Virus record (IMG/VR): IMGVR_UViG_3300010389_000056 | Coordinates: 1-35,597 of that record | Length of the DNA: 35,597 nt | DNA from: a virus | Reading direction: 5' to 3' (one strand) | Shown here: in pieces, positions 1-35,597 of the stretch | How the letters are laid out: each line of letters starts with the position of its first letter | Position numbering within the stretch: the first letter of the stretch is position 1 | The notes under the pieces: generated by a model | Told to the model about the DNA's origin: nothing | The model's database searches: none | The model's input: only the letters and a program-made list of their open reading frames with translations | Made by a program: the position numbers and the translations under genes

Positions 1-139
1 ATGGATACCATTCAGAAGGAGCAAAGTCATCCCACTGAATTACCATATCAATGAGTGCAAAACGATTGGAGATTGGGAGCAGTTGGAAATACCACTCGTG
101 TCCAAAGTCTTCGTAGTAGAGGTAATCAAAGAGTTTCAC
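1..139 (-). CDS. Unknown small phage protein, N-terminal part only
   Basis: An open frame runs from a GTG at 139..137 to the left window edge, giving 46 residues that begin VKLFDYLYYEDFGHEWYF. The GTG shares one base with the TAG stop of the upstream gene (TAGTG), a close coupling like the others in this operon. The visible part is rich in aromatic and acidic residues. I recognise no domain. It resembles the short uncharacterised proteins common in T4-like cyanophages, but that is only an impression. The C-terminus lies outside the window. Confidence 0.6.
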   Translation of the reverse strand, partial: MKLFDYLYYEDFGHEWYFQLLPISNRFALIDMVIQWDDFAPSEWYP

Positions 140-705
140 TATGCTACTCCGTTTGCACTATCAAGTTTGAGTCGGTCATACGCATCAAGCATTTCATTCA
201 GTTGATCATCACTATAAACAGCAAATCGTTGGAAGCGACGATAGAGTTGCCAGTAACTTGTCTCCCATTGATGCTCTCGTTCTTCATCAGTCATTTGCTC
301 CCAGTCACCTTTGATCTTCGGTTCACTACCAAAGTTCTTCTCATAATGAGCATTCATCTTAGCCCATTGAGCATCACGCTCTTTCCACTGTTCATACTTC
401 TTGTCAAGATCTTCATCCATGGTGAGTTCATACTCAGCACATACTTTACGCTGATCTTCCTCACGCACACAGTCATTGAAGACCAATGACATAGCAGCAG
501 AACGAATAGATTTGGGGTCCATGCCTACACATAGCATGAATTTCTCAAATAACTTGAAATACTGCTTGCAGTTGAGATCAGCAGCAGGTGCAGTGATCAG
601 ATAATGCTCTTCAGGGATGAAGTCATCATCAGTCCAAGATGATGTCCCATAGGTGGGAGTGAATGTAGCATCAAATTTGAATTGAACTTCTGCTTCATAG
701 GTCAT
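139..705 (-). CDS. Unknown phage protein, 188 aa
   Basis: The frame starts at ATG 705, which overlaps the stop of the upstream gene as ATGA, so translation is probably coupled. The protein is acidic, and its second half (about residues 90-165) is rich in Trp, Glu, Lys and Gln, suggesting a helical or coiled-coil region. No signal peptide, membrane segment or catalytic motif is visible. It sits at the left end of a run of small minus-strand genes. I do not recognise the family. It is very likely a real gene, given its length and tight spacing on both sides. Confidence 0.75.
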   Translation of the reverse strand: MTYEAEVQFKFDATFTPTYGTSSWTDDDFIPEEHYLITAPAADLNCKQYFKLFEKFMLCVGMDPKSIRSAAMSLVFNDCVREEDQRKVCAEYELTMDEDLDKKYEQWKERDAQWAKMNAHYEKNFGSEPKIKGDWEQMTDEEREHQWETSYWQLYRRFQRFAVYSDDQLNEMLDAYDRLKLDSANGVA

Positions 706-905
706 GAATAGGTCCTCATGAATTGATCAAGGGTGAAGATGTCGTCAGTCTGTGTCTCTTCTACTAGTTCATCATAGGATAGATCCTTGATTGCGTCAAG
801 GTATTGTTCTGGTGTGCAGTCTACATCAGGGTCAAAGTCATCATGACATAACCACTCATACTCTTTGACGAGTGCATCAATCAGTTGTTGATTAGTGTAG
901 GTCAT
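702..905 (-). CDS. Unknown small acidic phage protein, 67 aa
   Basis: I chose ATG 905 because it forms an ATGA overlap with the stop of the upstream HEXXH gene. The frame stays open nine codons further upstream, but that extension lies inside the neighbour. The protein begins MTYTNQQLIDALVKEYEW and is strongly acidic (DFDPDVDCTPEQY, then an Asp/Glu-rich C-terminal half). It overlaps the next gene by ATGA as well. No domain is recognised. The position suggests one polycistronic message with its neighbours. Confidence 0.7.
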   Translation of the reverse strand: MTYTNQQLIDALVKEYEWLCHDDFDPDVDCTPEQYLDAIKDLSYDELVEETQTDDIFTLDQFMRTYS

Positions 906-1582
906 TTGATGAAACCTTCTTCCTCTAACCATTGGCGCGTGAGAGGGGTTGGCTCATAGACTTCCCACATGCTACCCTTAGCACATGCTTCAAGCGCCTC
1001 CTGGGTCATCCCAGCGGTCTTTCCTGCCCATGTAGCCTCTGCCTCCCATGGCACTGCTGACGCTGGATAGGTTCGCTCTACCATTTCTCTCCACAGAGGT
1101 GGTACTTTCTCCTCTGGCATGATAATAGCAATCATGCTATTCTTGATGCTACCTGCCATACAATCTTGTGCAGCGTGCCATCCTTCATGACGCATTACAC
1201 TCATCAACACATTAGGGCGACCCATGAATGCTTTGTTCAAGAAGAATGCATTGCTGACAGTATGGTAGACACCACGATGTCCAACTGGAAAGTATCTCTC
1301 ATCAGCAAGATATACTTTGACACCAATTTGATTGAGTGTCATAAGCATATTGTTAAACTCTTGTGCTACTGGTGTGAATGCTTCCATGTTCTCATAGTTA
1401 GAACTGATGTCTAACATGCTGAACACTTCCTTCACATCTTTCTTACACTCACGCATGAGCATACAACCCATGGCATCATAAGAATAGAAACCTTTGGTAA
1501 TCTTGTCTTCATTAGCAAGCGCAACACTACTCAGTGCTAGGCTCATTGTCGTCAGGATTGCGGGGATTAGCGAACGTGCCAT
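902..1582 (-). CDS. Predicted exported protein with HEXXH zinc-metallopeptidase motif
   Basis: Using ATG 1582, the 226-residue product begins with a basic residue and a hydrophobic stretch (about residues 4-22) ending in ALA at 21-23, which fits a Sec signal peptide cleaved near residue 23. The frame is open 14 codons further upstream, but only this start gives the clean signal peptide. Residues 132-136 are HEGWH, matching the zinc-binding HEXXH motif (two His ligands, one catalytic Glu). A later WEAEA at 179-183 could supply a third, Glu ligand as in gluzincin-like enzymes. Several cysteines (40, 46, 141) could form disulfides after export. Metallopeptidase activity is inferred from the motif alone. 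An exported phage protease might act in the periplasm or envelope late in infection. It is the only clearly exported larger protein in this gene run. Confidence 0.65.
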   Translation of the reverse strand: MARSLIPAILTTMSLALSSVALANEDKITKGFYSYDAMGCMLMRECKKDVKEVFSMLDISSNYENMEAFTPVAQEFNNMLMTLNQIGVKVYLADERYFPVGHRGVYHTVSNAFFLNKAFMGRPNVLMSVMRHEGWHAAQDCMAGSIKNSMIAIIMPEEKVPPLWREMVERTYPASAVPWEAEATWAGKTAGMTQEALEACAKGSMWEVYEPTPLTRQWLEEEGFIK

Positions 1583-1703
1583 AGTTGTATGTGTAATAAA
1601 GGAAATTGTTGATGCTACGCTCAATGCCTAGCGATTGTTTCACATCCAACCATGACTGATACTCTAGTTGGAGATCTTCACCCAGTTCAATGTTGACTAT
1701 CAT
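1527..1703 (-). CDS. Unknown 58-aa protein overlapping two neighbours
   Basis: The frame from ATG 1703 to TAG 1529..1527 encodes 58 residues starting MIVNIELGEDLQLEYQSW and ending in an acidic, Pro/Asn-rich tail. Its start lies 17 bases inside the upstream 39-aa gene. Its end overlaps the signal-peptide codons of the HEXXH protein by 56 bases in another frame. It fills an otherwise empty gap of about 100 bases in a genome where genes abut, which is the main argument that it is real. No domain is recognised. Confidence 0.5.
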   Translation of the reverse strand: MIVNIELGEDLQLEYQSWLDVKQSLGIERSINNFLYYTYNYGTFANPRNPDDNEPSTE

Positions 1704-1806
1704 GTTCTTTTTGTCCTAACTCTCTAATTTGTTGGAGTAGTGCTTCTTCTTGTACATGATCATTGGCATTACATGCTTCCATGTAAGACAAGATTAAAGT
1801 CCTCAT
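1687..1806 (-). CDS. Unknown 39-aa protein
   Basis: A short frame starts at ATG 1806, four bases after the stop of the upstream gene, and begins MRTLILSYMEACNANDHVQE. It is open upstream to 1878, but that extension is entirely inside the neighbouring gene and has low-complexity Ser/Lys content typical of a shadow frame, so I prefer the short version. The product is mostly predicted helix with many Glu and Gln. No function can be assigned. Confidence 0.45.
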   Translation of the reverse strand: MRTLILSYMEACNANDHVQEEALLQQIRELGQKEHDSQH

Positions 1807-1810
1807 TTCA

Positions 1811-2056
1811 TCACTGATTAGAGGAACTGTCTCCTTGACTGACGACTTGGGCGTAGAGTTCGAGCAATTCTTCTTCATTGTAGTAGAGGGTTTCTTCTTG
1901 TTCTAGTTGTTCAGGGTCTAACCACTCAAAGAACTCATCAGCAACAGCGAGAGCACTACCATGGTCATCATCAGCAAGCAGTTCTTTGAAACGATCGGTA
2001 CACCAATCGTAAACAAGATCGCGTTGATAGGAAAGGCGTTCGGTGTCAGTGCTCAT
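1811..2056 (-). CDS. Unknown acidic protein, 81 aa
   Basis: The start at ATG 2056 overlaps the stop of the upstream gene as ATGA. The protein begins MSTDTERLSYQRDLVYDW and is very acidic, with a Glu-rich stretch near residues 45-70 likely to be helical. No export signal or catalytic motif is seen. It belongs to the run of small, coupled genes. Small acidic phage proteins are sometimes inhibitors of host enzymes or nucleic-acid mimics, but nothing in the sequence shows that here. Confidence 0.65.
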   Translation of the reverse strand: MSTDTERLSYQRDLVYDWCTDRFKELLADDDHGSALAVADEFFEWLDPEQLEQEETLYYNEEELLELYAQVVSQGDSSSNQ

Positions 2057-2301
2057 AGTTTGTTAGCGAAGAGAACGTTGTTGAGGTGGTCGTACTGGAT
2101 GAATTCTACATCATCAGGGAGCAGAGAGACAGCGGCAGCAGCGAAATCGTTAGGAAACTTCTTGAACAAGCGCCAGAACTTCTGCACACCATCATAATCT
2201 AGATCTTCATGCGGAAGAACACGGATCTCCCACGCACCACGAGTGTATCTATTAGGGAAAGGATTGATGAACTCGCGGATATGCTCTTGTAGCATGTTCA
2301 T
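2053..2301 (-). CDS. Unknown protein, 82 aa
   Basis: The start at ATG 2301 overlaps the upstream TGA by two bases (AATGA). A second ATG two codons on (2295) is an alternative. The protein begins MNMLQEHIREFINPFPNRY and has a central Trp/Phe/Lys-rich part and a hydrophobic Ala-rich helix near residues 50-62. No family is recognised. The overlaps on both sides support it as a genuine member of the small-gene operon. Confidence 0.65.
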   Translation of the reverse strand: MNMLQEHIREFINPFPNRYTRGAWEIRVLPHEDLDYDGVQKFWRLFKKFPNDFAAAAVSLLPDDVEFIQYDHLNNVLFANKL

Positions 2302-2531
2302 TTGATGAAGACCTCAACGTTGTGCTCGTAATACAGTTTAGCAGAGTCAATGAGAAGTTTGCTCATGTAAGCAACATACTCTACATCTTCTTCGTTAGGA
2401 TCGAAATCGTAAGCATATTCCCAATCAACAGTGCCATCAGGATTGACAGGCGCACCGAACACTGTGATACCGTCATCTTCAAGCGCGAACGCTTGTTCGT
2501 TGGCGACAAGATAATAGACAGGAGGTTTCAT
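2298..2531 (-). CDS. Unknown protein, 77 aa
   Basis: I chose ATG 2531, giving a protein starting MKPPVYYLVANEQAFALEDD. The frame extends to a TTG at 2588 that overlaps the upstream stop, so a 96-residue form is possible. Neither start has a convincing ribosome binding site. The protein has a beta-rich first half, an acidic stretch (DFDPNEEDVEYV) and a helical end. No function is recognised. Confidence 0.6.
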   Translation of the reverse strand: MKPPVYYLVANEQAFALEDDGITVFGAPVNPDGTVDWEYAYDFDPNEEDVEYVAYMSKLLIDSAKLYYEHNVEVFIK

Positions 2532-2584
2532 GAGAGGAGAAGCGATTGAACTCTGTAGTAATTTAGCAGAAAAAGCGCGGAATG

Positions 2585-2983
2585 TCAACGCTTGTAGAGA
2601 TAACCACCTGCCCAGTCTGCATTTTCAAGCAACCACTCACGATCACTAATGATGCAGAGGTTGAAGCGCACATGCTTAGCAGGCGCTTTGAAAGAAGCAG
2701 GTTTGTACACTTCACCAGTCTTACGATCAACGAAAGCATGAACACTACGGGAAGCAGGACGATTGTGGTTGGGAACTTCCATGATGATCTTGTGATACTT
2801 GCGACCAGACTCGATCACAAACTTATACACAGGAGCATCATAACGACCGACTTTGCCATGGTTACGATCCTTGAAGTTCTGCTCCAGAGCATCACACAGC
2901 ATCAGGCAATACTTGCGGATGTTCAACTCAATAGTGTTACGAGCGTCTTGCTGTTGGGCGAACTCAGCGAAGGTGGTGGTCAT
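2585..2983 (-). CDS. Conserved-looking phage protein of unknown function, 132 aa
   Basis: I chose ATG 2983 (product begins MTTTFAEFAQQQDARN) because a TATACT box lies at 3010..3005, between this start and the upstream gene. A start at 3043 would be upstream of that promoter. The protein has an N-terminal helical part, then alternating basic and hydrophobic segments that suggest a small mixed alpha/beta fold, and ends with WAGGYLYKR. Its basic middle (RKYHKIIMEVPNHNR) could contact nucleic acid, but this is speculation. I recall similar WAGGYLY endings in other phage hypothetical proteins but cannot name a family. Confidence 0.7.
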   Translation of the reverse strand: MTTTFAEFAQQQDARNTIELNIRKYCLMLCDALEQNFKDRNHGKVGRYDAPVYKFVIESGRKYHKIIMEVPNHNRPASRSVHAFVDRKTGEVYKPASFKAPAKHVRFNLCIISDREWLLENADWAGGYLYKR

Positions 2984-2991
2984 GTCGTTGT

Positions 2992-3010
2992 CTGAACTGT
3001 GTTCAGTATA
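2992..3010 (-). promoter_or_regulatory. -10-like box with overlapping inverted repeat before the 132-aa gene
   Basis: On the minus strand TATACT lies at 3010..3005. It overlaps by two bases a perfect 6-bp inverted repeat, CTGAAC-ACA-GTTCAG, at 3006..2992. The gene starts at 2983. There is no convincing TTGACA-like -35. The arrangement fits an early or middle promoter with an operator or 5' hairpin at the transcription start, but it is only a sequence resemblance. Confidence 0.4.
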
Positions 3011-3039
3011 GATGGTCTTGGTGGGGTTCGGGAGACTGA

Positions 3040-3246
3040 TCATGCCACTTCGCTCGCTGGCACACGGGACACGGTGAGACGCTTGAACTCATACTGACGC
3101 CAAGCATCACATGCCTCGTTCACCATACGATTGTGCTGACGATCCATGCCCTTGGCAGTGGTGCAACGCTTGACCTTACGGAAATACACAATGGGAATCT
3201 CGGTCTCGGGCATGTCGATCTCGATTTTGTAGTGAGAGTAGGTCAT
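3040..3246 (-). CDS. Unknown basic protein, 68 aa
   Basis: The start at ATG 3246 follows a recognisable leader (TATACT at 3277..3272, AAGG, then CCACCC-ATG). The frame is open 13 codons further upstream, but that extension would include the promoter, so I discarded it. The product begins MTYSHYKIEIDMPETEIPIV and contains a basic centre (residues about 22-41, with KVKRCTT and DRQHNR), suggesting nucleic-acid or protein contacts. No family is recognised. It is separated from the next gene by a second promoter-like box. Confidence 0.65.
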   Translation of the reverse strand: MTYSHYKIEIDMPETEIPIVYFRKVKRCTTAKGMDRQHNRMVNEACDAWRQYEFKRLTVSRVPASEVA

Positions 3247-3277
3247 GGGTGGTTCCCTTGTCGATGTCCTTAGTATA
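3244..3277 (-). promoter_or_regulatory. TATACT-type promoter and leader, copy 1
   Basis: On the minus strand TATACT (3277..3272) is followed by AAGGACATC, then GGGAACC and ACCC immediately before ATG 3246. The same order of elements recurs before the genes starting at 4088, 6160 and 9752. No TTGACA-like -35 is visible at the usual distance. The GGGAA part could be the ribosome binding site. Confidence 0.45.
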
Positions 3278-3281
3278 GGGC

Positions 3282-3410
3282 TCAAGAGAGCAGTTCGAGC
3301 ACCTCGTGGGACAGTTCCTCAACTGGCATGTCCTTCTCCACTTCGGTCACATCGTATTCTTCACTGAGTTGATCGAGCAACCAGCGATCGAGCATAACTT
3401 CATTCATCAT
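3282..3410 (-). CDS. Unknown 42-aa acidic protein
   Basis: The start is ATG 3410, with a second ATG at 3407. Both lie just before the end of the upstream gene, giving an 11-base overlap. The protein starts MMNEVMLDRWLLDQLSEEY and is a probable amphipathic helix followed by an acidic tail. The open frame extends to 3521 but overlaps the upstream gene completely there. Unknown function. Confidence 0.45.
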   Translation of the reverse strand: MMNEVMLDRWLLDQLSEEYDVTEVEKDMPVEELSHEVLELLS

Positions 3411-3645
3411 TGTCTTGTTTGATAGTTTTGTCGTAGTTGAGATTAGCATGGTATACGTCATTAAACCTGACGCATACTTCTTTGAGAGCGGGATCTTGTT
3501 TAGGCACGGGTTTATGCCCAACAGAGCGCAATTGTCGCCACGTCATAACAGCATCATGTGGACGCTGTGCTTTGTAAAAAGGTTCTAATGCAGCATACTC
3601 ACGAACTGTGAGTGTATGACGTGGCGGTAAAGAACCTTGTGTCAT
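3400..3645 (-). CDS. Unknown basic protein, 81 aa
   Basis: The start at ATG 3645 overlaps the upstream TGA as ATGA. The product begins MTQGSLPPRHTLTVREYAAL and carries many Arg, Lys and His residues before a polar, Asp/Asn-rich C-terminus (residues 65-81). It may bind nucleic acid or a host protein, but no motif proves it. It belongs to a chain of six coupled small genes between 3282 and 4299. Confidence 0.65.
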   Translation of the reverse strand: MTQGSLPPRHTLTVREYAALEPFYKAQRPHDAVMTWRQLRSVGHKPVPKQDPALKEVCVRFNDVYHANLNYDKTIKQDNDE

Positions 3646-3779
3646 ACTTCTAAAAGCGAAAGTTGAATGTGGTCACAGCATGAATCATCATCATGCAAGT
3701 CAATCATGTCAGTATCAGTGAGACAGGTGAGTTTACCAAAGAGAAAGTCAATAAACTCGTGATCTTCTTTAGAAAACAT
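3642..3779 (-). CDS. Unknown 45-aa protein
   Basis: The frame from ATG 3779 to TGA 3644..3642 begins MFSKEDHEFIDFLFGKLTCL and ends in a Cys/Asp/His-rich segment (DLHDDDSCCDH) that could bind a metal. It overlaps the upstream gene by 11 bases and the downstream gene by ATGA, filling the gap between them exactly. Real but uncharacterised is the best call. Confidence 0.5.
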   Translation of the reverse strand: MFSKEDHEFIDFLFGKLTCLTDTDMIDLHDDDSCCDHIQLSLLEV

Positions 3780-3936
3780 TGGTCCAGCGAGTGTGGTTTG
3801 CTTTGGTGATACGTCCTTCTGCTAACATGTTATCACACACATTACAGAAGACTTGGAACTTCTCTTCACGGTTGAGCACATGCGGTTGAGCACATGTGGC
3901 AATCACCTTGAGCATTTGTGCTTTGGAAGTAATCAT
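3769..3936 (-). CDS. Unknown 55-aa protein
   Basis: The start at ATG 3936 shares one base with the upstream stop (TGATG). The protein begins MITSKAQMLKVIATCAQPHV and ends NHTRWTNVF. It is mixed helical and moderately basic, with three cysteines (16, 32, 35), two of them as CNVC. A tandem 14-bp duplication (3869-3896) lies inside the gene. The duplicated unit is not a multiple of three, so it encodes two different peptides. No domain is recognised. Confidence 0.55.
   Translation of the reverse strand: MITSKAQMLKVIATCAQPHVLNREEKFQVFCNVCDNMLAEGRITKANHTRWTNVF
3869..3896. repeat. Tandem 14-bp duplication
   Basis: The unit CGGTTGAGCACATG occurs at 3869-3882 and again directly at 3883-3896, an exact tandem duplication inside the 55-aa gene. 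Because 14 is not a multiple of three, gain or loss of one unit would shift the reading frame. It may be a slippage product or phase-variation-capable site, or a chance event. Confidence 0.9.
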
Positions 3937-4088
3937 CAGAAGTTCAGGTAAGTGTTGTCAGGGAGCAGACCCATCTCTTCACAGCGGCACTCGTAAGCAA
4001 TACGCTTGAGCATCTCAATGTCCATCTCCTCAATGCTCTGGAGAATGGTACGACGGAGTTGCTTGTCTTGTGTGGTGTCAGTGATCAT
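3936..4088 (-). CDS. Unknown 50-aa helical protein
   Basis: The frame from ATG 4088 to TGA 3938..3936 begins MITDTTQDKQLRRTILQS and ends PDNTYLNF. Residues 9-30 look like one amphipathic helix, followed by a Cys pair (YECRC). It is the first gene behind a TATACT-type leader and so probably heads a short transcription unit including the genes down to 3282. No family is recognised. Confidence 0.6.
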   Translation of the reverse strand: MITDTTQDKQLRRTILQSIEEMDIEMLKRIAYECRCEEMGLLPDNTYLNF

Positions 4089-4119
4089 GGGTCGTTCCCT
4101 TGATTACCTTAGTAGTATA
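4086..4119 (-). promoter_or_regulatory. TATACT-type promoter and leader, copy 2
   Basis: On the minus strand TATACT (4119..4114) is followed by AAGGTAATC, GGGAACG and ACCC directly before ATG 4088. This closely matches the leader before 3246 and shares AAGGTAATC with the leader before 6160. No -35 element is evident. Confidence 0.5.
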
Positions 4120-4122
4120 GCG

Positions 4123-4299
4123 TCAGTCAGACTCACAGGCGAGGTAGCCTAGACACTTCACCAAGTGTCCTTCAACCTCAGAATCTGACAGACCATGGCG
4201 CAATGCTGTATCACGCACAATGCCAAGGGGAGCTCCCCATAGCAGGTCGATCAGGAACTTCAGTTCAGAGGCAGTCAGGGGGACTTCAGCGGTCTTCAT
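4123..4299 (-). CDS. Unknown 58-aa protein
   Basis: ATG 4299 to TGA 4125..4123 encodes a protein starting MKTAEVPLTASELKFLID. It is 12 bases downstream of the methyltransferase stop codon, so it is probably cotranscribed with the restriction-modification pair. The pattern of two or three short helices (residues 10-20, 27-36, 39-55) with polar turns is compatible with a small DNA-binding or protein-binding helical domain, but I cannot match it to a helix-turn-helix family. Given its place next to a restriction-modification pair, a regulatory role is worth testing. Confidence 0.6.
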   Translation of the reverse strand: MKTAEVPLTASELKFLIDLLWGAPLGIVRDTALRHGLSDSEVEGHLVKCLGYLACESD

Positions 4300-4311
4300 A
4301 GGTCTAAGGGG

Positions 4312-5202
4312 TTAGAGGAAATGGGAGAGGGGGGTTGCAGGCGCTTCTAGACGCCTCTCAGCGACCTCATCAAGGCGCTGTAGGATCAGTTCAGAATAGT
4401 CGCGGTGCAACTCACATCCAATATAGTGCCTATCCATGGATTTGGCAACAGCAGCGGTGGTGCCACTGCCCATGAAAGGATCTAGGATAATGTCACCTGC
4501 TTCACTACCTGCTAGGATAGCAGGTTCAATCAATTCACGAGGGTAAACAGCACAGTGAGCACCTTTGTATGGTTTAGGTTGTACTGTCCACACACTCTTC
4601 TTACGCTTCATGCTAGCACCATCGACTGTGGGTTCTTTGATAGACTCCACATCAAAATAGTATCGCTTGCTCTTACTAAGCAAGAAGATATATTCATGTG
4701 ATTTGGTACAACGATCACGCACACTCTCAGGCATAGGATTAGGTTTGCTCCAAATCATATCCTGACGCAGATACCAACCATCAGCACGGAGTGCAAATGC
4801 TAGCATCCACGGAATACCAATGAGATCTTTATCCTTGAGACCCTTAAGTTTGTTACCTCGTCTAGGATTTTTGATTTGTGGTAGATCTTGGTTGCTGGAT
4901 GCCATAGACTGCTTGGGCAGCACCTGACCCTTGCCAGATCGATAGTTGTAATAACTATCGCCAATGTTCACCCACAATGTACCATCATCTGTCAGACAAT
5001 CACGCACACCACGAAATACCTCAACCAGTTGTTGGATAAACTCTTCGGGCGATTCTTCCAGACCAATCTGTGCATCTTCGTTACCGTAATCACGCAGACC
5101 ATAGTATGGTGGCGATGTCACACACATGCGAGCGCGGACACCAGACGCTGCGAATTGTTGCAGGGTCTCTCTACAGTCACCGTACAGAATAGTATCCTTC
5201 AA
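4312..5202 (-). CDS. DNA methyltransferase, TSPPY type (probable N4-cytosine)
   Basis: The 296-residue protein carries the methyltransferase catalytic motif TSPPY at 29-33 near the N-terminus and the S-adenosylmethionine-binding motif DPFMGSGTT at 241-249 near the C-terminus. This order defines the beta class of amino-methyltransferases (N6_N4_Mtase family). A serine in SPPY is usual for N4-cytosine enzymes, though some N6-adenine enzymes share it. The start is TTG at 5202, overlapping the endonuclease stop (TTTGA) and preceded four bases upstream by a strong GGAGG. The next methionine (residue 26) would remove part of the fold. Together with the overlapping upstream gene it forms a probable type II restriction-modification pair. 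M.MvaI and M.BcnI enzymes are also N4-cytosine methyltransferases, which fits. Confidence 0.88.
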   Translation of the reverse strand: MKDTILYGDCRETLQQFAASGVRARMCVTSPPYYGLRDYGNEDAQIGLEESPEEFIQQLVEVFRGVRDCLTDDGTLWVNIGDSYYNYRSGKGQVLPKQSMASSNQDLPQIKNPRRGNKLKGLKDKDLIGIPWMLAFALRADGWYLRQDMIWSKPNPMPESVRDRCTKSHEYIFLLSKSKRYYFDVESIKEPTVDGASMKRKKSVWTVQPKPYKGAHCAVYPRELIEPAILAGSEAGDIILDPFMGSGTTAAVAKSMDRHYIGCELHRDYSELILQRLDEVAERRLEAPATPLSHFL

Positions 5203-5885
5203 AGCGCCTCCTTGACAAACAGTTCTTCCATTTTACCATGATTCATACGAAATGCAGTACCACGGTTGCGGAGAGATTTACCAATATTATTCTGTGTACG
5301 CATACGAATATCAATAGCAATCATATCATTCTCGATAGCAGCGCGAAACAATTGTTTATCAGTACCAACGAAGCGGAATGCCTCATTATAATGGAAGTAT
5401 TCCACACCATCACGCTTCTCTACATCCGCAAATACTTTGACACATGCGGGAAACTTCTTAGCAAACTGGTCTACTAGAGTATCCCAGTCCCACTTGACGA
5501 TGATAGTATCACCATGCACAACGGCACAGTAATCATCAGTGGTCACAATAGACAGACCACGCTTGTTAACAGTCTTAGTAACAGTAGATTGTCCACTCAT
5601 CTCACCAATCTTAGTGGTGTGAGGGAAACCATACTGTGCAATATAATCTTTCTGGGATACGACCCACTTACCTTCTTTAGTGAACAATGTCTGCTTACCA
5701 CCAGCACCTTTACGCGCTGCTTTAAGTTCATTGCCCACAAGATCGGGACCAGAGATACAATTCTCTGTCAATCCCAATTCTTGTTCGAGAGTGTGACCCA
5801 CACCAGTGTTACCTTTGCGATGGGATTTGATAAAACCTCGTGCTTTGAGGGTACAAAACTTTTGTTTGAATGTAATAAGATCCAT
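5199..5885 (-). CDS. Probable MvaI/BcnI-family type II restriction endonuclease
   Basis: The 228-residue protein has, near its N-terminus, the sequence pattern I associate with the MvaI/BcnI family: GVGHTLE at 28-34, LGLTEN at 37-42, then PD at 47-48 and NELK at 52-55 followed by R58. E34, D48, E53 and K55 are the expected metal-binding and catalytic residues of a PD-(D/E)XK nuclease, and all are present, so the enzyme looks intact. MvaI cuts CCWGG and BcnI CCSGG as monomers; the specificity of this protein cannot be read from sequence. The gene precedes and overlaps the methyltransferase gene, as in a compact type II system. In a lytic phage it may degrade host or competing DNA while the partner methylase protects the phage genome. 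That role is inferred. Confidence 0.78.
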   Translation of the reverse strand: MDLITFKQKFCTLKARGFIKSHRKGNTGVGHTLEQELGLTENCISGPDLVGNELKAARKGAGGKQTLFTKEGKWVVSQKDYIAQYGFPHTTKIGEMSGQSTVTKTVNKRGLSIVTTDDYCAVVHGDTIIVKWDWDTLVDQFAKKFPACVKVFADVEKRDGVEYFHYNEAFRFVGTDKQLFRAAIENDMIAIDIRMRTQNNIGKSLRNRGTAFRMNHGKMEELFVKEAL

Positions 5886-5917
5886 GGGTAATCCTCAATG
5901 AATGTGTTATATGTGTG

Positions 5918-6160
5918 TCAGCAGTAGACAGGAGTGTAATCAGAACCTTGGTATGCTTCAGTGTTGAAGTCAGTGACCTCAGCACCGTTGGCGAGGTAGT
6001 TACGGATGTCGTAGAGGGCGTCAGACTTGACACGGGTGGTGAAAGAAGTCATCTGCTGAGAGATCTCTTCAGTGGGGTGCCAGATGACACGCTTGACGAA
6101 ACGCTTGCCACCAGCGACAGGGTAGAAGTCGATCTGGGTGGCAGAGGTTTGGAGTTGCAT
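5918..6160 (-). CDS. Unknown phage protein, 80 aa
   Basis: ATG 6160 follows a TATGAT/AAGGTAATC/ACCC leader. The product begins MQLQTSATQIDFYPVAGGKR and looks beta-rich in its first half and helical in its second, with a C-terminal SDYTPVYC. It lies between the ParB-like gene (whose terminator is just upstream) and the restriction endonuclease, 32 bases ahead of the latter. It is probably the first gene of the transcription unit that includes the restriction-modification pair, but nothing shows a role in that system. Confidence 0.65.
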   Translation of the reverse strand: MQLQTSATQIDFYPVAGGKRFVKRVIWHPTEEISQQMTSFTTRVKSDALYDIRNYLANGAEVTDFNTEAYQGSDYTPVYC

Positions 6161-6189
6161 GGGTGTCTCTCGATTACCTTGTAATCATA
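6158..6189 (-). promoter_or_regulatory. TATGAT-type promoter and leader, copy 3
   Basis: Just downstream of the terminator at 6196-6217, the minus strand has TATGAT (6189..6184), then AAGGTAATC, GAGAG and ACCC directly before ATG 6160. It shares AAGGTAATC and the CCC-ATG junction with the leader at 4086-4119. It probably drives the 80-aa gene and the restriction-modification pair. Confidence 0.5.
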
Positions 6190-6195
6190 CAGCAT

Positions 6196-6217
6196 AAAAA
6201 AGGGGTCTTGCGACCCC
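6196..6217 (-). terminator. Rho-independent terminator after the ParB-like gene
   Basis: On the minus strand GGGGTC-GCAA-GACCCC (6217..6202) forms a perfect 6-bp stem with a GNRA-type tetraloop, followed by six T residues (6201..6196). It begins 15 bases after the stop codon of the ParB-like gene and directly precedes a new promoter, so it separates the two units. Confidence 0.88.
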
Positions 6218-6231
6218 CATGTGACACTAGA

Positions 6232-7227
6232 TCAACTGTCCACCTCTGTCACGTCAAGGCAGAATCTTTTACTAATCTTACATGCTTGTTCCATGGTACT
6301 AGCACCAATACAATGCCGTGGTGGAATGTTATTGATAGAGCAATAGTCCTTGTAATCAAACAAGAATTGATGAAGAACCCACTTGTGAGTATTGCCATCT
6401 TGAGGCAAACCTTTCATGAATGTAGATTGCTTCGTGTCACGATACTTCTTAGACAAGAATTTATGAAACTCTTTACGCTGACCCTCATTGAGGACTTCAT
6501 TCATAAACTCTTGAGTGAAAGTACATCCACGAAGAGTAGAACCAGTGACAAAACCCTCAGCGAAGATGTCTGTCCAGAGCTTCATGCCATCAATGTGATG
6601 TTGAATACCCTTACCGATTCTATAATCAACGGTTGTCATGATATAGAATTGATTGAATGATTTCAATTCAATAGCATCGTCATCTAGACTACCAAATCGG
6701 TCGCAGTGAACTTTCAATGCCTCCATCACAGTGAGAATCCAACATGCTTCAGGATCATCAAATAGTACACCTGCCCGAATGATGTCAATCTTAGAGAGTT
6801 TGCGACGCTTGCTATTCAGTGCGTGAAACAATTCTGCTTCTAACTTTAGACATTCTTCCAGAGTTGCGTCATCATCATGCTCTAGGAGCATTGCTGGATA
6901 TGTTTCACCGCTTTCCTTTGCCTCTGCCAGTTGAAAGAATACTCCCTTATGTTGTCCATCAAGACACCAATCTCCTCCTTGTTCACCAAGATATAATGGA
7001 CGACGCGCAATTACACCTGGCACCAAAAGCATACGATTCAACTGAGTAAAATCTTTGATAGCAGCAGGACTAAAATCTCGCTGATATTGAGTAGAAACTT
7101 TGATGTTACTCACGTCATCAAATTCTACATAGCGCAACTTCTTTCCATGTGCGCCATTAATAATCCATTTCTTTGCTTGCTTTACCACTTTAGGATCAGC
7201 AGCAATCTGTGCGATTGTTTGGTACAT
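6232..7227 (-). CDS. ParB/DGQH-type nuclease-like domain protein
   Basis: The 331-residue protein has an N-terminal part typical of ParB/sulfiredoxin-like proteins: YQRDF at 48-52 (a conserved strand with the YQR signature), a VPGVIARRP segment at 69-77, and LDGQHK at 89-94, the DGQHR-like motif. The rest is mainly helical and unassigned. Proteins of this fold bind DNA, hydrolyse nucleotides or act as nucleases, and in phages and islands often lie beside DNA methyltransferases, as here between two of them. It has its own sigma70-type promoter with a 5' inverted repeat and its own terminator, so it is transcribed separately from the adjacent modification genes. It might be a regulator or a DNA-processing partner of the modification system; the sequence does not say which. 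Confidence 0.65.
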   Translation of the reverse strand: MYQTIAQIAADPKVVKQAKKWIINGAHGKKLRYVEFDDVSNIKVSTQYQRDFSPAAIKDFTQLNRMLLVPGVIARRPLYLGEQGGDWCLDGQHKGVFFQLAEAKESGETYPAMLLEHDDDATLEECLKLEAELFHALNSKRRKLSKIDIIRAGVLFDDPEACWILTVMEALKVHCDRFGSLDDDAIELKSFNQFYIMTTVDYRIGKGIQHHIDGMKLWTDIFAEGFVTGSTLRGCTFTQEFMNEVLNEGQRKEFHKFLSKKYRDTKQSTFMKGLPQDGNTHKWVLHQFLFDYKDYCSINNIPPRHCIGASTMEQACKISKRFCLDVTEVDS

Positions 7228-7251
7228 TTGTTACCTCGTTGTTATTTTGTC

Positions 7252-7270
7252 GTCCGCTAATTGTGCGGAC
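7252..7270 (-). promoter_or_regulatory. Inverted repeat at the 5' end of the ParB-like transcript
   Basis: On the minus strand GTCCGC-ACAATTA-GCGGAC (7270..7252) is a perfect 6-bp inverted repeat with a 7-base centre. It lies about seven bases after the -10 box, so it would be at or next to the first transcribed base. It could be an operator for autoregulation or a hairpin protecting the mRNA 5' end. Confidence 0.55.
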
Positions 7271-7277
7271 ATTAGTA

Positions 7278-7305
7278 ATTATAACAGATTACTCAACAAA
7301 GTCAA
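7278..7305 (-). promoter_or_regulatory. Sigma70-type promoter of the ParB-like gene
   Basis: On the minus strand TTGACT (7305..7300) and TATAAT (7283..7278) are separated by 16 bases, and the -10 is a perfect consensus. The promoter overlaps the last codons of the upstream methyltransferase and lies about 50 bases before ATG 7227, which has GAGG seven bases upstream. It is the best host-type promoter in the window, suggesting early expression by host RNA polymerase. Confidence 0.8.
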
Positions 7306-8128
7306 GTACATTGTGCTCATTTTTGATACGTGTTAGCATCTTCTCATAATACTCTTCATCACGCTCACATCCAATATACTTGCGACCTGCCCGCTTTGCA
7401 GCGATAGCAGTAGACCCAGAACCCATGAAGATGTCCAACACAGTGTCACCTGGGTTAGAATATGCGCGGATGATGCGCTCCATTACCTCAAGATTCTTGG
7501 TGGTAGGATGCCAACCACAATAATCTTTTGATGTAGTGTGGTTGTTCTTCTCCCAAATACAGGTGGGAATAGTACCCTTTGCAAACGCAGTCTGAGGATC
7601 AATATACTCTGCCTTGTGAGCAGCAATCTCTTCCCGTGTAGCATCTGGGTTGTTAGACTTATACTCTGCGAGGAGTTTCTTCTCAAGGTTCATATTCTTC
7701 TTGACCTTGCGTTCTACGCGCACATCATCAGCATTAAACAGGAAGTCTTCGCCAGTAGACCAACACCATGCGTACTCATGTTTGCGAGCAAAGTTAGTCT
7801 TAGCACGTCCACCCCAGTTGTATGCCCAAATGATCTCATTCTGTGGTATGAGACGAGAATTCATGCTAGTCTGGATCTTATACTTCAAGAATGTCTCAGT
7901 CTTGAGTGTTCCCCACACAATAAACATGCGATTGGGTTTCAACACACGGACACATTCATGAGACCAGGCAGCACACCACGAGAGATAAGCAAACTCATCT
8001 TCCCATTGCTTATCCCATCCCTTGCCACCATCAAAACCAATGAAGTATGGTGGATCTGTGACTACCAGATCCACACTATTATCCTCAAGAGTCTTGAGGT
8101 AGTCTAGGCAATCTTTATTTTCAATCAT
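7289..8128 (-). CDS. DNA methyltransferase, DPPY type (probable N6-adenine)
   Basis: The 279-residue protein has DPPY at 25-28 near the N-terminus and DIFMGSGST at 232-240 near the C-terminus, the beta-class order of catalytic then cofactor motif. The DPPY form is usual for N6-adenine methyltransferases. The segment after DPPY (a GFDGGKGWDKQW run) resembles the target-adjacent loop of the M.MboII/M.DpnIIB-like enzymes. A central region of about 100 residues (about 105-205) is probably target recognition. The start, ATG 8128, lies eight bases inside the upstream nuclease-like gene, mirroring the other endonuclease-methylase pair. The target site cannot be deduced from the protein. Confidence 0.88.
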   Translation of the reverse strand: MIENKDCLDYLKTLEDNSVDLVVTDPPYFIGFDGGKGWDKQWEDEFAYLSWCAAWSHECVRVLKPNRMFIVWGTLKTETFLKYKIQTSMNSRLIPQNEIIWAYNWGGRAKTNFARKHEYAWCWSTGEDFLFNADDVRVERKVKKNMNLEKKLLAEYKSNNPDATREEIAAHKAEYIDPQTAFAKGTIPTCIWEKNNHTTSKDYCGWHPTTKNLEVMERIIRAYSNPGDTVLDIFMGSGSTAIAAKRAGRKYIGCERDEEYYEKMLTRIKNEHNVLDFVE

Positions 8129-8663
8129 TCAGCAGGGTCTCCAGATCTTTCATGTCTTGGGTAGCACGGTCAACAATCGCTTTCGCTTTCTCTTCAGCAA
8201 ACTGCTTCAGTTTGACATTCTGCTCACCGATACGATATGCTTCATAGATTTTAGCACGAAGTTCTGTTTCCATGCAACCATACTTAGCAACTTCTGTGGG
8301 GTTGAGGTTGACTTGAGCACACTCAATAGCACTGTGAGAGTGTTGCCCTTTCTTGTTCAAGACTTTCTTGAGAATAGTAGTAGGATCGATTACAGCATAG
8401 TCATAATCATAGTATTTGTTACCACTGAGGTCTACAACAATGACCTCATAACGAGTACAATGAACTTGATTCAGACCAACTTTATTAGCAGTACAATCTT
8501 TATGCTCTACGAAGAAATTTTCCTCTTTGAACCAGAGATCATCAGTGTGCTTACCCTTGTGCTCAGGAAGAGGTTTGTCAGCACCCAGAAGATCACGAAG
8601 ACGTGCCTCAACCCCAATAGATTCTGTCTTGATCGAAGAGTTTTTGCGAGTGCTGGTGGTCAT
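8121..8663 (-). CDS. Putative PD-(D/E)XK restriction endonuclease partner
   Basis: I chose ATG 8663 (180 aa, begins MTTSTRKNSSIKTESIGV), since a promoter-like region and a terminator lie just upstream. The frame is open to 8714, but that would start inside the terminator. Residues D41 or D42 followed by FFVEHK (E53, K55) give the spacing of a PD-(D/E)XK nuclease core. The next segment, VGLNQVHCTRY (62-72) and a hydrophobic strand, resembles restriction endonucleases, where Gln and Arg residues complete the site. A coiled helical C-terminus follows. It overlaps and precedes the DPPY methyltransferase, as expected for a type II pair. I cannot name the family, so assignment rests on the motif and context. 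A non-nuclease phage protein is the alternative. Confidence 0.5.
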   Translation of the reverse strand: MTTSTRKNSSIKTESIGVEARLRDLLGADKPLPEHKGKHTDDLWFKEENFFVEHKDCTANKVGLNQVHCTRYEVIVVDLSGNKYYDYDYAVIDPTTILKKVLNKKGQHSHSAIECAQVNLNPTEVAKYGCMETELRAKIYEAYRIGEQNVKLKQFAEEKAKAIVDRATQDMKDLETLLND

Positions 8664-8681
8664 GGTGCGTTGCTTTGATAT

Positions 8682-8692
8682 GTATAGTATGG
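8682..8692 (-). promoter_or_regulatory. AT-rich -10-like sequence before the nuclease-like gene
   Basis: On the minus strand CATACT (8692..8687) overlaps TATACA (8687..8682), about 20-30 bases before ATG 8663 and just after the terminator at 8697-8721. This fits a promoter restarting transcription after termination, related to the TATACT class. The following leader lacks the AAGG and ACCC pattern seen elsewhere. Confidence 0.35.
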
Positions 8693-8696
8693 CATG

Positions 8697-8721
8697 AAAA
8701 AGGGAGGGCGTCAACCCTCCC
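8697..8721 (-). terminator. Rho-independent terminator
   Basis: On the minus strand GGGAGGG (8721..8715), a six-base loop and CCCTCCC (8708..8702) form a perfect 7-bp stem followed by five T residues (8701..8697). It ends the transcript of the upstream small genes. The 3' end of a possible 20-aa reading frame overlaps the hairpin. Confidence 0.85.
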
Positions 8722-8773
8722 CAACCAGTTCTTCAACTGTCACCCCAGATCGGGTGGAGTTCTGTTTTAGCAT
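8711..8773 (-). CDS. Possible 20-aa peptide ending in a terminator hairpin
   Basis: ATG 8773 to TGA 8713..8711 encodes 20 residues, ending RSGVTVEELVGEG. It fills the gap after the 89-aa gene and ends inside the terminator stem, so translation could influence termination. It is too short to prove coding by itself. The composition resembles small cyanophage peptides I recall, but this is weak support. Confidence 0.28.
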   Translation of the reverse strand: MLKQNSTRSGVTVEELVGEG

Positions 8774-8784
8774 GTTCTGTCATG

Positions 8785-9054
8785 TTAACATGCTGCTCCC
8801 ACATAATCGCATCCTCTAGATTGTAGAAAATAGCTTGTTGTTTCGCTTGACTCTTCTTCTTGCTTTTCATCCACACAACTGCGTACTTCATGCCAAAAAT
8901 CACGATAAACTAAAAGGTTTGCTTGGTATCGACCATTACGCTTGTGCTTGTCTGGTCGATCAATAAAACAGATTGTGATATAGTCATCACAAATGAAATT
9001 CACCCACCCTTTAGTGTGGTGATACTGGACCATCATACCATGCTCAAACTTCAT
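8785..9054 (-). CDS. Unknown protein, 89 aa
   Basis: The start is ATG 9054, 11 bases after the upstream stop and preceded by AAGAAG as a weak ribosome binding site. The product begins MKFEHGMMVQYHHTKGWVNF and looks like a small beta-barrel-type domain (alternating hydrophobic strands across residues 5-50) followed by a Glu/Ser-rich linker and a Cys-containing tail. The beta-rich part may bind RNA or protein, but no named family is recognised. Confidence 0.65.
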   Translation of the reverse strand: MKFEHGMMVQYHHTKGWVNFICDDYITICFIDRPDKHKRNGRYQANLLVYRDFWHEVRSCVDEKQEEESSETTSYFLQSRGCDYVGAAC

Positions 9055-9065
9055 CAGTCAACTTC

Positions 9066-9359
9066 TTAGAAACGTTCAGGCAACTTGTCATATTGCCATT
9101 TTTCGGCAAGTTCATCTACGAAGTCAACCTCACGATGTCCCATCATCAAGGACTTCAGTTCTGCCCACCTGTCTACGTGTTTCTTATGATAGTTAATCCA
9201 CTCATCGCAGATAGACAGCATATCCTCATAGCAGAAACGAGGATCGATTTCCTCATCTCCCATGTAGTCAGTGATACAGTCGTCCATCCTACTATGACGT
9301 TGCTTTTGATACTCAGCTTGCCAATCAACATTCAGTTCAGGGCGTCCTTCAATAGTCAT
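9066..9359 (-). CDS. Unknown protein, 97 aa
   Basis: ATG 9359 overlaps the upstream TAA as TAATG. The protein begins MTIEGRPELNVDWQAEYQKQ and is acidic with several Trp, Tyr and His residues, probably helical throughout. No catalytic motif or membrane segment is seen. It belongs to the small unit reading towards the terminator at 8697-8721. Confidence 0.65.
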   Translation of the reverse strand: MTIEGRPELNVDWQAEYQKQRHSRMDDCITDYMGDEEIDPRFCYEDMLSICDEWINYHKKHVDRWAELKSLMMGHREVDFVDELAEKWQYDKLPERF

Positions 9360-9538
9360 TAGTTAAATTCCTCATTACGGCGGTGGTCAAGGTATTCTAG
9401 CACTTCAGAGCGCCATTCCATCAACTCATGGAAACATTGTTGGTTGTGAGCACACTGACGTAGTTCGCTGTCTGGTTTCAACACACTTTCATAGAACAGA
9501 CCCAGAGCATCTCTACGTTTGTCGTGTTTAGCATCCAT
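9359..9538 (-). CDS. Unknown 59-aa protein
   Basis: ATG 9538 to TAA 9361..9359 encodes a charged, probably all-helical protein beginning MDAKHDKRRDALGLFYES and ending LDHRRNEEFN. It shares one base with the next start (TAATG). It is a small operon member of unknown function, with no recognised family. Confidence 0.55.
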   Translation of the reverse strand: MDAKHDKRRDALGLFYESVLKPDSELRQCAHNQQCFHELMEWRSEVLEYLDHRRNEEFN

Positions 9539-9605
9539 GGTAGTCTAGCATAGTAATAGTATTTTAGATTGTTTTGTGTGGGTTTCTACATAACCTCATA
9601 CTATC

Positions 9606-9752
9606 TTAATATTGTTCCCCATCTCGTGCTTTGGCAGGAGCGTGGGCAAGGTCAACGAATGCCATCGCTAGTTCAGAGAATGCGTTGGGTATCACCACAA
9701 TACAGAGACCCGAAACAGCGACGCCAAAACAAATTTTCCAGAAGTAGTCCAT
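9606..9752 (-). CDS. Small membrane or exported protein, 48 aa
   Basis: ATG 9752 to TAA 9608..9606 encodes MDYFWKICFGVAVSGLCIVV followed by a short helical, polar tail. Residues 7-22 form one hydrophobic segment that could be a membrane anchor or an uncleaved signal. It stands behind a TACACT-type leader and so begins a transcription unit separate from the late oxygenase genes. Small membrane proteins of this kind in phages may act in lysis or superinfection exclusion; nothing here distinguishes those. Confidence 0.55.
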   Translation of the reverse strand: MDYFWKICFGVAVSGLCIVVIPNAFSELAMAFVDLAHAPAKARDGEQY

Positions 9753-9781
9753 GGGACTAAGCGGTTTACCTTGTAAGTGTA
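9750..9781 (-). promoter_or_regulatory. TACACT-type promoter and leader, copy 4
   Basis: On the minus strand TACACT (9781..9776) is followed by TACAAGGTAA (as in the leader before 6160) and ends TCCC-ATG at 9752. It marks the boundary between the late operon on the right and the small-gene region on the left. Confidence 0.45.
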
Positions 9782-9817
9782 GCACAAAAGGAGATTCTGC
9801 TGAATTGGGTGTGCCAG

Positions 9818-10420
9818 TTATCGAAGCGCACCACCACCCCCACCAGAAACTGTTACAGTTATATTACTATCGTTCATTCCATATGTACCTGTAGGAACAA
9901 CATTGAAAGCGATACTACACCTAGGTTTTCTTGATTTGTGTGGCATTATAACATGATGAACAAAAGAAGGAAACAAAACTATATCGCCTTTATTTGGTTC
10001 AAAGATATATTGATTTGAACCAGGACTAACACCATCATTTACACTTCTATTGCCATCATGCCATCGCCAGGGCATTGGATGCCTGAACAATATAGGAGAA
10101 GGATTCTCAGTAATGTAAAGAACACCACTGTAGAATGAATTTGTGTGATAATGATCGTATCCGTGTCTATAATTCGACTCTGTATATGTCATCCAACTAG
10201 AAAATATACAGAACTTATAATATCCAAAATTATTCATTACTTCTTTAGTAATTTCATGTATTGGATCATATAGAAAACTAAACTGTGTATTAAGAACACT
10301 GTTATCAACACTCATTGCACCAAAGTATGGTGTATTAGCAATGGCATTTTGACATTGTTCATCATCCAGTTCTATTTTATTGTAATAAAATGGACAAGCA
10401 AACAAATCTTTTCTGTTCAT
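9818..10420 (-). CDS. 2-oxoglutarate/Fe(II) oxygenase-like protein (SGxLYI type)
   Basis: The 200-residue protein contains HYHTNSFYSGVLYI at 90-103, the pattern of the 2OG-FeII_Oxy_5-like family in which His residues bind iron. H155/H156 sits in a conserved FPSFVHH segment and R164 or R167 may bind 2-oxoglutarate. Such enzymes hydroxylate or demethylate protein, nucleic-acid or small-molecule substrates. Unusually, the C-terminus ends SGGGGGALR, a short glycine tail like those in the fibre protein encoded upstream. It is the last gene of the late oxygenase cluster. Its substrate is unknown. Confidence 0.75.
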   Translation of the reverse strand: MNRKDLFACPFYYNKIELDDEQCQNAIANTPYFGAMSVDNSVLNTQFSFLYDPIHEITKEVMNNFGYYKFCIFSSWMTYTESNYRHGYDHYHTNSFYSGVLYITENPSPILFRHPMPWRWHDGNRSVNDGVSPGSNQYIFEPNKGDIVLFPSFVHHVIMPHKSRKPRCSIAFNVVPTGTYGMNDSNITVTVSGGGGGALR

Positions 10421-10683
10421 TATGATCCCAGTCCATCATTTTCAGGAACAACATCGTCATCATCCACTCTATCAACGGATGCGATGTCGCAGACAGGCAC
10501 CTCATGTTCATTACCAATGCGATACCAATGCATCATATAACCATGGTATTCTGGATGTGCTGAGTATTCAGCAGTGTATTCAAATTCACCCAAGTATTTG
10601 ATCTCTGTCTCTGGGATATTGTGATCACGAAGCATCGCTTGCAGTTGCATATGCTGCAATTCATATTGTGTAGGAACTTTCAT
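10420..10683 (-). CDS. Unknown acidic protein, 87 aa
   Basis: ATG 10683 lies three bases after the upstream oxygenase stop. The product begins MKVPTQYELQHMQLQAMLRD, continues with a Tyr/His-rich middle (AHPEYHGYMMHWY) and ends in an Asp-rich tail (VDDDDVVPENDG). It overlaps the next start. It may be an accessory factor for the neighbouring oxygenases, but no domain supports that. Confidence 0.65.
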   Translation of the reverse strand: MKVPTQYELQHMQLQAMLRDHNIPETEIKYLGEFEYTAEYSAHPEYHGYMMHWYRIGNEHEVPVCDIASVDRVDDDDVVPENDGLGS

Positions 10684-10686
10684 TAT

Positions 10687-11211
10687 TCAAGCATTCTTAA
10701 TATTGAAGGAGATGATTAGTCTTGGTAAGTCAGATTGCACCACATTACATTGGTGCATCAAGGCAGATGGGAAGAAGATAATATCTCCTTCACTAACCTG
10801 AGGAACATACTCTATCACATCACCCTCAATAAAGTCAAGGTATGGAGCGAAGAATGACGTTGGTTGGTGGTCACTTTCTAAACTGGCATAAAAGATAGCA
10901 CTATACCCCAGTGCTCCATGATTATGTAAAGGATGCAAACATCCACGACTGTACTTCTGTGCCCAACAATTACTTATAGTGAATTTATTTGGATATATTC
11001 CATTAAATTCATTGAGTGCTGGTGAAATAATCTCAAAGAATTTAGAAGCATATGTTGGTTGAATACCATTTCGATGAAACTTGAAGTAATCAGTCTCATG
11101 AAATTCTTCTTTATCCAATTCCATCAATGACAGAATCTCTTCTTTATGATCAGACCAATTCTCTATACTATATGCAAAAATAGGTACACTGAAGGCAATA
11201 TTATGCCTCAT
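10687..11211 (-). CDS. 2-oxoglutarate/Fe(II) oxygenase-like protein, 174 aa
   Basis: I chose ATG 11211 (begins MRHNIAFSVPIFAYSIEN), which overlaps the upstream gene by 11 bases. The frame is open 13 codons further upstream inside that gene. HNHG at 96-99 within a GALGYSAIFYAS strand matches the iron-binding region of the 2OG-FeII_Oxy_5-like group. The distal H153 (FPSALMHQ) and R164 complete a plausible active site. The same layout occurs in the 200-aa oxygenase, so the two may be distant paralogues. The substrate is unknown. Confidence 0.75.
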   Translation of the reverse strand: MRHNIAFSVPIFAYSIENWSDHKEEILSLMELDKEEFHETDYFKFHRNGIQPTYASKFFEIISPALNEFNGIYPNKFTISNCWAQKYSRGCLHPLHNHGALGYSAIFYASLESDHQPTSFFAPYLDFIEGDVIEYVPQVSEGDIIFFPSALMHQCNVVQSDLPRLIISFNIKNA

Positions 11212-11602
11212 CTGGTCTGTTCTTACCGCGTCTAAGTCTCTGATTTTCATACAAAGTTACACCATCATTACTAACAATAGCAACATTATACCAGAAAGGA
11301 TCATTTTCCACACCATCTGGTAGTTCATCTCTACGAGGAAAATAGTCAGTCACAAAATCAATTGCCACATCATAGTTCCTAAACTCAATGTATCCATAAT
11401 AGTGTGTCTGCATTAGTGAAAGTAACTGTACAGGAACATCTTCATTGAATTGATAATGTTCAATAACTGATGTTTTTACAGTATCGTCAGAAGATTGCAG
11501 TCTCGAATTACCCCAGTAAACAAGAACACCATCAACACCAGCAGCATCTGCTATAATTTGGTCCCAATCCTTTTCTTCATCAAATGTCTGTAGGTTGTTC
11601 AC
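11201..11602 (-). CDS. Unknown protein, 133 aa
   Basis: The start at ATG 11602 overlaps the upstream oxygenase by 23 bases. The protein begins MNNLQTFDEEKDWDQIIADA and alternates beta strands and acidic turns. Its C-terminal 20 residues are basic (RLRRGKNR). It lacks the His-x-Asp/Glu motif of the neighbouring oxygenases, so it is not simply a degenerate copy. No family is recognised. Confidence 0.65.
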   Translation of the reverse strand: MNNLQTFDEEKDWDQIIADAAGVDGVLVYWGNSRLQSSDDTVKTSVIEHYQFNEDVPVQLLSLMQTHYYGYIEFRNYDVAIDFVTDYFPRRDELPDGVENDPFWYNVAIVSNDGVTLYENQRLRRGKNRPDEA

Positions 11603-12119
11603 TAGTATCCTCCAACTTCTTTAATTTATATGCAGCAGTAATTCTAATACCATAAAATTCTCGTGTTACATCTTCTGCCCAATGCAACAATTTAGATGGA
11701 AATAACACAGCAGAGAATGGTTTTGGGAATACTACATCAAACTTACCATCATCCTGAACAAATACTGTCTTTCCTCCCCATTGTAAGTCCCAGTGTGGAT
11801 TACAATAGATCAAAAACGTATAATCAGCATCATCTTTATGTGGAGTACCATCAAGACCTCTAGTATATCCATTCAAGTAATAATCCAAAATCTCAAACTC
11901 AAATGGTAATAGAGTTTTCATTCTTTCTGGTATCACTTTTTCAAACATAGCAACACCTCGAACATCCATCTTCCAAAACTTTTTGAATGGTGTTGCTACA
12001 TCGCTAGAAGCACCAAACAACCATCTTGGACGACTTGCTATTTTTTCTATTTCATGTACATCAGATACTTTCAATACATTTTCATATACTTTTATATCTG
12101 TCAATAATGGTTCAGTCAT
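11580..12119 (-). CDS. 2-oxoglutarate/Fe(II) oxygenase, prolyl-hydroxylase-like, 179 aa
   Basis: The iron-binding triad is clear: H94 and D96 in PHKDD, and H146 in LLHW. R159 in the following GIRITAAY strand is the expected 2-oxoglutarate ligand. The double-stranded beta-helix core also shows WGGKTVF (114-120) and a AVLFPS strand, common in prolyl 4-hydroxylase-like enzymes (2OG-FeII_Oxy_3). ATG 12119 is separated from the upstream stop by a single base. Prolyl hydroxylation is only one possibility. Confidence 0.82.
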   Translation of the reverse strand: MTEPLLTDIKVYENVLKVSDVHEIEKIASRPRWLFGASSDVATPFKKFWKMDVRGVAMFEKVIPERMKTLLPFEFEILDYYLNGYTRGLDGTPHKDDADYTFLIYCNPHWDLQWGGKTVFVQDDGKFDVVFPKPFSAVLFPSKLLHWAEDVTREFYGIRITAAYKLKKLEDTSEQPTDI

Positions 12120-12120
12120 G

Positions 12121-12771
12121 TCAATTTCTCAAAACACTACTTCTTCTAATCAATCCCATTCTAATGTGATCTAATTTCACAGTATCTTCCCTGGTCAAAT
12201 TATCACATGTATTATAATAAAATTCATTTAGATCAGCAAGATAGTATCTCATTACTTGATCATGAATAGAACTTTCACACCAGAATGTAATGCATTTTCT
12301 CACTCCATGCGTGATAGGTCTAACACCATGAATGTATTCAGTAGGATACATTAATAGTTTTCCTGGTTCTAATTTAGATTCCACTACATTATCACCAAAT
12401 TTTATATAATGCTCACCACCTTCATAATCATCATTCAAATTGATCACACATGTAAAATCAGTTCTACATCCCCACATATCAAATGCATCAACGTGATCTG
12501 AATAATGTTGACCTTCTCCATATCTCAACATCATACAAGGAGATGCTTTATTCAGTATATGAATATCAGTAACAGTAGATTCACGAAGAATTTTTGCAAT
12601 ACCAGAATTGACCATCTTATTGATGTCAATATCTTCTTGCTGATAATTGTTTTTTACTTCTTTGTCTTTTGGTCCTGATATTGCACCATCAACAAATTTT
12701 CCAGCATCAAACAAACTCAGCATTTGTCTCAGTTGGTTTCTATCTAAGAAATCAAATTCATATGTTCTCAT
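12121..12771 (-). CDS. 2-oxoglutarate/Fe(II) oxygenase, PKHD-type, 216 aa
   Basis: The segment RYGEGQHYSDHVDAF (83-97) supplies the H93-x-D95 iron motif, EGGEHYI (117-123) the typical turn after it, and H148 (YIHGV) and R158 the distal iron and 2-oxoglutarate ligands. This pattern matches PKHD/prolyl 4-hydroxylase family enzymes, and all catalytic residues are present. ATG 12771 overlaps the upstream gene by four bases. It belongs to the same late operon as the tail genes, so it probably acts on virion proteins or host surface, but substrate evidence is absent. Confidence 0.85.
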   Translation of the reverse strand: MRTYEFDFLDRNQLRQMLSLFDAGKFVDGAISGPKDKEVKNNYQQEDIDINKMVNSGIAKILRESTVTDIHILNKASPCMMLRYGEGQHYSDHVDAFDMWGCRTDFTCVINLNDDYEGGEHYIKFGDNVVESKLEPGKLLMYPTEYIHGVRPITHGVRKCITFWCESSIHDQVMRYYLADLNEFYYNTCDNLTREDTVKLDHIRMGLIRRSSVLRN

Positions 12772-13103
12772 TCTAATACTTCCCTCAAAGATCTTATATA
12801 ATTTTGTACAGCATCTTTATACATTGCTTCCAAAGTTGGCATTGGAGCACAAATATTCATAACATTATCAAAACTAATCAAAAAAGATGTGTCAATGGAG
12901 AAAAACTTCCATGGTACTAAAGAAACAGGAACTCTATCACTATCAGCAGTTGGATCTCTTTTTATAATTCTAAAAGGGTAAATCATATTATAACATACCT
13001 TTATTTTTTCACCATTGACCTCTTCATAATAATCTTGAAGATTAGCAATCACCTCTTCACCACTGACCAAAGTGATGATGATTATATTAAGTTTGGTTTC
13101 CAT
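12768..13103 (-). CDS. Small conserved phage protein, possible Sm-like fold, 111 aa
   Basis: The protein begins METKLNIIIITLVSGEEVIA, continues with beta strands up to residue 80, and ends with a helix. The first strand followed by SGEEVI and a later LVPWKFFS resemble the small Sm-like proteins common in T4-like cyanophages, as far as I recall, but the match is by pattern only. ATG 13103 lies two bases after the upstream stop. It sits between a tail-chaperone-like gene and the oxygenases. Function unknown. Confidence 0.6.
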   Translation of the reverse strand: METKLNIIIITLVSGEEVIANLQDYYEEVNGEKIKVCYNMIYPFRIIKRDPTADSDRVPVSLVPWKFFSIDTSFLISFDNVMNICAPMPTLEAMYKDAVQNYIRSLREVLE

Positions 13104-13105
13104 AA

Positions 13106-13924
13106 TTATACATTATTTGCTTGAATTTTAGCGAGTACGTAGTCTAGTTCATCCTGTTCTGTTTCAAATTCAGGATATGGAGCAAAGATAAGATCAGGGT
13201 TCTTGATCTTATAGTTAGAAGCGATTGTCATTACAATTCTTTTAGCATATTCACTGTATGTTGTAGCAGTAAAATTGCCAAACTGATCTTCGGTCATCAA
13301 ATACTCTTTATCCTGATTCCCCTCTCTCAAAACAAATGTAGTCTTGAAATACGTTGGATTGATTGGGAACATAACTTCATCAGCATCCTGTCCAACATGA
13401 ACACTAGGAAGATCTCTGAGTTTTGATCGATAAAGTGTCCACATTGCTTTTGTTTCATCATCAATAGCAGCATCTGCAACTTGAGTCCAATCACTATCAT
13501 CAAGTAAGAAGTTCCTAATCATTCTGATACCTTCCCAAGAAACTTTATTCCACCTACCATACTCATTAAATAACTTTTCTTGAATAGTTTCTTGACTTGA
13601 ATCAACATATGAAAAATACTGTTCAGTTAGTTGTTCTACAAGTTGATCCACTTCTTGTTGAGTTGGTTCTCTCCAAGAATAAGTTCTCCACTTTCTTTCT
13701 CCTGTAGCACGATCATAGACATATTTTTTCTTCTCAATGTCATGACTACCATCACTAAAATAATTTATAGTAATTAGACGATCTTTATCAGAAGACCAGA
13801 ATGGATATAAAACTGGTTGAATGTTTTCATTCCACCAGTCTTCATCAATAAATTGTGACTTACCATCTTTGATAATAAATCGCTCAAGTGCATTGAGCTG
13901 CAATGTGATACGAACGTCTGCCAT
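13106..13924 (-). CDS. Protein with phage tail assembly chaperone-like domain, 272 aa
   Basis: Residues about 134-173 contain RNFLLDDSDWTQVADA followed by a K..W..YR..LRDLP pattern. This is the signature of the phage tail assembly chaperone family (Phage_tail_APC), usually found beside tail-fibre genes, and the position four genes after the giant structural protein agrees. The N-terminal 110 residues and the C-terminal 90 residues (acidic end, VLAKIQANNV) are not recognised. The product probably helps fold or assemble fibres encoded upstream. The start is ATG 13924. Confidence 0.72.
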   Translation of the reverse strand: MADVRITLQLNALERFIIKDGKSQFIDEDWWNENIQPVLYPFWSSDKDRLITINYFSDGSHDIEKKKYVYDRATGERKWRTYSWREPTQQEVDQLVEQLTEQYFSYVDSSQETIQEKLFNEYGRWNKVSWEGIRMIRNFLLDDSDWTQVADAAIDDETKAMWTLYRSKLRDLPSVHVGQDADEVMFPINPTYFKTTFVLREGNQDKEYLMTEDQFGNFTATTYSEYAKRIVMTIASNYKIKNPDLIFAPYPEFETEQDELDYVLAKIQANNV

Positions 13925-13929
13925 TTTGA

Positions 13930-14550
13930 TTACGGGAGTTTTATGAACCAGCCTGTCGCAATATATTTATCATGGGTGAATACAGTGTTGCCACGATGAA
14001 CATGTGTCATACCAGCAGGCCATATTAGAACAGTTCCTGTTTTTGGTCTATATCTTTTCTTTTGATACAAAAACTCTGTCTCCGCCTCTCCTTCTGGCAT
14101 GTCATTCAAATATACCATCCATGCCAATTCTCTATTTGCTGCTCTGAAACTAGAGTTTTCATAGTGCCATGTGTGATAACCACCACCAGGAGGAGTTCTT
14201 TGTATTTTGATACCAACAGAATTCATATTTACTCTACTTATATGATCATATTCTGTTTTATAGTTCTCAAAAGCAGCATTCAAATACTTATTAAAATGCA
14301 TTGCAGTTCCCATATCAATGTCATCAAGCATTAGAGAAACATCATGTCTTGCTAATTTTGCTGTTGGCATCTGATCCTTACCATATTGAACAAGGTAAGG
14401 ATTAGTTTCTATCCATTTCTCAAAATTACTAACAATAAGAGAACAAATTTCATGGTGAACTAATCTTTCATAGACACCAATAAAATCTTCATATTTTGAA
14501 TTTACTCTGCTTGGATCTATAATACAATCAGTTTCACTTGCGGCTAGCAT
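13930..14550 (-). CDS. 2-oxoglutarate/Fe(II) oxygenase-like protein, 206 aa
   Basis: After a helical N-terminal 110 residues, the core shows GGGYHTWHYE (122-131). H129-x-E131 provides a His-x-Glu iron motif (or H126 contributes), H183 or H185 in MTHVHRG is the distal His, and K195 or a nearby residue may contact 2-oxoglutarate where other members have Arg. A Glu in place of Asp and the missing Arg make it more divergent than its neighbours. ATG 14550 is one base after the tail-fibre stop, so it belongs to the same late transcript. Probably active, substrate unknown. Confidence 0.72.
   Translation of the reverse strand: MLAASETDCIIDPSRVNSKYEDFIGVYERLVHHEICSLIVSNFEKWIETNPYLVQYGKDQMPTAKLARHDVSLMLDDIDMGTAMHFNKYLNAAFENYKTEYDHISRVNMNSVGIKIQRTPPGGGYHTWHYENSSFRAANRELAWMVYLNDMPEGEAETEFLYQKKRYRPKTGTVLIWPAGMTHVHRGNTVFTHDKYIATGWFIKLP
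13964..13971 (-). promoter_or_regulatory. Possible internal late promoter
   Basis: GATAAATA on the minus strand (13971..13964) resembles the T4-type late motif TATAAATA and lies 40 bases before the chaperone-like gene's ATG 13924. It is inside the end of the oxygenase gene, so it may be coincidental. Confidence 0.25.
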
Positions 14551-14551
14551 A

Positions 14552-17500
14552 TCAATAAGCGCGAATCAAATACTTTACTCTATGATAGCGTGTTAGAAGA
14601 GGAATGTCAATCTCTGGTTGCAATGCTGATGTCACATTTAGTTTTACAGCAGAAGATAAAGTAAATAATCCTTCATTAACATCAATACCAGCAGATGTCA
14701 ATGGATCACCTTGTGGTTCGATTCTTTCAACAATTTGTTCAATTCCCAAATCTGCCTTTGCTGTTGGATATGTAACAATTTGCTGTTCTGTCTCATCATA
14801 TATGAATTTTACTTGATGAATACCATAATTATCATTACCAGCATTACCAGAAGATGCTCTTGTTTGTCTTATTTCAAGAATTAAATTACTTACCTGATAA
14901 TCAGAATCTAAATCTAGAGTAACATCTGTCCAATTGCTATGATTTCCAGCACTACTAATAGTTCCAATCTTTGTAAAACTAGCAGCACTATCATTACTAG
15001 CAAATAACTCTAGTGGCTCATTTGGTGTCTCTCCACCATTACTACCATTTCCAGTAATAACTTGTATTATAATTTGTATAATGGGAGAGTTTTTAGAATT
15101 ATCTTCAGATGCATCAATTTGAATTGTTCTTGCATATCTTACTTGTTCTGATCCTTCGAATCTCAAATATTGTTCATCATTTGGAGAATCGAATCCAGCA
15201 GTTCCAGTTCCAGTTCCAGAAGCAGCATAGTCAACACCATCACTAGATGAAGCAAACAAACCAGAAGTGCTAGAAGTTGTTGTGCCACCATCATTAGAAG
15301 ATGTTACTAGATAACCAACTTGTATTGCACCATCTTGACCACCATTATTACCACCAGATCCAACTACAGCTGTTCCAGATCCAACATTTGTCATACCAGT
15401 GAATGACCAATAGAAAAATGCACCAGATCCACCGCCGCCACCGCCGCTGCCATAATAAGTTTGGTTTTCTACAGCGGTAAATACAACACTACCAGCATTA
15501 CCATTTACTACCGTATTTGCTTGTCCTGCAGCTGCATTTCCAGCACCACCAGAATCTAGTAGAGTTGCTGTAGGACCAGTGCCGCTAGATTTAATTGAAG
15601 ATTGTCCTCTTTGTCCACCATATCCAGATCTACGGGCGTTAGAACCGTTTCCACCTCCACCGCCACCACCGATGCCAGCACCTACACCAACGCCGCCGCC
15701 ACCGCCGCCTCCGCCGCCTCCAGAGCAGACAGAATTAGATCCTGTTCCCCCACCATTACCAAAAATATCACTAAGTTGTTGAACACCATCATTAGAGGCA
15801 TTTGTTGTGCCATCTATACCAGATTTTCCTCCAGTATTTCCACCACCGCCGCCGCCACCGCCGCCAGCTGCGCCAATAAACATGGTTGATGACGTACCAA
15901 CAGCAGACGCAGCACCACCACCACCGCCGCCACCAGCACCAGATCCATTACCACCGTTACCACCACTAGCAAATCCGTTTGAAGAACCACTACCTCTAGT
16001 AGTACCATTACCACCACCACCGCCGCCGCCAACATAAACTCTCAGTGTTCCACTATTTGTTTGGTTAACTAAAGCTTTAATTCGTTTTCCTCCAATTCCA
16101 GTTCCAGGTGTTGAAGTCTCATTACCATCATGACCTGCACCACCACTACCGCCTCTTACTTCAGCAGTCAATGAATCTAGTGGCCAACTATTTGGAATGT
16201 TATATGCTACATATTGACCTGCTGCAGTTGGAGTAGTGAATGACTGTGAGACAGTATCAGATCCTGTAAACAGTGTTCTTGATCCATCTCCACCAGCGCC
16301 ATTTACTAATGCACTCGTTCCACCCTCTCCACCAGAAGATGGTCCTCCACTTCCACCATCATTAGAGGTATAATATAAATTTACATCCAGAGTTAGTCCA
16401 CCAGTAAGAGAAACATTGGACAAAGTATTACTAAAATTAGTTGTAGATCCATTTACAGTATATGATCCTGCGCCTCCATCGCCGCCAGCACCTCCATTAT
16501 CACCAGTTGCTCCACCTTCTCCACCAGTAGCAGTAATTCTATAAGTGTTGCCATTGTATGTAAATTGATAATAACTTTGACCGCCGTTACCACCGCCACC
16601 ATTTGTAGTAGCACCACCACCACCGCCGCCGCAAGCAAAACCACTAATTCCTACAATAGGAAGTTCATCTGCATCTGGAGCAGGGACAGTGTATGTTCCA
16701 CTTGATCCCTGTTCAACTTTAACTTCAGTTGAAGTGATAGTATTTCCTGGCAATTGAATTTCTTTACCACCAATAGTATACGTGTCATCAATAATGTATA
16801 TTGTTGGAGCTGGAGTTCCAATGGTTGTGGTGACATCTGGTGGTAAATTACCAGCAATCTTATATCCTGTTTCTATCGTAATATTACCAGAACTACCAGT
16901 AGCAGTAATGTCTAAAGCTGTATTAGTTCTTGCAAGATATTTCGTCTTTGCTAACTTTATTGTATTATCATCTTGTTTTATGACAAACCATGTAGTGTTT
17001 ACATTAAATGCGTAATTAGTAGTTCCATCGCTTAGATTTGCAGATGTTGATTGCGAATTCTCAAATACTCTAATCATATTTCCAGTAAACAACTGGTGAT
17101 TATTGACAGTAATAGTATCATTTGAAATGCTTATTGCAGATGAGGCAAATGATTTATATTCTTTTTCTCCAATACCACTAACATTTCCAAAAGTAGAAAG
17201 GTTTGGATCAGTAACAACATAATCAACAATACCGTGATTATGAAATAGTTGTCCACCTCCTTCAGGAAGAAAAAATCCAACTTGTCCAGTAGTATCCTTA
17301 AATCCAACAGAATGATCATCATTGATAGCGCCAGTTCCCTCAAAAGAAGTTGCACTAGCGGCAACAGAAGTTAGAATTTGATGTTCATGTTCTGGTACAG
17401 TTGAAATTGGTTTTTCTTGTAATGGACCAATTGTAAATGTAACCTCGCCAGTCAGTGATCCACCAACAAATTCTGAGACGTTTGTGTATCCACTAATAAC

Positions 17501-18769
17501 AATATTTCCAATGTCATATAATTTCTCTTGCTCATCTTTAGAAAAATACCATTTTCCTCCCGAAGTTCCAACTGAAGCAATGACATTTCCAGATACAGGA
17601 GATCCACCACCAGTAACACCACCTCCAGATCCGACTAATTTTCTTGTTTTATAGTCAGGTACTTTAAATGTTATGGCACTATCAGATCCATAATTTTCAA
17701 TCTTAAAAGTTCCGCCGCTGCCGCCGTAATCGTTTTTTATAATATTGAATAGTAACGGATATTCATCGGCATTATATTCAGATCCGTCACAGTATAAAAA
17801 TCCTGGGTATTGAAAATCAATATCGTCTGCTGTTGGTGATGAAGTTGTAACAATTTCTATTCTACCTAAACCATCACTTCCTGGTTGATTGACATATACA
17901 ACTTCTCCATCTTGATATCCATATCCAGGATTTTTTATACTACAAAAGTTCAAAGTTCCGTCTAAATTAGCACTAACCCCAACTCTTAAACCAGTTCCTG
18001 TAGTAGATGCTAATGTAAAGTTTCCCGCAGAACCTAAATCAGTGACATTGTAATATTTTCCAGCTATAATATCACCATTACTTCTTGCTAATCTAAAATT
18101 ATCGTCATCAACTTTATCAACATAAAAAGTAAATCCAGTATCAAATTCTACACCACCTTCACCACCAGTAGACAATATTATATTCAATACAGCTTGAGTA
18201 GTAGCACCACCACCGCTGATAGTTATCTGTGGAAATTGATATCCTAGTCCACCATCTAATATAGTTACACCTGTCAATTGACCAGTAGCTGTATTTACAA
18301 TAGCAGCTACATTTGCTTGCTTTACTGGTCCACTACCATTATCAGTAATGGAAATAGTAGGACTACTTGTATATCCAGCTCCACCAGTACTCACTTCAAT
18401 TTCAGCAATAGAACCTCCTAATTTTGTACTGTTAGGTGCTTGCGATGTTTCAATAACAGTAAGTTTATCTCCAGTAATAAATCCATGATCTGTATAAGTT
18501 ATTGTTTCATTTGAAACAGAAAAATTTCCAGCGTTTATTTCTAGTGTAATTGGAAGTACTTCAAATCCATTTGGATCACTCAAATTAGTAGTATAACCAG
18601 AACCACCACCAGCACCAGATACAACAGATCCAAGTTGCTGAACGACTCCATTATCAGTAACTTTCGAATGATCTGCTTTAAAAATAGGTATAATAGCTCC
18701 AATAGGAACATAACTATTTCCTAAAGTTTGAATATCAGATAAGAATCCTCTTCGTGCTGTTCTAGACAT
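14552..18769 (-). CDS. Tail-fibre/adhesin-like protein with tail-collar and polyglycine regions, 1405 aa
   Basis: Near the N-terminus are repeated beta modules with G-x-GYTSSP-like turns. Around residues 320-390 is a tail-collar domain (FLYCDGSEYN, then FKVPDYKTRKLVG), as in phage short and long tail fibres. From about residue 705 to 1150 comes a glycine-rich region with many runs of five to eight glycines broken by Ser, Asn, Thr or Ala, resembling the polyglycine type II-helix domains of T4-family receptor-binding adhesins. Residues about 1190-1325 (FEGSEQVRYARTI, LELFASND, NLILEIRQTR) look like a beta-sandwich carbohydrate-binding domain. It ends YLIRAY, as does another fibre protein here. 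It probably recognises the host surface. DNA of the glycine region is GGN-rich and repetitive, so it may vary by recombination or slippage. Confidence 0.85.
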   Translation of the reverse strand: MSRTARRGFLSDIQTLGNSYVPIGAIIPIFKADHSKVTDNGVVQQLGSVVSGAGGGSGYTTNLSDPNGFEVLPITLEINAGNFSVSNETITYTDHGFITGDKLTVIETSQAPNSTKLGGSIAEIEVSTGGAGYTSSPTISITDNGSGPVKQANVAAIVNTATGQLTGVTILDGGLGYQFPQITISGGGATTQAVLNIILSTGGEGGVEFDTGFTFYVDKVDDDNFRLARSNGDIIAGKYYNVTDLGSAGNFTLASTTGTGLRVGVSANLDGTLNFCSIKNPGYGYQDGEVVYVNQPGSDGLGRIEIVTTSSPTADDIDFQYPGFLYCDGSEYNADEYPLLFNIIKNDYGGSGGTFKIENYGSDSAITFKVPDYKTRKLVGSGGGVTGGGSPVSGNVIASVGTSGGKWYFSKDEQEKLYDIGNIVISGYTNVSEFVGGSLTGEVTFTIGPLQEKPISTVPEHEHQILTSVAASATSFEGTGAINDDHSVGFKDTTGQVGFFLPEGGGQLFHNHGIVDYVVTDPNLSTFGNVSGIGEKEYKSFASSAISISNDTITVNNHQLFTGNMIRVFENSQSTSANLSDGTTNYAFNVNTTWFVIKQDDNTIKLAKTKYLARTNTALDITATGSSGNITIETGYKIAGNLPPDVTTTIGTPAPTIYIIDDTYTIGGKEIQLPGNTITSTEVKVEQGSSGTYTVPAPDADELPIVGISGFACGGGGGGATTNGGGGNGGQSYYQFTYNGNTYRITATGGEGGATGDNGGAGGDGGAGSYTVNGSTTNFSNTLSNVSLTGGLTLDVNLYYTSNDGGSGGPSSGGEGGTSALVNGAGGDGSRTLFTGSDTVSQSFTTPTAAGQYVAYNIPNSWPLDSLTAEVRGGSGGAGHDGNETSTPGTGIGGKRIKALVNQTNSGTLRVYVGGGGGGGNGTTRGSGSSNGFASGGNGGNGSGAGGGGGGGAASAVGTSSTMFIGAAGGGGGGGGGNTGGKSGIDGTTNASNDGVQQLSDIFGNGGGTGSNSVCSGGGGGGGGGGVGVGAGIGGGGGGGNGSNARRSGYGGQRGQSSIKSSGTGPTATLLDSGGAGNAAAGQANTVVNGNAGSVVFTAVENQTYYGSGGGGGGSGAFFYWSFTGMTNVGSGTAVVGSGGNNGGQDGAIQVGYLVTSSNDGGTTTSSTSGLFASSSDGVDYAASGTGTGTAGFDSPNDEQYLRFEGSEQVRYARTIQIDASEDNSKNSPIIQIIIQVITGNGSNGGETPNEPLELFASNDSAASFTKIGTISSAGNHSNWTDVTLDLDSDYQVSNLILEIRQTRASSGNAGNDNYGIHQVKFIYDETEQQIVTYPTAKADLGIEQIVERIEPQGDPLTSAGIDVNEGLFTLSSAVKLNVTSALQPEIDIPLLTRYHRVKYLIRAY

Positions 18770-18775
18770 TTCTTC

Positions 18776-20476
18776 TTATACCTTTATTAAAAATTCAACC
18801 ATTGTAAATGGTGCAATTAGACTATCTATCTTAGAAACATTCTCGGGAGAAATGTTTATACTAGCTTCCATACCATCAGTTGGTACAAAAATTTCTGGAA
18901 TATTGATATCAAAATTAGTCGCTCCAAATACATAGGGAATGGTATGTGTATGCTGCGTAGGATCTTCTTCGTACCCAAATGCTTCTGTGCTTACAATAGT
19001 ATTTGATAGTTGGGGGAAAGCTTGCTGAGCAGAATCATCGACAACAGTATCAAAAGGAAGTACATTATGTAATGATTGGTTATGAGAATATCCAGCAGCT
19101 TCAGCAGGATCACCAAAAGTTGTTGATAATACCTCTAATTGAAAAGGACCACCAGAGAGAGCATAACCTTGTGTATCTGGAAAAGTCAAAGTATCACCAA
19201 CAGCATATCCAGAACCAGTACTAATCCAAGAAACTACTTTGTATCTTGTATGATTTGGTTCTCCAACACTATCAGGCCACGCCTCAAATCTTATTGAAGC
19301 TCGAGCTCCACTTCCACTTCCACCAACTAAATCCACCTCACCAGTGACAAAAGATTCTAAACTAGACCAAAGATTTCCATCATATGTTGTGTATGCCCAC
19401 TGTCCTATTCCTTTTGTATAATTGTCAGCAGTTACATTTAGATTTTCATATAATGCAAATCCTTGAATTGCTCCACCACTACTTCCTTGAGTAGTTGGAA
19501 TATTATCAGATCCTACAAAATCTCCACCATCAATGTAATTTGCGTTGAAACCATAAGTCTGAGATGCACATTCCATTTCTACTGTTGTCACACCTACGTC
19601 CACGACAGTATAAGTTTGAAAACATGGTCCTTCTGGAGTAGTATTCAGATTTAATGTGTTACCTTGTGGAACAAGGCAACTACCGTCATATGTACTACAT
19701 GAACCTTTACAAATTCCATAGTACTGAAATGTAGCACCAGTTCCTAGAAATTGTCCACTAGGAATATAATTGTTGTCATTCCAAACTTCAGACTGTGCAT
19801 AAAAAAGACATGCTGGTTGTTCATCTGTTGCATCATACCAATTTTGAACACCAATTGTTGATGCATTCGTAAAATAATTTAATTCAAAAATATCACTTCC
19901 AGATCTTCTAATAGTTCTACATCTATAAGTTGTAGTGTAGTGAGCGTGTGGAAGAAATCCATTAGCAGCAACTACTTCTTCATCAGGTTTTGTAGGATAA
20001 GTAAATCCAACATTATTACCAACTTTAACAGTCCTTGCAGGAACTCTAAACTGCCCCGTCAATTCAACAACAGCAGTAGTTCCAACATTACTAGAAACTT
20101 CTACACCAACACCAGACTTTGCAATTGTTTGACCAGCAGAATTTATCACTGTTGCATCATTTATAACACCCTGATCAGAACCAGTTGATGGTTTGATAAA
20201 CTTAGATCTCAAATCAGGAACTTGAAATTGAGTGTCTAGTAAATCTTGGTCTGGTTTTTTGAATGAACAGGTAGAACCTGTACCAAGTACTTCTGCTAAA
20301 GCAGGATACAATGCTTCATTGTATACAGAACCATCACATCTAACATAACCTGCTGGCAGCAGTGACTTACTCAATCCAGTTAAAGGATCATTGACATCTA
20401 ACTCTACGGGAAATGCAATAATTGTTCCCGTGGTAGTTCCTATCTTTGTTCTTTCTTGGTTTAGGAAAACTGCCAT
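18776..20476 (-). CDS. Tail-collar fibre protein, 566 aa
   Basis: Residues about 20-105 form a tail-collar domain: GTIIAFPVEL, then PAGYVRCDGSVYNEALYPAL and a FQVPDLRSKFIKP segment. The middle has many cysteines (for example in GICKGSCSTYDGSC), unusual for a fibre and perhaps metal- or disulfide-stabilised, and beta-rich repeats. It ends in MVEFLIKV, a variant of the C-terminal strand seen in the neighbouring collar proteins. It follows the 396-aa fibre gene and precedes the 1405-aa one with gaps of 1-6 bases, so the three are expressed together as late virion components. Confidence 0.82.
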   Translation of the reverse strand: MAVFLNQERTKIGTTTGTIIAFPVELDVNDPLTGLSKSLLPAGYVRCDGSVYNEALYPALAEVLGTGSTCSFKKPDQDLLDTQFQVPDLRSKFIKPSTGSDQGVINDATVINSAGQTIAKSGVGVEVSSNVGTTAVVELTGQFRVPARTVKVGNNVGFTYPTKPDEEVVAANGFLPHAHYTTTYRCRTIRRSGSDIFELNYFTNASTIGVQNWYDATDEQPACLFYAQSEVWNDNNYIPSGQFLGTGATFQYYGICKGSCSTYDGSCLVPQGNTLNLNTTPEGPCFQTYTVVDVGVTTVEMECASQTYGFNANYIDGGDFVGSDNIPTTQGSSGGAIQGFALYENLNVTADNYTKGIGQWAYTTYDGNLWSSLESFVTGEVDLVGGSGSGARASIRFEAWPDSVGEPNHTRYKVVSWISTGSGYAVGDTLTFPDTQGYALSGGPFQLEVLSTTFGDPAEAAGYSHNQSLHNVLPFDTVVDDSAQQAFPQLSNTIVSTEAFGYEEDPTQHTHTIPYVFGATNFDINIPEIFVPTDGMEASINISPENVSKIDSLIAPFTMVEFLIKV

Positions 20477-20477
20477 A

Positions 20478-21668
20478 TTAATAAGCTCTAATAATCATTA
20501 TGATTGTTTGAGATGGTGTATTATTATCCATAATGACAGTCAATGCATCTGGAATATCAGAAACATTTACAGTATAGGACTGTACATTATTTATTGCGAT
20601 AGTAGGAGGAACTTTTAGTCCAGCAGCATTCATAGACACATCAAAACTAAAATGATTATGAGTTGCAACCTGAGCATCAGTGAAATCTTGACCAGTATGA
20701 CTCAGAGTTGTTGGATATGTAGTTGAAACATCACCATTCAAATAATTGGGTCTTCCAAAGACTTCTGTTGGTGGTGGAAAAACACCAGTATGCTGCTTCA
20801 TATGGTGATTGTAATTGTATGTGTCTTGAAATGAATTAGTAAAAGCACCTGTAGATGGTATTGTTCTTGTTAGTCCAGCAGCAGGAACTTGATCTTGGGT
20901 AAATGATTTTGTTTCATCTGTCAAAACTAACACATTTTCATCATAATATGTAATTGAACCAAATCCATTTCTCCACGTATCTGGACTATCTGTACTTGAA
21001 ACTCCATTCAAGTTTGCGGTTTCATAATTTGGAGTTCCAGATGTTGCTACAGTTGGAGCTTCAAATACCTGCACATATTTACCACTTGGAAATGCAGTTG
21101 TATATTGTCCACTGTGTTTGTGACCAGGAGTATGATCAATTCCAAGTTTTCTACCAATGGTATAATATGTTCTAGACCATGTAGGATCATTCAAAGTTAT
21201 ATCTTTAATTTTTCCTGCCATTGCATTGTTATCATCCATATCAAACAATAGATTAGTATCAGCAGTCCAAATAGTAGGAGGAGTAACTCCAGTTCCATCT
21301 TCGGAAATGTATTCACCAATAATATCCTCAGCATCAGATTGACCATGCTGATACTTTGATTCTTGAAGCATTTCTAGTTCAAGATCAACCATTGCTCTAT
21401 TGTTTAGATTTGGTACTCTAAACACATCAGCCTCTTCATAGTCTGGAAAATTTCCAACAATAGAGTCATCTTCTGGACCATAAGTATTTCCCAACATTGA
21501 TGCAAGAAGAGGATAATTATTGCATGGATGAGTTTGTCCATTGCAAACTAACCAACCACGGGGAATACCACTAGGATTGTTTCCTGTTATCGATGAAGTT
21601 CCACCCCATGGCATAATAGTGCCAATGGGGGCATTCTTCATTTCTTTTAGTCTATTGTAAAAAGCCAT
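20478..21668 (-). CDS. Tail-collar fibre protein, 396 aa
   Basis: An N-terminal collar domain is clear: GTIMPWGG at 17-24, then IPRGWLVCNGQTHPCNNYPL and FRVPNLNNRAMVDL (about 10-130). A His-rich segment near residues 175-190 (DHTPGHKHSGQY) and a later NHHMKQH may bind metal in the receptor-binding part, as in T4 gp12-like collar proteins. The protein ends IIMIIRAY. ATG 21668 shares one base with the stop of the giant structural gene (TAATG). It is probably a short tail-fibre or accessory fibre. Confidence 0.82.
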   Translation of the reverse strand: MAFYNRLKEMKNAPIGTIMPWGGTSSITGNNPSGIPRGWLVCNGQTHPCNNYPLLASMLGNTYGPEDDSIVGNFPDYEEADVFRVPNLNNRAMVDLELEMLQESKYQHGQSDAEDIIGEYISEDGTGVTPPTIWTADTNLLFDMDDNNAMAGKIKDITLNDPTWSRTYYTIGRKLGIDHTPGHKHSGQYTTAFPSGKYVQVFEAPTVATSGTPNYETANLNGVSSTDSPDTWRNGFGSITYYDENVLVLTDETKSFTQDQVPAAGLTRTIPSTGAFTNSFQDTYNYNHHMKQHTGVFPPPTEVFGRPNYLNGDVSTTYPTTLSHTGQDFTDAQVATHNHFSFDVSMNAAGLKVPPTIAINNVQSYTVNVSDIPDALTVIMDNNTPSQTIIMIIRAY

Positions 21669-24600
21669 TAGAGTTCAGTCAACCACCAACCTTGGTATGC
21701 AGCAGGTATAAAGTTATCTCCATCACTTTGACCAACATAAATCAATCCAAAGGATGCATTTTTGTTTTGAACTACCAATTCACCAGATGCATATGGAGAT
21801 GATAATCCTCCTAATTTAGTTCCTTCAATGTCACCTTGAACTGGAACTGGTTCACCACCAACAATTGGAGCACGAATAACAAGAGAATTGTTGTATGTCA
21901 ATTCTCCACCAACTTCAGTAAATCTAATAATATCTCCAGTTACAGCATCAGATGGTAATGTTAGAACGAGAGCACCTGTAGAAGGAGCAACCTGCACAAT
22001 ATAATTTATATTGACTTCAACAGTTCCATTTGAATTGATAAACTTGGCAATGTGACCACCATTTTTATTCTTATATCCAATCTTACCAAATGCATCAATC
22101 GATCTGTCTTGATTGACAGTAAATGTGCTATCACCATTTTCACCTAGATTCCTTACGGTTAGAATCTCTTGTTCTGAAGTTGGGTTGGCAGACGCAACAC
22201 CAGCAACATCAAGTAAACGTCCAACAAATGTATCACCTGTATTCGAATCAACTTGGAATGTTGGTGTATATTCCTTGTTAGTAAACTGAATTGAGTTAGG
22301 ATCCTCAACACACTGTGATGGGAAGACTCTCAACTGACCACTAATATCAGTACCAGCATAAATTGTTAATAGACCAGCTTCGAAGTGGTGTTCTTCGTTG
22401 TTGATCAATTTCAGGATAGGTACTTCATTATCAGTACCCATGATAGTAAAGTTAGAACCAATAAAGTTTACATCATCATAAACATCTAACTTACCATGAT
22501 GATAGTTGGTCTTGACGAGTTTAGTGCCTCCATCATTAGTTACAGTATTGTCTACTTCTAGATATTCATTACCAATAATGAGGAAGTATTCACGATCTAG
22601 GAAGAATGGAACAAGATCACTATTTTCAAGTCCAACCGTAATAGTTGTATCAGCACCTGTTGCATCAAGATCTTGAGTTAGGACAGTCTGTTCTCTCAAG
22701 AGAACTCTGAAAACGGTTTCACCATCTTGATGAGTAGTAGATGTTTTTTCACCATCACTAGTACCAATGTACTGGGAAACGTTATCATTTCTAATAACAG
22801 GCAGATTGCCTGCAGGCGATGTGGTCGTTGTTGGAGTTCCACTGATATACATCAATTCTGGAGTTTCAGTTCCGTATCCAACAAGAATAAAATCACCTTG
22901 TTCAAAATCAGTAATATCATCAACTGGCAAAGAAGTAGCAGTTGCTGTTACTCCCGAAACACTGTTGACAAATGTTGTTGCGATATCATTATCAACTTTT
23001 GGATCTTTGAGGAATACTAATACTCGATCACCAACAGAATGTGATTCAAGCGTACTACCCCACTGAGATCTCTTAGCATAAACTTCACCATATGGATTAC
23101 CAATAGTAGTGTCACCAGTGCAGGTATCAACATTGAATACTGCTCTTACATCATCAGTAATAGTGAAGTTATCATTTCTTGAAGCTTCAAGTTGAGCACC
23201 TTCAGCAGTTCCATTTCCACCAAAATCGACATTTAGAGTAACAGTAGTTGTACCATTAGTAGTTACTATACTAATGATTTGTGGATCAGTAAATCTAACT
23301 TCTCCAGAATCTGTGGGGAATTGATTTTGTTGTAATGTTACAGATCCGTTGTTTCCAGTCAGTCTGACAAAATCACCAACTTCTAATCCACTATCGTCAT
23401 TTACAAGAGTAATTGTGTCAGATTCTGCTTGGATATTTCCAGTAAAGTTGAAGATTGATGCAGTCTTACATCCACCATTAATTTGTAGTGTTTGACCAAG
23501 AGTTACATCTCCCTTGATTGTAGTGTCACCCGTAGTGGAATCAACAACAAATACGTCATTTGCTTCATCATCACAATCAGTTCCATCAGAAATTCTAAAT
23601 TTCTGTGTTAGTAGTTGTAATGTTTCATCAACTTTGATAAATTCACCAGATGCACCTGTGTCATCATTTCTGCTAACAATAATATAATCATTTTCAGTTA
23701 GAGATCCGCCAAATTCTGCAAGGTATACATCATCAAATTCTCCAGTAGCATCAAGTGATTGCTCTAACCAACTAGCATCAAACTGAACATTGACTTTATA
23801 AATTGAAGTTGTATCAGGATGATTTGTTAGAGTATTTGGAGAGAAATTGCCAAATGGTCTCCTCTTGACTTTCAAGAAATAAGGAGCAGTAGACCTAGAA
23901 ACTTCAAGAATTTGTACAATTTCTGGGTGTGCCGTCTCATTATCCCAATTACCAACGACAGGTGAATCAATGATAATATAATCATTTTCTCCTAAGTATT
24001 GCAGTCCAGTAGAAAGGAAAGGACTGTTCTTGATTGGTAGATAGAATTCATCTGGATCAGTTAGAGCAGGAAGAATCTGTGGTTCATCGGTGCTAATTGG
24101 ATTTGCCTCAGTTCCTTTTTGTCCCTGATAGAAAGATCCACCCCAAGTGCCAGCACCAGCAGTATCAACTGCGTTATATCCGTCATCTCCTGGTTGTAAG
24201 ACAAGGACATTTAGAATGTCAACGTTTTGTGTAAACGTTCCATCCAGATTGACACCATCTTGATGTGCAACATCATCGCTACCCATTCTCTTTCTTTGAC
24301 CTTTGAACGAGAAGGACGCTGTACCACCACAGATTTGAACTGATGCATCAAACTTTGCAGATGCAACAACCAACAGTTTGTTATTGATAGTTGTAGTTCC
24401 ACCCTGACCTGCAATATTAATTTCAGAAGCGTTAGTAGCAAAGTTGACTGTTGAAGGACCACCAGAGTTAGAGAAAAGATTAATAAGAGATGCCTGAGAT
24501 CTTAGATTCGCTTGTCCCTGTTGACGACGGAATCCTAACCATTGGTCACCATCAACTCTAAATGATTGAGTATGTACTCTTGTATAAGATAGACTTTCGT

Positions 24601-27600
24601 TGATGTTTCCAAATGCACCACCAATTTCAATCTTACTGATTCCAGTTCCAGTATTCGCAATACTACCATCGGCAGCAACAGTAGCACTATCGGGAGTTTT
24701 GCCAATCCAGATATTACTATGATTTGATGAACTACCAAAGTAGAAGAACTGATCTCCAGTTACATTATTACCTAACTCAAACTTATTGGTCTGAGCATTA
24801 TTGCCGATGTATATATTTTGCTGTGTAGATCCATCATAAGTATCAGCAATATTCAATTCTATTGCTTCATTTACAAAATCTACATCAGTTGCACTGTTTG
24901 CTAGACTTAGAACATCTACACTGTTTGCTATGTTTAGAGTGCCAACAAATCCAGTGTCATTGATGAAGTTGAATGTACCAGTTGTAGTATCAGTTCTTAT
25001 TTCTGTTGTAGTTCCATCACCATGAATTTCAATGTCACGCTCAAAACGTACATCTTCAGTGAATCTTGAATCACCCTTGACTACAAATGCTCTATTAAGT
25101 TCAGCATCGGTTACGTTAATACCAACCTTATTCTCATTATTTCCTCTACCCGATTCAGTGATTGGAACAAATTCAGTAGAAACACGGAATGCTGCTTGTA
25201 CATTATCAATATTGAGACTGGTATTTGTGGTTGTATCATCCCAACCAACAACTAAAGCATCAGAAATTCTATTCTGTTCTCTATCATCATACGTCTCATG
25301 ATCCAACCAATCACTGGTTGTACGACCACTAATGTAAGCATTACCAACAACATCCAAGTTAGCACGAGGATCAGTAGTAGCATTATTTTGGAATGCATCC
25401 AGATATGCAGCATGTGGTGCTCTAGCAAGGGTATTGATACCCAACTTGAATGTACCAAAAGATCCAGAATCAGTTCTAATTGCTTCAGAACCAATTACAC
25501 CAAATTCTTTCCAGTTAGATACAGAGAATGATATTTGTGCATTTGGTGAAGGATTGCCAGAATCTTGCAAGAAGTTAGACCAAGATCCCCATGGAGATTG
25601 AGAAGTGTCAAATGCAGGAATGAGATTTCCATCTCTTGGAATAATTTCAAAGTAAAGTACGTTATCATTTGGATCAAATAGATAACTTCCTCCATTCAGA
25701 ATAGTCCAGTTTCCATTTAGAAGAGTATTATAAAGAATATTTGACAATCTTATCTCAGAATTGGAAGCAATTTCTAAATTCTGTAAGGTTTCAGTAAATA
25801 CTAACTTACCAATGTTTACATTTTGGTCAATTAGAACTTGGAAATTCTGAATAACGTTGTTTGGAATATCAGTGAATATATTTGAATAAATCCATCCCAA
25901 AGATCCAGACTTATTAACAGAACCACCCTTGAATAGCATGTCACCTGTATCAGGTAACACTCCACCAGATACATTTAGAACACTATTTTCATAGCTAACA
26001 ATTCCACCATATGCCTGATATTGTTCAGATGGAGAAATTGATGTTGCTATATCTTGGTTTGGAGTTGTATTATTTGCTGTACCATTTGGAGCACTGATAA
26101 AGAACTTATATCCCTGACCATCTCCTCTTCTATTCAGAGAGAATATAGCAGAATCAACTCTGTTTTTACCTATTCTGATATCTCCAGTAGTGTTGGGGAA
26201 ATAATTATCTCTAGATAAAGTGACATCTTGATTCAATCCGCTGACAGGATCAATTTCACTAACAATGGACTGAATTACTAATGGTGAAGATTGATTTGTT
26301 AGCTGTACATCAGGTACGTTGATTAGAATTGGTGAGTTGAAATTGTTAACCAAATCACCATCGTCGCCACCTACAACTGTAATATTTTGATTGAATGTTA
26401 CAGGAGTATCAAATGTACTTACCAGTCCACCAATAACATCATTTTGATCTCCATCATCGGCAAGTTCTGCTCTATCGATAAAGGTTTCTTCGCCAGTAAT
26501 AGCGTTGATTCTTCTGTTACCGATATAGAGGTCACCCTGTGAGTTGATACCCGTGTAGAAGACGATACCAGCGTCTTGTTTCTTACTTTGAGCATAGAAG
26601 TCCTCTTCTGGTTCTAGGACGATCTCCTGACGCGCTGGAAGACCTGTGGAGTAGTTACCAGGACCGAAACCAAGGTATTCAAACGTGTGGTTACCAGCAC
26701 GAGCGATAGATGGTCTGCGGAGTTCAACGTAGTAACGCTGATCTGAAACAACAGTGTTATCACCAGCAATAGGAATAGTACGGTCTTCTGAACCAGAAGT
26801 TGCATTACCTAGTTGTGCTTGAATTATATTCTCATTTGTAAATGTGCTCTCAATGAAAGCAGGTTGCTTGAGAAGGTCAACAATAAGTTCTTTGGTTACA
26901 GAGTTCTTAGTGTCGTTGACAGTAACCTTACCATGAATATAGTTGTCAGCAGCAGAGAATGACTGAGGTGGGTCAATCAACTGTGAGTAGTAGTTCTTCT
27001 CTGCTTCTGAAGTACCATTTTTGGTAAACCAGAGAGGATCGTTTCTATAGTTTAGAGGATAAAGTTTACCTACAGGTTGGGAGAACTTAAATCTACGGAA
27101 GTTGGTAGAAACACCAGCACCAGTTGGATATGGAGAGATATTACCACGTAAGCAAGTTAGATAGTAAATACCATCTTGCTGACCTGGGATTCTCTTCTGA
27201 AGCTCTGCGCTGTCAAAGATATAGAAAGTATCTTCAATGACACCAACATCATTGACAGATTCAACATAATATTCAATACCAAAATTATCTTGAATAGTAT
27301 CTCCAGGAGTAATGGTATAAACGTTAGCGCCGTTTTGCTTGTAAAAATACTCTGGGAAATTTTTTCTGATATGTGTCTTCAGAGGTAGCGATTTGCCCAT
27401 ATCCTGATCTTCCAGCATATCAGCAAAGACATTACCCTGTTGGAATCTGGTGTTCTGGAACTCACTATACTCCAAGGAATTAATACCCTTAGGACCATTG
27501 ATGCCCTTGATAATTAGGTAATGATCTCCACCAACGTTGAAATATCCATGAATATATGCAGATCCTTCAGTATTTCCAGAGAAAGAAACAGCATTATTGG

Positions 27601-30600
27601 TAGAACTTGCAGTTTTATCTGTTACAAATGATCCACCCTGAGGAGCATTAATCTTGACCGTGGTGAGAATTTCGTTTCTTAGACCAGGATAATTGACAGT
27701 ATCAATACCATGATCAAAGACAGTCAACTCCAAATAACTAATAGCAGGATTTAGACTATCTTGGACGTAACGACCAGATTGAATAGTAGCAGCAACACCA
27801 GAATTGAATCTTGCAATTGCTTTATAATCTATGTCTTGATCTTGACCAGTTGTTGGTCTTCTATATGGATCATATCTTTCTTCTAAATCTAAGTTATCAT
27901 CAGAATTGAAATCACCACTGGTGTATCCAATAAGTTCTGTAGGTTGTTCTGGGTTTGCAAATCTTGCTCCATAAACATTACCAACAACAGGCTTGAGTAA
28001 AATCTTCTGTGGAACTAATCTACGAGTGTCATCAGTTCTAGTCTTGATAACAAATCCATTGATAGGATCTCTTGCATTCTCAAGATACTTAGGAATGACA
28101 TAACGTAGTTTATATGTTCTGTCATCTGCCTCACGAGTATCATTGACACGCTCATACCACGTATCAGTTGTGGTAGGTTTGCTAGCATAGTCACTTTGGA
28201 ATAATCTGTAGAAGATCTTATCATATGTCTCTGCTTCAGACTGTGCAGAATTAATTTCATCAACACACTGTATATACCACTTACCATTATCAGTGTCACT
28301 TGCTTGGAATGTTGGATCAAACTTTACAGGAACACGTTTCTTGTTTGATAGAACTCTGAACTTAGCTTGTCCTTCTTCTTGATTTGATGGAACAACAAAG
28401 GTAATTGGAAGAACATTATTCTGTGCATGTGCTTCAGTCTTGTGAATAGTAAACGTCTTGTTGTTCTGATAGCGAACGAAGAATTCTTTATTTGGATTGA
28501 TTCTACCAGCAAGAGTTCCAGATGTAATTGCGACATCAGGATCTGCTTGATAAGTACTATCAAGAAGTGGAAGTTCTCCACCAGAAGTTGCTCTAAAGAA
28601 TACTTTTTGTGGTGTGGTAGATGGGTTTGGAATATCAAACACATGTGAAACATTTGTCTGAATACCACCAGAAACAGTAGAACTCAAAGAGCAATTATAA
28701 TTGATTAGATCATAACTTTCATCAAGAACGAATTGATAGATATCAATTTCAACATCAGGATCGATTCTTTCAGTTTCTGATGCATAGATGTAGATACCAG
28801 CAGCAGCATTTTCTGGCGAGGTAGCAAGCATCAGTTTAGTCTGATCTGTTCCGTCAAACTCTAGACCAGGCTCAGCATAATTTACTGGTTGTGTTGCTCT
28901 ACCAGGAGCAATGACATAATATGTTTCATTAGTATCAAATCCTCTAGGAAGTCTAACAAGACGCTTGTCAACATCAACATACTTATTGAGTACTGCATCA
29001 AAACGAGGACGTGGTACAAGTCTTACTGGTGTACCAGTAGCAAAGTTGTGGGCATTAGTTTGACCATCACCAGTGATATCAATAGAGAATACAGTTGCTC
29101 TAGATGCAAGTTTTGCAGTATCAAATGTAGGTTCTACTCTTTCTACAGTAGGAACTACATTACCTTGTCCATCAACCTGAGTCAACCCACTATTGATGAT
29201 AGTAGTAATATTATCAGTCAACTGTAAGATTGCTCCTGCAGTTGATGCACACTCACGCTGTGAGGATGAGACAGTGGTATCCTGAATTACGTCTGGGCTA
29301 GATGACTCAGAACCTACAAATACAGTCTCTGGAAGAGTATCTGCCCAAGAACCTTTCTCGAAAGTAAAGTATAGATTAGTACTGGTACTTGTTTGTCCAG
29401 CATTTATATTATTACCACTTTCTAGACGAGATCCTTCTACACCAATTTCAATTCTTGTGGAATCAATGATGCTCTTAACATATGTTCCATCAGGAATATT
29501 GGTGGTAATCTGCTGCAGTGCATATGGAGTGTAGTTTGGATTATCAGCATTTTCTCTAAGTTGTACTTCCGCAGTCTGAAGAAGACCATTGACATAAGCA
29601 GGTGCAGAAGTAATAGTGTTATCATATTCTTTGACACTCATGCCAATTAGAATACCACTAGTATCATTGACATCAATGATTGCAGAGGCAGCAACATTTC
29701 TAGTTCCACCGTCTGGCGTTGGAATACTTACAAGAGATGGAGAATCTGTAGTCGTGCAATTATATGCAAGGAAGTCAAAGTTACGCATTGCTGCGATTGC
29801 CATTTGACCAACATAGTTCCAAGCATCAGTAGTTTCTACTGCCTCACCATCAATGTAGTCTAGTTGAGCACCAACAAAGTATGCTTCACCTGCTTGGATG
29901 CTGTTGATGTTGCCACCATATCTGAGGTCATTAACAATAGCATCAACGATGTAAGATACATCACGGAAGCACTTGGACTCTTCAGCATTAACAATGAAGT
30001 CTCCAACATTTACAGTTGGCAGATCAGCAAGTGATCCACTGCTGATTGCATCGGTAAGAATATCAAATAGATTCTCGATTGAGGTACGAACGTTTGCACA
30101 ATCCCAGTTTCCAGTGCTGAGAGGTGGTAGTGATTCAAGATCTCCAGCAAGGAGAGAATCACAAACGATACCGATAAGAGTATCAATTGTCGCCAGAACA
30201 TCAGAGCAGTTGCCTAGTGTGTAGGTGGTAGGTTGTGCAGGAGCAGTTCTAACAACACCACTGAGGTTGCCAACACCAGCATCAGTTCCGATTGCTTGGA
30301 TGATAATGTCCATCAAGGTGTCAACAGCACCAGCTGCAGATCCACATGTAGGAAGTTTAGCTTCAATATCCCAGTCGTCTACAATTGTTAGATCCTTCTT
30401 CTGGGTTAGTGGGTTGTTAGCAGATACGCTTACAGTCTCATTTCTTAAACACTGGATAGCAATTGTCTTTGCTTCAGAGAATACTCTTGCTGCTTCATCA
30501 CGCTCAGCGTCAATGAAGGTTTCAATTGCTTCTCCGTTAAGTGTGTTAGTTACATAAACTTCAGCAGCATCATAAGTTCTAGCATTTCCACCAAACTTAA

Positions 30601-33600
30601 CATCATACATTACCTCTTCTAGAACGTCATAAACGTCATCTAGGCAGTCTTGCTCAGTGTTTCCAGATTGTGGAGCATAAGAAGGATATGCGGTAAGCAT
30701 ACGCTCATATGCTTCCTTAGCAATGAACTCTTTATTATCTAGAACAAGGTTATATGCATCAGCATGAATGTCAGCGACGAATGCAGGATCACCAACCTGA
30801 TCTAGAGTTAGAGTTAGATCACGATCATAGTATTGGTTGTTAACTGCACGATTCATTAGATCGGCAGCACGTTTGAATGCAGTGATAGAAGGACCAACTT
30901 CATTGTCAACACCATTGCTGATTAGAGCATTGTTGTTGAAGTATTCCTTAGTTGCAGCGATTGTATACTCGTTACCACCAAACCAGAGATCCTGTGCAAC
31001 AGCATCAACAATATGACCGATATCTCTACGGCACTTAGTCTCGCCAGTGAGGAATGAACCAGCGTTTTCAACAGCTAGGTTGTTGAGGTTACCATCAGTG
31101 ATTGCATCAGTAACGATTGCAGAAAGAGTGGAGATAGCATCACGAACATTAGTACAAGAGTTAGGATTCTGATTGTCACCAGTTGCTGGATCAGCAGTTA
31201 CTGTGAGATCCCTATCATACAGTTGGTTAGTAACTGCTTGCTGCATGAATGTTGAAGCTTCATTGAATGCAGTAACGCTTTCTGCTTCTTCACCAACTAG
31301 ACCGTTGCTAATAGGTGCATTACCATCAAAGTATTGCTGAACAAATGTTCTGGTGTGCTTGTTACCACCAGCAAAGAGGTCAACAGATACAGCATCAATG
31401 AAGTAACCGATATCACGACCACACTTCTCCATACCAGCAGGAGCAGATCCCTTGTTTAGTTCAATTGGTAAATTACTTGCAAGGTCACCACTAGAAACAA
31501 TAGTAGTAACAATACCAGCTAGCGTATCAATAGAATTTTGAACATCAATGCAGTTCAATTCATATTGATTTCCTTGGTTAGGACCAGGATCAGCAGTGAT
31601 AGTCAGATCCTTATCATATAACTGGTTTGTAATTGCTTGCTTCATTACTGCAGCAGCATGATTGAAAGCAGTAACACTCTCTGCTGTCTCACCTACAAGA
31701 CCATTGCTGATAGGATCATTGTTTACATCAAAGTATTCAGCGGCAAATCTATATGAATACTCATTACCGCGAATGAACAAGTCAAGTGCTACAGCATCAA
31801 CAAAGTATCCAATATCTCTACGACACTTAAGTTCACCAACTTCACTAGTATAAGGAGTCTCAGGAACTAAATCAGTCAAATTGCCAGCAGCAATTACATC
31901 AGTAACGATAAGTGTTAGAGAATCAATTGCATCACGAACATTAGTACAAGATGCTGGATCAATATTAGAACCAGTAGCAGGATCAGCAGTAATTGATAAA
32001 TCCTTGACAGCTAACTGGTTAGCGATTGCTTGCTTCATGAGGTTTCTTGCCTCTTGGAAAGCAACAATACTTTCAGTTTCTTCGCCAACTAAACCATTCG
32101 TAATTGGTGCTCCACTCTCATTGAAGTACATGGAGACAAACTTACGTGCATACTTGTTACCACCCATGAATACGTCAAGGGAGACAGCATCAACGAAATA
32201 TCCAATATCACGCTTACACTTAAATTCTGTTCCAGCAACACCAGGATATGCACTGACCATGTTGGTCCATGCTGTATCAATAATGTCTCCTCTGTTTTGC
32301 TGAATCAGTCTGTAAGAATCAGCAAATCTAGATGTAGTAGTAGTCTGTGCATCACCAGGGAAGTAGAAGTCAGGATGTTCAATAGCAATCTGCGCTAAAG
32401 CACGGTCTTGAATCTCGTCCTTATTCTTCTGAATGAGGCGATATGAATCATAGAAACGTGAATCATCCGTAGTCTGAGAATCGCCTGGGAAGTAGAAATC
32501 AGGATGATCAAAAGCAATCTTAGCAAGTGCTCTATCTTTGATCTCCTTGCTGTTGCGACGAATCATTCTGAACGCATCAGCATATCTTGACTGATTGTTG
32601 GTCTGTGTATCACCAGGAATGTAGAAGTCTGGATGATAAACAGCAACTTCTGCTAGTGCTGCATCAAGGATAAACTCACGGTTAGAAACAATACGATTGC
32701 GAGCATCCTTATAACGACCAGCAGGATCTTGCTTGTTGGCAGCATCAACAGTAACACCTTCGCTGTTGAGTCCTAGAGCATCAGAACCAGTGCTACCAGC
32801 AACAATACCGTAAGGAGATAGAATGCTAGGATCTTCTGGATCATATAAAGTTGCTGTTACATCAAGAAGATTAGCAACTGCTTTCTTACAAAGATCTCTT
32901 GCTCTATTGAATGCAAATACAGCTGGTTGCTCTTCACCAACTAGACCATTGTCAATTAGATCACCATTAGCATCAAAGTATTCTTTAGTTGCTTCAATAA
33001 TGTTTCTATTGCCACCATCTCTAAGGTCTTCTGCGATAGCATCAACAATGTAACCAATGTCACGCTTACACTTTTCACCAAATGTGTTTCCACCGTTACC
33101 ATCATAGTTGGGGAAAGTTTCCAACATTTGAGCATATGCATCATCAACAATTTGCTGACGATTGTTTAGAATTAGATTGCGAGCGTCAAAGTAACGACCA
33201 GCAGCAGGGTTCAGTGAAGGATTGACATATGAAATGTTTTGAAGTCTTGGATACTTCTCTAGGATGTAACCAAAAATCTCCTCCTGAATCATGCGACGAT
33301 TGCTTTCAATGAGGTTAGCAGCGTCTACATTGTTGTTATTAATAACAAAGGTCTCGTCACCACTTGGATTTAGAACAGAACCTTTTGCAATATACTTGAC
33401 AAAACCAGTTGGTTCTAATGTTGCCTGATACTCAGTAATGTTATTCTTAGAATCCAGTTTGACATAGAGTTTATCTCCAGTCTTAGCACCAACTCTATAT
33501 CCTTCAATTGTAGCAGCAGGGCGAACTAGTGGATTGTCTAGATCTGTACCGCCAAAATATAATCTTGTTTTATTCTCACCATCTTGTCTAGTTCCCTGTA

Positions 33601-35290
33601 CATCAATAGTATAGTAGAGAACTTTTTCTGTGTTTGTTTCATCCTCAACTACCTGCTGAGGAGGAATGATGTCAGTGATATAACCTGCCTTATCTTGGTT
33701 GAAGGAGAATCCTTTGAAACCAATAGCATGAAGTGATGTATTACCGAAGTTAGAGTTAGAGTTGGTGATCGACATGTCACCACCTGACTCCATCAGGAAG
33801 TGATCAGCGAAACCAACAGCGAAGATCGAAACGTTCTGGATGAAGGCATCTTCTGAAGCACGAACGTGGAAGTTTCTCCAGTCATCCTTCCAGTAGGAAT
33901 CACCCTTCGCGTGATAAGGAACCGTAGCAAATGCGTCTACTAGTGATGCTTGGTTCCAAGTGTTAGCATACTCATCGTAGCGGATGAATGCTCTGTCGTC
34001 TCTCTGGAGTGAAACACCCGTATACTGCGCGATAACCATGGATTTGAATCCAGTGGCTTTCAGACCATTCGCCCAAATTCCGCAAATACCCCAAACAGAA
34101 CGGATTGAGACGTTGAAGACATAAGGAGATGCAGACTCAACAGAGTCAACTTCAGCAAGAACCTGTGCGTTCTGACCAACAGCAGGAGAGGTGTCTACAC
34201 TATATGTTGATCCAGATGTCAATCCATTACCAATACCAGCAACAACGAAAGGAACACGATAGGTGAACTTACGTGGATCATCTGAAATACTATAGATTCC
34301 CCAGAATCCTTCAATCTCTTCATCAATTTCTGTGCCAGAAATAGCAACAAACTGACCAGCAAAGTATCCGTGGTCAACCTTTGTTGTTACCTCAATTTCA
34401 GAACTAGAAGAACCAGGAATGTCAGTAAATTTAAGTGACTCAATTACTCTGGAGTCAGACAGAGGACCAACAATTCTGTTCTCTTGAACATTGAAATCGA
34501 AATCATAAATTGTTGTTCCACTAGCAGTCTGAGTAAAATCTTCAATCGATGGTTGATACTTAGAAAATGCTCTAGCAACTTTTCTGTAGAATAGTTGTAG
34601 CTCTTCCTTATCAGAGTACTCGAATACAGTTAGTTTGTGGTGAGAGAAGTTTGGTGCTGCCTTCTTCGTGAAGTCATATGGATCATAGTATACCTCACCA
34701 GATCCTGTTGTAGGATTATAGAGAGGTGATTCTGCCGTAGTCTGACCATCCTTGATGGTAAACTGCCAGAAGTAACAACCACCAGTTACGTTGAAGATGG
34801 CAGAGCGAGGATATGTAACCGAAGATGGTTCAGGAACATAGAGAGGACGAACAGTTGTTCTTCTGAGGTCATAACCTACAAGTGAAGAACCTCTAGGGAT
34901 GATAGCACCACCCTCAGTGTTATTGAACTTGTAGAAGATATTGTCTGGATCAGAAATATCTAGAATAGGGTCTTCACCCCAAGAGTTGAGTGTTTCATTA
35001 AAATCAAACTCAGGGATACCATCAGTATCTACAAGACCAGGACGGTTATCAATATAGTGAATACCAGGCATCAACATGATGCTGAACTGATCAAATCTAT
35101 CGTTAGATGGACCAGGGGTATAAGAATACCTAGCAATTTCTAGGAAAGCACGCTGGATGCTTTTGAATGGTGTAACAGGTGAGTTACCTCTATTAGATAA
35201 CGAATCTGTTGCGTTGAAGTCATCAGGAGAAACATAAAGATACTTACCAGTTTTGCTGCTGATAAGGTTATCCAGACGTGTTAATGGCAT
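21668..35290 (-). CDS. Giant virion structural protein, 4540 aa
   Basis: One uninterrupted frame of 13.6 kb gives a protein of roughly half a megadalton. Residues about 1-560 resemble a right-handed beta-helix or pectate-lyase-like head (PFKSIQRAF, IMLMPGIHYI). Between about 740 and 1800 is a helical region with at least seven RDIGYFVDAV-type repeats, four spaced by about 130 residues, and between about 855 and 1000 four 40-residue HPDFYFPGD repeats. The rest is beta-rich shaft repeats (TGDTTIGNP-like turns, IYIGNNAQ) and a C-terminal domain ending in WWLTEL. No signal, transmembrane or catalytic motif is seen. Very large structural proteins of this kind occur in cyanomyoviruses and probably form a tail-fibre or baseplate component. 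It is the first gene of the late operon, 41 bases behind a TATAAATA promoter. Confidence 0.9.
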   Translation of the reverse strand: MPLTRLDNLISSKTGKYLYVSPDDFNATDSLSNRGNSPVTPFKSIQRAFLEIARYSYTPGPSNDRFDQFSIMLMPGIHYIDNRPGLVDTDGIPEFDFNETLNSWGEDPILDISDPDNIFYKFNNTEGGAIIPRGSSLVGYDLRRTTVRPLYVPEPSSVTYPRSAIFNVTGGCYFWQFTIKDGQTTAESPLYNPTTGSGEVYYDPYDFTKKAAPNFSHHKLTVFEYSDKEELQLFYRKVARAFSKYQPSIEDFTQTASGTTIYDFDFNVQENRIVGPLSDSRVIESLKFTDIPGSSSSEIEVTTKVDHGYFAGQFVAISGTEIDEEIEGFWGIYSISDDPRKFTYRVPFVVAGIGNGLTSGSTYSVDTSPAVGQNAQVLAEVDSVESASPYVFNVSIRSVWGICGIWANGLKATGFKSMVIAQYTGVSLQRDDRAFIRYDEYANTWNQASLVDAFATVPYHAKGDSYWKDDWRNFHVRASEDAFIQNVSIFAVGFADHFLMESGGDMSITNSNSNFGNTSLHAIGFKGFSFNQDKAGYITDIIPPQQVVEDETNTEKVLYYTIDVQGTRQDGENKTRLYFGGTDLDNPLVRPAATIEGYRVGAKTGDKLYVKLDSKNNITEYQATLEPTGFVKYIAKGSVLNPSGDETFVINNNNVDAANLIESNRRMIQEEIFGYILEKYPRLQNISYVNPSLNPAAGRYFDARNLILNNRQQIVDDAYAQMLETFPNYDGNGGNTFGEKCKRDIGYIVDAIAEDLRDGGNRNIIEATKEYFDANGDLIDNGLVGEEQPAVFAFNRARDLCKKAVANLLDVTATLYDPEDPSILSPYGIVAGSTGSDALGLNSEGVTVDAANKQDPAGRYKDARNRIVSNREFILDAALAEVAVYHPDFYIPGDTQTNNQSRYADAFRMIRRNSKEIKDRALAKIAFDHPDFYFPGDSQTTDDSRFYDSYRLIQKNKDEIQDRALAQIAIEHPDFYFPGDAQTTTTSRFADSYRLIQQNRGDIIDTAWTNMVSAYPGVAGTEFKCKRDIGYFVDAVSLDVFMGGNKYARKFVSMYFNESGAPITNGLVGEETESIVAFQEARNLMKQAIANQLAVKDLSITADPATGSNIDPASCTNVRDAIDSLTLIVTDVIAAGNLTDLVPETPYTSEVGELKCRRDIGYFVDAVALDLFIRGNEYSYRFAAEYFDVNNDPISNGLVGETAESVTAFNHAAAVMKQAITNQLYDKDLTITADPGPNQGNQYELNCIDVQNSIDTLAGIVTTIVSSGDLASNLPIELNKGSAPAGMEKCGRDIGYFIDAVSVDLFAGGNKHTRTFVQQYFDGNAPISNGLVGEEAESVTAFNEASTFMQQAVTNQLYDRDLTVTADPATGDNQNPNSCTNVRDAISTLSAIVTDAITDGNLNNLAVENAGSFLTGETKCRRDIGHIVDAVAQDLWFGGNEYTIAATKEYFNNNALISNGVDNEVGPSITAFKRAADLMNRAVNNQYYDRDLTLTLDQVGDPAFVADIHADAYNLVLDNKEFIAKEAYERMLTAYPSYAPQSGNTEQDCLDDVYDVLEEVMYDVKFGGNARTYDAAEVYVTNTLNGEAIETFIDAERDEAARVFSEAKTIAIQCLRNETVSVSANNPLTQKKDLTIVDDWDIEAKLPTCGSAAGAVDTLMDIIIQAIGTDAGVGNLSGVVRTAPAQPTTYTLGNCSDVLATIDTLIGIVCDSLLAGDLESLPPLSTGNWDCANVRTSIENLFDILTDAISSGSLADLPTVNVGDFIVNAEESKCFRDVSYIVDAIVNDLRYGGNINSIQAGEAYFVGAQLDYIDGEAVETTDAWNYVGQMAIAAMRNFDFLAYNCTTTDSPSLVSIPTPDGGTRNVAASAIIDVNDTSGILIGMSVKEYDNTITSAPAYVNGLLQTAEVQLRENADNPNYTPYALQQITTNIPDGTYVKSIIDSTRIEIGVEGSRLESGNNINAGQTSTSTNLYFTFEKGSWADTLPETVFVGSESSSPDVIQDTTVSSSQRECASTAGAILQLTDNITTIINSGLTQVDGQGNVVPTVERVEPTFDTAKLASRATVFSIDITGDGQTNAHNFATGTPVRLVPRPRFDAVLNKYVDVDKRLVRLPRGFDTNETYYVIAPGRATQPVNYAEPGLEFDGTDQTKLMLATSPENAAAGIYIYASETERIDPDVEIDIYQFVLDESYDLINYNCSLSSTVSGGIQTNVSHVFDIPNPSTTPQKVFFRATSGGELPLLDSTYQADPDVAITSGTLAGRINPNKEFFVRYQNNKTFTIHKTEAHAQNNVLPITFVVPSNQEEGQAKFRVLSNKKRVPVKFDPTFQASDTDNGKWYIQCVDEINSAQSEAETYDKIFYRLFQSDYASKPTTTDTWYERVNDTREADDRTYKLRYVIPKYLENARDPINGFVIKTRTDDTRRLVPQKILLKPVVGNVYGARFANPEQPTELIGYTSGDFNSDDNLDLEERYDPYRRPTTGQDQDIDYKAIARFNSGVAATIQSGRYVQDSLNPAISYLELTVFDHGIDTVNYPGLRNEILTTVKINAPQGGSFVTDKTASSTNNAVSFSGNTEGSAYIHGYFNVGGDHYLIIKGINGPKGINSLEYSEFQNTRFQQGNVFADMLEDQDMGKSLPLKTHIRKNFPEYFYKQNGANVYTITPGDTIQDNFGIEYYVESVNDVGVIEDTFYIFDSAELQKRIPGQQDGIYYLTCLRGNISPYPTGAGVSTNFRRFKFSQPVGKLYPLNYRNDPLWFTKNGTSEAEKNYYSQLIDPPQSFSAADNYIHGKVTVNDTKNSVTKELIVDLLKQPAFIESTFTNENIIQAQLGNATSGSEDRTIPIAGDNTVVSDQRYYVELRRPSIARAGNHTFEYLGFGPGNYSTGLPARQEIVLEPEEDFYAQSKKQDAGIVFYTGINSQGDLYIGNRRINAITGEETFIDRAELADDGDQNDVIGGLVSTFDTPVTFNQNITVVGGDDGDLVNNFNSPILINVPDVQLTNQSSPLVIQSIVSEIDPVSGLNQDVTLSRDNYFPNTTGDIRIGKNRVDSAIFSLNRRGDGQGYKFFISAPNGTANNTTPNQDIATSISPSEQYQAYGGIVSYENSVLNVSGGVLPDTGDMLFKGGSVNKSGSLGWIYSNIFTDIPNNVIQNFQVLIDQNVNIGKLVFTETLQNLEIASNSEIRLSNILYNTLLNGNWTILNGGSYLFDPNDNVLYFEIIPRDGNLIPAFDTSQSPWGSWSNFLQDSGNPSPNAQISFSVSNWKEFGVIGSEAIRTDSGSFGTFKLGINTLARAPHAAYLDAFQNNATTDPRANLDVVGNAYISGRTTSDWLDHETYDDREQNRISDALVVGWDDTTTNTSLNIDNVQAAFRVSTEFVPITESGRGNNENKVGINVTDAELNRAFVVKGDSRFTEDVRFERDIEIHGDGTTTEIRTDTTTGTFNFINDTGFVGTLNIANSVDVLSLANSATDVDFVNEAIELNIADTYDGSTQQNIYIGNNAQTNKFELGNNVTGDQFFYFGSSSNHSNIWIGKTPDSATVAADGSIANTGTGISKIEIGGAFGNINESLSYTRVHTQSFRVDGDQWLGFRRQQGQANLRSQASLINLFSNSGGPSTVNFATNASEINIAGQGGTTTINNKLLVVASAKFDASVQICGGTASFSFKGQRKRMGSDDVAHQDGVNLDGTFTQNVDILNVLVLQPGDDGYNAVDTAGAGTWGGSFYQGQKGTEANPISTDEPQILPALTDPDEFYLPIKNSPFLSTGLQYLGENDYIIIDSPVVGNWDNETAHPEIVQILEVSRSTAPYFLKVKRRPFGNFSPNTLTNHPDTTSIYKVNVQFDASWLEQSLDATGEFDDVYLAEFGGSLTENDYIIVSRNDDTGASGEFIKVDETLQLLTQKFRISDGTDCDDEANDVFVVDSTTGDTTIKGDVTLGQTLQINGGCKTASIFNFTGNIQAESDTITLVNDDSGLEVGDFVRLTGNNGSVTLQQNQFPTDSGEVRFTDPQIISIVTTNGTTTVTLNVDFGGNGTAEGAQLEASRNDNFTITDDVRAVFNVDTCTGDTTIGNPYGEVYAKRSQWGSTLESHSVGDRVLVFLKDPKVDNDIATTFVNSVSGVTATATSLPVDDITDFEQGDFILVGYGTETPELMYISGTPTTTTSPAGNLPVIRNDNVSQYIGTSDGEKTSTTHQDGETVFRVLLREQTVLTQDLDATGADTTITVGLENSDLVPFFLDREYFLIIGNEYLEVDNTVTNDGGTKLVKTNYHHGKLDVYDDVNFIGSNFTIMGTDNEVPILKLINNEEHHFEAGLLTIYAGTDISGQLRVFPSQCVEDPNSIQFTNKEYTPTFQVDSNTGDTFVGRLLDVAGVASANPTSEQEILTVRNLGENGDSTFTVNQDRSIDAFGKIGYKNKNGGHIAKFINSNGTVEVNINYIVQVAPSTGALVLTLPSDAVTGDIIRFTEVGGELTYNNSLVIRAPIVGGEPVPVQGDIEGTKLGGLSSPYASGELVVQNKNASFGLIYVGQSDGDNFIPAAYQGWWLTEL
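29905..33064 (-). repeat. Seven RDIGYxVDAV-type repeats within the giant protein gene
   Basis: Copies begin near 33064, 32213, 31822, 31418, 31032, 30643 and 29966 on the minus strand. Each encodes a C-[KR]RDIGYFVDA pattern, then D[LV]xxGGN[KE]Y, a YF and GLVGEE. Four intervals are 386-404 bases, while the first and last are longer. Between copies a second block, NQLYDKDLTITADP and a CTNVRDAI segment, recurs. The copies have clearly diverged in both DNA and protein. Confidence 0.85.
32280..32720 (-). repeat. Short 40-residue repeats within the giant protein gene
   Basis: Four copies of about 120 bases encode RYxDxxRxIxxN, then HPDF or AYPG and mostly PGDxQT, e.g. FDHPDFYFPGDSQT and IEHPDFYFPGDAQT. 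The third and second copies are the most alike. They lie between the first and second large RDIGY repeats. Confidence 0.85.
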
Positions 35291-35330
35291 GATTATTCTG
35301 ACCTTGCAGTATAAAATTTATCCTCGGATT

Positions 35331-35338
35331 TATTTATA
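35331..35338 (-). promoter_or_regulatory. T4-type late promoter of the giant structural gene
   Basis: TATAAATA (35338..35331) on the minus strand is an exact match to the T4 late promoter element recognised through the gp55 sigma factor, lying 41 bases before ATG 35290. It is the best candidate for the promoter of the 25-kb late operon running to 9818. Confidence 0.8.
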
Positions 35339-35441
35339 CACCAGGACGATAACGATCTCCCAAGATAAGTATTTTGACTATTTCCTTACAACAAAGATAA
35401 ATGTATCCGAATTGTTCGGACCATGTACAATCGCCTTTCAT
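35334..35441 (-). CDS. Possible 35-aa peptide starting right after the tRNA-Asn
   Basis: ATG 35441 to TAA 35336..35334 encodes MKGDCTWSEQFGYIYLCCK and 16 more residues. The only ribosome binding site would be the GGAGGAG in the tRNA acceptor stem, two bases from the ATG, so it could be translated only from an unprocessed transcript. Its stop overlaps the late promoter. It may well be noncoding. Confidence 0.22.
   Translation of the reverse strand: MKGDCTWSEQFGYIYLCCKEIVKILILGDRYRPGV
35406..35420. other. Small inverted repeat between tRNA-Asn and the late promoter
   Basis: TCCGAA-TTG-TTCGGA is a perfect 6-bp inverted repeat with a 3-base loop. It is not followed by a T-run on the minus strand, so it is not a standard terminator. 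It could be a 3' processing or RNA-stability element of the tRNA transcript. Confidence 0.4.
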
Positions 35442-35443
35442 AA

Positions 35444-35516
35444 CTCCTCCACCTGGGCTCGAACCAGGGACATGGTGATTAACAGTCACCCGCTCTACCG
35501 ACTGAGCTATAGAGGA
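35444..35516 (-). tRNA. tRNA-Asn (anticodon GUU)
   Basis: A complete 73-base cloverleaf on the minus strand: acceptor TCCTCTA with TGGAGGA, D-arm GCTC/GAGC, anticodon arm GGTGA-CTGTTAA-TCACC, T-arm CCTGG-TTCGAGC-CCAGG. The loop places GTT as the anticodon. CCA is not encoded. The final discriminator base is G. T4-like cyanophages often carry tRNAs that fit their codon use. Confidence 0.95.
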
Positions 35517-35520
35517 ATGA

Positions 35521-35542
35521 TTCGCTATTCGCAAATAGCGAA
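35521..35542. other. Perfect 9-bp hairpin between two tRNAs
   Basis: TTCGCTATT and AATAGCGAA flank a 4-base loop, a perfect 22-base stem-loop exactly filling the spacer between tRNA-Ala and tRNA-Asn apart from four bases. There is no following T-run. It may guide RNA processing of a joint precursor or mark a recombination junction. Confidence 0.75.
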
Positions 35543-35597
35543 TGGAGAATAGGAGACTCGAACTCCTGACAGCCTGCTTGCAAAGCAGGTGCTCTAC
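35543..35597 (-). tRNA. tRNA-Ala (anticodon UGC), 5' end cut by window edge
   Basis: The minus strand shows the anticodon arm CCTGC-TTTGCAA-GCAGG (anticodon TGC), variable loop CTGTC, T-arm AGGAG-TTCGAGT-CTCCT and acceptor 3' half ATTCTCC with discriminator A. The D-arm and acceptor 5' half lie beyond the right edge. CCA is not encoded. Confidence 0.92.

Follow-up and report, generated by a model that had tools for sequence, protein, structure and literature searches.

Introduction

In bacterial type II restriction-modification systems, among them MvaI, BcnI and those of MseI-type specificity, the nuclease and DNA methyltransferase (MTase) genes lie next to each other. Mobile nuclease genes that could exclude rivals are also found in T4-like phages in the form of the T4 Seg and Mob homing endonucleases, but these have long target sites and no MTase partner, and they belong to enzyme families different from those described below. 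Restriction borne by viruses is generally regarded as exceptional, and a 2023 paper named chlorella and giant viruses as the sole exceptions to the prokaryotic occurrence of restriction enzymes (PMC10101028). Virus-borne nuclease-MTase pairs are found in chloroviruses (e.g. PBCV-1), in which about 25% of MTases have a companion nuclease and an attack on host DNA has been proposed (PMC7019647). For the Marseilleviridae, the portions of the source drawn on here describe a GATC system as a complete virus-borne pair and a proposed weapon against co-infecting viruses (PMC7253447).

Here we analyze a Kyanoviridae (T4-like cyanophage) fragment of 35,597 nucleotides (IMG/VR record IMGVR_UViG_3300010389_000056, positions 1 to 35,597; hereafter the window) which encodes two endonuclease-MTase pairs. 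The host group of the virus is marine cyanobacteria, and it appears to carry two complete gene pairs for cutting foreign DNA and marking its own. The pairs resemble the bacterial systems in gene adjacency, in the homology of nuclease 1 to R.MvaI and R.BcnI and in their predicted sites, but the carrier is a T4-like phage, the nuclease is exchanged independently of the MTase, and three unrelated nuclease families accompany a single MTase lineage. Chloroviruses differ in having eukaryotic algal hosts and in their known packaging of the nuclease in virions (PMC7019647). The Marseilleviridae system is that of an amoebal giant virus; it is a single conserved system, for which no nuclease swapping is reported in the portions of the source used here (PMC7253447).

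Results

Every gene of a preliminary description of the window was recovered at its position on the minus strand (Table 1), and the common architecture claimed for the two pairs, in which a nuclease gene adjoins and overlaps an MTase gene by a few bases, as expected of type II restriction-modification, was evident in both. Chance does not account for either pairing: of 28 viral relatives in which pair 1 could be tested, some of them redundant, 26 have both genes together, and every close relative of the 180-aa nuclease 2 sits upstream of an MTase 2.

Table 1. Features of the two cassettes and the intervening gene (window positions)
Feature	Position	Strand	Remarks
MTase 1, beta-class (TSPPY) N6/N4 DNA methyltransferase, predicted site CCWGG	4312..5202	-	TTG start; N6_N4_Mtase E=9e-53
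Nuclease 1, MvaI/BcnI-family type II restriction endonuclease, 228 aa	5199..5885	-	overlaps MTase 1 by 4 b
Conserved cyanophage gene of 80 aa (phrog_500), marking the flank upstream of pair 1	5918..6160	-	phrog_500 E=1e-24
Terminator-like hairpin behind 331-aa gene	6201..6218	-	
331-aa protein, DGQHKG motif, directly downstream of MTase 2	6232..7227	-	phrog_2558 (unknown function) E=5e-35
Promoter-like site of 331-aa gene, TTGACT-16-TATAAT, extended -10	7278..7305	-	11/12 matches
MTase 2, beta-class (TDPPY) DNA methyltransferase, M.RsrI-like, predicted site TTAA	7289..8128	-	N6_N4_Mtase E=6e-49
Nuclease 2, 180-aa family-A putative PD-(D/E)XK endonuclease	8121..8663	-	overlaps MTase 2 by 8 b
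Promoter-like site of cassette 2, TTGACG-17-CATACT, -35 inside hairpin 8701..8722	8686..8714	-	largely common to L053
Terminator-like hairpin upstream of cassette 2	8701..8722	-	

The MvaI/BcnI-like character proposed for nuclease 1 is borne out by homology over nearly its full length: PF15515 (MvaI_BcnI) aligned with residues 8-223 at E=6.7e-37, scoring 128 bits against a curated cutoff of 25, and matches in the PDB included R.MvaI (E=8e-14) and R.BcnI (E=0.0025). The catalytic residues D48-E53-x-K55, together with R213, are invariant in 11 sequences, the triad aligns with that of R.MvaI, and dN/dS is 0.03-0.18. MTase 1 matches the PADLOC MTase_II model (E=8e-105). In S-RSM4, S-WAM2 and S-H9-1, and likewise in metagenomic loci, the cargo next to the phrog_500 gene varies. 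In S-RSM4 an annotated 'restriction endonuclease II' and a DNA methyltransferase occupy a similar position with the same conserved flanks as in the window; the former showed no sequence relation to the window genes by tblastn and no Pfam nuclease match.

The gene between the pairs had been described as ParB/DGQH-like, with a promoter and terminator of its own. Candidates for both control elements were located, but the ParB identity was not supported: it depends on one short DGQHKG motif, and neither the 331-aa protein nor its relatives gave a Pfam match to ParB, DGQHR or DndB. The gene recurs directly downstream of MTase 2 in L053 (100% identity), L063, L065, L072 and L073.

In pair 2, MTase 2 matched M.RsrI in the PDB (E=3e-31), and the 180-aa protein matched no known family, non-nuclease or otherwise, in any library searched. 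Its motifs (D42...E53-H-K55...N65-Q66...G106-Q107-H108...I113-E114-C115) are invariant in homologues down to 25% identity and include the D42, E53 and K55 expected of a PD-(D/E)XK enzyme; in two further remote relatives E-D-K was seen by eye in an uncertain alignment. Searches of viral, genome, plasmid and phage collections for wider relatives returned just L005, L006 and L007, and the remote family-A relatives L100, L087 and L088 came up as neighbours of MTase 2. AlphaFold, run on three sequences, yielded no usable model (pLDDT 38.5). The earlier reading of this protein as a nuclease is supported by its conserved residues and by the relatives of the MTase-2 locus, including the one-for-one exchange described next.

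In 33 of 65 non-redundant viral MTase-2 loci, the gene directly upstream of the MTase encodes a small nuclease of one of three families (B, 19; C, 9; A, 5). The families are unrelated in sequence; profile-profile comparison did not join them, and PDB sequence profiles gave nothing useful for any of them. The sibling locus L053 is 97.5% identical to the window in nucleotides until 10 b before the nuclease ATG and 99.0% identical from the MTase ATG onward, and the exchange is confined to the nuclease ORF: the 180-aa family-A gene is replaced by one encoding a 168-aa family-B nuclease. By sequence comparison, this is one allelic swap caught in a nearly identical background. Family B matches PADLOC REase_II (E=6e-15 to 8e-23), a model which we take to be about as long as R.MseI (TTAA). 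Residues D69, E78 and K80 are invariant in the family, and the AlphaFold model of the L053 protein (pLDDT 93.9) has I-Ssp6803I, NhoI, PvuII and EcoRV as PDB fold neighbours (best E 1.3e-3, prob 1.0), so that both fold and catalytic motif are those of PD-(D/E)XK enzymes. Two full pairs side by side had been called unusual, and among the records searched, which are fragments, this holds: family B was found in 0 of 15 other records with nuclease 1, and no true MTase 2 was found in the virus records searched.

Nuclease genes are under purifying selection (dN/dS 0.03-0.28), and their silent sites have diverged less than those of the adjoining MTases. Identity at fourfold sites was 82% in the nuclease and 31% in the MTase for L007 (p=2e-8), and 66% and 33%, respectively, for L012 (p=4e-5), which shows that nuclease genes move onto older MTases. 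By these comparisons the nuclease gene is a module of its own, which passes between phages and inserts upstream of an MTase that is already there. Among wider viral relatives, both MTases often occur alone. The prediction of an unlinked family-B gene in contigs with a solitary MTase 2 was unconfirmed (0 of 18, mostly fragments).

Candidate target sites were read from genome word statistics, given as observed/expected counts. CCWGG, the recognition site of MvaI, ranks first among 2399 words for depletion in pair-1 carriers (193/322, compared with 1705/1939 in 8 cyanophage isolates), and in MTase-2 carriers no word is more depleted than TTAA (511/947 versus 3778/4281; z -10.4, next word -3.6). 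Such depletion is a correlation among carriers that are themselves related. We accordingly predict CCWGG as the target of pair 1 and TTAA as that of pair 2. CCGG is all but missing from each of the cyanophages tested, regardless of cassettes; it was dropped as a cassette target, and some word loss must have other causes. For CCSGG as an alternative nuclease 1 site, the absence of CCGG masks any signal in the word counts. In L032, a 127-kb record with the pair-1 nuclease and no detected PF01555 MTase, CCWGG is not lost (102/116), which rules out site loss as support for nuclease 1 there.

Family-B nucleases of cultured cyanophages (T4-GC 685) bear on the TTAA prediction. S-ShM2 carries one (SShM2_059) and no MTase 2, and TTAA is absent from its 179.5 kb (0/586). 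S-BM3 carries a family-B gene annotated as a restriction endonuclease (SBM3_00004) together with an MTase 2; unlike in the window, the two are unlinked, and TTAA has been reduced to 74/513. TTAA ratios lie at 0.79-0.98 in six isolates that have neither family B nor a close MTase 2. Depletion of TTAA is slight at the family-A loci from outside the cyanophages (L007, 13/16; L087, 20/25; L088, 34/37; L100, 55/61), so the assignment of TTAA to family A rests mainly on the swap. In S-SM1 a small ORF different from that of S-ShM2 lies behind the same helicase gene, and GTAC is absent (0 of 491 expected). The preliminary description had missed both the mobility of the nuclease gene and the existence of cultured cyanophages that have such a nuclease but lack this MTase and the site.

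Conserved catalytic residues, purifying selection, nuclease exchange between siblings and a depletion of CCWGG and TTAA that is specific to lineages all argue that the upstream genes are restriction-type nucleases cognate to their MTases; in this respect the original description of restriction pairs stands, and its ParB component does not.

Discussion

We consider it probable that the window carries two complete type II cassettes in which the MTase guards phage DNA, pair 1 recognizes CCWGG, pair 2 recognizes TTAA, and the nuclease gene is mobile. In each cassette a small nuclease gene overlaps the beta-class MTase downstream by a few bases and is probably coupled to it in translation. Virion DNA would enter the cell already methylated, the nuclease would cut unmodified DNA within the cell, whether host chromosome, co-infecting phage or both, and progeny would be kept safe by the MTase. 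Phages with the nuclease but without this MTase may avoid self-cutting through a purged site. We infer the activity and the biological role and, for the 180-aa protein, also the fold.

If the MTases alone mattered, they would protect the phage from restriction by host enzymes, the nuclease ORFs would be decaying or incidental, and depletion of CCWGG and TTAA would reflect host restriction. The frequency of solitary MTases and the avoidance of CCGG by all cyanophages, whatever their cassette, fit such an account, but we find it quite improbable: the nucleases are intact, selectively maintained, fresher than the MTases and swapped as whole genes, and TTAA loss tracks family B even without MTase 2, as the contrast between S-ShM2 and the six isolates lacking both makes clear. 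It is also very improbable that the 180-aa protein is a specificity or regulatory subunit assisting MTase 2. Although the want of a family match or usable model would suit a helper, the 180-aa protein has a well-modelled PD-(D/E)XK nuclease as its one-for-one replacement next to an MTase of 99% identity and keeps its D..ExK..NQ pattern at 25% identity, and MTase 2, being often alone, needs no helper.

A possible, though rather unlikely, alternative likens the nucleases to the agents of marker exclusion by T4 Seg/Mob endonucleases: free-standing, selfish, homing-like elements which cut nuclease-less co-infecting genomes and spread by repair, with the MTase as a convenient immunity gene. Movement independent of the MTase, the exact borders of the single-gene swap, the lone nuclease copies in S-ShM2 and L032, and the homing endonuclease I-Ssp6803I among the fold neighbours of family B would all be expected. 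A 4-5 bp target, however, is far less specific than a homing site, and a rival genome with hundreds of sites would be cut to pieces instead of receiving a copy of one gene. Such selfishness is compatible with mobile type II cassettes, which can themselves be selfish elements.

We give about even weight to a broader proposition, that marine T4-like phages draw on a common stock of small 4-5 bp cutters which are mobile and can replace one another, accepted wherever a matching MTase is already present or the site has been purged; unrelated families of one specificity (TTAA) would compete for one slot, and the weapon could be read from the missing word, as with TTAA in S-ShM2 and GTAC in S-SM1. 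Complete type II systems have precedents in chloroviruses and giant viruses, but the modular phage form, self-protected by methylation or by total site purging, looks new. If these readings are correct, abundant ocean phages would carry weapons that cut DNA at specific sequences and whose cutting part is interchangeable, and unrelated nuclease families would have converged on a single site next to a single MTase lineage. Direct predictions with named sites would follow for the cultured phages S-BM3, S-ShM2 and S-SM1, and new restriction enzymes of small size could be obtained from the loci. Orphan phage MTases would gain a second explanation, as licences for carrying such cutters.

Two predicted nuclease-methyltransferase pairs in a T4-like cyanophage

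The window, an IMG/VR contig of 35,597 bases, has Synechococcus and Prochlorococcus myoviruses of the Kyanoviridae as its closest DNA relatives and is a piece of a T4-like cyanophage genome. The gene coordinates of the preliminary description hold for both pairs and for the gene between them, and both methyltransferases (MTases) score above Pfam's N6_N4_Mtase cutoff. Nuclease 1 had been called MvaI/BcnI-like, and it does exceed the Pfam MvaI_BcnI cutoff; its PDB relatives are R.MvaI and R.BcnI, and D48, E53 and K55 are invariant across 11 relatives. The synteny of pair 1 recurs in other viruses. Nuclease 1 occurs in 29 viral contigs; of the 28 in which the adjoining gene is visible, 26 have MTase 1 immediately after nuclease 1, a count that includes several near-duplicate contigs. 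Nuclease 1 is under purifying selection (dN/dS 0.03-0.18). MTase 1 is far commoner, with at least 600 matching stretches, and its neighbours among the matches listed are mostly other genes.

The middle gene had been described as ParB-like, a label we do not retain: the motif proteins of the window and of viral records L057 and L010 gave no Pfam ParB match. At this locus, such proteins are found repeatedly just downstream of MTases. Elsewhere in the window, 2OG-Fe(II) oxygenase-like and endonuclease V-like genes, labelled after the S-RSM4 annotation, lie in a row adjoining tail genes.

Positions and characteristics of the genes compared (L numbers are viral records)
Feature	Position	Setting	Characteristics
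Nuclease 1	window 5199-5885, minus	pair 1	228 aa
MTase 1	window 4312-5202, minus	pair 1	TSPPY
DGQHKG/NGDHRL/KGQHRV-type proteins	window 6232-7227, minus; L057:3807-4904; L010:4265-5479	downstream of MTases	331 aa, DGQHKG in window
MTase 2	window 7289-8128, minus	pair 2	TDPPY
Family A (putative nuclease 2)	window 8121-8663, minus	upstream of MTase 2	180-aa type; 5/65 clusters
Family B		upstream of MTase 2	about 166-183 aa; invariant D69...E78-I-K80 + W93-Q-Q-x-R; 19/65 clusters
Family C		upstream of MTase 2	invariant D63-A64...E73-x-K75-S; 9/65 clusters
Oxygenase- and endonuclease V-like genes	window 9818-14550	adjoining tail genes	
MvaI/BcnI-type nuclease	L032:6001-6693	near gp44/gp43 replication genes	
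Second MTase and overlapping ORF	L054:4380-5946	adjoining family-B/MTase-2 pair	DLPYGTT; 236-aa ORF
SSM1_072 (S-SM1)	L255:43522-44034	behind T4-GC36 helicase	170 aa; DLIDANGFSYESK

Exchange of the gene upstream of MTase 2

With MTase 2 as query we obtained 80 loci, which fall into 65 MTase clusters when grouped at 98% identity. The ORF that runs up to the start of MTase 2 differs between them, being one of several small proteins that include families A, B and C; 32 clusters have no such gene or another one. Profile comparison of the three families gave no alignment to each other. Family B matches a PADLOC type II restriction enzyme model, and the best solved structural neighbours of its AlphaFold model (pLDDT 93.9) are the PD-(D/E)XK nucleases I-Ssp6803I, NhoI, PvuII and EcoRV.

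The 180-aa protein had zero matches in Pfam, PHROGs, NCBIfam, PADLOC and PDB. The strongest evidence on its role comes from L053, a near-identical sibling of the window: window positions 10500-8674 match it at 97.5% identity and positions 8128-6117 at 99.0%. Between these stretches, L053 carries a family-B ORF where the window has the family-A ORF; one border of the swap lies about 10 bases ahead of the nuclease start codon, the other at that of the MTase. Because a single gene is here replaced by another next to an MTase that is 99% identical, the putative 180-aa nuclease probably has the same function as family B. A D...E-x-K...NQ...QH pattern is common to the remote family-A members L100, L087 and L088, the alignment of the latter two being uncertain.

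Other arrangements also occur. L086, L089, L092 and L094 carry three-gene arrays (nuclease-MTase2-MTase1-like), and TTAA counts are zero in L089, L092 and also L096. L054, whose 236-aa ORF has no Pfam match, is possibly another double-cassette phage.

Genome word loss and predicted sites

For every 4-6-mer with a sufficient expected count, calculated from inner words, carriers were set against other phages. In MTase-2 carriers TTAA is the top depleted word (511 found, 947 expected; controls 3778/4281), with z -10.4 against -3.6 for the next word. The window has 65 TTAA where inner words predict 143. Synonymous-codon shuffling predicts 152 against 52 counted; since control S-RSM4 is also somewhat low under that null, a ratio taken against controls is fairer. 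In pair-1 carriers CCWGG ranks first of 2399 words (193/322 versus 1705/1939 in controls). CCWGG is the site of MvaI, and this agreement supports both the nuclease 1 assignment and the method. The predicted assignment of TTAA to family A draws on the swap and on the cyanophage carriers (window and L005); non-cyanophage family-A loci show little TTAA depletion. In L032, a 127-kb T4-like record, CCWGG depletion is absent despite nuclease 1, and a search for a PF01555 MTase found none. Absences weigh little in general, viral contigs being fragments.

Family B is present in cultured S-BM3 and in the S-ShM2/S-SSM2/S-RIM14 species. S-BM3 also encodes MTase 2, 82 kb from the family-B gene, and has 74 of 513 expected TTAA over 159 kb. 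MTase 2 is absent from S-ShM2, whose whole genome contains 0 TTAA of 586 expected (S-SSM2, same species, 0/590). In six isolates that carry neither family B nor a close MTase 2, TTAA stands at 0.79-0.98 of expectation. SSM1_072, an ORF unlike family B, stands where S-ShM2 has its family-B nuclease, and S-SM1 has 0 of 491 expected GTAC. On this single case SSM1_072 is a candidate GTAC nuclease; we found no relatives in the phage collection. The 2010 paper that described S-ShM2 and S-SM1 (PMC3037559) does not use 'restriction', TTAA or GTAC in its main text.

Further missing words are lineage-specific: GTAC in S-WAM2 (L263-L272; 43/576) and CTAG in S-RIM32 (L291-L294; 18/186). Independent of the cassettes, CCGG is absent or nearly so in the window (0/14) and all cyanophage records tested (S-SM1, 0/140; S-RSM4, 0/135), where strong depletion extends to AGCT and GGCC.

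Nuclease movement and proposed mechanism

Divergence was measured at fourfold-degenerate sites (Fisher test). For pair 2, window and L007, a different T4-like background, are 82% identical in the nuclease but 31% in the MTase beside it (p=2e-8), and the pair-1 values against L012 are 66% and 33% (p=4e-5). In the closer relatives L008, L010 and L027 both genes are equally distant from the window. The contrast indicates, from sequence comparison, that nuclease genes have landed next to older, diverged MTases. This is the reverse of the route suggested for chloroviruses, whose orphan MTases may be remnants of lost pairs (PMC7019647).

Gene structure, conservation, exchange, selection and word loss are established by comparison. 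We propose that virion DNA would be methylated at CCWGG and TTAA, that the nucleases would cut unmodified host or rival DNA after infection, and that the MTases would shield progeny. Nuclease-first order and overlapping genes would allow early cutting, similar to the timing that has been reported for melbournevirus (PMC7253447). Restriction and selfish readings overlap, since a cassette that cuts a rival can thereby also promote its own spread.
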